Both the position numbers and the translations under genes were made by a program. The notes under the pieces are model-generated. The model did not search any database and was not told where the DNA came from. It worked only from the letters and a program-made list of their open reading frames with translations. From Candidatus Fermentithermobacillaceae bacterium (GTDB lineage Bacteria > Bacillota > Sulfobacillia > Fermentithermobacillales > Fermentithermobacillaceae), in the NCBI GenBank assembly GCA_012512325.1, contig JAAZEL010000090.1, positions 1 through 37,873 of the forward strand: a stretch of DNA of 37,873 nucleotides, read 5' to 3'. Of the stretch, positions 1 to 37,873 are shown in pieces (positions within the stretch are counted from its first letter, which is position 1; every line of letters starts with the position of its first letter).

Positions 1-1008
1 GATCTCGTCGCCTCCTCCCCTGCCGATGATGATCTCGCCCTGCTCTTCAAGCCGGCGTATCAAGGCAACGATGCGCTGCTGGGCTTCCTCTACGTCCCGC
101 AATCTTACGGGCCCCAGGTAGTCTATGCTTTCCTTCAAGGTCTCCACGGCGCGGGACGACATGTTTCGGCAGAACTTGTTCATCACGTCCTCCGACGCGT
201 TCTTAAGAGCAAGGGGCAGGTCTCTGGACAAGTCAACGTCACGCAACAACCTCTGCATTGACCTGTCGTCGAGGTAGATGATGTCTTCAAACAAGAACAT
301 CCTGCGCTTGATTTCTTCAGCCAGTTCCGGAGCTTCCATTTCCAAGGCTCCCAGGATTGTCCTTTCGGTCTGACGGTCAACGTTATTGAGGATGTCCACA
401 ATGGTGCCAACTCCGCCGGCCTGGGTATAATCCTGGCCGACCAAGGAAAGCACTTTGCGCTCCAGGATGCGCTCAATCTCCTTGACTACATCGGGGCTTG
501 TCCTGTCCATCAATGATATCCGCCTGGCTACTTCCGCCTGGAGATCCGGTTCCAAGGATGCCAAAATCGAAGCCGCCTGAGAAGACGTCAAGTAGCTCAG
601 TACCAGGGCTATCGTTTGGGGTGACTCGCCTTCAAGGAAGTTCAGTATCTGAGCCCCATCGGACTTCCTGACCGTATCAAACGGTTTTACCTGCAAAGAT
701 GAGGTAAGCCTCTTCAGCACCGTTTGGGCTTGCTCAGGGCCAAGTGCCTTTTCCAGGAGTCTCTTGGCATATTCAATGCCACCTTCTTCAAGGTACTCCT
801 GGGCAATGCACATCTCGTTGAACTCTTCAAGTACCCTATCCTTAACCTCCTGCTCAACCTTGCGTCTTGATGCTATCTCCAGAGTAAGCACGTCAATGTC
901 TTCTTCCCGGAGATGCCTCATGACTTGCGCTGAAAGATCCGGCCCCAGGGTAATAAGCAGTATTGCCGCCTTTTCCCTGCCTGACAAGTTCCCGATGTAG
1001 GCGCTCAT
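1..1008 (-). CDS. fliG: Flagellar motor switch protein FliG (3' end cut by window edge)
   Basis: FliG forms the rotor ring on the cytoplasmic face of the MS ring and takes torque from the stator. Translating the minus strand from the ATG at 1008 gives 336 open codons starting MSAYIGNLSGREKAAILL, a typical FliG N-terminus. It continues through the middle domain (LNNVDRQTERTILGALE) and the C-terminal torque domain (FEDIIYLDDRSMQRLLRDVD). It reaches IIIGRGGGDEI at the window edge, so only the last few residues are missing compared with the usual 335-340. The ATG overlaps the fliF stop (TAATG), which implies translational coupling. It is the last visible gene of the flgB-flgC-fliE-fliF-fliG operon. 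Confidence 0.96.
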   Translation of the reverse strand, partial: MSAYIGNLSGREKAAILLITLGPDLSAQVMRHLREEDIDVLTLEIASRRKVEQEVKDRVLEEFNEMCIAQEYLEEGGIEYAKRLLEKALGPEQAQTVLKRLTSSLQVKPFDTVRKSDGAQILNFLEGESPQTIALVLSYLTSSQAASILASLEPDLQAEVARRISLMDRTSPDVVKEIERILERKVLSLVGQDYTQAGGVGTIVDILNNVDRQTERTILGALEMEAPELAEEIKRRMFLFEDIIYLDDRSMQRLLRDVDLSRDLPLALKNASEDVMNKFCRNMSSRAVETLKESIDYLGPVRLRDVEEAQQRIVALIRRLEEQGEIIIGRGGGDEI

Positions 1009-2540
1009 TATCTCTCATCCTCCAAGAGCCATGACTTAATCAGGGTGGCAACCAGTTGTGGGTTTGTACGGGCCAGTCTCTCCACATTCTCCCGGCTCCT
1101 TTGCCTGGCCAACAGTTCAGGAGAAATGGCGGGAGCGGTTTCCAGGGCAACAGAGGGTTCTTGTTCCAGGAGCTCCGCCATCTGCGCTTCCCGCCTGCGT
1201 CTTGCGATAATCAAGATCACGGTCCCTACAACTAGGGCGGCTGCCACCGCTATGGCGTATATGTAGATCCGCGGCAAACCTTCGGCAGGGGCGGGTTCTT
1301 CATCGAAGAGCTGGGCCAGGCTGGTATCAAACACCATCCCTGTAACCGAGATCTGATCTTGCCTTGAAGGATCCAACCCCAAGGCTGCGGTAACGGTCTC
1401 GGCTATCATTTCCCTTTCCTCTTCGTTCAGGTTCTTGTTCACCACAACCGCAACTGAGAGCTGCTTAATGGTTCCGGGGACTATCAGGGTCTCTGTAACC
1501 CTTTCGTTGACCTCGTAGTTCCGGAGCACCTCTGTGCGCTGGTATTGGAATTCACCTTGTCCCACAAATGAGTAAGACGGCACATCCAGGGCTCCTGCCT
1601 GCCCGCCGGGCGGGGCACCGGTACCCTGGTACATCTCGCTGGTTTCTTGGGTGCTCCTGAGTATTCCCGGAGGTTCGGATTCATACGTTCTGTCGGTTAT
1701 CTTGACCTTGTCGGTGTTCAAGACGGCACGCACCTGGCACACTACATTCCCGGGACCCAACACGGGAGTAAGCAAACCGAGCAGCCTGTTTTCCAGTTCC
1801 CTTTCGGTGGCAAAGGTAAGTTCAAGTACTGAACTCGTAGACAGATCGTCCTCACCTTCACCGTAAGGCAGGTCCTTTGACAGGAGCTTGCCCGACGCAT
1901 CCACCACCGTGACGTTTTCGGGTGTCAGGCCTTCAACGGCCCGCGATACAAGGTTCATTATCCCCCGTACTGATTCGGAGCTGAGGTTATATCCCGGCCT
2001 GGTCTTTACCAGAACCGACGCAGTGGGTTGCTGTCTCTGAGACACGAAAACCGTCTCCTCAGGCAATGCAATGTGGACCCTTGCGTCTTCTATGCCCGAC
2101 AATGCCGTAATGGTCCTGGTGAGTTCGCCTGACAGAGCCCTTACATATTGCACCCTGCGTTCGAAATCAGTTGACCAAATGCCCGTTGAACCCACGGCTT
2201 CAAACCCTACAACCCCGGACGACGGAAGCCCCATGGTCGCCAAGGAAAGCCTGACCCTGTGGACCCTGTCTGTGGGCACTCTTATAGTTCTCCCGCCGTC
2301 TGTGAGCTCATAAGGCACGCCTTGCTTCTCAAGTTCGCTGACTATGGCTCCTGCATCTGCCGGATCGAGGTTAGACCACAGGATTTCATAGGCAGGGCCT
2401 CTGGTCGAGTAAATCACCACTGCGACCAAGACTGCCAGGGCAACCGCGCCCCCAAGAATCACTACCCGTCGTTGGGTCTTGTTCAACCCGGACCAGGTCT
2501 GCTTTATCCCATTTGTAACGGACGTCACAAATTCTGGCAT
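1008..2540 (-). CDS. fliF: Flagellar M-ring protein FliF
   Basis: FliF builds the MS ring in the inner membrane, the base of the flagellar motor and its export gate. The 510-residue product has an N-terminal transmembrane helix at about 27-45 and the conserved stretch YEILWSNLDPADAGAIVSEL. This is followed by ring-building motifs such as VRVHRVRLSLA-type and DARVHIALPEETVF sequences. A second transmembrane helix lies near 425-446, followed by a basic run and a cytoplasmic tail ending in LIKSWLLED, the FliG-binding type of C-terminus. Length is slightly below many homologues (about 530-560). The ATG is the only reasonable start. The gene lies 30 bp after fliE and overlaps fliG by one base. Confidence 0.96.
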   Translation of the reverse strand: MPEFVTSVTNGIKQTWSGLNKTQRRVVILGGAVALAVLVAVVIYSTRGPAYEILWSNLDPADAGAIVSELEKQGVPYELTDGGRTIRVPTDRVHRVRLSLATMGLPSSGVVGFEAVGSTGIWSTDFERRVQYVRALSGELTRTITALSGIEDARVHIALPEETVFVSQRQQPTASVLVKTRPGYNLSSESVRGIMNLVSRAVEGLTPENVTVVDASGKLLSKDLPYGEGEDDLSTSSVLELTFATERELENRLLGLLTPVLGPGNVVCQVRAVLNTDKVKITDRTYESEPPGILRSTQETSEMYQGTGAPPGGQAGALDVPSYSFVGQGEFQYQRTEVLRNYEVNERVTETLIVPGTIKQLSVAVVVNKNLNEEEREMIAETVTAALGLDPSRQDQISVTGMVFDTSLAQLFDEEPAPAEGLPRIYIYAIAVAAALVVGTVILIIARRRREAQMAELLEQEPSVALETAPAISPELLARQRSRENVERLARTNPQLVATLIKSWLLEDER

Positions 2541-2570
2541 CGGTTGTCACACCCACCTTTGCGACCCGTG

Positions 2571-2864
2571 TTACAAGGGCATTCTCATTATTTCCTGGTA
2601 CGCCTCTATGGCTTTGTTCCTTACGGCTATAACGAGGTCCAAAGTGAGGCTGGCTTTCTCGGCGGCAAGCACCGCGGTGTGCATATCACGGGCATTCCCA
2701 GTTACCAGGTCGATCTGAGAAGCCAAAAGCTCCTTGTCCAGGTTCTCAATCATGTTCAACGTACGCTTGAACAGATCGTTGAAGGAGACATCCGGATGTG
2801 ATCTGACGCTACCGTTGTTTACTGCCGATCCGGTGGCCGGAATCGAAATAGGCCTGATTACCAT
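2571..2864 (-). CDS. fliE: Flagellar hook-basal body complex protein FliE
   Basis: FliE is the small adaptor between the MS ring and the proximal rod. The 97-residue product ends with the family signature: ALLAAEKASLTLDL-like sequence (here AVLAAEKASLTLDLVIAV), then RNKAIEAYQEIMRM. The N-terminus is variable and low in complexity, as is usual. The ATG is preceded by a GGGGGGTAG Shine-Dalgarno. It sits between flgC and fliF in the canonical order. No signal peptide is expected, because export uses the flagellar type III apparatus. Confidence 0.95.
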   Translation of the reverse strand: MVIRPISIPATGSAVNNGSVRSHPDVSFNDLFKRTLNMIENLDKELLASQIDLVTGNARDMHTAVLAAEKASLTLDLVIAVRNKAIEAYQEIMRMPL

Positions 2865-2906
2865 ATTGCTACCCCCCGATTAGCGAAACTTATGTATGCT
2901 ACGCTC

Positions 2907-3365
2907 TTAGGCTCTGAACATGTCCAGGGCTTTCTGTATCATTGCCTTCGCGGCTTCCATGGCAGTCACGTTGGCTTCGTAAGATCTGGTGGCTGCCATC
3001 ATGTCGACCATTTCTGTGACCACATTTACGTTGGGATAATAAACGTACCCCTCGCTGTCGGCATCGGGGTGCCCCGGAGAATAGACCCTGCGGAGAGGAG
3101 ATGAATCCTCAATCACACCTGTTACCTTCACGCCCATAGGGTAGGATGGCACTTGTGCAACGGGCAGTTGCGCAAACAACACGTTCCTAAAGGGGAAGCG
3201 TTCTTGCGTCCTGGGCGCAAATACAGCAATCTTCCGGCGGTAAGGCTCACCCCTTTCAGTCCTGGTACTCTCGGCATTAGCCAGGTTAGAGGCTATGATG
3301 TCAAGCCGCAGCCTCTGAGCTGTAAGGCCCGATGCACTTGTCTCCATGGATGCGAATATTCTCAC
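2907..3365 (-). CDS. flgC: Flagellar basal-body rod protein FlgC
   Basis: FlgC is a proximal rod subunit exported through the flagellar type III system. The 152-residue product starts (GTG) with RIFASMETSASGLTAQRLR, followed by the rod-family signature ASNLANAEST around residue 27. It ends with the D0 helix VVTEMVDMMAATRSYEANV plus AMIQKALDMFRA, shared by rod and hook proteins. A strong GGAGGTAG ribosome-binding site lies just before the GTG at 3365. It is separated from flgB by only 3 bp, so the two are surely cotranscribed. Confidence 0.96.
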   Translation of the reverse strand: MRIFASMETSASGLTAQRLRLDIIASNLANAESTRTERGEPYRRKIAVFAPRTQERFPFRNVLFAQLPVAQVPSYPMGVKVTGVIEDSSPLRRVYSPGHPDADSEGYVYYPNVNVVTEMVDMMAATRSYEANVTAMEAAKAMIQKALDMFRA

Positions 3366-3368
3366 AGA

Positions 3369-3746
3369 CTACCTCCTCCCTTCGGTGATGGCTCTTCTCA
3401 AGAGTGAGAACTCTGCGGTCAATTGGCGGGATACGGCCGTGTAGTAGTAAGCGTTGGCCGATACTTCCGCCATCTCTCTGTCGATGTCTACACTGTTCCC
3501 GTCCGGAGTGACGCTGGTGGTGTCCAGGCTGACCGCAATGGTGTCCCGATACTTTTCCCGCATGTGCAACGGGCTTGTGACTGTGAGCCTCAGACGCGGC
3601 CTGAGGGCGTCGTACAAGTAATCTTCGAAATTGACCCTGGCCGCCTTGTAGCCCGGCGTATCACTGTTGGCTATGTTGTTGGCCAAAACCTCATGTCTGA
3701 GCCATGCACCGGTAAGCGCCCTGTGCATCAAGCCGGTTATGCTCAC
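3369..3746 (-). CDS. flgB: Flagellar basal-body rod protein FlgB
   Basis: FlgB is a proximal rod subunit and the first gene of the flagellar operon here. The open frame runs further upstream to 3848, but that extension overlaps a riboswitch and terminator and has no FlgB-like residues. The GTG at 3746 has an AGGGGGTGA Shine-Dalgarno 5 nt upstream and gives 125 residues. They start SITGLMHRALTGAWLRHEVL and lead into the rod signature NNIANSDTPGYK at about residue 23. That spacing matches other FlgB proteins, which are usually 120-135 residues. The C-terminal helix (YYYTAVSRQLTAEFSLLRRA) is also typical. Confidence 0.94.
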   Translation of the reverse strand: MSITGLMHRALTGAWLRHEVLANNIANSDTPGYKAARVNFEDYLYDALRPRLRLTVTSPLHMREKYRDTIAVSLDTTSVTPDGNSVDIDREMAEVSANAYYYTAVSRQLTAEFSLLRRAITEGRR

Positions 3747-3761
3747 ACGGATCACCCCCTT

Positions 3762-3795
3762 AAGAAACCGAAAGCCTTCCGCGAAACCGGAAGGC
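3762..3795 (-). terminator. Intrinsic terminator of the flgB riboswitch
   Basis: Read on the minus strand, 3795-3774 is a hairpin with a perfect 8-bp stem (GCCTTCCG / CGGAAGGC) and a 6-nt loop. It is followed by a T-biased run TTTCGGTTTCTT at 3773-3762. It sits between the cyclic-di-GMP aptamer and the flgB ribosome-binding site, where the expression platform of a transcriptional riboswitch is expected. The T tract is interrupted by GG, so its efficiency is uncertain. Confidence 0.75.
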
Positions 3796-3831
3796 CAGTA
3801 CAATCGATAGCAAAAGAAGCAACCGCCCTTC

Positions 3832-3918
3832 GGTGGCCCGGCCATCATAGCGGAAAGCGGCGTCCCCGCCTTAGATCCGCGGCTTTGCGTCTCTGCCTTT
3901 CGACAGATTTGCCTTTAT
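3832..3918 (-). ncRNA. Cyclic-di-GMP-I (GEMM) riboswitch aptamer upstream of flgB
   Basis: The minus strand shows all hallmarks of the class I cyclic-di-GMP aptamer in order. First comes AAAGGCAAAT (3916-3907). Next is a 6-bp stem closed by the GAAA tetraloop (3907-3892). Then comes the invariant GACGCAAAGCC (3891-3881). A second arm follows, with the stem GCGGA/TCCGC enclosing TCTAA and a GGCG-GGGA-CGCC hairpin (3880-3850). The last element is TATGATGGCCGGGCCACC (3849-3832), the tetraloop-receptor and closing strand. A terminator and flgB follow directly. By family knowledge, ligand binding in such Firmicute leaders usually favours termination and so turns motility off. The sign of regulation here is inferred. 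Confidence 0.9.
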
Positions 3919-3952
3919 CGGTTTGCGGTAACCAGCATTTTCCTTATTTGGT

Positions 3953-3985
3953 TGTCCGATGTGTTCTTTTCGACACAAACGGACA
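3953..3985 (-). repeat. Long imperfect inverted repeat between codY and the riboswitch
   Basis: TGTCCG (3953-3958) pairs with CGGACA (3980-3985). Inside this a further 5 bp (TGTGT/ACACA on the minus strand) close around an 8-nt loop after a small internal mismatch. There is no T tract on either side, so it is not a standard intrinsic terminator. It could be an mRNA-stabilising 3' hairpin of the codY transcript or an operator. Confidence 0.55.
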
Positions 3986-4018
3986 GATTCCTTCTTTTCT
4001 TATCGAAATTCCACGAAA

Positions 4019-4795
4019 CTATCTTAGTTTTTTCAGTTCATCCAGGAGTTTCAAGTTCAGGACCTTGATGTACGTCCCCTTCATGCCCAGGGATCTGGAT
4101 TCAATCACCCCTGCTGACTCGAACTTACGCAAAGCATTGACTATGACGGAGCGGGTGATTCCGACCCGATCAGCCACCTTGGAAGCTACAAGACACCCTT
4201 CGGTGCCTCCAAGTTCCTCGAAAATGTCTTTCATGGCGTTGAGCTCGGAAAACGACAGGGTTCCCAGTGCGACCTGTACGGCGGCACGCTGACGGCTTTC
4301 TTCTTCCACTTTCTCCTGCTTGTACCTAATCATCTCCATGGCGGCCACAGTAGCTGCATGCTCAGCAAGGATAAGATCGGCAGTATCCAAGGGGCCCGAT
4401 GTACGAGCCAACACAAGAGTCCCCAACCTGTCCCCGCCGCCCACCACCGGCACTATGGTGGTGACTTTACCCTTGTACGGGCAATCATGCTCCTCGAGGA
4501 ACACGCACTTGTCAGTGTCATTCTGGATATTTGCAGCGGTATCCCTGTGCATGTACAGCCTTTCCGTATAGGAAACAGGGAACTCGCTTTGGTTCAGCAC
4601 CTCTGCTTTCATCACCTGGCAGTCAAAATCGTCCAGAAGTGAATAGCCGAGGATTCGGCCGAGTTTGTCCAATATATAGACATTACATTCCAGAGAGTCT
4701 CTTAGCACCCTTGCGCTTGCATGAAAGTCCACCTCTGCTGCTCCGATCCTCAGTAGTTGGTTCATCTTGCGTGTCTTTTCCAGTAATGTCTGCAT
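4019..4795 (-). CDS. codY: GTP- and branched-chain-amino-acid-sensing repressor CodY
   Basis: CodY is the global nutritional regulator of Bacillota. It binds isoleucine/valine through an N-terminal GAF domain, responds to GTP in many species, and binds DNA through a C-terminal winged helix. The 258-residue product (usual length about 259) starts MQTLLEKTRKMNQLLR. The GAF region spans about residues 1-155. The near-invariant helix-turn-helix ASKVADRVGITRSVIVNALR lies at about 204-223, followed by FESAGVIESRSLGMKGTYIK. It is the last gene of the codV-hslV-hslU-codY operon, as in Bacillus, with the flagellar operon immediately downstream. By analogy it may repress motility or sporulation genes, but no CodY box was identified here. 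Confidence 0.97.
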   Translation of the reverse strand: MQTLLEKTRKMNQLLRIGAAEVDFHASARVLRDSLECNVYILDKLGRILGYSLLDDFDCQVMKAEVLNQSEFPVSYTERLYMHRDTAANIQNDTDKCVFLEEHDCPYKGKVTTIVPVVGGGDRLGTLVLARTSGPLDTADLILAEHAATVAAMEMIRYKQEKVEEESRQRAAVQVALGTLSFSELNAMKDIFEELGGTEGCLVASKVADRVGITRSVIVNALRKFESAGVIESRSLGMKGTYIKVLNLKLLDELKKLR

Positions 4796-4821
4796 TTTCT
4801 ACTCTCCCTTTCCTGTATCGG

Positions 4822-6225
4822 CTACAATATATACCTGGTCAGATCTGTATCGCTCACCAGGCCCTTCAATCTGTCTTGGACGTATTGCCTGTCAACAATC
4901 ACTTCTCCCTGCACACCGTCAGGCGCCTCAAACAGCTCGTCTTCAAGGAGTTTTTCCATCACCGTATGAAGCCGCCTTGCACCGATGTTTTCGCTCAGCT
5001 GGTTCACTGTGAACGCCATCTTGGCAATCTCCCTTATGCCGTCGGGAGTGAACTCGAGACGGACCCCGTCTGTCTCCAGCAATGCCTTGTACTGCCGGGC
5101 CAGTGAGTTCTCGGGTTCCGTGAGAATCCTCACGAAATCCTCTTCTTCAAGGGCGTCCAACTCAACCCTGATGGGAAAACGTCCCTGCAATTCAGGAATC
5201 AGGTCCGAAGGCTTGGTCACATGAAACGCACCGGCACCTATGAACAATATGTGGTCCGTCCTTACAGGGCCATACTTGGTTATCACCGTGGTGCCTTCGA
5301 CTATAGGCAACAGGTCCCTCTGAACTCCTTCCCGGGAAACATCAGGGCCCACCCCCGATTCTCTTCCGGCGATCTTATCCAGCTCGTCGAGGAACACTAT
5401 GCCCTGTTTCTCGCACCGCCTTATCGCTTCTGCAACGATGGCATCCTGATCCACAAGCTTGGCCGCTTCTTCCTGTGCCAGGATTCTCCTGGCTTCCCCT
5501 ACGGAAACCCTTCTCTTCCTGGTCCGCTTTGGCAGAAGCCCTCCGAAGATGTCTTGCATGTTGATCTCCATCTCCTGCATACCCACACCGTCGAAGAACT
5601 CAACCCTGGGCGCAGTGGTATCCTCAACCTCAATCTCAACTTCTTGGTCCTCCAGCTCCCCGTCCCTGAGCTGCTGACGGATCAGTTTCCTCTGGACACG
5701 GGCCTGACGGACCCTCTCATTGAAATCGTCATCTTCATCATACTCCTGTTCTTGCTGAGCGGGATTGAACAGCACCTCAAAGGGGTTGGGTACGGTTCTG
5801 CGCTTCCTGGGCATGGGGCACAGTATATCAACAAGCCGCTCTTCAGCCAGGGCCTCAGCCCGGTCCTGGACGTTCCGGAAGCTCTCTTTCCTGACCATGC
5901 TAACGGCGCTTTCAACAAGGTCACGTATGATGGAGTCCACATCGCGGCCCACATAGCCCACTTCAGTGAACTTGGAGGCTTCCACCTTTACGAAGGGCGC
6001 ATTGACCAGCTTGGCCAGCCGCCTGCAAATCTCTGTTTTCCCCACTCCTGTAGGGCCTATCATAAGGATGTTCTTCGGAATAATGTCGTCTTGCAAGTCT
6101 CCTGAGACTCTCTGTCTCCTCAACCTGTTCCTGAGGGCCACGGCAACGGCGCGCTTGGCCTGGTTCTGCCCTACGATATACTTGTCTAGCTCTGCCACTA
6201 TCTCCCGAGGAGTCAATTCTTCCAT
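4822..6225 (-). CDS. hslU: ATP-dependent protease ATPase subunit HslU (ClpY)
   Basis: HslU is the AAA+ unfoldase ring that feeds proteins to the HslV peptidase. The protein shows [17 protein letters not shown] at the N-terminus, Walker A GPTGVGKT at about 57-64, and an insertion (I) domain rich in acidic and basic residues. Walker B is [10 protein letters not shown]. The C-terminus is [10 protein letters not shown], the tail that docks into HslV. The ATG at 6225 is preferred over the ATG at 6243. It has a GGGGGATG ribosome-binding site at proper spacing and gives [10 protein letters not shown], matching the family start (467 residues). It follows hslV by about 35 bp and precedes codY. Confidence 0.96.
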
Positions 6226-6259
6226 GCTCACACCATCCCCCATGGCTCAGGCAACAATG

Positions 6260-6817
6260 TCAGCCCAATTCCTCGACAACAATGTTGTCATTAGTGTATA
6301 TGCATATAGATGCCGCTATCTTCAACGCTTCCCTTGCAATATCAGCTCCGTCCATGTCGGTGAACCTCATGAGAGCCTTGGCGGCCGCCATTGCGTATGC
6401 GCCGCCGGAACCTATGGCCAGTACCGGTTCGTCTGGTTCGATGACCTCACCTGTGCCGGAAACCAGCAGCAGATGTTGTTTGTCCATGCAGAGCAGCATT
6501 GCCTTTAGCTGTCTCAGCACCCTGTCGGTTCGCCATTCCTTGGCAAGGTTGACGGTGGCCCTAGGCAGATCGCCCCTTGTCTCTTCAAGATGGCCCTCAA
6601 GCTTGTCAAACAGGGTCAACGCATCTCCTACGGAACCTGCAAAACCGGCTATAACTGAATTCTTGTAAAGCTTTCTTACTTTCCTTGCACCAGATTTCAA
6701 GATGGTATGGTTTGTTTCCAGGGTAACCTGACCATCCCCGGCCATGGCCGCCTTTCCACGCGCCCTGACGGCCAGCACAGTTGTGCCAAGGATGAAAGGT
6801 TTGCTTTCAACTGTCAT
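6260..6817 (-). CDS. hslV: ATP-dependent protease proteolytic subunit HslV (ClpQ)
   Basis: HslV is the threonine peptidase of the HslUV complex, related to proteasome beta subunits. The core begins [22 protein letters not shown], in which the first Thr after the Gly would be the nucleophile exposed by processing. The frame is open to a GTG at 6853, but the ATG at 6817 has AAAGGGGCGG 5 nt upstream and leaves a short propeptide of about 11 residues ([11 protein letters not shown]), giving 185 residues. It overlaps the 3' end of the upstream recombinase gene by 11 bp and so is translationally coupled. The order codV-hslV-hslU-codY is conserved in Bacillota. Confidence 0.95.
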
Positions 6818-7826
6818 GTTTTCCGCCCCTTTCAAGACCCGCTCCACTCTCACCGGACAAGCTTTCCCTCTGGTTGGTTTGAGCCCTTGGATGGGCGTTC
6901 TTATACACTTGCCTCAACCGGTCAGGCATGACATGGGTGTATATCTGGGTTGTCTTGATGCTTGCATGGCCGAGCATCTCCTGGACGGAACGCAGGTCGG
7001 CACCGCCTGACAGCAGGTGGGTTGCAAAAGAATGCCTGAGAGTATGGGGTGAATGTCCCTGCGGGTCAATGCCTGCCTCCAAAATGTACTTGTGAAGGAT
7101 CCGCCTGATGGACCTGGCAGACAATCGATTCCCAAACCTGTTGATGAAAAGCGGCTTTCTCAACACCGGGTACCCATGGGTTTCCTCTTGCGACTTTTTC
7201 TCTAGGGCCGGACGTCCCCTTTCCAGGTAGCGCCCAAGGGCCTCCAAGGCCACCGAACCAAGGGGTACGAATCTTTCCTTATCGCCCTTGCCGGTAACCT
7301 GCACAAACCCCAGAGAGTAGTCGATGTCGCCGATATTGAGTTTGGCTGCCTCGCCCACGCGCAAGCCTGAGCCGTACAAGAGTTCTACAATGGCCCTGTC
7401 ACGCATTCCCATAGGGGTGCTTGTGTCAATCACCGATATGATGCGCGCAACCTGTTCCTTGGAAAACACTTTTGGCAAGTAGGTGTGGGCCTTCCTGGAA
7501 GACACCCCCTTGGCCGGGTTCTCATGGACAGCACCCCGGCGTACAAGGAAGCGGCAGAAACTCCTTACGGCGGACAGTTTCCGGGATACGGTAGCACCCT
7601 TATAGCCCTGCCTGCCCAAGTATGCGGCGAAACTCCGGATATGTTCGGGCTTAAGATCTGCCGAAGCCAAATCGTCAACCCGCTTGCCGCAGGCATTTTC
7701 GGCAAGGAAACGGAAAAACTGTTCAAGGTCTTGCGCGTAAGACTGAACAGTGTTGTGACTCTGAGTCTTGGATACTGCTATTTCTACGAGAAAATCTTCC
7801 TTCAGTTGAAGCAGGGAGTTTGCCAT
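6807..7826 (-). CDS. xerC: Tyrosine recombinase XerC/CodV
   Basis: This is a site-specific tyrosine recombinase that resolves chromosome dimers at dif. The 339-residue product has an N-terminal SAM-like core-binding domain (about 8-105) and a C-terminal catalytic domain. All catalytic residues are visible: Arg156 in GSGLRVGEA, Lys180 in VTGKGDKER, His261 and Arg264 in [10 protein letters not shown], His287 in [11 protein letters not shown], and the nucleophile Tyr296 in QIYTHV. The tail after about residue 310 is longer than in most homologues (about 300 residues) and runs into hslV. Its position upstream of hslVU-codY identifies it as the CodV orthologue rather than a phage integrase. Confidence 0.94.
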
Positions 7827-7878
7827 TTAACCGCCTTCCCAAAGAACAATCCTGCATAAGTTCACATTATCAGCTTAT

Positions 7879-7906
7879 ATTATCATTTCGACTTACGTGG
7901 CATCAA
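7879..7906 (-). promoter_or_regulatory. Sigma-A-type promoter of the codV-hslVU-codY operon
   Basis: On the minus strand, TTGATG (7906-7901) is followed after 16 bp by GATAAT (7884-7879), about 53 bp upstream of the xerC/codV ATG. It lies in the short gap after topA. The boxes match the consensus at 4/6 and 5/6. A second GATAAT a few bases downstream has no good -35. Confidence 0.5.
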
Positions 7907-7923
7907 CCGTTTTCGAAATATTC

Positions 7924-10002
7924 TTAGCTTTTTTCGGTATACTTGCAGTCAGGGTTTCCGCAACGGTATCCTTTGGATTTGCCTCCGGCCTCCACGAGGA
8001 AACACCCGCACACAGGGCATACCTTACCGGGTACCGGCCTTTTCCATGATACAAAATCGCACTCAGGATAGTTGATGCACCCGAAGAATACCCTTCCCTT
8101 TCTGGACCTGCGGACTACAATGTCGCCTTTGCATCTGGGGCACAAGGCACCTGTTCTTTCCACAAATGGTTTTGTGTTCTTGCATTCAGGATATCCAGAA
8201 CAGGCGATAAACTTACCATACCGGCTGCGCTTTATGACCATGGGCCTGCCGCACTTGTCGCAATCCACCCCCGCAAGTTCATCTTGGAGTTTAACCCGCT
8301 CTATTTGCTCTTCGGCCTCTTCCAACTGCTTGCTAAAAGGCTTCCAGAACTCCTCTATAACCTCAACCCATCCGGATGCACCTTCTTCTATGGCATCCAA
8401 TTGCTTTTCCATGTCTGCGGTAAATCCCACATCCACGATTGACGGGAAATGCTCCCTCAGGATTGAATCCACCAGCCGGCCGAGCTCAGTCGGAACCAAA
8501 CGCCGTTTTTCCCGAAAAACGTATTCCCTCTCGGTCAAAGTGGCGATAATCGGGGCGTAAGTGGACGGCCTGCCTATCCCGTTTTGCTCCAGCGCCTTTA
8601 CCAGGGACGCTTCTGTGTATCTCTGGGGAGGCTGGGTGAAATGCTGCTGAGGATCGATGTGCTTGAGCTCCAGCCTTTCATTTGGTGAAAGGGGGATTAT
8701 CTCCCCTTCCGGTTCTTCCGTGGTGTCTGCGCCCTCTTCGTACAACCTGGTAAACCCCGGGAAGGTCAGCCGCGATCCGGTAGCCCGGAACACATGCCTG
8801 TTGGCTTCCATATCGCATGTCACCGTATCGTACACTGCAGAGGACATCTGGCTTGCGACGAATCTGGTCCAGATAAGCGTATACAGCTTATACTGGTCCT
8901 CAGTCAGGAAACCCTTGATTTCGTCAGGCAGACGCAATACCGCCGTGGGCCTTATGGCCTCATGGGCATCCTGTGCGCCCGGTGCGGATTTGGCGCTCCT
9001 GGCCCTGCCTATGTACTCTTTGCCGAAGGCACCCTGGATGTACTGCCTTGCTTCCTTAACAGCGACAGGCGAAACCCTCGTGGAATCGGTGCGCATGTAA
9101 GTTATCAGGCCTGCGTAACCGCCGTCCCCAAGTTCCACCCCTTCATAAAGGGTTTGGGCAACCCTCATGGTCTTGCTCACGGGAAATCCCAGCTTCCTTG
9201 ATGCTTCCTGTTGTAGGGTGGAAGTGGTAAAGGGCAAGGGCGGGTTCTTCCGCCTCTCCTTGGGCTTTACCGAAACCACAATGAACTCCGCGTCCCTTAT
9301 CTCTTGGAGAACCGCGTCAACTTCTGATCGGCTCTTGAGCTCCCACTTCTTCCCGCCAAGCCCGTAGTACTTGGCCTTTACCTGGCCTTTTTCCCCTTCC
9401 AGCAAGACTTCAATGGTCCAGTACTCCTCGGGTTTGAAGGACTCGATTTCTAGCTCTCTGTCAACGATGAGCCTGAGGGCCGCAGACTGAACCCTACCTG
9501 CAGATAGGCCGGGTCTTACCTTTTTCCACAAGAGGGGACTCAAGGTGTAACCCACCAGTCGGTCCAGGACTCGCCTTGCCTGTTGCGCATCTACCAGGCT
9601 CTGCTTGATGGGCCCGGGCTTCTTGAAGGCATCCTTCACTGCGTTCTCAGTGATTTCGTGGAACACTACCCTTTGGGCTTCCCGGGGATCTATGCCCAGC
9701 ACATGGCACAGATGCCATGAGATTGCTTCCCCCTCTCTGTCGGGGTCGGTAGCCAAGTAAACACCTGATGCCTGGTTGGCAGCTTCCCTCAGCTCCTTGA
9801 TTGCATTGCCTTTGCCCCTGATGGTGATATACTGGGGTTTGAACCCGTCCTCTATATCCACACCCAGCTTGCTCTTGGGAAGATCTCTTATATGTCCCAT
9901 TGAAGCCTTCACATCGTATTTGGCTTTCATGAACCTCGAAATGGTCCTGGCCTTTGTCGGAGATTCGACTATAATCAAAGGGCGGTTTGACCGATTGCTC
10001 AT
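7924..10002 (-). CDS. topA: DNA topoisomerase I (TopA)
   Basis: This is a type IA topoisomerase that relaxes negative supercoils. The Toprim domain is near the N-terminus (PLIIVESPTKARTI, later TDPDREGEAISWHL). The active-site Tyr lies in GLITYMRTDSTRVS. The C-terminus carries three four-cysteine zinc modules, starting CDKCGRPM, CPRCKGDI and CPVCGCFL, as in other Firmicute TopA proteins. I prefer the ATG at 10002 (692 residues), which follows AGAAGGTGGG, over an in-frame TTG at 10026 that overlaps the dprA stop. In Bacillus the next gene is trmFO, but here xerC/codV follows directly. Confidence 0.96.
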   Translation of the reverse strand: MSNRSNRPLIIVESPTKARTISRFMKAKYDVKASMGHIRDLPKSKLGVDIEDGFKPQYITIRGKGNAIKELREAANQASGVYLATDPDREGEAISWHLCHVLGIDPREAQRVVFHEITENAVKDAFKKPGPIKQSLVDAQQARRVLDRLVGYTLSPLLWKKVRPGLSAGRVQSAALRLIVDRELEIESFKPEEYWTIEVLLEGEKGQVKAKYYGLGGKKWELKSRSEVDAVLQEIRDAEFIVVSVKPKERRKNPPLPFTTSTLQQEASRKLGFPVSKTMRVAQTLYEGVELGDGGYAGLITYMRTDSTRVSPVAVKEARQYIQGAFGKEYIGRARSAKSAPGAQDAHEAIRPTAVLRLPDEIKGFLTEDQYKLYTLIWTRFVASQMSSAVYDTVTCDMEANRHVFRATGSRLTFPGFTRLYEEGADTTEEPEGEIIPLSPNERLELKHIDPQQHFTQPPQRYTEASLVKALEQNGIGRPSTYAPIIATLTEREYVFREKRRLVPTELGRLVDSILREHFPSIVDVGFTADMEKQLDAIEEGASGWVEVIEEFWKPFSKQLEEAEEQIERVKLQDELAGVDCDKCGRPMVIKRSRYGKFIACSGYPECKNTKPFVERTGALCPRCKGDIVVRRSRKGRVFFGCINYPECDFVSWKRPVPGKVCPVCGCFLVEAGGKSKGYRCGNPDCKYTEKS

Positions 10003-10022
10003 AGTTAGGATTTCCCACCTTC

Positions 10023-11036
10023 TCAAGTGATAAGCTTCTGCCCGGCAGGCGTCAGCAAATACTTGCCACCTGCAAGTGATCTCACGTATCCTCTTACTTC
10101 AAGGGCCGAAAGCAATGACATTGTCCTGTATACCGGAATCTCGTTGAGCTCGTCGCAAATATCTTCGATATATTCACACCGCGCTAAACAGTTTAGCACA
10201 AGGGATTCCTCCAAAGACACACTCTGGATTGCCCCCGCTGTCTCCGGTTGCGGGACATACTCATTGTCTTGTCTGAGAAAGGATAGCACATCTTCAGCAC
10301 AAGTGACCAGATATGCCCCCTCTTGGATCAGGCGGTTGGTTCCCTGGCTGGCGGCGGACTTGACGCTCCCGGGAACACACATCACAGGACGCCCCTGTCT
10401 GAGAGCCCAGTCAGCCGTGATGAGGGCTCCTGACTTAAGTCCCGCCTCTACCACTACCACCCCAAGAGACAGCCCTGAGATCAGCCTGTTTCTTTCCGGG
10501 AAGTGCCAAGGCTTGGGGCCCGTGCCCGGCAGGTACTCAGACACCAGCGCCCCAGCCTCGGGAATCTCCCTGTAAAGAGCCCAATTCGCCTTAGGATATA
10601 CTTGATCCACCCCGTGGCCAAGGCATGCAATGGTCCTTCCCCGGGCATTCAGGGCTGCACTGTGCGCACAGGCATCGATGCCGTATGCCAGGCCTGACAC
10701 GATTGTAACCCCTGCAGCGGCCAGGTCAGCCGCTATCTCCGCTGCAACGGCTTGCCCTACCACAGTGGGGTTTCTGGTACCTACTATAGCTACCGCAATC
10801 CTATCCCCCGGCGTTAAACAACCTTTCACGAAAAGCAGTTCGGGGCAATCCCGTACCTTCCTGAGGTTCTCCGGGTACTCAGGATCATCGAGGGTGACGA
10901 TGTTGATCCCTTGTTCTTGGCATAATTCCAAGAGAGATTTGGCTTGCTCCACCGGATGGCCTTCATCCAGGCTCGGAAGGTTCCGGGAGGACCGGGTTGA
11001 AAGATAGTCAACCAGTCTGTGCAGTACATGAGTCAA
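10023..11036 (-). CDS. dprA: DNA-processing protein DprA (Smf)
   Basis: DprA loads RecA on incoming single-stranded DNA during transformation. It is widely conserved even in non-competent bacteria. The Rossmann-like core shows VAIVGTRNPTVVG, then TIVSGLAYGIDACAHSAAL, then SLGVVVVEAGLKSGALITADWAL and PVMCVPGSV, the DprA signatures. The C-terminal winged-helix domain (about 290-337) is present. The TTG at 11036 is chosen because GGAGGTG lies 9 nt upstream. The frame extends to a GTG at 11066 that has no ribosome-binding site. It abuts topA, with its stop overlapping an alternative topA start. Its usual upstream partner comM is displaced about 7.8 kb away here. Confidence 0.92.
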   Translation of the reverse strand: MTHVLHRLVDYLSTRSSRNLPSLDEGHPVEQAKSLLELCQEQGINIVTLDDPEYPENLRKVRDCPELLFVKGCLTPGDRIAVAIVGTRNPTVVGQAVAAEIAADLAAAGVTIVSGLAYGIDACAHSAALNARGRTIACLGHGVDQVYPKANWALYREIPEAGALVSEYLPGTGPKPWHFPERNRLISGLSLGVVVVEAGLKSGALITADWALRQGRPVMCVPGSVKSAASQGTNRLIQEGAYLVTCAEDVLSFLRQDNEYVPQPETAGAIQSVSLEESLVLNCLARCEYIEDICDELNEIPVYRTMSLLSALEVRGYVRSLAGGKYLLTPAGQKLIT

Positions 11037-11229
11037 TAGGCGCAACACCTCCGGCCTATTTGCCACAAGTTGTGATCGACGGCAAGTTTTGCCAATCCAT
11101 GTAAGAGATTAGCACATTTTGGCGGAAAAGGGAAGTCAATGGCATTCTGATTCCGATTCATAACGGCGTCAAAGGAAGGGAATCATTACAAAAGCAGGCT
11201 TAGCAGACACAGGACGGAGTGGTCATCCT

Positions 11230-12885
11230 TTGAGATTTCCCAGGCCCTGGACGAAATTGGCAAGTTTGTTGTCCCCCGAGCGGGGTCGTTCAGAACGGGA
11301 CACCTTTTCCCTGGGCGAACGGCCGGCTAAGCGAGCCCGGCAGCCCCACAGGCAAAGCCGGGGCACGCCCTGGTCGAAGGAACTGGATCTTAACGTTAAG
11401 CGTCTCAAGGACATTTTCCATCTGCCTGATTCGTCAGACGTTGTGGTAAGGGAAGTGTGCTGCGCCAACCCGAACCTTCGGGTGGTCATAGCTTTCATAG
11501 AGGGGTTGGCCAGCTCCGACAAGGTTACCACGTCCGTCCTCCAACCTTTGATGCTCCTGTCCCCTATCCGCAAGGACACAGAGGATGATCCCGTGGCCCA
11601 GATCAAGGACGCGTTGCTGGCAAGCACCCAGGTGGAAGTAAAGGGCATAGTGGATGACTGCGTTGAGGCTATGGTCTCAGGGGATACTGTGGTGCTGATC
11701 CAGGGACAGGATCGGGCACTGGTGGTTGAGACCAAAGGCTGGGAGCACCGGACGGTTCAAGAAGCCGTAACCGAGAGGATCGTCAGGGGGCCGCAGCAAG
11801 GTTTCATTGAAGTGCTCAGAGCCAACACCGGCCTGCTGCGGTCAATGATCCGTTCGCCAGACCTGGTAGTGGAAAACATCGAAATCGGGCGTAGAACAAG
11901 GACCCAGTGTGCGCTCGTATACATGGCCGGGATAGTCAACGATAAGTTGGTGGCGGAAGTCCGGCGGAGGATCACGTCCATAGACATGGATGCAGTACTG
12001 ACCAGCGGCAGCCTTGAGCAGCTCATTGAAACCAGCCACAGTCTGCTGCCCACCATAATCAGCACTGAAAGGCCTGATAAGGCAGCCCATTTTGTACTGG
12101 AAGGCGCCATTGCCATCCTGGTGGCGGGCGACCCGTTTGCCCTGGTGGCTCCGGTCACCTTTTCAGCCTTCCTCCACAGCCCGGAGGATTATTACGTGCG
12201 TTGGCCCTACGGCAGCGTCTTGAGGCTGATCCGAGTGATAGCCCTGCTCATTGCCGTACTTCTCCCCGGGACTTACATAGCGGTAACCAACTACCATCAA
12301 GAGATGATCCCTACAGTGCTGCTGTTTTCGATTGCCGCATCGCGGGAATTGGTGCCTATACCCCTGCCCTTGGAAGTCATGCTCATGTACTTCGGCTTTG
12401 AACTCATACGGGAAGCAGGAATAAGGATCCCTTCTCCCTTCGGGCCGACTATAGGTATCGTAGGGGCTCTCCTCATCGGCGAAGCGGCCGTATCAGCTTC
12501 CCTGGTTAGCCCCATAATGGTTATTATAATCGCCATAACCGGCGTGGCTTCTTTCACCATACCCAACCCGGAAGTGGGAATGCTGATACGGGTGGCTACA
12601 GCCTTGTTCATCGTGGTGGGGTCGCTCCTCGGGCTTTTCGGAATAGTAGCTACCATATATGTCGCGTTTTGCAGGATGGCTTCCCTGACCAGCCTGGGGG
12701 TTCCCTTCCTTGCGCCCACGGCTCCGAAGCAACGTGCGGATGCTGACGTGTTAGCCCTGGGGCCCACCTGGACAATAGAAACCAGGCCCCGGTTCCTGAG
12801 GCCCAAAGACGTGCGCAGACAGCCCGATATAGCAAGGAAATGGGACATAGAATCCCAGCAGGCACAGGAGGACGATTCACCATGA
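11230..12885 (+). CDS. Spore germination receptor subunit A (GerA/GerKA family)
   Basis: The A subunit of a nutrient germinant receptor sits in the inner spore membrane and forms an oligomeric channel with the B and C subunits. The 551-residue protein has a soluble N-terminal half with the family start LNVKRLKDIFHLPDSSDVVVR (about 53-73) and QDRALVVETKGWEHR. It is followed by a membrane half with helices between about 330 and 475, including PTVLLFSIAASRELVPIPLP and PFGPTIGIVGALLIGEAAV, both hallmark GerA motifs. The start is TTG, supported by CGGAGTGG 7 nt upstream. The first 45 residues are basic and variable. Its stop overlaps gerB as ATGA. Expression is expected from the forespore sigma factor SigG, but I could not place a convincing promoter. 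Confidence 0.93.
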   Translation: MRFPRPWTKLASLLSPERGRSERDTFSLGERPAKRARQPHRQSRGTPWSKELDLNVKRLKDIFHLPDSSDVVVREVCCANPNLRVVIAFIEGLASSDKVTTSVLQPLMLLSPIRKDTEDDPVAQIKDALLASTQVEVKGIVDDCVEAMVSGDTVVLIQGQDRALVVETKGWEHRTVQEAVTERIVRGPQQGFIEVLRANTGLLRSMIRSPDLVVENIEIGRRTRTQCALVYMAGIVNDKLVAEVRRRITSIDMDAVLTSGSLEQLIETSHSLLPTIISTERPDKAAHFVLEGAIAILVAGDPFALVAPVTFSAFLHSPEDYYVRWPYGSVLRLIRVIALLIAVLLPGTYIAVTNYHQEMIPTVLLFSIAASRELVPIPLPLEVMLMYFGFELIREAGIRIPSPFGPTIGIVGALLIGEAAVSASLVSPIMVIIIAITGVASFTIPNPEVGMLIRVATALFIVVGSLLGLFGIVATIYVAFCRMASLTSLGVPFLAPTAPKQRADADVLALGPTWTIETRPRFLRPKDVRRQPDIARKWDIESQQAQEDDSP

Positions 12886-14144
12886 GCGCCGGCGGCGGGC
12901 AGGAAGTCAAAGCGGCTCAGTTTGATGTGGCAAAACTGGGTCACATTGATTCACACCAATTCACCGTAATCCTCGGCTTCCTCGTGGCCACCAAGGTGTT
13001 TCTGACCCTGCCGTCATACATTACCGCCAGGATAGGGACAGGTGCTTGGCTTACCATATTAGTCTCAGCCGCCCTTGCAGGCGTTGGGCTGTGGGGATGG
13101 GTGGCATGGTGCAAGGCCACAGGCAACCTGGGATTTGTGCCCTCTGTCCGGCTTACCCTGGGGAGAGTCCTTGGAGACCTGATTGCACTTGCACTCACGG
13201 TATATTTTGTGCTGGTGACTTCGTTTAGCGTACGGGTGTTTGCGGGCGGTGCTGTAATCGGCCTGTTGCCTGAATTCCCCATTGAAATACTCATAGCAAT
13301 TGTAATCGCATCCGCCATGTACGCTGCATGGCTGGGACTGGAATCGGTGGCCAGGGCCGCTACCTTCTTCTATCCCCTGACCCTGCTTGCCATTGTAATT
13401 GTGGGCTTGGGGTCATACAGGCTCTTTGACATCCGCCACCTTCACCCGCTGTTTGGCATGGGCATACCCGTAATACTCAGAGAGTCCGTGGTCCAGCTGG
13501 GCATTTTCGGCGGGATTTCCGTGACGGCCATATTTAAGTCATACCTTAGAAATCCGGATGGCCTCCCGAAGGCGGCCTTTGCCGGCCTATCCGTAGCATC
13601 CCTGTTCATGGTCGCCTCCGTGGTGCTGGTGGCGGCAATCCTGCCGTATCCGGAAAACACCAGACACGTGATTTCACTGGGGGTGATCGCCCGAACGGTC
13701 TACCTCGGCCGTTTCCTCCAGAAAATCGAAGCCCTGTTCACGTTCACTTGGTTCTTCGCATCGGCGGTGCACGCCAGCACGTGTTACATGGTAACCTTTG
13801 TACTCCTAAGCCAGCTCATGAACACCCATACCTACAGGCCGCTGGTGCCGGGAGTGGGCCTGTTGACCTTCGGCATCGCAGCCCTGCCCGGCTCCATCCA
13901 TGCCGCCGGCAGGCTGCTTTCAGGGGTTTACACCTACCTGGGCTCATTCAGCGTAGCCCTGGGCCCGGCACTGTACATCATTGCCACGACTCGGGGCACA
14001 CAAGGGCAAGCCGCCCATGTGGCACAACTCCTGGGGAAGCTGCAACGACAAGCGGATTACTCTGAAGACCGACAAACCAACCCAGCTCACCCATCTACAG
14101 GAGAAGGCGCACAGTCTGGAATGCAAGGGGAGGAAACGAGATAA
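12882..14144 (+). CDS. Spore germination permease subunit B (GerB/GerKB family)
   Basis: The B subunit is an APC-superfamily-like integral membrane protein thought to bind the germinant. From the ATG at 12882 (ribosome-binding site AGGAGGA, 9 nt spacing, ATGA overlap with the A subunit) the product is 420 residues with about ten hydrophobic segments between roughly residues 25 and 375. Typical features are ISSHQFTVILGFLV-type sequence (here DSHQFTVILGFLVATKVF) near the start and PLFGMGIPVILRESV in the middle, as in GerKB proteins. The frame stays open to 12840, but that start lies inside the A gene. The basic, hydrophilic C-terminal tail is poorly conserved. Its TAA stop overlaps the proposed start of the C subunit. 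Confidence 0.92.
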   Translation: MSAGGGQEVKAAQFDVAKLGHIDSHQFTVILGFLVATKVFLTLPSYITARIGTGAWLTILVSAALAGVGLWGWVAWCKATGNLGFVPSVRLTLGRVLGDLIALALTVYFVLVTSFSVRVFAGGAVIGLLPEFPIEILIAIVIASAMYAAWLGLESVARAATFFYPLTLLAIVIVGLGSYRLFDIRHLHPLFGMGIPVILRESVVQLGIFGGISVTAIFKSYLRNPDGLPKAAFAGLSVASLFMVASVVLVAAILPYPENTRHVISLGVIARTVYLGRFLQKIEALFTFTWFFASAVHASTCYMVTFVLLSQLMNTHTYRPLVPGVGLLTFGIAALPGSIHAAGRLLSGVYTYLGSFSVALGPALYIIATTRGTQGQAAHVAQLLGKLQRQADYSEDRQTNPAHPSTGEGAQSGMQGEETR

Positions 14145-15430
14145 ACCGGCTTGCCGTCGGCAAACAAAGGATTGCACTACTTGCGTGCCTGTTGGCTTTC
14201 CTGGGCGCCTGCATGTCCGGTTGTTACGGCAGGCACGAGCTTGAGGAACTGTCTTTCGTGACCATCCTGGGGGTTGACAAGGGCAGGGATAAGCATCTCC
14301 TGGCCACCGCTTCCATTGCCCTTCCCAGGAAGATGCTGGGTGGAAGCCCTTCAGAAGGGGGAGGAACCTCTACGTCCTTCATAATATCCGTCGAGTGTGA
14401 AGGCCTGCTGGACGGGCTTGCCCAAATGACCACAATGACGTCGAGAAGAGTCACCACTGCCCATACCCAGATAGTGATACTCGGCGAAGACTTAGCCCGG
14501 GACGACGCTGGTGTGATCCTGGACGTATTCTCCCGGAACTTGGAGTTCAGGCAAAACACCTTGGTCGCGGTGTGCAAAGGCAGCGCCTCTCAGTTCATCA
14601 GGAACTTCAGCGTACCCGAAGAATCGGAACCTTCGGATTACCTGGTCAAGCTGATACACAGCTGCAAGCTTGAGTTGGGCATCTGCCCGTTCACATCGAT
14701 TTACGACTTCCTGATAGCTTACGGCACTGAGCAGACGGAACCGTGGACACCCTACCTGACCCTAGCTTCACCGGTGGAATCAGTTGCTGAAACGCCGGAA
14801 GGTGAGGGCAAATCCAACGGTTCAGACGGTTCAAGCCAAGGAGAAGGGCCGGAAGATGCGGGAGACCCTCCTGAAAGAATAATAGAGCTCGCCGGTTCCG
14901 CAGTCTTCAAGAAACACGGCGGCAAGATGAGGATGGTGGGAACCTTGGACACCAAGGAAACCATGGCCGTTAGCATTTTGATGGGCGATTTTTCAAGAGG
15001 CTTCATGGACATCATTATGCCCCGCACTCCTGAAAGAAGGGGAACCCTGGTATTCCAGCATTGCTCCGTCATCAGGAAAACCTCCATAGAAGACGACAGG
15101 GTAAGGGTAACCTTCAGGATCAGGGCCACGGCTTCCATGGAGGAGACTACGTCCAGAGAGATGCAGCTTTCTCCCGGTTACCACGCCGAGATAGTCGATG
15201 AAGCTCAGCGAACCCTGGAATCCCTCTTGCAGGGTGCGTTCATTAAGCTTACAGCCATGGAGTCGGACATATTAGGCCTTGGAAGGACAATCCACGGGCA
15301 TTTCAGGACCTGGCCCGAGCTGAAACAGTTTGACTGGCCGTCCAAGTTCAAGTACACCGTGGCCGACTACGACCTCAAGCTGTTCGTGCTTACTTCAGGC
15401 TATGCAGACAGCCCCCCAACCCCTGAGTGA
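14141..15430 (+). CDS. Spore germination lipoprotein subunit C (GerC/GerKC family), apparent AUA start
   Basis: The C subunit is a lipoprotein attached to the outer face of the inner spore membrane. The sequence shows a basic region (GKQR), a hydrophobic core (IALLACLLAFLGACM) and lipobox SGC, then YGRHELEELSFVTILGVDKG, the usual Cys-Trp/Tyr-x-Arg-x-Glu-Leu start of mature GerAC proteins. The C-terminal domain ends in DLKLFVLTSGY-type sequence. No ATG, GTG or TTG lies in frame between a TGA at 14063 and a TTG at 14192, which falls inside the signal peptide. GGGGAGG at 14127-14133 is 7 nt before an ATA at 14141 that overlaps the gerB stop as ATAA, so I start there (429 residues). A TTG start at 14192 would leave almost no signal peptide. 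Confidence 0.88.
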   Translation: MNRLAVGKQRIALLACLLAFLGACMSGCYGRHELEELSFVTILGVDKGRDKHLLATASIALPRKMLGGSPSEGGGTSTSFIISVECEGLLDGLAQMTTMTSRRVTTAHTQIVILGEDLARDDAGVILDVFSRNLEFRQNTLVAVCKGSASQFIRNFSVPEESEPSDYLVKLIHSCKLELGICPFTSIYDFLIAYGTEQTEPWTPYLTLASPVESVAETPEGEGKSNGSDGSSQGEGPEDAGDPPERIIELAGSAVFKKHGGKMRMVGTLDTKETMAVSILMGDFSRGFMDIIMPRTPERRGTLVFQHCSVIRKTSIEDDRVRVTFRIRATASMEETTSREMQLSPGYHAEIVDEAQRTLESLLQGAFIKLTAMESDILGLGRTIHGHFRTWPELKQFDWPSKFKYTVADYDLKLFVLTSGYADSPPTPE

Positions 15431-15553
15431 CATCATCCTGATTCCCCCTCAAAGAGGAGTTGACCTGGCTGCGGCGAAATCAATAGTAGGAGGCATGGCA
15501 GAGGAGTGTAATCGTCGAAGTCACATACGGCTGAAGCCGCAAGGATCAACAAG

Positions 15554-16198
15554 TTGTACGAGTGGGAGGACCTAAGGCGGCCCAGGGCGCGGTACATAGC
15601 AGGCGTGGATGAAGCGGGCAGGGGGCCGGTGGCAGGCCCCTTGGTGGCAGCGGCGGTAATCCTGCCTGCCTACCCAAGAATCCCTGAGTTAAATGACAGC
15701 AAGAAGCTATCTCAAGAGGCGCGGGAACGCGTATTCCAGCGCATTCTCGAAACCGGAATCGCCGTGGGCGTGGGCATTCGTTCGGCCCGGTTTATCGATG
15801 AATTCGGGATTATGGCCGCTACCTTTTCAGCGATGAAGGCAGCCGTCCAAATGCTCGTATCCCAGGGCTACAAACCCGATCTGGTCGTGGTAGACGGCTA
15901 CCCCGTCCCCGACCTGAGAGCGGACCAAGAAGCCCTGATAAAAGCCGATAACAAAGTCGCATCAGTGGCATGTGCCTCCGTTGTTGCCAAAGTGGTCCGG
16001 GACAGGATGATGGCTGAGTTTGACCGGGTGTACCCCGGCTACGGCTTTGCCGACCATAAGGGATATTGCACCAAGGACCATGTGGTACGGCTAAGACAGA
16101 AAGGGCCCTGCCCCATCCATAGGCGTTCCTTTGGGCCTGTCCGCAGCTTGGCGCCTGAAGACGAGCCCCTTAACATAAGGAGGAATGCCATGGGCTGA
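15554..16198 (+). CDS. rnhB: Ribonuclease HII
   Basis: RNase HII cleaves the RNA strand of RNA-DNA hybrids and removes misincorporated ribonucleotides. The 214-residue protein carries the active-site signature GVDEAGRGPVAGPLV with Asp19 and Glu20. Asp114 lies in VVVDGYP, then KADNKVASVACASVVAKVVRDRMM and the C-terminal GYGFADHKGYCTKDH. The start is a TTG with AAGGA 8 nt upstream. The 14 codons before it (reading TAEAARINK near the end) look like the Firmicute N-terminal extension but contain no start codon before an in-frame TAA at 15509. It lies between the germination operon and a methyltransferase gene, away from its usual yraN-comM neighbours. Confidence 0.94.
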   Translation: MYEWEDLRRPRARYIAGVDEAGRGPVAGPLVAAAVILPAYPRIPELNDSKKLSQEARERVFQRILETGIAVGVGIRSARFIDEFGIMAATFSAMKAAVQMLVSQGYKPDLVVVDGYPVPDLRADQEALIKADNKVASVACASVVAKVVRDRMMAEFDRVYPGYGFADHKGYCTKDHVVRLRQKGPCPIHRRSFGPVRSLAPEDEPLNIRRNAMG

Positions 16199-16227
16199 GG
16201 CTGCTATCCTCATTCAGGGGTGATAAT

Positions 16228-16998
16228 ATGCCGCAAGAGATGTACAGCGGTTTCTTCGCAGAGTTTTACGACATCCTTCATGCAGGATTGACAGACGTTG
16301 ATTCATACTTGGAGTTTGCACGCAGGTTCGGCCCCGATATTCTGGAGTTGGGGTGTGGCACGGGCAGGATCTTGATCCCCTTAGCCAGGGCGGGTTTCCG
16401 GATTACCGGTATAGACTGCTCCGACCACATGATCGCCCGTTGTCAAGCTAAACTGAGTCTGGAAGATGAATCCGTAAGATCCAGGGTGAACATCGTAAGG
16501 CAAGACGTCACCGGGTTTGAGCTGGAAAACCGGTTCAACCTGATAATCGCCCCCTGTAACATGCTTAATCACTTCCCGGACCATAAGGTCCTCATCGCAA
16601 TGCTGCGCTGCGTCAAACGCCACCTCAGACCCCAAGGGGTTTTCATCCTGGACAACAGCATACCTGACATCCCCTATATGGTTGACGTGAACCGGGTTGA
16701 AAGGATTGCTGTATTCGAGCATCCCCTGACAGGGACGAAACTCGTCCACAGGTTTACAGCCACATACGATTTCGTCAGCCAGCTGGAGCACACTGCCGTC
16801 CACCTTGAGGAGTACGATGACACAGACAAGTTGCTGAGGAAAGCGGCTTACTCGACTACAATGACTTACCATTTCCCCAGGGAACTACGGGCAATGCTTG
16901 AAGCGGCCGGATTGGAGGTATTTCACGAACAAGGATCTTTGCATGAGGATTGCCCCATTGGCCCGGGTTCAACGGAGATGGTGTTTTTCGCCAGGTAA
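16228..16998 (+). CDS. Class I SAM-dependent methyltransferase
   Basis: The 256-residue protein has a Rossmann-type methyltransferase fold. Motif I is ILELGCGTGRILIPLA (about 38-53). An acidic residue follows in ITGIDCSDHMI, then a DV acidic motif at IVRQDVTGFEL, NLIIAPCNMLNHF as motif II, and LRPQGVFILDNSIP as motif III. It resembles small-molecule methyltransferases of the methyltransf_25 type. The substrate cannot be told. The ATG at 16228 follows AGGGGTGA at 4-5 nt. It lies 29 bp after rnhB and probably shares its transcript, but a functional link is not evident. Confidence 0.8.
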   Translation: MPQEMYSGFFAEFYDILHAGLTDVDSYLEFARRFGPDILELGCGTGRILIPLARAGFRITGIDCSDHMIARCQAKLSLEDESVRSRVNIVRQDVTGFELENRFNLIIAPCNMLNHFPDHKVLIAMLRCVKRHLRPQGVFILDNSIPDIPYMVDVNRVERIAVFEHPLTGTKLVHRFTATYDFVSQLEHTAVHLEEYDDTDKLLRKAAYSTTMTYHFPRELRAMLEAAGLEVFHEQGSLHEDCPIGPGSTEMVFFAR

Positions 16999-17022
16999 GC
17001 CGCGTCACCGTGGCGTCTCCGC

Positions 17023-17051
17023 TGGACTGGGTCGCCCAAGGCATGTATAAT
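17023..17051 (+). promoter_or_regulatory. Sigma-A-type promoter of the diguanylate cyclase gene
   Basis: TGGACT (17023-17028) lies 17 bp before a perfect TATAAT (17046-17051). This predicts a start near 17058 and an 80-nt leader before the GTG at 17139. It matches the consensus at 4/6 and 6/6 with optimal spacing, so it is the best promoter by eye in the window. Confidence 0.7.
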
Positions 17052-17138
17052 TTTGGAGCAAATAACGGAGCAATATTGGCTCATGGCATGGATTTCCATG
17101 ACCGGTGACTTGAACCCGACCCATTGGAGGTATGACCC

Positions 17139-18371
17139 GTGAGCGCGTCGGAAACCGGCAACGGTAACCGCTGGATATCCACGGAGCTGAGAGGCTTTGA
17201 GCGAAAGCGGTTAATCGCCTACATGGCGCTGGTGGCGGGGATAGGACTTGTGTTCGCAGTCCTGGAGGTTAGACACTATGACTTGCCTGACCCTTGCACC
17301 ACCGCCTTTTTCACCATCCTTGGAATGATCAGCTTAAGCCGCCCGATAAAACTTGCAGCCAGACTCAACTTGCATGCAACTTGGCCGATTCTGATCGCCG
17401 CCCTTTATTGCTACGGCCTCCCCCTGGCCCTCCTCACAGGAGTACCCGGCATGCTTGCCCAAGCCGTTTTTCTCAGAAAACCATGGCTTACATCCATGTT
17501 TAACGCCGGGCAGATGGCCATAAGCTTGGGCCTGGCTGACCTGGCTTTTCAGCAGGTGAGATGCGTTACGCCTCATACCATAACCTGCAAAATAGTGGCC
17601 CTGGTATTGGCTATGGTCGTTTTCGACCTGTGCAACGTTACCCTGGTAAGCATTGCAGTGTCCAGGGAGCGGAAGCAAGAATGGCAAGAGTGCTTTTGGC
17701 AGATGGCCATTGCCAGGCGGCGCAGCCCTCTGCCGTTCATGTACCTCCTGTCCCTTACAGGCGCCCTGCTTTGCTCCTTTATCGGAAAGGGCGCGCTACT
17801 CATCAGTTTCGCCCATATGGTTGCAGTGTTTTACCTCATGCGCTTCCAACGGGAACTGGATATCAGGACTGAGGAATCCCGCACGGATCCCCTGACCAAG
17901 GCCAAGAACTACCGGTATCTTGAGGACTGGTTGCACAGCGAATTTCCGAAACTGGTGGCCGGCAAAACGCCGTGTTCTTTCGTGTTCATTGACCTGGACG
18001 GCCTGAAGACCGTTAATGACAAGTTCGGCCACGAGGCCGGGGATAAGGTGTTGATCGAGGTAACCAGGGCCTTGTTTTCCGTTACCAGGCCTGAAGATGT
18101 GACCATCCGGTACGGGGGGGACGAGTTCATCATAATCTGCCCCTCCCTGGACATCGAAGCTGCGGAAGCCCTTGGTCGACGCCTGATTGCCATCTGCAGC
18201 GCGCCGGTGTACTACGAAGGCTCATCTTTCAGCATAAGGTTGAGCGTGGGTGTATCTGCCTACCCTGACGATTCAGACGTAGGCAGGGACCTTATCCGGC
18301 TCGCCGACTGGGCCATGTACCATGCCAAAAGAGAAGGCGGCAACCGGGTGTGTAAAGCCGGCGACCTTTAG
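17139..18371 (+). CDS. Membrane-bound diguanylate cyclase (GGDEF domain)
   Basis: It makes cyclic-di-GMP from two GTP. The 410-residue protein has an N-terminal membrane sensor with about six hydrophobic segments between residues 24 and 235. I could not name the sensor domain. The GGDEF domain begins at TDPLTKAKNYRYL (about 249). It contains the metal-binding FIDLDGLKTVND, an intact GGDEF motif (326-330) and an RxxD inhibitory site (RPED, 317-320) exactly five residues upstream. It therefore looks active and product-inhibited. The GTG start follows GGAGGT. It has its own promoter and ends in a convergent arrangement with yraN. Its product could be the ligand of the riboswitch in front of flgB in this same window, which is an inference. 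Confidence 0.93.
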   Translation: MSASETGNGNRWISTELRGFERKRLIAYMALVAGIGLVFAVLEVRHYDLPDPCTTAFFTILGMISLSRPIKLAARLNLHATWPILIAALYCYGLPLALLTGVPGMLAQAVFLRKPWLTSMFNAGQMAISLGLADLAFQQVRCVTPHTITCKIVALVLAMVVFDLCNVTLVSIAVSRERKQEWQECFWQMAIARRRSPLPFMYLLSLTGALLCSFIGKGALLISFAHMVAVFYLMRFQRELDIRTEESRTDPLTKAKNYRYLEDWLHSEFPKLVAGKTPCSFVFIDLDGLKTVNDKFGHEAGDKVLIEVTRALFSVTRPEDVTIRYGGDEFIIICPSLDIEAAEALGRRLIAICSAPVYYEGSSFSIRLSVGVSAYPDDSDVGRDLIRLADWAMYHAKREGGNRVCKAGDL

Positions 18372-18379
18372 TGAGCTGT

Positions 18380-18406
18380 CCTTCCCAAAGCTACCGGCTG
18401 GGAAGG
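18380..18406. terminator. Convergent hairpin between the diguanylate cyclase gene and yraN
   Basis: CCTTCCCA (18380-18387) pairs perfectly with TGGGAAGG (18399-18406) across an 11-nt loop, in the 38-bp gap between two converging genes. Position suggests a shared bidirectional terminator, but neither strand has a proper T tract. Confidence 0.5.
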
Positions 18407-18409
18407 CCG

Positions 18410-18793
18410 TCAAAACTCGATAATCCCTTTGACTATGTTGAACTCCAGTGACGGTGGCTCCCCCGATTCCGACGCGCACACCAGATCCACCCGGATGCAG
18501 TCGTAGTGCCGCAAAATCCCACTGTGCTTGTACAGGAAGTCGCGAACGGCGAGTTTCAACCTCCTTACCTTGGCCCTGCTCACCGACTCTTGGGGTGTCA
18601 ACAGTGAACCGCGCTTCTTATAACGCACTTCCACAAATACAAGCACCGATTGCTGCGCCGCAACTATGTCGATTTCACCGTACGTGGAACGGTAGTTGCG
18701 GCAAATGATGCGGTAATCCTTTTCACGCAAGTAGTCGCACGCCAGCGTTTCCGCCTTGCGGCCGATGATGTGCCCCGCGGCCCCCGCCTTCAT
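18410..18793 (-). CDS. yraN: UPF0102 family endonuclease-like protein YraN
   Basis: The 127-residue protein belongs to the UPF0102/YraN family with a restriction-endonuclease-like fold. Typical motifs are visible: GRKAETLACDYLREKDYRIICRNYR split over residues 11-35, GEIDIVA at about 39-45 and VLVFVEVRYK at about 50-59. The Asp/Glu/Lys pattern is that of PD-(D/E)XK enzymes. The role is not established, and it is often found with comM, dprA and rnhB. Its ATG overlaps the comM stop (ATGA), so the two are translationally coupled. Confidence 0.93.
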   Translation of the reverse strand: MKAGAAGHIIGRKAETLACDYLREKDYRIICRNYRSTYGEIDIVAAQQSVLVFVEVRYKKRGSLLTPQESVSRAKVRRLKLAVRDFLYKHSGILRHYDCIRVDLVCASESGEPPSLEFNIVKGIIEF

Positions 18794-20316
18794 TCCAGGA
18801 TCCGCTGTCTGTATGACAGCGCTTCAGCTACATGTTCTTCCTCAATCCGAGGCGACTGATCCAAGTCGGCTATGGAAGCGGCAACCTTTATCACCCTGTA
18901 GTATGCCCTGGCGGACAGCTTCATCCGGCTATACGCGTCAAGGAGCAGTTTTCGCCCTGATGCGGCAATGCTAAGGAGGGCTGACAGCTCCCTGGGGCCC
19001 ATTTGGGAATTGGTGGCAAGGCCAACCGGTTCAAGCCGCTTTTTTTGCAGCTTCCTGGCTTCTTGCACCCTCGCCTTGACAGCCTGAAGGGCCTCGCCGC
19101 CGCCGGCCCGGGCCAAGTCTTCTATGCCCACTCTCTGTACGGCCATAAACAGGTCTATCCTATCCAGCAGGGGCCCATTGACCTTGGAAACGTATTGTCG
19201 CCTCTGGTAAGGGGTGCACAGGCAAGCTTGACTATCGCTGCCCCAGTAACCGCATTGGCACGGGTTCATGGCGGCCGCCAGGAGTATCCTGCACGGAAAC
19301 CGGTAGGTGCCTCCCGATCTGGTGATGGTGACAAATCCGTCCTCAAGGGGTTGGCGGAGCACGTTTATCACCTGGGCAGAGAATTCCGGGAGCTCGTCCA
19401 GGAACAGCACACCCCTGTGGGCGAGGGTTATCTCCCCCGGTTTGGGGACGGTGCCCCCTCCCACCATGGCCGCAGGGGTCACAGTGTGATGGGGAGCCCT
19501 GAAGGGACGCCGTGTCAGGAGCCCGCTCCCCTTTGGAAGCAACCCTGCCACGCTGTGAATTTTGGCCACCGTGACAGACTCCTCAGGAGTCAGGTCGGGC
19601 ATTATTTCAGGAAGCGCCTTGGCCAACATGCTCTTTCCCGCACCGGGAGGCCCGGCCAGGAGTATGTTGTGTTCGCCCGCCGCGGCGACCTCAAGCGCCC
19701 TCTTGGCCGCAAGCTGTCCCCTTATTTGCTCAAAGGCATGGGAGCCGGAGAGGGCGTTTCCATGGCATGCAGGTGCTTCCGCGCCGGGAAGGGATTGTTC
19801 CCCTCTGACAAACCGGGCAAGCTGGGTCAGGTTGGACGCCACCCTTATGTCGAAACCCTTGATGAAAGCTGCCTCGGCCTGGTTGTCTACAGGGATCACA
19901 GCCCCCTCATGCCCTGATTCGTACAAGGCCAGGACCATTGCAAGCACTCCCGGAACCGGCCTGATGCTGCCGTCCAGTGCCAGTTCGCCCAGGAAACCGT
20001 ACTTGTTGATAAGAGAAGTACCGGGAAGTTGACCGGACGCAACCAACAGGGAAATTGCCATTCCCAGGTCGAGCTGGGTCCCGTCTTTGTGGAGTCCGGC
20101 CGGGGCCAGATTCACGGTAACTCTACGGGATGGGATTTCAAAACCGGAGTTCCGGACAGCTGCCCGCACCCGGTGCTTAGCTTCTTTTACCGAGGTTGCA
20201 GGCATTCCAACAACTTCAAGCCCGGGCAACCCGCCTGAAACATCGGTCTCAACGGTAACCCGAAACCCGTCCACGCCAGACACTGTTGCGCTGAACACCG
20301 AAGAAAACAACCACAC
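18790..20316 (-). CDS. comM: ComM/YifB-type AAA+ Mg-chelatase-like ATPase
   Basis: ComM-type ATPases are helicases that promote branch migration during natural transformation in some bacteria. The 508-residue product (usual about 500-510) has the N-terminal Lon-like fold region with GLPGLEVVGMPATSVKEAKHR. Walker A is AGPPGAGKSMLAK (about 220-232). Walker B is GVLFLDELPEF, and the zinc-like cysteine cluster CQCGYWG...CLC follows. The C-terminus is the Mg-chelatase domain (ARAYYRVIKVAASIADL). It starts with GTG after GGAGG. The promoter and a hairpin lie just upstream. It is coupled to yraN, and both are separated from dprA by a plus-strand block. Confidence 0.94.
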   Translation of the reverse strand: MWLFSSVFSATVSGVDGFRVTVETDVSGGLPGLEVVGMPATSVKEAKHRVRAAVRNSGFEIPSRRVTVNLAPAGLHKDGTQLDLGMAISLLVASGQLPGTSLINKYGFLGELALDGSIRPVPGVLAMVLALYESGHEGAVIPVDNQAEAAFIKGFDIRVASNLTQLARFVRGEQSLPGAEAPACHGNALSGSHAFEQIRGQLAAKRALEVAAAGEHNILLAGPPGAGKSMLAKALPEIMPDLTPEESVTVAKIHSVAGLLPKGSGLLTRRPFRAPHHTVTPAAMVGGGTVPKPGEITLAHRGVLFLDELPEFSAQVINVLRQPLEDGFVTITRSGGTYRFPCRILLAAAMNPCQCGYWGSDSQACLCTPYQRRQYVSKVNGPLLDRIDLFMAVQRVGIEDLARAGGGEALQAVKARVQEARKLQKKRLEPVGLATNSQMGPRELSALLSIAASGRKLLLDAYSRMKLSARAYYRVIKVAASIADLDQSPRIEEEHVAEALSYRQRILE

Positions 20317-20354
20317 TACCTCCGACTGTGATTAGTGTTGCCTGGCGAAGTCTC

Positions 20355-20381
20355 GTGTCACACAACCCCAAAGGGTGACAC
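20355..20381. repeat. Inverted repeat in the comM leader
   Basis: GTGTCAC (20355-20361) and GTGACAC (20375-20381) form a perfect 7-bp inverted repeat with a 13-bp centre. It lies directly downstream of the predicted comM -10 box, so it would be at the very 5' end of the mRNA or act as an operator. Confidence 0.5.
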
Positions 20382-20391
20382 TGTTTGCTCA

Positions 20392-20420
20392 ATCATAACA
20401 TGCATTGTCAATACAGGCAA
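20392..20420 (-). promoter_or_regulatory. Sigma-A-type promoter of comM-yraN
   Basis: On the minus strand, TTGCCT (20420-20415) lies 17 bp before TATGAT (20397-20392). The boxes match the consensus at 4/6 and 5/6, about 75 bp upstream of the comM GTG, in the gap after trpS. Confidence 0.55.
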
Positions 20421-20426
20421 TATTTG

Positions 20427-21437
20427 CTAGAACAGCTTCCGTCGGGTGGGATCCGCAAGCAATGAAAGCCCCATACTCTGTTTAGCCCGCCTGAGTACCT
20501 GGGAGCTCACCTGGTTTGCCTTTTCCGCCCCCTGCCTGAGAATGCTTGACACCATCCCTGACTCGGCATACTCAGCGTACTTCTGCTGCACAGGCTCAAG
20601 GGCATAGATGATTGCATCTATAAGGGCCTTCTTGAAATCAGCGTATCCCTTGCCGGCAAACTCGTCTTCGATCTCAGGGAACCCAAGCCCGGTACACAAG
20701 GAGTAAATTGTCATCAGGTTGGCTATTGCAGGCTTATCTTCAGGAGAGTACACTATCTCCCGACCCGAATCAGTTACCGCCCTCCGGACCTTGGCCGCGA
20801 TTTCGTCTTTCGAGTCAGAAAGGCTAATATAGCTCAACGGGTTCGGATCTGACTTGGACATTTTCTTGTTCGGGTCCTGGAGAGACTTGACGCGTGCCCC
20901 GTATTCAGGGATTATGGCCTCGGGTATCTTGAAGGTCTCCCCGTACCTGCTGTTGAACCGTTCTGCAATATCCCGGCACAGCTCAACGTGTTGCTTCTGG
21001 TCTTCACCTACTGGAACCACGTCTGCATCGTACAAGAGGATGTCAGCTGCCATGAGCACCGGGTAGGTAAACAACCCAGAGGAAAACGACTCTGTGCCTC
21101 TGGCCTTTTCCTTGAACTGGGTCATTCTTGAGAGTTCTCCGAAGGTAGAGATACATTCAAGCATCCAAGAGAGCTCAGCATGGCACGGTACGTCCGACTG
21201 GGCGAACATGGTAACCTTCTCGGGATCAAGCCCTGAAGCAAGGTAGTAAAGGGCTGTATCCCTTATCGCCTTAGGCAATTCCTCTGGGTCCTGATACACG
21301 GTTATTGCATGGAGGTCTACAATGCAATAGTAGCAATCGTACTCATCCTGAAATTCCGTAAACCTCCTTATGGCGCCGAAGTAATTGCCTATATGTAACA
21401 CACCTGATGGCTGAACGCCTGAAAACGCTCGTTTCAC
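20427..21437 (-). CDS. trpS: Tryptophan-tRNA ligase (TrpS)
   Basis: This class I aminoacyl-tRNA synthetase charges tRNA-Trp. The protein starts KRAFSGVQPSGVLHIGNYFG with the HIGH-type motif HIGN at 15-18. The KMSKS loop is NKKMSKSDPN near residue 195, and the C-terminal anticodon-binding helices are intact. The frame continues upstream to 21563, but the GTG at 21437 has GGGGGGT 7 nt upstream and gives 336 residues, the normal length. I found no T-box leader upstream (no GGGTGG-type T-box sequence). A GCCGGC/GCCGGC hairpin at 21461-21487 lies in the leader. Confidence 0.95.
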   Translation of the reverse strand: MKRAFSGVQPSGVLHIGNYFGAIRRFTEFQDEYDCYYCIVDLHAITVYQDPEELPKAIRDTALYYLASGLDPEKVTMFAQSDVPCHAELSWMLECISTFGELSRMTQFKEKARGTESFSSGLFTYPVLMAADILLYDADVVPVGEDQKQHVELCRDIAERFNSRYGETFKIPEAIIPEYGARVKSLQDPNKKMSKSDPNPLSYISLSDSKDEIAAKVRRAVTDSGREIVYSPEDKPAIANLMTIYSLCTGLGFPEIEDEFAGKGYADFKKALIDAIIYALEPVQQKYAEYAESGMVSSILRQGAEKANQVSSQVLRRAKQSMGLSLLADPTRRKLF

Positions 21438-21557
21438 AGCACGTACCCCCCGTAATCGGCGCCGGCTGCCTTTTGAGGACTGCCGGCATGTATCCTTATA
21501 CTTGCCTTCAACGTTACCTGTGGCTCCCACACCTCTGATGAATACCGTATAACACAA

Positions 21558-21580
21558 GTGCATACTACTACGGTATGCAC
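21558..21580. repeat. Overlapping inverted repeats at the start of the small membrane protein gene
   Basis: GTGCATAC (21558-21565) and GTATGCAC (21573-21580) form a perfect 8-bp stem with a 7-nt loop. A second 8-bp repeat, ATACCGTA at 21542-21549 with TACGGTAT at 21570-21577, shares its right arm, so the two hairpins exclude each other. This could be an operator or a translational switch over the start codon. Confidence 0.5.
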
Positions 21581-21748
21581 GTGATAGGAGTTATTGTTTC
21601 GATCATAATAGGCATCTATACCCTGTCCTGGGCATGGACATTGCTCAAAGACAACAACCGCATCGGTGCAGCCTGGTCATTCTTACTCGCCGTAAGCTCC
21701 ATGGCCGCCTCCCTCTACTACTTCATCAGACACGGCTTCTTTCCTTAA
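21575..21748 (+). CDS. Small two-helix membrane protein (57 residues), unknown function
   Basis: This short plus-strand frame runs from ATG 21575 to TAA 21748 and is intact. It starts MHVIGVIVSIIIGIYTLSWA and then WTLLKDNNRIGAAWSFLL, ending in RHGFFP. It has two clear hydrophobic helices (about 3-21 and 30-50) separated by a charged turn, KDNNR. A GTG at 21581 is an alternative start. No good ribosome-binding site or promoter is visible, which lowers confidence. It occupies the otherwise empty region between trpS and the LuxR-type gene. I do not recognise a family. Confidence 0.5.
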   Translation: MHVIGVIVSIIIGIYTLSWAWTLLKDNNRIGAAWSFLLAVSSMAASLYYFIRHGFFP

Positions 21749-21845
21749 GCACCTTAAGCAGGGCGTTCACGACCCCATGCCCCAAGATTGCCCAGGCACT
21801 CTAAAAGCCAAATCAGCTTAACATACATAGATTATAGATTAGTTC

Positions 21846-21879
21846 CCTAAAGAGAAAAAGCCCTGGGATAATCCCCAGG
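21846..21879 (-). terminator. Intrinsic terminator downstream of the LuxR-type gene
   Basis: On the minus strand CCTGGG-GATTAT-CCCAGG (21879-21862) forms a 6-bp GC-rich stem followed by GCTTTTTCTCTTT (21861-21849). It lies about 60 bp after the stop of the regulator gene. It closes the sigK-yqeG-pilT-like-luxR direction of transcription and insulates trpS. Confidence 0.75.
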
Positions 21880-21936
21880 AAGTACTACAGCTGTCGCATC
21901 TCGGGGGGTGATCTGCGGCAACCATTTACAGTTCAC

Positions 21937-22644
21937 TTACATAATCGAGCCAAGATCCTTTTTTATATAGGGACCAAAAGACCCATTTTGGGAGGAACAA
22001 AGGGCTTTCATCACCGCGATGGCTGCCTGGGTTCTGTCCCTGACCCCCAGTTTCTTGTAAACATTGTACAGGTGGTTCTTGACGGTTTTCTCGCTGATGA
22101 ACAGTTGCTGAGCTATGGCCTTGTTGGACATACCCTTAGCCACAAGTTTGAGAGTCTCCAGCTCCCTTTCGCTGAGCTTGTCTACATCAGCAGGCTTAGA
22201 GTCTATGCTGGCGAATATCTCCAGGAAATGGGGGACACCGGAAGCTGCCAACTTATCAGCTATCGAGGACGAAATGTACACGTCCCTTCTTGAAGCGGCC
22301 GAGATGGCTGACACCAGCTGGTCGCAGGTCGCATGTTCGTCCACAAACCCGTATACACCCGCCCTGCAGTACTCGGCTATGGCGAACCACTGCAGGTTCT
22401 TGCATATCAGCACAAGACTGCAATCGGCGTACCGTCTCTTCAGGAAACCTATTCTTTCCAGGGTGAGTTGCCTGCCAGAATGATCGCTTCCAATCACGAT
22501 CACGTCATATCCGCCGGCAGGCTTCCTGCGTTCAAGATTTCCTGCGCCTTTGTACCACAGACGGACGTCGTCCCGCTCCTTTGAAATGGCTTGAAACTCT
22601 CTCCGCCATGCAGACTGTTCTACCGCAATCAGAACGTCAAGCAT
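21937..22644 (-). CDS. LuxR/NarL-type transcription regulator with a degenerate receiver domain
   Basis: The C-terminal 70 residues are a standard LuxR helix-turn-helix: LSERELETLKLVAKGMSNK, then AQQLFISEKTVKNHLYNVYKKLGV (about 157-202). The N-terminal part has the size and hydrophobic pattern of a receiver (MLDVLIAVEQ, YDVIVIGSDH, LVLICKN, GVYGFVDE), but key residues are missing. The acidic pair is replaced by AVEQ, and the phospho-acceptor position after YDVIVI is Gly52. It is probably not activated by a histidine kinase in the normal way. The ATG at 22644 has GGGGG 6 nt upstream, while a longer frame to 22794 runs into the preceding gene. It lies 52 bp after the PilT-like gene and is followed by a terminator. 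Confidence 0.85.
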   Translation of the reverse strand: MLDVLIAVEQSAWRREFQAISKERDDVRLWYKGAGNLERRKPAGGYDVIVIGSDHSGRQLTLERIGFLKRRYADCSLVLICKNLQWFAIAEYCRAGVYGFVDEHATCDQLVSAISAASRRDVYISSSIADKLAASGVPHFLEIFASIDSKPADVDKLSERELETLKLVAKGMSNKAIAQQLFISEKTVKNHLYNVYKKLGVRDRTQAAIAVMKALCSSQNGSFGPYIKKDLGSIM

Positions 22645-22696
22645 AGAATGCCCCCAATGACAAGTCTCACTAGGTATAATCGGATAAGAACCCGGC

Positions 22697-23707
22697 CTAG
22701 ATAAGACCTTCATCGGACAAACGCTTCCTGGCCGCCTCCAAGGTCTGCATCCCATACTTGCCGCCTGCGTGGATGAGGTCAGGGAGCTGAGCAAACTTGC
22801 CTTCTTTAAGGAGATTGCGCACCGGGTCCGTTCCTACGAGGATTTCCATTACAGCCACAGGCGCCTTTATCCCACGGACAAGTTCCTGATACAAGGCCCC
22901 GCCGAACACCTCGGACAGTCTGGCAATGAACTCCCTGCGCAAATCCGAGTTCACTGTATTGGCCAGGTTTTGGAGCCCGTTGGCTGTATCACAAGCGGGG
23001 AGCACCATAAACACCCTTGCTCCTCTTTCCGCCGCCAGCACCGCCTGCCACGCCAGCTTGTCGTCTACCTGCAAGTCCAGGGCTACTACATCCGCTCCCA
23101 TCCAGACAGCGGTCTCGACCGGCCCACTCCCATACATCAAATGCCCGGTTTCAACTTGATTCACAAAAGCCCTGCCCGGAGCTAACAAGTACTCGGCCGC
23201 CCCACAAAGCCAGGCTATGTACCTGAAGGATGTAGCGTTCATGTATTGCAGCACCGACGCCAGGGTAGTGGTCTTGCCTGACCGGGGTTTCCCGCAGATC
23301 AGGAACAGGCCCGGGCCGTTTGCAACCAGGTCCAGTACTTCTTCTGAGGTATTCAGTTCCTCGGGGCCTGGCAAGGGATCAGGCAGGAAGTGCATGACAA
23401 GGGCAGGACCGCCTACAGTCATGATCAGGTCAACCCGGCACCTCGCCCCGGCGCACAGGTGAAACCCAAACCGGGCAAAACCCGTTGAGTCGAAAAGCTG
23501 CCGGTGGGGTGTAGGCACTTGGCTGCTCAGGAACTCCTCTATGTGGTGTTCTTCAACGGCGGGGAGATCAAGCCGGACGGGCTCGTCCAACCCTATTCCG
23601 GCCAGGGGCCTATGGTGCGGCATTAGGTACAGATACCAAGCACCCCTCTGGACACAGGATTGGGCAAGACGGGAAAGGTAAGGCAATCCTTCTCCGGCAC
23701 GCGACAT
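22697..23707 (-). CDS. PilT-like secretion/twitching ATPase with degenerate catalytic boxes
   Basis: The 336-residue protein follows the PilT layout. An N-terminal domain of about 110 residues precedes Walker A GKPRSGKT at 139-146 and TLASVLQYMN, as in PilT. The C-terminus EILVGTDPVRNLLKEGKFAQ...GGKYGMQTLEAARK is very PilT-like. The Asp box (normally TIEDPIE) reads WLCGAAE. The Walker B/catalytic Glu motif (VGEMRD) reads ALDLQVD. The His box (GTLHT) reads MVLPA. So the fold is kept but hydrolysis is doubtful. The ATG at 23707 follows GGAGGG. It starts 15 bp after yqeG, a place where type IV pilus genes sit in some clostridia. No other pilus gene is present here. Confidence 0.82.
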   Translation of the reverse strand: MSRAGEGLPYLSRLAQSCVQRGAWYLYLMPHHRPLAGIGLDEPVRLDLPAVEEHHIEEFLSSQVPTPHRQLFDSTGFARFGFHLCAGARCRVDLIMTVGGPALVMHFLPDPLPGPEELNTSEEVLDLVANGPGLFLICGKPRSGKTTTLASVLQYMNATSFRYIAWLCGAAEYLLAPGRAFVNQVETGHLMYGSGPVETAVWMGADVVALDLQVDDKLAWQAVLAAERGARVFMVLPACDTANGLQNLANTVNSDLRREFIARLSEVFGGALYQELVRGIKAPVAVMEILVGTDPVRNLLKEGKFAQLPDLIHAGGKYGMQTLEAARKRLSDEGLI

Positions 23708-23721
23708 GGGGCCCCCTCCTC

Positions 23722-24249
23722 TCATGTCGTACCAATACGCTTTCTTACCAGCCTTTCAAGCAGCCTCATGATCTTCGTGCCCACAAACTCTTTGTGCCCG
23801 ATGCGCTCTACAAGCACCGTGTGGCAACCTACGAGATTTCCTCCAAGTACATCGGTAAACAGCTGGTCCCCGATAACGCATGTTTCGTGCGGCTTTGAAC
23901 CCAGCAACTCCAGGGCCCGCCTGAAGAAGCAGGAAACAGGTTTCTTGGCTCCTACAATTAGTTTCGTATTGAGTTTGCGCGACAGTTCAACGATGGTAGG
24001 GGCAGGCCGGGCGTTTGAGAGTATCAAAGTCTTGTAGCCCCTCCTGTGGAGGGAGTCAAACCAATCGGCAAGTTCCTCGGCAACCGTGTAGTCCCTCCAG
24101 GGGACAAGGGTGTTGTCCAGATCTGTGATAATCGACGTGATACCTCTTGCCTTGAGCCAATCAGGGGGCACATCATATATTGATTTCACGAATAACGACG
24201 GTGTCAGGAGCTGCCTGACAGTTCTTGGCTTTCCCGTATTGCCTGACAC
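23722..24249 (-). CDS. yqeG: YqeG family HAD IIIA-type phosphatase
   Basis: The 175-residue protein shows HAD motif I DLDNTLVPW (about 43-51), motif II LILSNA (about 75-80), and motif III/IV with a Lys in VGAKKPVSCFFRRAL and VIGDQLFTDVLGGN. The N-terminus (LLTPSLFVKSIYDVPPDWLKARG) is characteristic of YqeG, a Bacillota protein of incompletely known role related to mitochondrial PGP phosphatase Gep4. It starts with GTG after GGGAGGGGG. It lies between sigK and the PilT-like gene on the same strand. Confidence 0.92.
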   Translation of the reverse strand: MSGNTGKPRTVRQLLTPSLFVKSIYDVPPDWLKARGITSIITDLDNTLVPWRDYTVAEELADWFDSLHRRGYKTLILSNARPAPTIVELSRKLNTKLIVGAKKPVSCFFRRALELLGSKPHETCVIGDQLFTDVLGGNLVGCHTVLVERIGHKEFVGTKIMRLLERLVRKRIGTT

Positions 24250-24345
24250 AATCCAAGCCCCCTCCCTATATTATCAGTTATCATCCGGTAGTTAATCATA
24301 CCGTGTAACGGGCGTCATAGGAAGGGGCGGGACCCAGGGTTCAGG

Positions 24346-25047
24346 TCAGGTAACGTAGAGTCTGCAAGTTCTCGCAAGCTTGGCAAGGGCCCTCTTTTCG
24401 ATACGGCTCACATATGAGCGGGATATTCCAAGCATATTTGCTATTTCCCTCTGGGTTCTCTGGAGGTTGCCGTTCAAGCCATACCGGAACTGCAGCACTT
24501 TCTTCTCCTTTTCATCCAATACGTCAAAACGCGCAAGCACGTTTTCAGCCTGGAGCTTGGCGGTAACCAGGTCGGCAATGTCGGGCTCCTGATCCTTGAT
24601 AATGTCGATATACGACACTTCGCCTTCTTCTGAACCCGATGTCAAAGGCTCAAACAGATGCATTTCGCTCCTGCTGTTCTTGGTTGCCCTAAGATGCATT
24701 AAGATTTCGTTCTCAATGCACTTTGACGCGTATGTGGCCAGCCTGGTCCCTCTGTCCCGGCTAAAGGTGTCTATGGCCTTGACAAGTCCGATGCTCCCTA
24801 TGGATATGAGGTCTTCCACATCCTGGGGATTGGGGTCAAACTTCTTCACAATGTGGGCCACCAACCTCAAGTTGTGCTCCACCAGGAGGTGTCTGCTGGC
24901 CATGTTCCCTTCCCTCACCCCGTCCAGGTGGAGGGACTCTTCGGTTTCAGAAAGGGGCGGGCGAAAATGATTGCCTGTAAGATATCCGAAGCAGTTGACG
25001 ATCGCCTCTAAGAGGATAGCCGCTATACCAAGAAGCAGCTCATGCAA
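24346..25047 (-). CDS. sigK: Mother-cell sporulation sigma factor SigK (pro-sigma-K)
   Basis: SigK directs late mother-cell transcription (coat, cortex, release). The protein shows region 2 (EHNLRLVAHIVKKF, EDLISIGSIGLVKAI, ATYASKCIENEILMHLR) and region 4 (TQREIANMLGISRSYVSRIEKRAL), matching SigK better than SigE. The frame is open to 25092, but the TTG at 25047 has GGAGGGG 8 nt upstream and gives 233 residues. Its N-terminus LHELLLGIAAILLEAI... aligns residue for residue with the hydrophobic pro-sequence of Bacillus SigK up to PPLSETEE. The gene is uninterrupted, so no skin-type element splits it. Confidence 0.93.
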   Translation of the reverse strand: MHELLLGIAAILLEAIVNCFGYLTGNHFRPPLSETEESLHLDGVREGNMASRHLLVEHNLRLVAHIVKKFDPNPQDVEDLISIGSIGLVKAIDTFSRDRGTRLATYASKCIENEILMHLRATKNSRSEMHLFEPLTSGSEEGEVSYIDIIKDQEPDIADLVTAKLQAENVLARFDVLDEKEKKVLQFRYGLNGNLQRTQREIANMLGISRSYVSRIEKRALAKLARTCRLYVT

Positions 25048-25143
25048 GCTCAAGTCCCCTCCGGTCAAAACAGATTGGGCCTGCCATGGCACATCTACAT
25101 CCTATGACGTGGAGGCCATGTGCGTGCGTGTCCCTGACCGAAA

Positions 25144-26544
25144 TCAGACCGTGTCAGCGGAGCTTGAAGGCTTGCGTCTCACCAGCACCACCGGAGTCTG
25201 CTGCTCCTGGTTGCCTGCGGGGTTGGTTGACATCACTTCTTCGAGCCACGCAGGATTCACCCCTGAAGAATAGCCCACAGCCCAGGCCACTCCAAGGTCG
25301 TTGGCGTCTACCACGGCGGCCTCACACCCCAACTCCCGGGCTATCTTGTTTGACAGGCCGGAAGGGTCCTCAGGCCCCATGATGACGCAATAGTCATAGG
25401 GGGGCAAGCTACCCAACACATCATCGATTTGCCCTGCATCCCGGCCTCCCACCAGGTAGAACCAGCCTTTCTTGCCCAGCAGCTTGCCAACCGCACCTGC
25501 CGCGGCCGCAAACAGCGTCTTTACGGTTCCAATCTCCTCGAGCAAGACCTGCATTGACAAGGGGTTGGCCATGGGCGCCGCTCCGCCGAAAGGGATGTCT
25601 TTCTGATCCACGAAACGGGACAGGGTTTTGGCAAGCAGGCCGGGTTCAACCGCCCCTTCCATGAAAATGCGCCCTTCCATGAGTCCTGCAACGCATGAAG
25701 AGAGGGTTGCTATGTCCCCGGGCAGGGGTTGGGTCACAAACTCCTTCATTGCCTGTACAGGGTCATCCTTTTCCGTGAACAGCCTGGTCTTGATCGGGAT
25801 GAGCAGGACGTCTGCCGGAGGCCTCTTGCCTCTCACGGGAATTGGGGGCAAGTCTTCCTGTTTTCCAAACCCAAGACTCTCCCATGCCTGTCTTAGCAGG
25901 AGGCTCCTGGGATACGCCCTTATGCCCAGGGAGAGGATGTCCCGGGCCTCATCCCTGCGGCCCCTGTCAATCAGGCCTCGCACAAGTATGTGAAACTCAT
26001 GATCATGGAAATTGGATGACTCTAATTTGATGAACTCAGCCAAACAATCTATGAGTTCATCTTCCATGCCCTTTTCCTCCAGAAGACGGCTCACCCGTTT
26101 GTAAGCAACCTTGAGAGGGTTCTTCCGGTTGAGCTCCTTGCACACGCGGAGCGCCTTCTTGAACGACTCAAAGGCGGCTTCCCTGTCTTCCATGAAGAAG
26201 TACTGGATGTCTCCGATGAGTAGGTAAGGCCACGGGTTCTGAGGTTCAATCCGCGACAAGCGCCGGGCCACATCAAGGGCTCTTTGATACTGCTTGTCTT
26301 TGATAAACACGTGGATCAAAAGCCGCCCGCATCTGAGTGAGGGCCTTTTTTCAAGGGCACCCGCAAGCAGCTTCCTGGCTCCGTCGGTGTTACCTGAACG
26401 GATCAGCTCCTTGGCGGCCATGTATACAACGTAAGGATGGTGTCCCGGCTTTGCATACCTGGCAAACCCTCTGGATGCGATTGATTTGAGCCCCAGCACG
26501 TCAAGGAACCACATCAGATAGACCACGGCTGAACCCAATGGCAA
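25144..26544 (-). CDS. TPR-repeat protein fused to a CofE (F420-0:gamma-glutamyl ligase)-like domain
   Basis: The N-terminal half (about 35-230) is made of helical repeats with TPR spacing, such as ARKLLAGALEKRP, ALDVARRLSRIEPQNPWPYLLIGD and AAFESFKKALRV. A short hydrophobic segment precedes it (about 3-18). The C-terminal half (about 244-456) resembles bacterial F420-0 gamma-glutamyl-ligase-like proteins: DVLLIPIKTRLFTEKDD, LPGDIATLSSCVAGLMEGR, KPGLLAKTLSRF-type sequence, AGAVGKLLGKKGWFYLVGG and the motif VVDANDLGVAW with a final QTPVVLVRR. Substrate and reaction are unknown. Real F420 use is not implied by this window. The start is TTG at 26544 (or TTG at 26538). It lies just upstream of sigK on the same strand. 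Confidence 0.75.
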   Translation of the reverse strand: MPLGSAVVYLMWFLDVLGLKSIASRGFARYAKPGHHPYVVYMAAKELIRSGNTDGARKLLAGALEKRPSLRCGRLLIHVFIKDKQYQRALDVARRLSRIEPQNPWPYLLIGDIQYFFMEDREAAFESFKKALRVCKELNRKNPLKVAYKRVSRLLEEKGMEDELIDCLAEFIKLESSNFHDHEFHILVRGLIDRGRRDEARDILSLGIRAYPRSLLLRQAWESLGFGKQEDLPPIPVRGKRPPADVLLIPIKTRLFTEKDDPVQAMKEFVTQPLPGDIATLSSCVAGLMEGRIFMEGAVEPGLLAKTLSRFVDQKDIPFGGAAPMANPLSMQVLLEEIGTVKTLFAAAAGAVGKLLGKKGWFYLVGGRDAGQIDDVLGSLPPYDYCVIMGPEDPSGLSNKIARELGCEAAVVDANDLGVAWAVGYSSGVNPAWLEEVMSTNPAGNQEQQTPVVLVRRKPSSSADTV

Positions 26545-26604
26545 GAACCCCTTTCTATCGGGACGTCTACTCTCACAAATGGTACCATAGGAACCTTGTG
26601 CGGT

Positions 26605-28293
26605 CTACCTGCAATGAAGCAACCGTTCCGCTATCTTTCTGAAGATGGGAGCCGCCACAGTGGGCCCGTCACCGGCCCTTTCGCAAAACACGCATATAAC
26701 GTACTTGGGAGACAGGATTGGGGTCCACCCTACGAACCACCCGTGACTTGACGGAGGGCTGCCTGTTATCTCGGCAGTCCCGGTCTTACCTGCACTGCCG
26801 AAACCAGGCACCCATGCTGCGGCACCTGTGCCTTCCTGCGTGCAGAGGAGCAGCGCCTCCTGCAAGAAGACAGACACCTCTTCTGAGAACAAGATCTCTT
26901 CCCTTGCATCAGTACCTGGGACAAGAACTGGGTTTCTCCATTTTCCCCCAGCCACAACAGCCCTGTAAAAACAAGCTGCCTGGAGCGGGGTAACTGTCAG
27001 GTAGCCCTGGCCTATGGAGTAATTTGCCACATCCCCCGGAAGCATTGAACTTGGGGTAGGCAGAAGCCCGGCAGATTGTCCGGCAAGGGGAAGCTTCAGG
27101 ATTCTCCCGAATCCGCAACGGAGCGCCCAGTCAACCAACTCTTGAGGCGGGATCCTCGACGCGACCCTGACCATGGCGCAATTGCACGACTCAGCCAAGG
27201 CCTGCTTTAGTGTAAGCTTGCCGTGGCCTTCGGGGAAAGCGGCACATCTTATTACCCCGGTACCGACCTGGACTTGACCCCGGCACTCAAACTCCTCTTC
27301 AGGGCTCACGTAGCCCTTCTCAAGGGCCAGCGCCAGCACCACGGTTTTCCAAATCGACCCCGGTGCAAAATCACTGATGTTCCTGTTTACAAAAGGGGAA
27401 TCGGGAAGTCCGAAGTACTCTTCCGGACGGTTCTGGTCGTACTGAGGCCTGGATGCCATGGCGAGGACATCGCCGCTCATTGCATCCAAGACCACCGCCC
27501 CGCCCCTGGAGATCCCCTCCTCGTCCAACACACGCTCCAGGCAGTATTGGACGTGCGCATCCAGGGTGGTGATGAGGTCTTCCGGATGCTCACCGGTGGA
27601 GCCTATTCTTACACCTGAGCCTGGGAGCTCCAAACCGTCCCCTGTAACCAGGGTTCCCACCCATAGCGGAGTTCCCCCTGTAAGCCAGGTTTGAAACCAT
27701 TTCTCGAGCCCGCTTTCGCCGACGTTGTCCTTGGGGTTTACATGTGCATTGGGCCTTATATGCCCCACTACATGCCTTGCCAGGGACCCGGGACCATATC
27801 TCAGTTCTTCAGGGATCACCACAAGCCCCGGTATGGAACGGGACATAATTGCCTCCGCTTGCTCAGGAGGGAGCTCTCTCAACAGTTTGAAGGGAGCGGC
27901 CTGGTGGTTCAGGCTTTCCCTGAGGTCATCTTCATCGATCCCGACCAGGGTCGACACCTCTGCAATGAACCTTTCCCGGTCTTCGATCCGGGCGGGAAAG
28001 ACAGCCAGAGCCGATTGCCAGCAAGGGTAATGGAGGGGCACGCCGTTCCTGCCAAGTATCCTGCCCCTGGCCAAGGCCACAGGTACGCTTTCCCGCCTCT
28101 GCACGGAGGCTGGTTTGATGTACTTGATCCCCGCAACAGAGTCTATAATCTGGTAATTGATCAGCAGGCCAAGGAAAAACAAAAATACACAGCCGAACCC
28201 ACACAGGACGTGTGTTATCCTGGAACAGGCGGCTGCACCGCCTGAAGGTCCCCCGCCGCTGCCATAAGCCCTGGACTCTCGGTTCTTTCCCAC
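26605..28293 (-). CDS. Class B penicillin-binding protein (transpeptidase)
   Basis: This is a peptidoglycan transpeptidase of the FtsI/PBP2 family. Numbered from the GTG at 28293 (ribosome-binding site AGGGAGG), the 562-residue protein has one transmembrane helix at about 27-46, a dimerisation domain (RGRILGRNG near 80) and a transpeptidase domain with all three motifs: SIWK at 313-316, SCN at 369-371 and KTG at 503-505. The order and GVVLDAMSGDVLAMASRP-type sequence are typical. There is no PASTA domain. The frame is open to 28404 (ATG), but without a ribosome-binding site. The gene could serve elongation or sporulation. The context (sigK nearby) mildly suggests sporulation, but this is unproven. 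Confidence 0.9.
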   Translation of the reverse strand: MGKNRESRAYGSGGGPSGGAAACSRITHVLCGFGCVFLFFLGLLINYQIIDSVAGIKYIKPASVQRRESVPVALARGRILGRNGVPLHYPCWQSALAVFPARIEDRERFIAEVSTLVGIDEDDLRESLNHQAAPFKLLRELPPEQAEAIMSRSIPGLVVIPEELRYGPGSLARHVVGHIRPNAHVNPKDNVGESGLEKWFQTWLTGGTPLWVGTLVTGDGLELPGSGVRIGSTGEHPEDLITTLDAHVQYCLERVLDEEGISRGGAVVLDAMSGDVLAMASRPQYDQNRPEEYFGLPDSPFVNRNISDFAPGSIWKTVVLALALEKGYVSPEEEFECRGQVQVGTGVIRCAAFPEGHGKLTLKQALAESCNCAMVRVASRIPPQELVDWALRCGFGRILKLPLAGQSAGLLPTPSSMLPGDVANYSIGQGYLTVTPLQAACFYRAVVAGGKWRNPVLVPGTDAREEILFSEEVSVFLQEALLLCTQEGTGAAAWVPGFGSAGKTGTAEITGSPPSSHGWFVGWTPILSPKYVICVFCERAGDGPTVAAPIFRKIAERLLHCR

Positions 28294-28469
28294 GCCGGCC
28301 TCCCTGAACCTGAAAAACCTGGTCACATGCCTTAGTAGGTTTCCACTCAAAATCACGGCTTTATGCTCAAACGCATCAGGTTTTGGCCCGCCGGGCATGC
28401 CCATGTGTAAGGCCTGCAGGATCTCAAGGGCGTACTCTCACAGGTTTCCAGTTACGGGGTATCCCGCGA

Positions 28470-29348
28470 TTACACCAGGTTTCTCTTCCTGACCAGCTGA
28501 ACCAGGTATCGTTCCAGATCCTCACCCAGATCTTCCCTGGCCAACGCCATTTCGATGGTGGCGATCAGGAGCCCCTTGGGAGTGCCCACATCGTACCTTA
28601 CACCCTGGAATTCGTAGCCGATAATCGGCTCTTCCTGGGCAAGTACTCTGAGGGCATCCGTCAGCTGGATCTCCCCGCCTCTTCCGGGTTCCAGGTTTTC
28701 AAGCACCGGGAAGATTTCAGGAGGCAATATGTATCGGCCAATCACCGCCAGGTCAGAAGGGGCCTCGTCAGGATGGGGTTTCTCCACCAGATCCGAGATC
28801 TCCCACAACCCGTCACCCAAGGGTTTGCCCTGGATTATCCCGTAAGACGAGACTTCTTCCCTGGGCACCCTACGTATGGCTACCACCGGTTTCTTGGCCG
28901 TCTCATGCACCTCTATCATCTGTTTCAAGCAAGGTTTGTCGGCGGCCACGATGTCGTCGCCCAACAGCACTGCAAAATACTCGTCGCCGATATGCTGCTT
29001 GGCGCACCACACTGCATGCCCCAACCCAAGGGGCCTCTTCTGCCTCACGTAGTGTATTTGGCACATGCAAGCTATGTTCCGGACCAGTTCCAAGAGCTCG
29101 GTTTTTCCCTGTTGCTCCAGATGGTACTCAAGTTCCCCTGAATGGTCGAAGTAGTCTTCCAGCGGCCGCTTATCCTTCCCTGTAATGAACAAGAAGTCTT
29201 CGATCCCCGAATGGACGGCCTCTTCGACCACGTACTGTATTGCAGGTTTATCCACAATTGGCAGCATTTCCTTGGGCTGTGCCTTGGTCACCGGCAGGAA
29301 GCGTGTGCCCAAGCCGGCCACAGGAAAAATCGCCTTCTTGATCGACAT
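28470..29348 (-). CDS. galU: UTP-glucose-1-phosphate uridylyltransferase (GalU)
   Basis: GalU makes UDP-glucose from UTP and glucose-1-phosphate for cell-envelope glycans. The 292-residue product starts with the nucleotide-binding signature KAIFPVAGLGTRFLPVTKAQPKEMLP, split by only a few variable positions. It continues with DKPAIQYVVEEAVHSGI, ITGKDKRPLEDYFD, LGLGHAVWCAK, and VLLGDDI. All are standard for bacterial GalU. The ATG at 29348 has AAAGGAG 9 nt upstream. It is transcribed divergently from the adjacent GT4 glycosyltransferase gene, which could use its product or a related sugar nucleotide. Confidence 0.95.
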   Translation of the reverse strand: MSIKKAIFPVAGLGTRFLPVTKAQPKEMLPIVDKPAIQYVVEEAVHSGIEDFLFITGKDKRPLEDYFDHSGELEYHLEQQGKTELLELVRNIACMCQIHYVRQKRPLGLGHAVWCAKQHIGDEYFAVLLGDDIVAADKPCLKQMIEVHETAKKPVVAIRRVPREEVSSYGIIQGKPLGDGLWEISDLVEKPHPDEAPSDLAVIGRYILPPEIFPVLENLEPGRGGEIQLTDALRVLAQEEPIIGYEFQGVRYDVGTPKGLLIATIEMALAREDLGEDLERYLVQLVRKRNLV

Positions 29349-29381
29349 TCCAGAATGCTCCTTTCGCGTGGTGCTAGCCCT

Positions 29382-29410
29382 ATTGTAACCTCACGGGCGG
29401 CAAAAATGAA
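29382..29410 (-). promoter_or_regulatory. Possible sigma-A promoter of galU
   Basis: On the minus strand TTCATT (29410-29405) and TACAAT (29387-29382) are 17 bp apart, about 34 bp upstream of the galU ATG, in the divergent gap. The -10 is good (5/6) and the -35 weak (3/6). Confidence 0.4.
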
Positions 29411-29440
29411 CTTCCCTTCCCTCCGCCCATCCCTCTGTGC

Positions 29441-29469
29441 TTGTGTTCCTGCCTGAAACAGAACATAAT
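29441..29469 (+). promoter_or_regulatory. Possible sigma-A promoter of the GT4 glycosyltransferase gene
   Basis: TTGTGT (29441-29446) and CATAAT (29464-29469) are 17 bp apart, giving a very short leader before the GTG at 29487. The -10 is 5/6 and the -35 is 3/6 of consensus. Confidence 0.4.
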
Positions 29470-29486
29470 AGAGATGGTGAGCGGCT

Positions 29487-30623
29487 GTGCGTATATCAAT
29501 GTGGACCGACAGTTACTATCCGTATATTTCAGGAGTTACCCGCTCTGTAGCAACCACAAAAGAAACCTTGGAACGTATGGGCCACGAAGTCACCGTATTC
29601 TGCCCTTCCTATCCCGGGGCCGGCCATGAACAAGGGGTATACCGGTTTCAGTCGGTAAAGGCGCCAACCAAACCCGATTTCTACATAGCCTTTCCTGCAA
29701 ATCCCAAACATCTAATCGCCCTGAGCGAGATCTCCCCCGACGTCATCCATATCCACTCGCCCTTCAACCTCGGCAAGACGGGCCTGCACATGGGTAAACT
29801 CCTGAAAACCCCGGTTGTGTTCACCTACCACACCATGTACAACATGTACTCCCACTACATCCCGGTCATAGGCCAGATGGCTTCTGAACTCGTTGAAGCG
29901 GGATCATTCATCACCGCCAAACAGGCGGACGCAGTGATTGCCCCGTCCACAGCCATCAAGGAGTATCTCCTTGACCACAACGTCAAGAACAAGATCTTCG
30001 TGATTCCCACAGGTATTGACGTAGAGCGTTTCCGCCACGGCAATCCTGATTATATTTCTGAGGTCTTCAAGATCCCGCCACGGGTTCCGGTGCTCCTGAG
30101 CTGCGGCAGGTTGGGACCGGAAAAAAATCCCGAAACACTCATCAAAGCGTTTGCGCTAATCCACAAACACATGGACTGCTTCCTTGTAATGGTGGGCGAC
30201 GGGCCCTTGCACGAAATCCTTCTGGGGCTTGCCAACCGGCTGAAAGTAGGCCACAGGGTGATTTTCACCGGTAAGGTGCCTCCTGACCTCATGCCCCACA
30301 TGTACGCGAGCTCAGATGTGTTCTTGTTTGCGTCTCTCACCGATACCCAAGGTTTGGTCATCCTCGAGGCAAAATCCGCAGGTGTCCCTTGCGTGGCGGT
30401 GGGGGCCCTGGGTGTGAAGGACATGGTGGAACACAACGTAGACGGGTTCTTGTGTGAAAACTCCCCTGAAGACCTCGCCCGCAAGACCTTAGCTTTGCTG
30501 GAAAACCCCTTGCTCCTGAACACCATGAAATCCAATGCGGCGGCCAATGCGTCGAGGTTCTCCTTGGAAGCAACATGCGGCAAGCTCGTGGAATGCTACA
30601 CCGAAGTTGTAAGGGGCTCATAA
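29487..30623 (+). CDS. GT4 family glycosyltransferase (diacylglycerol/lipid glucosyltransferase type)
   Basis: This is a retaining GT-B fold glycosyltransferase. The 378-residue product has the N-terminal acceptor domain start RISMWTDSYYPYISGVTRSV, then HSPFNLGKTGLHMGK and TYHTMYNMYSHYIP, typical of bacterial 1,2-diacylglycerol 3-glucosyltransferases and related YpjH-like enzymes. The C-terminal donor domain has LLSCGRLGPEKNPETLIKAF and the nucleotide-sugar motif DTQGLVILEAKSAGVPCVA, where the usual first Glu of the EX7E motif is Asp/Thr. The donor is probably UDP-glucose, given galU next door, but this is inferred. The GTG start follows GGTGA. Its stop directly abuts the convergent glgA stop. 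Confidence 0.87.
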   Translation: MRISMWTDSYYPYISGVTRSVATTKETLERMGHEVTVFCPSYPGAGHEQGVYRFQSVKAPTKPDFYIAFPANPKHLIALSEISPDVIHIHSPFNLGKTGLHMGKLLKTPVVFTYHTMYNMYSHYIPVIGQMASELVEAGSFITAKQADAVIAPSTAIKEYLLDHNVKNKIFVIPTGIDVERFRHGNPDYISEVFKIPPRVPVLLSCGRLGPEKNPETLIKAFALIHKHMDCFLVMVGDGPLHEILLGLANRLKVGHRVIFTGKVPPDLMPHMYASSDVFLFASLTDTQGLVILEAKSAGVPCVAVGALGVKDMVEHNVDGFLCENSPEDLARKTLALLENPLLLNTMKSNAAANASRFSLEATCGKLVECYTEVVRGS

Positions 30624-32084
30624 TCAAGCGGGCCTTTCCAGCCGCCCCTTTCGAGCAAGAGCTTCCATGTATAGCTCAGTGTACAGGGCCGCTGACCTGT
30701 TCCAGGAGAAATCCCGCTGCATCACGTTGACCACAAGGGATTTCCAGGCGGACTTGTCGTTGTATACATTCACCGCCCGAGACACGGCGCCCGCCAGATC
30801 ATCTGCAGAGTAGTGCCAAAACACGAACCCGCTGCCGGAACCGCTGTCCGCATCGTAATCCAGGACCGTGTCCTGGAGGCCTCCTGTTCTCCGCACTATA
30901 GGAACGGAACCGTATCTCATGGCAATCAGCTGGCCTAGCCCGCAAGGCTCATATCGCGAAGGCATAAGGAACATGTCTGAGGCTGCGTAGATCTTCTGGG
31001 CAAGCACCCCGCTAAAACCGATTATCGCGGCTGTCTTGTCGGGATAGCGCTCCTTGACCGACTGGAACGCACCCTCATAGTGGGGATCTCCCGTCCCCAA
31101 CAGCACAAACTGTACGTCCATGGATAGTATCCTATGTATCGATTCCAGGAGTATGTCAAGGCCTTTCTGATCCACAAGCCTTGAGACCATCCCGATGAGG
31201 GGCCGTTCGGATATGGGCAATCCGAGTTCCCTCTGCAAGGCGTATTTATTATCCTTTTTCCTGTCTGTGCTGGCTGAATCATACGTCTTGTAAATCCTCG
31301 GGTCCGTGGCGGGATCGAACTCGTGGTAGTTGATGCCGCTGACGATCCCAAAGAGGTCCCTGGCGCGTTTCCTGAGGATGCCGTCAAGCCCTTCCCCGAA
31401 CTCAGGCGTCTGTATCTCCCTGGAATAGGTCTCAGATACAGTGTTCAGCACATCGGCGTACACAATCCCTGCTTTCATGAAGCTCACCTGGCCGTAGAAC
31501 TCCACCCCCTCGGGATGGAAATAGCGTCGGGGAACGCCCAGGAGATCCAGTACTTCTTTGGGGAAATTCCCCTGGTACCGCAAATTATGGATGGTGTAAC
31601 AAGTGGCTACGTCCTTCCATGGGGGGCTGTCGGCGGCCAGTTCCCTGATAAGCAGGGGAACGAACCCTGACTGCCAGTCGTTGCAGTGGACCACATCGGG
31701 GATGAAATCCAGGTGCTCACACATGTTGAGCACCGCCCGGTTGAAGAAGCTGAATCTCTCCGCCTCGTCGCGATAGCCGTAGTATCCGTCTCTGTCGAAA
31801 TAATGGTAGTTATCCAGGAAATACACCGGAAGGTGCCTCACGCCGTCTTCGCTCTTGGCTTCAATGGAGCTTGTTCGCACGATGCACGTTGTCTTTCTGT
31901 TCCCCACCTGAACGGGAAAGTCTCCAAGGGTGTCAACGCCCGATATGTTCCGGTACCGGGGCAACACAACCCTTACATCGTTGCCCTGCAAGAGGAGGGC
32001 TTTTGGCAGCGAACCCGCCACATCTGCCAAGCCTCCCGTCTTGGCAAAGGGAGCAACTTCAGATGAAATCAAAAGGATCTTCAT
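30624..32084 (-). CDS. glgA: Glycogen synthase (GlgA)
   Basis: GlgA is a GT5 ADP-glucose starch/glycogen synthase. The protein starts KILLISSEVAPFAKTGGLADV, including the KxGGL substrate-binding motif. It has HCNDWQSGFVPLL in the N-terminal domain and the C-terminal SRYEPCGLGQLIAMRYGSVPIVRRTGGL signature with the catalytic Glu. Length is 486 residues (usual about 480). The ATG at 32084 is chosen; a TTG at 32099 is in frame. It lies 21 bp after the galT-family gene. No glgB, glgC or glgP is in the window. It ends exactly where the convergent glycosyltransferase gene ends. Confidence 0.95.
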   Translation of the reverse strand: MKILLISSEVAPFAKTGGLADVAGSLPKALLLQGNDVRVVLPRYRNISGVDTLGDFPVQVGNRKTTCIVRTSSIEAKSEDGVRHLPVYFLDNYHYFDRDGYYGYRDEAERFSFFNRAVLNMCEHLDFIPDVVHCNDWQSGFVPLLIRELAADSPPWKDVATCYTIHNLRYQGNFPKEVLDLLGVPRRYFHPEGVEFYGQVSFMKAGIVYADVLNTVSETYSREIQTPEFGEGLDGILRKRARDLFGIVSGINYHEFDPATDPRIYKTYDSASTDRKKDNKYALQRELGLPISERPLIGMVSRLVDQKGLDILLESIHRILSMDVQFVLLGTGDPHYEGAFQSVKERYPDKTAAIIGFSGVLAQKIYAASDMFLMPSRYEPCGLGQLIAMRYGSVPIVRRTGGLQDTVLDYDADSGSGSGFVFWHYSADDLAGAVSRAVNVYNDKSAWKSLVVNVMQRDFSWNRSAALYTELYMEALARKGRLERPA

Positions 32085-32105
32085 TCCCGTGTCCAGCAAG
32101 CTTCT

Positions 32106-33164
32106 TCATCCTTTCCCGCCGAATTGAACTGCCGCTAACTCAGGAGGAGTTGGGTTGATCCACACCCCAGCACCCTTCTCCAACCCCGCCTCCACGTTCA
32201 ACCGCGGATACACGTGGATGTGCCAATGATCCGTCGGATGCTTCCTGGTCCGCTTGGGCGGAGGAAGGGTATGAAAAACGATATTATACGAAAGAGAAGC
32301 AAACATGTCTTCATATGCGCGGAACAGCGAAGTGAAAATTCCGGCAAGGTGCTTTGCCTTGTCATTATCCAGTTCAGAAAAGGTTCGCGAGTGTTTCCTG
32401 GGTACTATGAGGGTTTCAAAGGAAAACCTGGATGCGAAAGGGCAAAGCACAATGAACTCATCGTTTCTCAACGCCACCCTTTCGTCCTTCTCCGTTTCCC
32501 GTTCTATGTAGTCGCACAAGAGGCACCTGCCTGTCTTTGCCTCGTACTCCCTGAAACGGGATATTTCCGCCGACACTTCAGGAGGTGTAAAGGGCAATCC
32601 TATGGCCTGAAAATGGGGATGCAGCAGGGAGGCCCCGCCTTCAGGCCCCCAATTCCGGAAAAGCTGCACATACCGGATGGGCTTGCAGTCGCCTAGCACA
32701 CGGTACCGCTGTTTGAGGGTCTCAAGGATTTCAGCCATTTCTTCCGCCGTATACGTCCCCAATGTGCCATTGTGCCTGGTCGATTCTACTACGACCTCGT
32801 GGGCCCCAATGCCGGGCATGCGCCAGTACATGGACGCATCGTCAACCTCAGGGGCGCATTCACCGTCAACGGCCCCCACATCGCCTTCAGCTGCTTCGGC
32901 TTGGCGCAAGGCAGGGAACTTGTTGGGAACCACCCTCACCCGCCAACCCGGCTCGTTTTCGCCCCCTGAATCCCGCAAAGCATACACCTCGGGAGGTGTC
33001 TCATTCTCGTTACCGACACAGAAGGGGCACCCTGGGTCGGACTCAGGGACCGTCTTCTTGTCTGCCTGAGCTGACTTGAAATCGCTAAGTCTCTTAGCCC
33101 GTTCCGAGGCGATTATGGCGTAGGTTCCGGACAAAATGTCATATCGTAGTTCAGGCAAGTACAT
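32106..33164 (-). CDS. galT: Galactose-1-phosphate uridylyltransferase (GalT) family protein
   Basis: This HIT-superfamily nucleotidyl transferase has 352 residues. It shows LRYDILSGTYAIIASERAKR at the N-terminus, the Cys pair CPFC near 47-50, and VVPNKFPAL. The active-site motif is HPHFQ (family HxHxQ), in which the His forms a nucleotidyl intermediate, then CLLCDYI and a C-terminal HWHIHVYPR motif. GalT transfers UMP between UDP-glucose and galactose-1-phosphate. Some family members act on ADP-glucose instead, and the neighbour glgA leaves that open. There is no galE or galK here. The ATG at 33164 follows GAAAGGACG. Confidence 0.88.
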   Translation of the reverse strand: MYLPELRYDILSGTYAIIASERAKRLSDFKSAQADKKTVPESDPGCPFCVGNENETPPEVYALRDSGGENEPGWRVRVVPNKFPALRQAEAAEGDVGAVDGECAPEVDDASMYWRMPGIGAHEVVVESTRHNGTLGTYTAEEMAEILETLKQRYRVLGDCKPIRYVQLFRNWGPEGGASLLHPHFQAIGLPFTPPEVSAEISRFREYEAKTGRCLLCDYIERETEKDERVALRNDEFIVLCPFASRFSFETLIVPRKHSRTFSELDNDKAKHLAGIFTSLFRAYEDMFASLSYNIVFHTLPPPKRTRKHPTDHWHIHVYPRLNVEAGLEKGAGVWINPTPPELAAVQFGGKG

Positions 33165-33187
33165 CGTCCTTTCGGGTGTGACTTGTA

Positions 33188-33216
33188 AGTGGAAAAGGGG
33201 TAGCTGGCTACCCCTT
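33188..33216 (-). terminator. Intrinsic terminator of the cotF-like operon
   Basis: AAGGGGTA (33195-33202) pairs with TACCCCTT (33209-33216), and the pairing can extend to a nearly closed 10-bp stem. On the minus strand it is followed by TTTTCCACTT. It lies 14 bp after the coat gene stop and just upstream of galT. Confidence 0.75.
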
Positions 33217-33229
33217 AATCACTAGCTGT

Positions 33230-34099
33230 TTATCTCCACTGACCCTGGGTGCCCGGCTGGCTCTGGATCCAGCTGGGCTGGCCGCCCCACCGTGCCCATT
33301 GTGCCAAGCTGCTGGGGCCCATACCGCTTTGGCCTTCGCCGTATTGGGTACCGGTCCACTGTGTGGCTTGGCTGTAGGCTGGCTGCCACCCTGTACCTGT
33401 CCCTGTTCCGCCCTGCATCCAACTGGGTTGGCCGCCCCAGGATGCACCCAGGGCCAGGCTGCTGGGACCCATCCCGCTCTGGCCTTCGCCATACTGGGTG
33501 CCCCTCCACTGAGGGGTCTGGCTGTAGGTCGGCTGCCAGCCCGTGCCTATCCCATGCGATTGGGCGGGCGACGAAAAGGATGTGCCGTAGCCGCCATAGC
33601 CCGGCCTTTGACTCAGGGGTGATACGCCCTGGCTCCCATAGACGTTGTGAGGCGCGGCACCGGTCCACTGGGGGGTCCCGCTGTAGGTCGATTGCCACCC
33701 GGTACCTGTTTGGAACGGCTGTGTTCCCATGTGATGCTGCTGTCCTGTACCTATCATATCGCTTTTTCCTCCTGTATCAGACATTTCCCCGGCAATTGAT
33801 GAGAGAATCTGCTTTGACTCCTGGGCAGCATTCCTGAGGTCATTGACAGATTGGGCATCAGCTTGCCTGGGTTTGTACCAGCCTCTTGAATTGAGGTAGT
33901 CGAAGACTTGTTTAGCCTGGGATTGGGTTTCGTTGTGCATCTTCTGGAACATGTTTCTCAGGTTCGGATCCGTCGATTCCAAGACCGCAGGGGCATAGTA
34001 GTAATTAGATATATACTTCTGGCTCGTCAGGATGTCCTCGGCGATTTGCCTGTCAGTTAGTGTGCCTGACTTGGAGCCTGATCCCGATGGGTGAGACAT
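33230..34099 (-). CDS. CotF-like spore coat protein with C-terminal Trp/Gln/Gly-rich repeats
   Basis: The 289-residue protein starts with a CotF-type ferritin-like helical region (about 14-105): LTDRQIAEDILTSQKYISNY, YAPAVLESTDPNLRNMF and SQAKQVFDYLNSRGWY. The rest is low-complexity and rich in Gly, Gln, Trp, Ser, Thr and Tyr. It contains three GTGWQxxYSxxxQWxG units (about 132, 185 and 235). The last two extend over about 46 residues with TQYGEGQSGMGPSSLA in both. A coat structural role is inferred from the family. The repeats suggest self-assembly. The ATG start is clear. It follows a tiny coat-like gene by 19 bp and ends at a terminator. Confidence 0.87.
   Translation of the reverse strand: MSHPSGSGSKSGTLTDRQIAEDILTSQKYISNYYYAPAVLESTDPNLRNMFQKMHNETQSQAKQVFDYLNSRGWYKPRQADAQSVNDLRNAAQESKQILSSIAGEMSDTGGKSDMIGTGQQHHMGTQPFQTGTGWQSTYSGTPQWTGAAPHNVYGSQGVSPLSQRPGYGGYGTSFSSPAQSHGIGTGWQPTYSQTPQWRGTQYGEGQSGMGPSSLALGASWGGQPSWMQGGTGTGTGWQPAYSQATQWTGTQYGEGQSGMGPSSLAQWARWGGQPSWIQSQPGTQGQWR
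33260..33547 (-). repeat. Direct repeat of about 150 bp inside the cotF-like gene
   Basis: Two in-frame copies encode residues about 185-234 and 235-280, with starts 150 bp apart (33547 and 33397). Both carry GTGWQPxYSQ, TQYGEGQSGMGPSSLA and WGGQPSW. A shorter related unit begins at 33706. The pattern suggests tandem duplication within the gene. Confidence 0.8.
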
Positions 34100-34118
34100 G
34101 CAATCCTCCTCCTTTTGC

Positions 34119-34301
34119 CTAGCTTATGTGGCCGATGAGCGTATCCACGTGCTGCCTGCAAGTCCTTTGCAGTTCCAGGACAAGTTTGCCCAACTCAGGA
34201 TCTTGCACTTGATTGAGGTAGTTGGCCAGTTTTTGGCAGATCAAGGTCTCGCCTTTGATGGATTCAGAAAGGTACCAGGTCTCTGTCTGAGTGAGCGCCA
34301 A
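34119..34301 (-). CDS. Small CotF-like spore coat protein (60 residues)
   Basis: The product starts (TTG) ALTQTETWYLSESIKGETLI and continues CQKLANYLNQVQDPELGKLV, ending in CRQHVDTLIGHIS. The pattern of an acidic helix, YxNQxQDPEL and a final QHxDTL is that of the short ferritin-like coat proteins found beside cotF in clostridia. A strong GGGGGTGA ribosome-binding site lies 6-7 nt before the TTG, which makes the gene credible despite its size. It is followed after 19 bp by the larger CotF-like gene and probably shares its terminator. Confidence 0.72.
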   Translation of the reverse strand: MALTQTETWYLSESIKGETLICQKLANYLNQVQDPELGKLVLELQRTCRQHVDTLIGHIS

Positions 34302-34374
34302 TCAGCCGTCACCCCCTTTCCTGCATCAAAAGTAGGATTCCTCGGGAAGCTCTGCGGTATTCCTTGCCTGGGCT

Positions 34375-35760
34375 TTACATCGTGAGAGAGCCCGTCTCGT
34401 CGATTATCATTTGGAGTACCATTTCCTCTTCTCCGGTCATGGCATTGATGTAGATGAGATAAGCGTCTTCCCCATGGGTAACCCTGAACTCCCATGCCAT
34501 AACCGCCCTTCCTGAAGCCAAGGGGATGACGGTCAACCTGGGTTCGCCTTCCCTGACAAGCCCAGGATTGAGGCTTGCCCCTGCTTGGGTTGGAGAAACC
34601 AGAGGGGTCTTGAGCTCTTTCGACACGGTGTTTGTCAGGTAGCCTACGGCATCGTAGCCGATGACCCCGCCGGTGTCCAGGGCCACCTCTACCTTGACCA
34701 TTTCCGGATACAGTACCACCTCAACAGGTCCTGAATCGGCGGCGACGGAACCCGTCCCTGCAAAGGTAAACACCACCCTGTTCCCGTGGGTTTCGGGCTT
34801 CCGCCACCCGGTCTCAATCAGCCGGTCCAGCCCTGACTCATCAAGAAAGGCCTGGGCGGCTTGGCGCGCAGCGCCTATATCCAGCTGAGTGCCTGAAACG
34901 TTCCTGTGGTCCACGGCCCACAACACCGCACCTCCGGCTTTGGCAACCGCCACACATACCTGGCTCCCGTCGTCCCTCGTACCGGTTACCATGAAAGCGG
35001 GTACCGCCCCGCTGATGTCGTCAACCTCGACCGTCTTGAAGTCCTGTCCCTGGCTCAAGAAGTTCAGGGCTATCCTTTCGGCCTCTTCACGGGAGACTTC
35101 AGGCCCGGGTCGGGCAAGGGGCTTGGATTCAAGCGCCCTGTCGGAAAAGGGACCGTCGTACGCAGGGGAGGGCACGCTTTGCACCAGGCTGTCAATTTCG
35201 GAGAATCCCCTGAACAAGGCATCATCATCGGAAGGGATCGGTGCGGTCAACCTGAGAGCCGACAGCGCCCCCTGGGAGGCTGTACCTTGAAAGGCAACGG
35301 CTCCCGTGTCTGCAAGCGCTCGAGCCAGGTCTTTCACGCCGGTTTCGCATCTTGCGAGGACTTCCCATTCTGATTCGGTTAGGGCGTCGCCCCGGGCTAG
35401 CTTTTGGGACAACACCATGCAGTAATCTCCCACTTGCGCCACAAACTTCTGAATGGCTGACAGGTCAACCGTGGTCATGCCCATGACTGATATGTTCTCC
35501 TGGGCTGCCTGGGAATGGGACCAGCATGCGGTCAAGAACGCACTGCGCTGGGCAGACGTGGATGAGGCCCGTGCCTTGGCCAGGTTTCCCTCCATGTTCT
35601 CCACGTGGGACAACAAGTTGAAGAACGCCCGCTGTCTTGATACCTCGCCCAGGACTTTGAGCTTTTGGACTTGCCTGAACTGGGTTACACCGAAAATCAA
35701 GGCCGCAATGGCAATTGCCGCGGTTATCCAAAGGGCAACTCGTTCCCGCCTCAAATCCAT
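34375..35760 (-). CDS. ypeB: Germination protein YpeB
   Basis: YpeB is needed for the spore cortex hydrolase SleB to be stable and localised. The 461-residue protein has one N-terminal transmembrane helix (about 9-28) and a helical region including RQRAFFNLLSHVENMEGNLAKA, typical of YpeB. Three PepSY-like repeats follow in the C-terminal half (ISREEAERIALNFL-type, GAARQAAQAFL and the GYDAVGYL region). The ATG at 35760 follows AGGAGGG at 7 nt. A TTG two codons upstream is also in frame. It lies 18 bp after sleB, as in Bacillus and many clostridia, and should be expressed in the forespore. Confidence 0.93.
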   Translation of the reverse strand: MDLRRERVALWITAAIAIAALIFGVTQFRQVQKLKVLGEVSRQRAFFNLLSHVENMEGNLAKARASSTSAQRSAFLTACWSHSQAAQENISVMGMTTVDLSAIQKFVAQVGDYCMVLSQKLARGDALTESEWEVLARCETGVKDLARALADTGAVAFQGTASQGALSALRLTAPIPSDDDALFRGFSEIDSLVQSVPSPAYDGPFSDRALESKPLARPGPEVSREEAERIALNFLSQGQDFKTVEVDDISGAVPAFMVTGTRDDGSQVCVAVAKAGGAVLWAVDHRNVSGTQLDIGAARQAAQAFLDESGLDRLIETGWRKPETHGNRVVFTFAGTGSVAADSGPVEVVLYPEMVKVEVALDTGGVIGYDAVGYLTNTVSKELKTPLVSPTQAGASLNPGLVREGEPRLTVIPLASGRAVMAWEFRVTHGEDAYLIYINAMTGEEEMVLQMIIDETGSLTM

Positions 35761-35778
35761 GGCCAATCCCTCCTCAAG

Positions 35779-36261
35779 CTAACGGCCGAAGACGTGAGAC
35801 CCGATTTGAACGATAATCGAGCGCGTCCATATCCAGGGGCTCACGGGTTTCGAAGGATTCCAGAAAAACAAGGCCCCATATGTGGGGTCCCATCCGTTTA
35901 GTGCAAGCTCAGCGGCCCGGATGTTCTCAGGGGTAGGCTCTCGGGACCAAATGAGCCCGTTTTCCACCGATTCAAAGGCCCAAGGGTCATACACCACCCC
36001 GGCTACGGTATTTGGAAATTCAGGGCTCCTGACGCGGTTGAGAATCACAGCCCCCACGGCCACCTGGCCTGCAAGGGGCTCACCTGTGGCCTCCCCCATG
36101 ATGAGCCTGGCTATGAGGTTCACCTCATCGAGCCAAGTTTGCGGGGCCGCCAACGCCCATTCCGGGGCGGCCATGCATTGGGGAATATCCGCGGTAAGAA
36201 ACACACTGCAAAACATAAACAGGGCGGCAAAGGCCGCTAAGGGGAGTAGTTTTCTCGACAT
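35779..36261 (-). CDS. sleB: Spore cortex-lytic enzyme SleB-type cell wall hydrolase
   Basis: SleB degrades cortex peptidoglycan during germination. The 160-residue product has a signal peptide (basic start SRKLLPLAAFAALF, cleavage near AA at about 30). It then consists of the Hydrolase_2 catalytic domain: LIARLIMGEATGEPLAGQVAVGAVILNRV with the catalytic Glu in GEA, VYDPWAFESV, and GALFFWNPSK. The N-terminal peptidoglycan-binding domain of the usual about 300-residue SleB is absent. The ATG at 36261 is chosen for its spacing to GGAAGGG, while 36267 is also in frame. It is paired with ypeB downstream. A 7-bp inverted repeat sits in the leader. Confidence 0.92.
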   Translation of the reverse strand: MSRKLLPLAAFAALFMFCSVFLTADIPQCMAAPEWALAAPQTWLDEVNLIARLIMGEATGEPLAGQVAVGAVILNRVRSPEFPNTVAGVVYDPWAFESVENGLIWSREPTPENIRAAELALNGWDPTYGALFFWNPSKPVSPWIWTRSIIVQIGSHVFGR

Positions 36262-36278
36262 AGACATCCCTTCCCAGT

Positions 36279-36303
36279 GAACTCTCGATTTTTCTTAGAG
36301 TTC
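36279..36303. repeat. Inverted repeat in the sleB leader
   Basis: GAACTCT (36279-36285) and AGAGTTC (36297-36303) form a perfect 7-bp stem with an 11-nt A/T-rich loop, between mltG and sleB. On the minus strand no T tract follows it, so it is more likely an operator or leader hairpin than a terminator. Confidence 0.4.
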
Positions 36304-36342
36304 CTGAAAAGGCGGTGGAATTATTCACAGAAGGCGGGCTTA

Positions 36343-37350
36343 CTAGTTACCCTGGTACAAGGCGGTGTTCCGGTTATGTTCTTCAAGGGTGCGGGAAAAC
36401 GCGTGGGTCCCGTCGTTCTTTGAGACGAAATAGAGGTAATCAACGTCTGCAGGGTTCAACACCGCCTCCAATGAAGACCTCCCGAAGTTGGATATGGGCC
36501 CCGGAGGAAGGCCGGGGTACATGTAGGTGTTATAAGGAGAGTCGATTTCAAGTTCCTTCAACAACAAGGTACCGCTTGGCCTGCCAAGTGCGTACAGCAC
36601 CGTAGGACAGGCGCCAAGTTTCATTCCTATCTTCAGCCGGTTCAGGAAAACAGCTGCAATTACAGGCCTCTCTTCCGGCACCATCGCTTCCTTCTCAACC
36701 AGGGAGGCAAGGGTGGCAACCTCATGCACCGTCAATCCCATTTGACTGGCTTTATCCCTGAGCTCCTCATTGAACACTTGTGAGAACCGGTCGAGTATCA
36801 TGGCGATAAGCTGTTCCTCAGACATGCCCTTGGATACATTGTAGGTGTCCGGGAACAGATAGCCTTCTACAGGGTACAAGGTGTCCTCCAGCTCTTCAGG
36901 TCCTGCAAAAGCCGCCACCAACTCAGGGCTCTTGGCCAGTTCCAGAAATCGGTCCCTGTTGCCGAAACCCTGCTCCTCGATGAGGGCGGCTATGTCTTCA
37001 ACCCGGAGTCCTTCCCTGACGGTGATGGGATAGTACACGACCTTGCCTTCCACCAAGACCGATATGGCATCCCACACCAGAATACTGGGTTCAAAACTAA
37101 ACTCTCCTGCCTGCATCTTGCCGTCGGCCTTAAGCACCTTGGATACGAGGCGGAACCAGAAGGGGCTTCTGATCACTCCCGCCCGGTGTAGCGCATCTGC
37201 AATATCCCTTGAGGAAGCGCCTGACTCGATGACCACGGTGACCGGGGGTGAATCCGCAGGAAGCGGACATGAACTCCAATGCATTGCAAGGGCATAGCCC
37301 GCTATGAGCAGCACAAGCCCAAGTACAATACCTCTAATCACCCATTTCAA
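36343..37350 (-). CDS. mltG: Endolytic transglycosylase MltG (YceG family)
   Basis: MltG cleaves nascent glycan strands at the membrane. The 335-residue protein has an N-terminal transmembrane helix (about 5-22) and a LysM-like region (VVIESGASSRDIADALHRAG). The catalytic domain includes LYPVEGYLFPDTYNV, ATLASLVEKEAMVPEERP with the catalytic Glu, and DSPYNTYMYPGLPPGPISNFG, which are near-invariant. It starts with TTG, with GGAGGGAGCGGG upstream. It follows the DUF1292 gene, as in Bacillota (ruvX-DUF1292-mltG order). Confidence 0.95.
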   Translation of the reverse strand: MKWVIRGIVLGLVLLIAGYALAMHWSSCPLPADSPPVTVVIESGASSRDIADALHRAGVIRSPFWFRLVSKVLKADGKMQAGEFSFEPSILVWDAISVLVEGKVVYYPITVREGLRVEDIAALIEEQGFGNRDRFLELAKSPELVAAFAGPEELEDTLYPVEGYLFPDTYNVSKGMSEEQLIAMILDRFSQVFNEELRDKASQMGLTVHEVATLASLVEKEAMVPEERPVIAAVFLNRLKIGMKLGACPTVLYALGRPSGTLLLKELEIDSPYNTYMYPGLPPGPISNFGRSSLEAVLNPADVDYLYFVSKNDGTHAFSRTLEEHNRNTALYQGN

Positions 37351-37385
37351 CGCGTGCCCGCTCCCTCCGGCTCTCTTACGCCTGT

Positions 37386-37873
37386 TCAGATCCCCGGGTC
37401 CTCGTCTTCTTCATCGTCCGGGTAGTCTTCCACTTCAATATCGCTCTCGAGGTCAAGTTCGCCCAGGGCTTCGATTACCTCTTCCCATTCTTCTTCATCG
37501 TCTATGGTACACAGGGTGACCTCATCTCCGCCCATGTATTCCACGCGCAAGATGACGATTTCGGGATCCTCATCGCCGCCTTCCACCGGCATAAGCACAA
37601 CATACTGCCTGTCTTCTACAAACAGGTCATCCAACAGGAGTTTGAACTCTTCCTCGTTTCCGTCCTCGTCCGTCAAGACTATCACATCATCATAGACCTG
37701 CTCTTCGTCAAAGCCGTCGTTTTTCCTTCCGTTACGATCCTTCACGTTCTCACTGCCTTTCGGGTTCCGTGGCGTGTTCCCCACACTACGAAGATAGTTT
37801 TCAAGAATCAGCACCGAAGCCGCTTGGGCGATTGACCTCCGGCGCCTTCGCCTTGACATCCCCAAGCCTATCA
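37386..37873 (-). CDS. DUF1292 (YrzB-type) protein, in frame with an apparent RuvX C-terminus (5' end outside window)
   Basis: The acidic DUF1292 domain is clear: DDVIVLTDEDGNEEEFKLL, then DRQYVVLMPVEGGDED and EVTLCTIDDEEEWEEV, with an Asp/Glu-rich tail. Its function is unknown. If it starts at the GTG at 37745 it is 119 residues. The same frame is open upstream to the window edge and reads GMSRRRRRRSIAQAASVLIL, then ENYLRSVG. This looks like the C-terminus of the Holliday-junction resolvase-like protein RuvX (YqgF), the normal upstream neighbour. There is no stop between the two parts, so this may be a RuvX-DUF1292 fusion or an internal start. No strong ribosome-binding site precedes the GTG. 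Confidence 0.75.
   Translation of the reverse strand, partial: IGLGMSRRRRRRSIAQAASVLILENYLRSVGNTPRNPKGSENVKDRNGRKNDGFDEEQVYDDVIVLTDEDGNEEEFKLLLDDLFVEDRQYVVLMPVEGGDEDPEIVILRVEYMGGDEVTLCTIDDEEEWEEVIEALGELDLESDIEVEDYPDDEEDEDPGI

Follow-up and report, generated by a model that had tools for sequence, protein, structure and literature searches.

The question raised by this locus is how the RNA leader lying between codY and the flagellar operon of a Candidatus Fermentithermobacillaceae bacterium could control the genes behind it. The window, meaning the whole analysed 37,873-nt stretch of contig JAAZEL010000090.1 (GCA_012512325.1), carries all of the leader features on its minus strand, in the following gene context.

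4822-6243, hslU, upstream of codY (gene order)
4019-4795, minus strand, codY, the 5′ neighbour of the leader (Pfam PF06018/PF08222; conserved gene order)
3369-3746, minus strand, flgB, first gene of flgB-flgC-fliE-fliF-fliG (Pfam PF00460; relatives)
2907-3365, minus strand, flgC (Pfam)
2571-2864, minus strand, fliE (Pfam)
1008-2540, minus strand, fliF (Pfam)
1-1008, minus strand, fliG, running off the contig (Pfam)

A sequence-only reading had placed a near-consensus GEMM-I aptamer in the codY-flgB gap, and covariance-model scoring of the window, with a gathering cut-off of 35 bits for RF01051, bore this out with a score far over that cut-off and with a 5′ limit slightly past the position 3918 given at first.

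3829-3923, minus strand, c-di-GMP-I (GEMM-I) aptamer (RF01051, 80.1 bits, model 1-87)

All 87/87 model positions were matched (E 2.2e-14 for the window), and the RF01051 alignment contains the GGCAAA, the GAAA loop as the GNRA tetraloop of the first hairpin, GACGCAAAGCC and the closing strand. RF01051 was the sole Rfam family above its cut-off in the window, a search in which no c-di-GMP-II riboswitch was matched at cut-off, and this copy in the codY-flgB gap is the only one in the assembly. Judged by its sequence, the leader is confirmed to hold a genuine c-di-GMP-I riboswitch, for which ligand binding is predicted.

Because the fold is common to the cGAMP class as well, a reading with 3′,3′-cGAMP instead of c-di-GMP as the ligand was considered, and it appears exceedingly improbable. 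In AAAGGCAAA, Rfam position 11 is a G, and this first G of GGC we take to be the equivalent of the ligand-contacting G20 in Vc2 numbering; the adenine at this base that marks GEMM-Ib is absent. G20A is the change that has been studied for cGAMP binding (PMC6274999). Moreover, the genome encodes three GGDEF and two HD-GYP matches together with one PilZ, while no EAL domain was matched in it, which makes the making, breaking and sensing of c-di-GMP plausible in this organism.

The association with flagellar genes is not peculiar to this contig. Each of the 17 examined genomes of the order Fermentithermobacillales retains the arrangement hslU-codY-riboswitch-flgB-flgC-fliE, the aptamer preceding the motility operon in every one of them, consistent with the flgB operon being its target as first proposed. 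RF01051 is present in 94/101 related genomes, and several other families of the taxonomic class share a codY-aptamer-flgB type of arrangement. Among the codY loci of named Firmicutes CodY relatives, a c-di-GMP-I match was found at only 1/19 (Symbiobacterium) and was absent at the other 18 tested, Halanaerobium, Desulfallas and Tepidanaerobacter included. The aptamer of the Symbiobacterium MAG (L138, 4403-4493) lies directly after codY. Further c-di-GMP-I aptamers were seen in family members at G008:C33:4617-4702, G010:C5:8582-8665 and G013:C101:7559-7643, with CCTC and GAGG flanks, no obvious terminator, and exported-protein-like open frames nearby.

Between the aptamer and flgB, the elements expected of a transcriptional switch were located.

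3773-3796, minus strand, intrinsic terminator hairpin (pattern scan; co-variation in 17 leaders)
3764-3773, minus strand, U-rich tail TTTCGGTTTC / UUUCGGUUUC, 7/10 U (sequence)
3750-3760, minus strand, strong ribosome-binding site AGGGGGTGATC / AGGGGGUGAUC (sequence)

The ribosome-binding site follows the hairpin, as had been noted, and leads to a GTG at 3746, the flgB start; relatives align with the protein translated from this GTG from residue 1-7 onward. The upstream extension of the flgB frame overlaps the terminator and the 3′ end of the aptamer, and on these two grounds 3747-3848 is regarded as non-coding leader, in agreement with the initial view.

The arms of the hairpin, GGCCTTCCG/CGGAAGGCT, form eight Watson-Crick pairs plus a terminal G-U. 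Taken alone, this hairpin stands at chance level, as the pattern scan of the window returned two terminators versus 1.4 expected by chance, and its U tail is weak; the tail of other genus members reads UUUUUGG. It is nevertheless taken as real because a co-varying stem is conserved at this place in the 17 order leaders, with 91.7% of alignment cells paired and four pairs changed on both sides, so that the 8-bp hairpin with a T-biased tail of the sequence-only reading stands. For all named helices together, 89.9% of cells were paired in the 17-leader alignment versus 37.5-49.3% when slid. The position of the hairpin speaks against control acting mainly on translation, in which the flgB ribosome-binding site would be masked: a terminator with a co-varying stem lies between aptamer and ribosome-binding site throughout the order, and no conserved masking helix was seen in an unsystematic look. 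By inspection, a terminator arm may pair weakly with the GGGGG of the ribosome-binding site, and class I switches acting on translation initiation are known (PMC11218506), yet we hold mainly translational control to be highly unlikely here.

How the aptamer could reach this terminator was approached by searching for segments of the leader that would compete with the hairpin, and one pairing stood out.

3911-3928, minus strand, switching strand CCGCAAACCGAUAAAGGC, comprising the P1 5′ strand and the ligand-core GGC, proposed 5′ half of the antiterminator (15 bp with 3779-3795)
3779-3795, minus strand, GCCUUCCGGUUUCGCGG, covering the terminator 5′ arm, its loop and the start of its 3′ arm, proposed 3′ half of the antiterminator (co-varies between genera with 3911-3928)

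This 15-bp duplex has a predicted energy of −22.2 kcal/mol, the equivalents in all 17 order leaders range from −12.0 to −24.8, and 3911-3928 is the best partner of the terminator arm and loop among all 20-nt segments of the leader in hand. When the strands were exhaustively permuted among genera, only 4/720 arrangements were as good as the true pairing of 5′ strand and terminator, and 2/720 for the terminator loop region alone, in a test spanning six genera, three of which have the same motif. The middle of the pairing reads AAA/UUU in the genus of the window, with the AAA within CCGCAAACCG and the UUU in the terminator loop, GCACC/GGUGC in three genera, CGUUACCG/CGGUAACG in the sister family, and GCAAG/CUUGC in one species of another genus, whose neighbours have shorter versions. 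Since unpaired loop bases have no partner in the stem, such co-variation of the loop is hard to explain without an alternative pairing, and these comparisons suggest that the aptamer's own 5′ strand serves as the antiterminator. The terminator has a stronger partner elsewhere in the leader in about half of the 17 genomes (G004, G005, G006, G008, G009, G011, G012 and G013), in several of them at the 3′ end of the aptamer, which means that the 5′ strand and the 3′ end may both contribute.

The latter possibility corresponds to a rival version of the same OFF switch, in which the aptamer 3′ tail CCACCGAAGG (3827-3836) would take the antiterminator role against the 5′ arm of the terminator, the arrangement of most other leaders in the class. 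Such a duplex is possible in the window at −13.7 kcal/mol, as against −22.2 for the 5′ strand, but is weak, about −6, in G002, G007, G010 and G012. Inside the order it failed the own-versus-swapped test, 61% of the 720 genus permutations being as good, whereas it passed outside the order, where 76 leaders preferred their own tail-arm combination over swapped ones (z −6.6, P <= 0.0002) and the 5′ strand was unsupported (z +0.7). These 76 leaders belong to other families of the same taxonomic class and have the same aptamer with a terminator after it, several of them before flgB; they differ in that the antiterminator signal resides in the 3′ tail and not in the 5′ strand. For the leader studied here, the 3′-tail version is therefore rather unlikely, and the 5′ strand is preferred.

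For the 5′ strand to be released or withheld by the ligand, a closing stem next to the aptamer is required in our model.

3925-3929, minus strand, P1 5′ strand ACCGC, able to pair with GCGGU 3′ of the aptamer
3822-3826, minus strand, P1 3′ strand GCGGU, inside GGGCGGUUGC (3819-3828)

Complementary segments of the P1 type were found in every order leader by a per-sequence duplex search, and the P1 columns were paired in 66% of cells, a value lowered in part by flanks out of register on the automatic 17-leader alignment. Transcripts of the window were then folded from the putative start to points near the 3′ end of the hairpin, with or without ligand constraints. Free RNA ending 3 nt short of the hairpin end formed 14.8/15 antiterminator pairs; at the hairpin end, the antiterminator held 8.8/15 versus 3.4/9 pairs for the terminator, and 6-10 nt beyond it the terminator was favoured. 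With aptamer core and P1 imposed, the RNA at the hairpin end formed 8.1/9 terminator pairs and no antiterminator, and folding at 55°C gave a similar outcome. Imposing the core without P1 did not release the antiterminator, so the switch model depends on P1, which we infer to be the link between ligand binding and switching.

As a further switching test, the complete leader was folded globally by minimum free energy and by equilibrium partition functions; this was uninformative for most relatives, in which the terminator wins at equilibrium with ligand constraints or not; the switch must consequently be kinetic, being decided during transcription. That most relatives have the terminator without ligand at equilibrium could be read in favour of an ON switch, in which c-di-GMP prevents termination, and ON-type c-di-GMP riboswitches occur in C. 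difficile (PMC6366702), with one class I member induced (PMC3649979). We nonetheless judge this direction very unlikely, as the terminator overlaps neither aptamer nor P1 and stays formed with core and P1 imposed in 17/17 order leaders, and flagellar targets are normally repressed by c-di-GMP. In the predicted structures, the terminator is compatible with the bound aptamer and incompatible with the alternative pairing, as expected of an OFF switch, the direction predicted here.

Taken together, aptamer, synteny, co-variation and folding make it quite probable that the leader is a class I c-di-GMP transcriptional OFF switch of the flagellar operon, with a 5′-strand antiterminator, P1 as the link and probably a sigma-H promoter. 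At low c-di-GMP, the 5′ strand would capture the emerging 5′ arm and loop of the terminator, the terminator would be blocked, and flgB-flgC-fliE-fliF-fliG would be made. Once c-di-GMP is bound, the 5′ strand would be locked in P1 (ACCGC/GCGGU) and in the core through its GGC; as this GGC presumably includes the G20 equivalent, antiterminator and bound aptamer would be mutually exclusive. The terminator could then fold, and RNA polymerase would stop before flgB, so that high c-di-GMP is predicted to cause termination and a lack of flagella.

As to where transcription begins, two promoter-like elements precede the aptamer.

3986-3994, minus strand, −35-like element GAAGGAATC of the putative sigma-H-type promoter, fitting RnAGGAwWW except for the last base
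3966-3974, minus strand, −10-like element GTCGAAAAG, separated from the −35 element by an 11-nt spacer

Promoters of Firmicutes sigma-H (Spo0H) have a similar layout, with a consensus like RnAGGAwWW-N11/12-RnnGAATWW, which the leader promoter resembles. An equivalent −35-like element occurs at the same place in 17/17 order leaders, all of which have GAAGGA(A/T)-type and GT(C/A)GAA-type boxes, 11-12 nt apart and 59-74 nt before the aptamer; the −10 box of the window and of three genus mates reads GAAA, and GAAT is found in 13/17. The core motif was present in 13/17 order leaders, in 12/32 other leaders of the flgB (rod-protein) type and in 3/70 other leaders, the last two differing with a Fisher P of 4e-5, and shuffled sequences gave values near zero. 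In 14 family genomes, AGGAWT-N12-GTMGAAT matched 101 sites versus 0 for the reversed motif, and in the genome of the window such sites lie ahead of ftsE, nrdR and the spoIIA operon (anti-sigma F), as well as of an ftsL-like frame with a weak match; the motif marks a conserved regulon that takes in spoIIA, ftsE and nrdR. The genome has a sigH gene (363 bits), and a sigma-70 scan found no sigma-70 promoter. The leader promoter looks to be of the sigma-H type, and a leader of about 210 nt starting just 5′ of the aptamer is the best explanation; it differs from usual sigma-H promoters in that it would drive a flagellar basal-body operon.

Example sites of the motif are G000:C31:1436-1460, C18:41176-41200 and C15:22416-22440. 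On contig C92, which also carries a sigma factor of RpoD size, a match with a longer spacer falls within a dnaG-like frame. Encoded in the window itself, about 13 kb from the riboswitch, is one of the three GGDEF matches of the genome, a membrane diguanylate cyclase of the MASE9-GGDEF type (17139-18371, plus strand) whose GGDEF motif is intact. A GerA-type germinant receptor operon comprising GerA, permease and GerC (11230-15430, plus strand) supports a spore-forming lifestyle, and a SigK-like sporulation sigma factor (24346-25092, minus strand) reached the subfamily cut-off and just missed the equivalog cut-off. The CodY of the window has its closest named relative, at 87% identity, in a Candidatus Fermentithermobacillaceae MAG. 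DTU015, a complete genome of this lineage, was predicted to be motile, sporulating, fermentative and thermophilic (PMC10215811).

The likeness to the flgB leader of C. difficile, suggested from the outset, holds for the target and the expected logic: Cd1 / Cdi1_3 is likewise a class I aptamer with a terminator and with flgB first in an early flagellar operon, and is experimentally OFF by termination (PMC6366702, PMC3649979). The two differ in that the C. difficile flgB 5′ UTR is long, its promoter reportedly lying 496 bp or 261 nt upstream (PMC3649979, PMC3865298), against a leader of some 210 nt here, in that its promoter is reported to be sigma-A-like (PMC3865298) rather than sigma-H-like, and in that its leader has an invertible flagellar switch (PMC7446863, PMC5386303). 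SigH of C. difficile was reported to modulate motility negatively (PMC3865298). Bc1 of Bacillus thuringiensis resembles the present case as a class I aptamer with intrinsic terminators, but it has two of them, both of which unfold with ligand in SHAPE data, and targets mcpE (PMC11218506). Aptamer and flgB target are hence of known kinds, and the 5′-strand antiterminator and sigma-H promoter, neither of which, like P1, figured in the sequence-only reading, are the features proposed as a variant. A platform with a 5′-strand antiterminator was not found described in the accessible, mostly non-subscription literature, and its novelty is provisional, the comparison with C. difficile having been drawn by target, logic, leader and promoter rather than by antiterminator sequence.

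The contrast between support for the 5′ strand inside the order and for the 3′ tail outside it points to an exchange of the antiterminator strand. We lean slightly towards the view that, in Fermentithermobacillales, the antiterminator moved from the 3′ tail to the 5′ strand, including the core GGC, and was combined with a sigma-H promoter, such that flagella would need both a transition-phase sigma factor and low c-di-GMP. With this finding, the range of the flgB c-di-GMP riboswitch, which has been studied in a single gut pathogen, comes to include a deep, uncultured lineage of fermenting thermophiles as well as several families related to it; in these Firmicutes, the control that c-di-GMP exerts on flagella directly through RNA would then seem both ancient and common. 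The locus is also a testable example of related lineages in which the same class of aptamer acts on its terminator by way of different strands, and would tie motility to the sigma factor of sporulation entry.

Follow-up and report, generated by a model that had tools for sequence, protein, structure and literature searches.

CofE is a GTP-dependent amide-forming enzyme whose β-hairpin and residue R234 contact F420, as described in the available portion of PMC10861534. Its fold also occurs outside F420 synthesis: the Chlamydia CofE homologue CT611 (FolC2) replaces FolC and rescues an E. coli strain mutated in folC (PMC1971073, in the part accessible to us), so a change of substrate is known for the CofE fold. 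Among enzymes of the cell envelope, Listeria AsnB amidates mDAP in peptidoglycan, according to the accessible text of PMC8554201. A review of F420 places Firmicutes among the phyla with F420 genes, and its available sections do not include the CofE-like Bacillota family described here (PMC8498797). A literature search, mostly outside subscription journals, likewise brought up no apparent study of this family, its fusions or the form in which it is joined to tetratricopeptide repeats (TPRs). The fold is already known; the family as a whole, together with its fused and TPR-bearing forms, is apparently uncharacterised. To our knowledge, no activity or substrate has been assigned to any family member.

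The TPR–CofE-like gene and its two halves

The gene lies in a window of 37,873 nucleotides (the whole stretch of DNA analysed, contig JAAZEL010000090.1) from an uncultured, heat-loving Candidatus Fermentithermobacillaceae bacterium whose genome of 1.66 Mb is 96.65% complete. It occupies positions 25144–26544 on the minus strand and encodes 466 residues from a TTG start; AAAGGGG, which stands three bases ahead of the TTG, may be the ribosome-binding site. Its neighbours, on the same strand and taken here as context only, are those that the first-pass annotation had named as sporulation and cell-wall genes: sigK (24346–25092), 51 nt downstream, and a class-B penicillin-binding protein (PBP) of the PBP2/SpoVD type (26605–28404), 60 nt upstream. 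The SigK product passed NF004471 and, at 286.3 bits, falls slightly under the TIGR02846 cut-off of 298.65. Eight relatives of the fusion protein occur in named records at 66–88% identity, in Candidatus Fermentithermobacillaceae MAGs and one record titled Bacillota bacterium.

Residues 35–225 (25870–26442, minus strand) form a TPR array. By Pfam, TPR_14 (PF13428) matches at 5.6e-11, with 42.4 bits against a cut-off of 23.5, and TPR_19 matches at 1.9e-8; the protein is therefore a TPR protein by a profile over its cut-off, and the proposed scaffold is real. In the AF2 model, residues 1 to about 225 fold into paired helices (block pLDDT 71–95), and the Foldseek matches of this half are TPR proteins, including YrrB, MamA and LapB. 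Ahead of the array, AF2 and hydropathy place a short hydrophobic helix with a conserved Asp at residues 3–16 (26497–26538, minus strand). A hydrophobic N-terminus had been claimed; it exists as this helix, with a peak Kyte-Doolittle-15 value of 1.83 that is weaker than two ordinary export or anchor segments measured identically (2.25 and 2.63). The helix could contact the membrane or cap the TPRs. LapB (YciM) also bears an N-terminal hydrophobic helix, a combination with TPRs that the window protein shares with it and other TPR scaffolds, and the LapB cytoplasmic domain (4zlh) is among the Foldseek matches of the TPR half at E of about 1.5e-5. Unlike LapB, the window protein scores 18.5 against the NCBIfam LapB cut-off of 363, and its C-terminal part is a CofE-like domain.

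This second domain, of about 220 residues (244–460; 25165–25815, minus strand), is hard to recognise from one sequence. The full-length protein has no PF01996 match in Pfam at E ≤ 1, a PF01996 search of its own genome found none, and the domain has no NCBIfam match at E ≤ 1. In isolation the domain reaches E = 0.046 against PF01996, at 13.6 bits under a cut-off of 25, so that a single-sequence search taken alone would have spoken against CofE likeness. Relatives were found in 40 of the 61 related genomes, a few of them through weak matches confined to the TPR half; those that align across the whole CofE-like domain do so at 31–43% identity. Seven of the ten proteins scanned exceed the PF01996 cut-off, the best at 2.1e-14 (L030); the three beneath it are the window domain, L013, likewise a TPR fusion, and L020. 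At E ≤ 1, TIGR01916 (CofE) recognises 14 of the 17 proteins in the alignment, with a best value of 8.9e-7, and against the PDB the family profile finds nothing below E = 1 other than CofE structures (2g9i, 7uld and 2phn; E about 2.7e-5). These matches of the relatives settle the CofE-like nature of the second domain. In hhalign, the family and six genuine CofE proteins align with a probability of 96.6 and E = 5.9e-10 over 147 columns, a homology that spans CofE residues 11–164.

Structure prediction is consistent with this assignment. With a shallow alignment of nine close relatives, full-length AF2 gave no usable CofE domain, and a model of the domain alone from nine close relatives was poor (mean pLDDT 52). 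Searched with this low-confidence model, Foldseek returned CofE as its top five matches (E from 3.2e-4 to 2.0e-2), the sixth standing at E 2.7. On profile and model evidence together, the window domain belongs to the F420_ligase superfamily (PF01996 fold). The likeness to CofE read from the C-terminal half in the first-pass annotation thus holds; of the profile matches it pointed to, TPR was recovered directly and PF01996 through the relatives.

The family is homologous to CofE and the FbiB N-terminal domain (PF01996, TIGR01916; PDB 2g9i, 2phn, 7uld) and differs from them in its motifs. GRxWR and CANxGxDxSN, read off alignment A4 of six genuine CofE controls, occur in 6/6 of these and in none of 116 domain hits (75 distinct sequences, the remainder being duplicate loci). 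Conversely, DxND (matched as D.[NS]D) and NPxG[NQ] are present in all 116 hits and in none of the six. In the window protein they read DAND (residues 413–416; 25297–25308, minus strand) and NPAGN (residues 441–445; 25210–25224, minus strand). A further family motif, IDD, occupies residues 373–375 (25420–25428, minus strand), its first Asp being invariant in alignment A1. We considered whether IDD and DxND correspond to D109 and D150, the metal-binding aspartates of A. fulgidus CofE. HMMER aligns DxND with D150, whereas MAFFT and hhalign place it two columns off, and the correspondence was dropped, the metal aspartates having no certain place.

Spread of the family and its envelope-type partners

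With the family profile at E ≤ 1e-8, we found the family in 114 of 154 class genomes and in 159 of 398 sampled genomes of the phylum Bacillota; no relative was found in viral contigs. Present in two fifths of the sampled Bacillota genomes, this CofE-fold family may through name transfer be taken for F420 genes. Four architectures occur. The domain stands alone (about 220–260 residues); it follows an AMIN-like and Amidase_3 region in 17 of 75 distinct domains, AMIN-like being our own reading where Pfam names Amidase_3 alone; it follows an AsnB-type amidotransferase in L029, L030 and all 20 of the long frames examined (L148–L167); or it follows TPRs, as in the window, in 17/17 genomes of the window's order and 0/44 others. 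The AsnB–CofE-like frames of L148–L167 are single frames of about 830–996 residues, from many class genomes.

A quick tree of the 75 distinct domains gathers the TPR fusions in one clade with an SH-aLRT of 100, whose stem is long, at 1.68 changes per column; the TPR fusion arose once and is confined, in our sample, to the window's order. The AMIN/Amidase_3 fusions need three label changes, at least two of them forced by well-supported branches.

The partners of the other forms are of a cell-wall type. Of the first 20 loci with a stand-alone domain, 10 have an AMIN/Amidase_3 gene no more than four genes away from it, as do 6 of a further 20, leaving 24 of the 40 neighbourhoods without one; four loci with an uncalled stand-alone gene (L098, L132, L139 and L143) are scored as misses, and two of the amidase matches, L130 and L131, are weak (about 1e-29), L131 being without catalytic motifs. 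A decarboxylase, of the OKR fold or the unrelated pyruvoyl arginine type, lies within two genes in 7 of the first 20 and 5 of the further 20 loci, a count that leaves out the decarboxylases held by L132 and L139. The second 20 loci include two genomes from the window's order, and the models used to search them came from the first 20. SpoVB/MurJ-like genes occur at three stand-alone loci (L106, L112 and L113) and Amj at a fourth (L104).

Within the window's order, the arrangement decarboxylase–amidase–CofE-like recurs at L116, L117, L144 and L145, and an amidase at E ≤ 1e-60 adjoins the stand-alone domain in 13 of the 13 genomes having that amidase. The order OKR decarboxylase–AMIN/Amidase_3–CofE-like is also seen at L137 and L138, in the same class, and a pyruvoyl arginine decarboxylase lies near the family gene at L103, L104, L107 and L127. 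Three genes that are grouped in its relatives are absent from the genome of the window (G000): the CofE-like gene of the stand-alone type, the amidase that goes with it and the orthologue of the decarboxylase. A single gap in the assembly could account for their joint absence.

Judged roughly by hydropathy, the Amidase_3 copies, whether adjacent or fused, have no signal segment (peak 1.70 or less), and two ordinary amidases in the same loci show signal segments at 2.25 and 2.63; an exported Amidase_3 partner was rejected on this measure. The H-E-H-E motif set of Amidase_3 is kept in all ten fused copies aligned. Catalytic residues are lost in 6 of 16 adjacent copies aligned (L100, L102, L105, L106, L131 and L138), so that the partner need not be an amidase; such degenerate copies suggest, from their sequences, a role in binding rather than cutting. 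The fused AsnB resembles the mDAP-amidating amidotransferases and scores 204.5 bits against the TIGR01536 cut-off of 267.1, a truncated piece having been scored. In contrast to these fusions, the window protein has no amidotransferase domain.

A tentative envelope role and the case for a dead domain

The partners act, by family, on wall peptides or make amines, which would favour an amide-forming role at the envelope. We therefore propose, tentatively and at somewhat under even chances, that the window protein is a TPR-scaffolded, NTP-dependent amide-forming enzyme, or an inactive relative of one, and that its substrate belongs to the envelope of growing cells. The TPR scaffold, perhaps membrane-associated through its short N-terminal helix, would carry the divergent CofE-fold domain to a partner in the wall-building machinery. 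There, at the expense of a nucleoside triphosphate, the domain would form an amide between a carboxylate and an amine on a cytoplasmic, peptidoglycan-type molecule of the envelope, and not on F420. This chemistry is surmised from the fold, CofE's own motifs being missing. The envelope link comes from the paralogues, the TPR copy itself neighbouring only the PBP, which is not beside it in the seen flanks of genera g2, g4 and g5. Even so, the recurrent fusion and adjacency to cell-wall-type enzymes offer a concrete lead towards a new kind of amide formation at the envelope.

The main rival, which we hold to be unlikely yet in need of serious weighing, is that in the TPR fusion the CofE-fold domain no longer catalyses a reaction and is kept on its scaffold as a ligand- or protein-binding module. 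The loss of CofE motifs and the long stem leading to the TPR clade would fit such a history. So would two changes seen in the TPR members, SSCVAGLMEGR where the family has AESVVAIxQGR and about nine residues inserted ahead of the next conserved helix, and the partner amidases that have degenerated as well (the 6 of 16 adjacent copies). Against it, all 16 columns invariant in A1, including the IDD, DxND and NPxG[NQ] positions, are kept in its TPR members. The domain is also better conserved than the fusion protein as a whole (77–91% against 66–88% identity), with dN/dS of about 0.04–0.08 where computable.

Sporulation and the less probable readings

The first-pass annotation had suggested a spore or envelope role from the neighbouring genes. 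In favour of a SigK-controlled ligase, gamma-glutamyl or peptide, that serves the assembly of the spore or its envelope stand the PBP and sigK, which flank the gene closely on one strand, and the conservation of this arrangement in L002–L005 and L009–L012. However, in L013–L016 the fusion gene is not beside sigK, which these genomes carry elsewhere, so that the suggested fusion–sigK association was found at part of the loci surveyed and fails in L013–L016 and in genus g4.

Genus g4 (G007, G010 and G012; L006–L008 and L035–L037) comprises three genomes, 92, 92 and 85% complete, in which the site reads galU–TPR/CofE-like–yqeG, with neither the PBP nor sigK. SpoIVA was found in 0/3 of them and in 14/14 of the others, once as a fragment below the cut-off. 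A search for a SigK/SigE-class sigma factor gave none in g4, where the best E is about 1e-21; the remaining 14 genomes reach 1e-85 to 1e-89. g4 is apparently a sporulation-less genus inside a spore-forming family. All three genomes nonetheless retain the fusion gene, at 72–73% identity to the window's, and the gene is under purifying selection there: the only g4 pair in which neither half is saturated gives a dN/dS of 0.060 (domain) and 0.067 (TPR half). The stand-alone domain and its amidase are gone from this genus, and the decarboxylase remains.

Because g4 loses the stand-alone pair and keeps the TPR fusion, only the pair tracks sporulation in the window's order; the fusion does not follow it. 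The stand-alone copy beside the AMIN/Amidase_3 and decarboxylase genes may be the sporulation-linked one of the order. The loss of sporulation genes in g4 thus serves as a natural experiment, by which the role of the TPR fusion is not spore-specific, and a spore-only role is rejected on its retention there without SpoIVA, SigK or SigE. Across the 398 phylum genomes we found no association of the family with SpoIVA, which occurs in 136/159 family-positive and 199/239 family-negative genomes (335 in total, compared by hand from lists). A dedicated spore ligase under SigK is accordingly improbable; what stands of the suggested role is the family's envelope connection, through Amidase_3, AsnB and the MurJ/SpoVB/Amj-type genes.

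Some diderm Firmicutes link polyamines to peptidoglycan. A bolder form of the envelope reading, which with all its parts we consider a long shot, is that the family works in the cytoplasm on peptidoglycan precursors or muropeptides, coupling an amine or a glutamate to one of their carboxylates. The amine would be a diamine or agmatine supplied by the Arg/Lys/Orn-type decarboxylase encoded nearby, which comes in two unrelated folds. The AMIN/Amidase_3 protein would hold the substrate or set it free, amidation would fall to the AsnB partner, and the TPR version, attached to the wall machinery, would do the housekeeping. Were this true, enzymes of the type that makes the polyamine link would have a candidate in this family.

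It is more doubtful still that the protein is a folate gamma-glutamyl ligase. The precedent is CT611, a CofE-family protein outside F420 synthesis that shows that enzymes of this fold can switch substrate (PMC1971073, as far as available), and TIGR04132, a putative folate gamma-glutamate ligase model, weakly matches 5 of 17 members (best 0.0023). The window member itself does not match TIGR04132. Unlike the Chlamydia gene, which has a folate context, neither the window gene nor the stand-alone genes have a folate gene in view, among the annotated window neighbours or the 25 families listed near the stand-alone domain; neither the model nor the neighbourhood makes this a FolC2-type protein.

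That the protein is a genuine F420-0:gamma-glutamyl ligase with a TPR extension has next to no likelihood, for although the fold and the N-terminal half of the profile agree, the CofE motifs are absent, the domain ends early after the DxND region, where the CofE β-hairpin and R234 that touch F420 would lie, and CofG, the sole F420 gene besides CofE that was searched, is over its cut-off in 0/61 related genomes. True CofE identity was rejected on these three grounds, and the window domain is not a CofE by profile cut-off, motifs or the F420 genes of its genome, where TIGR01916 has no match at E ≤ 0.001. The first-pass annotation had rightly seen no F420 biosynthesis genes nearby, and no F420 pathway context surrounds the family; genuine CofE, over the TIGR01916 cut-off, is present in 10 of the 154 class genomes.

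Elsewhere in the window, a PilT-like ATPase gene (22697–23725; 131.7 bits against the TIGR01420 cut-off of 319.1) is poorly conserved among relatives, at about 29–64%, and is followed by a gene for a LuxR-type regulator (21937–22794).
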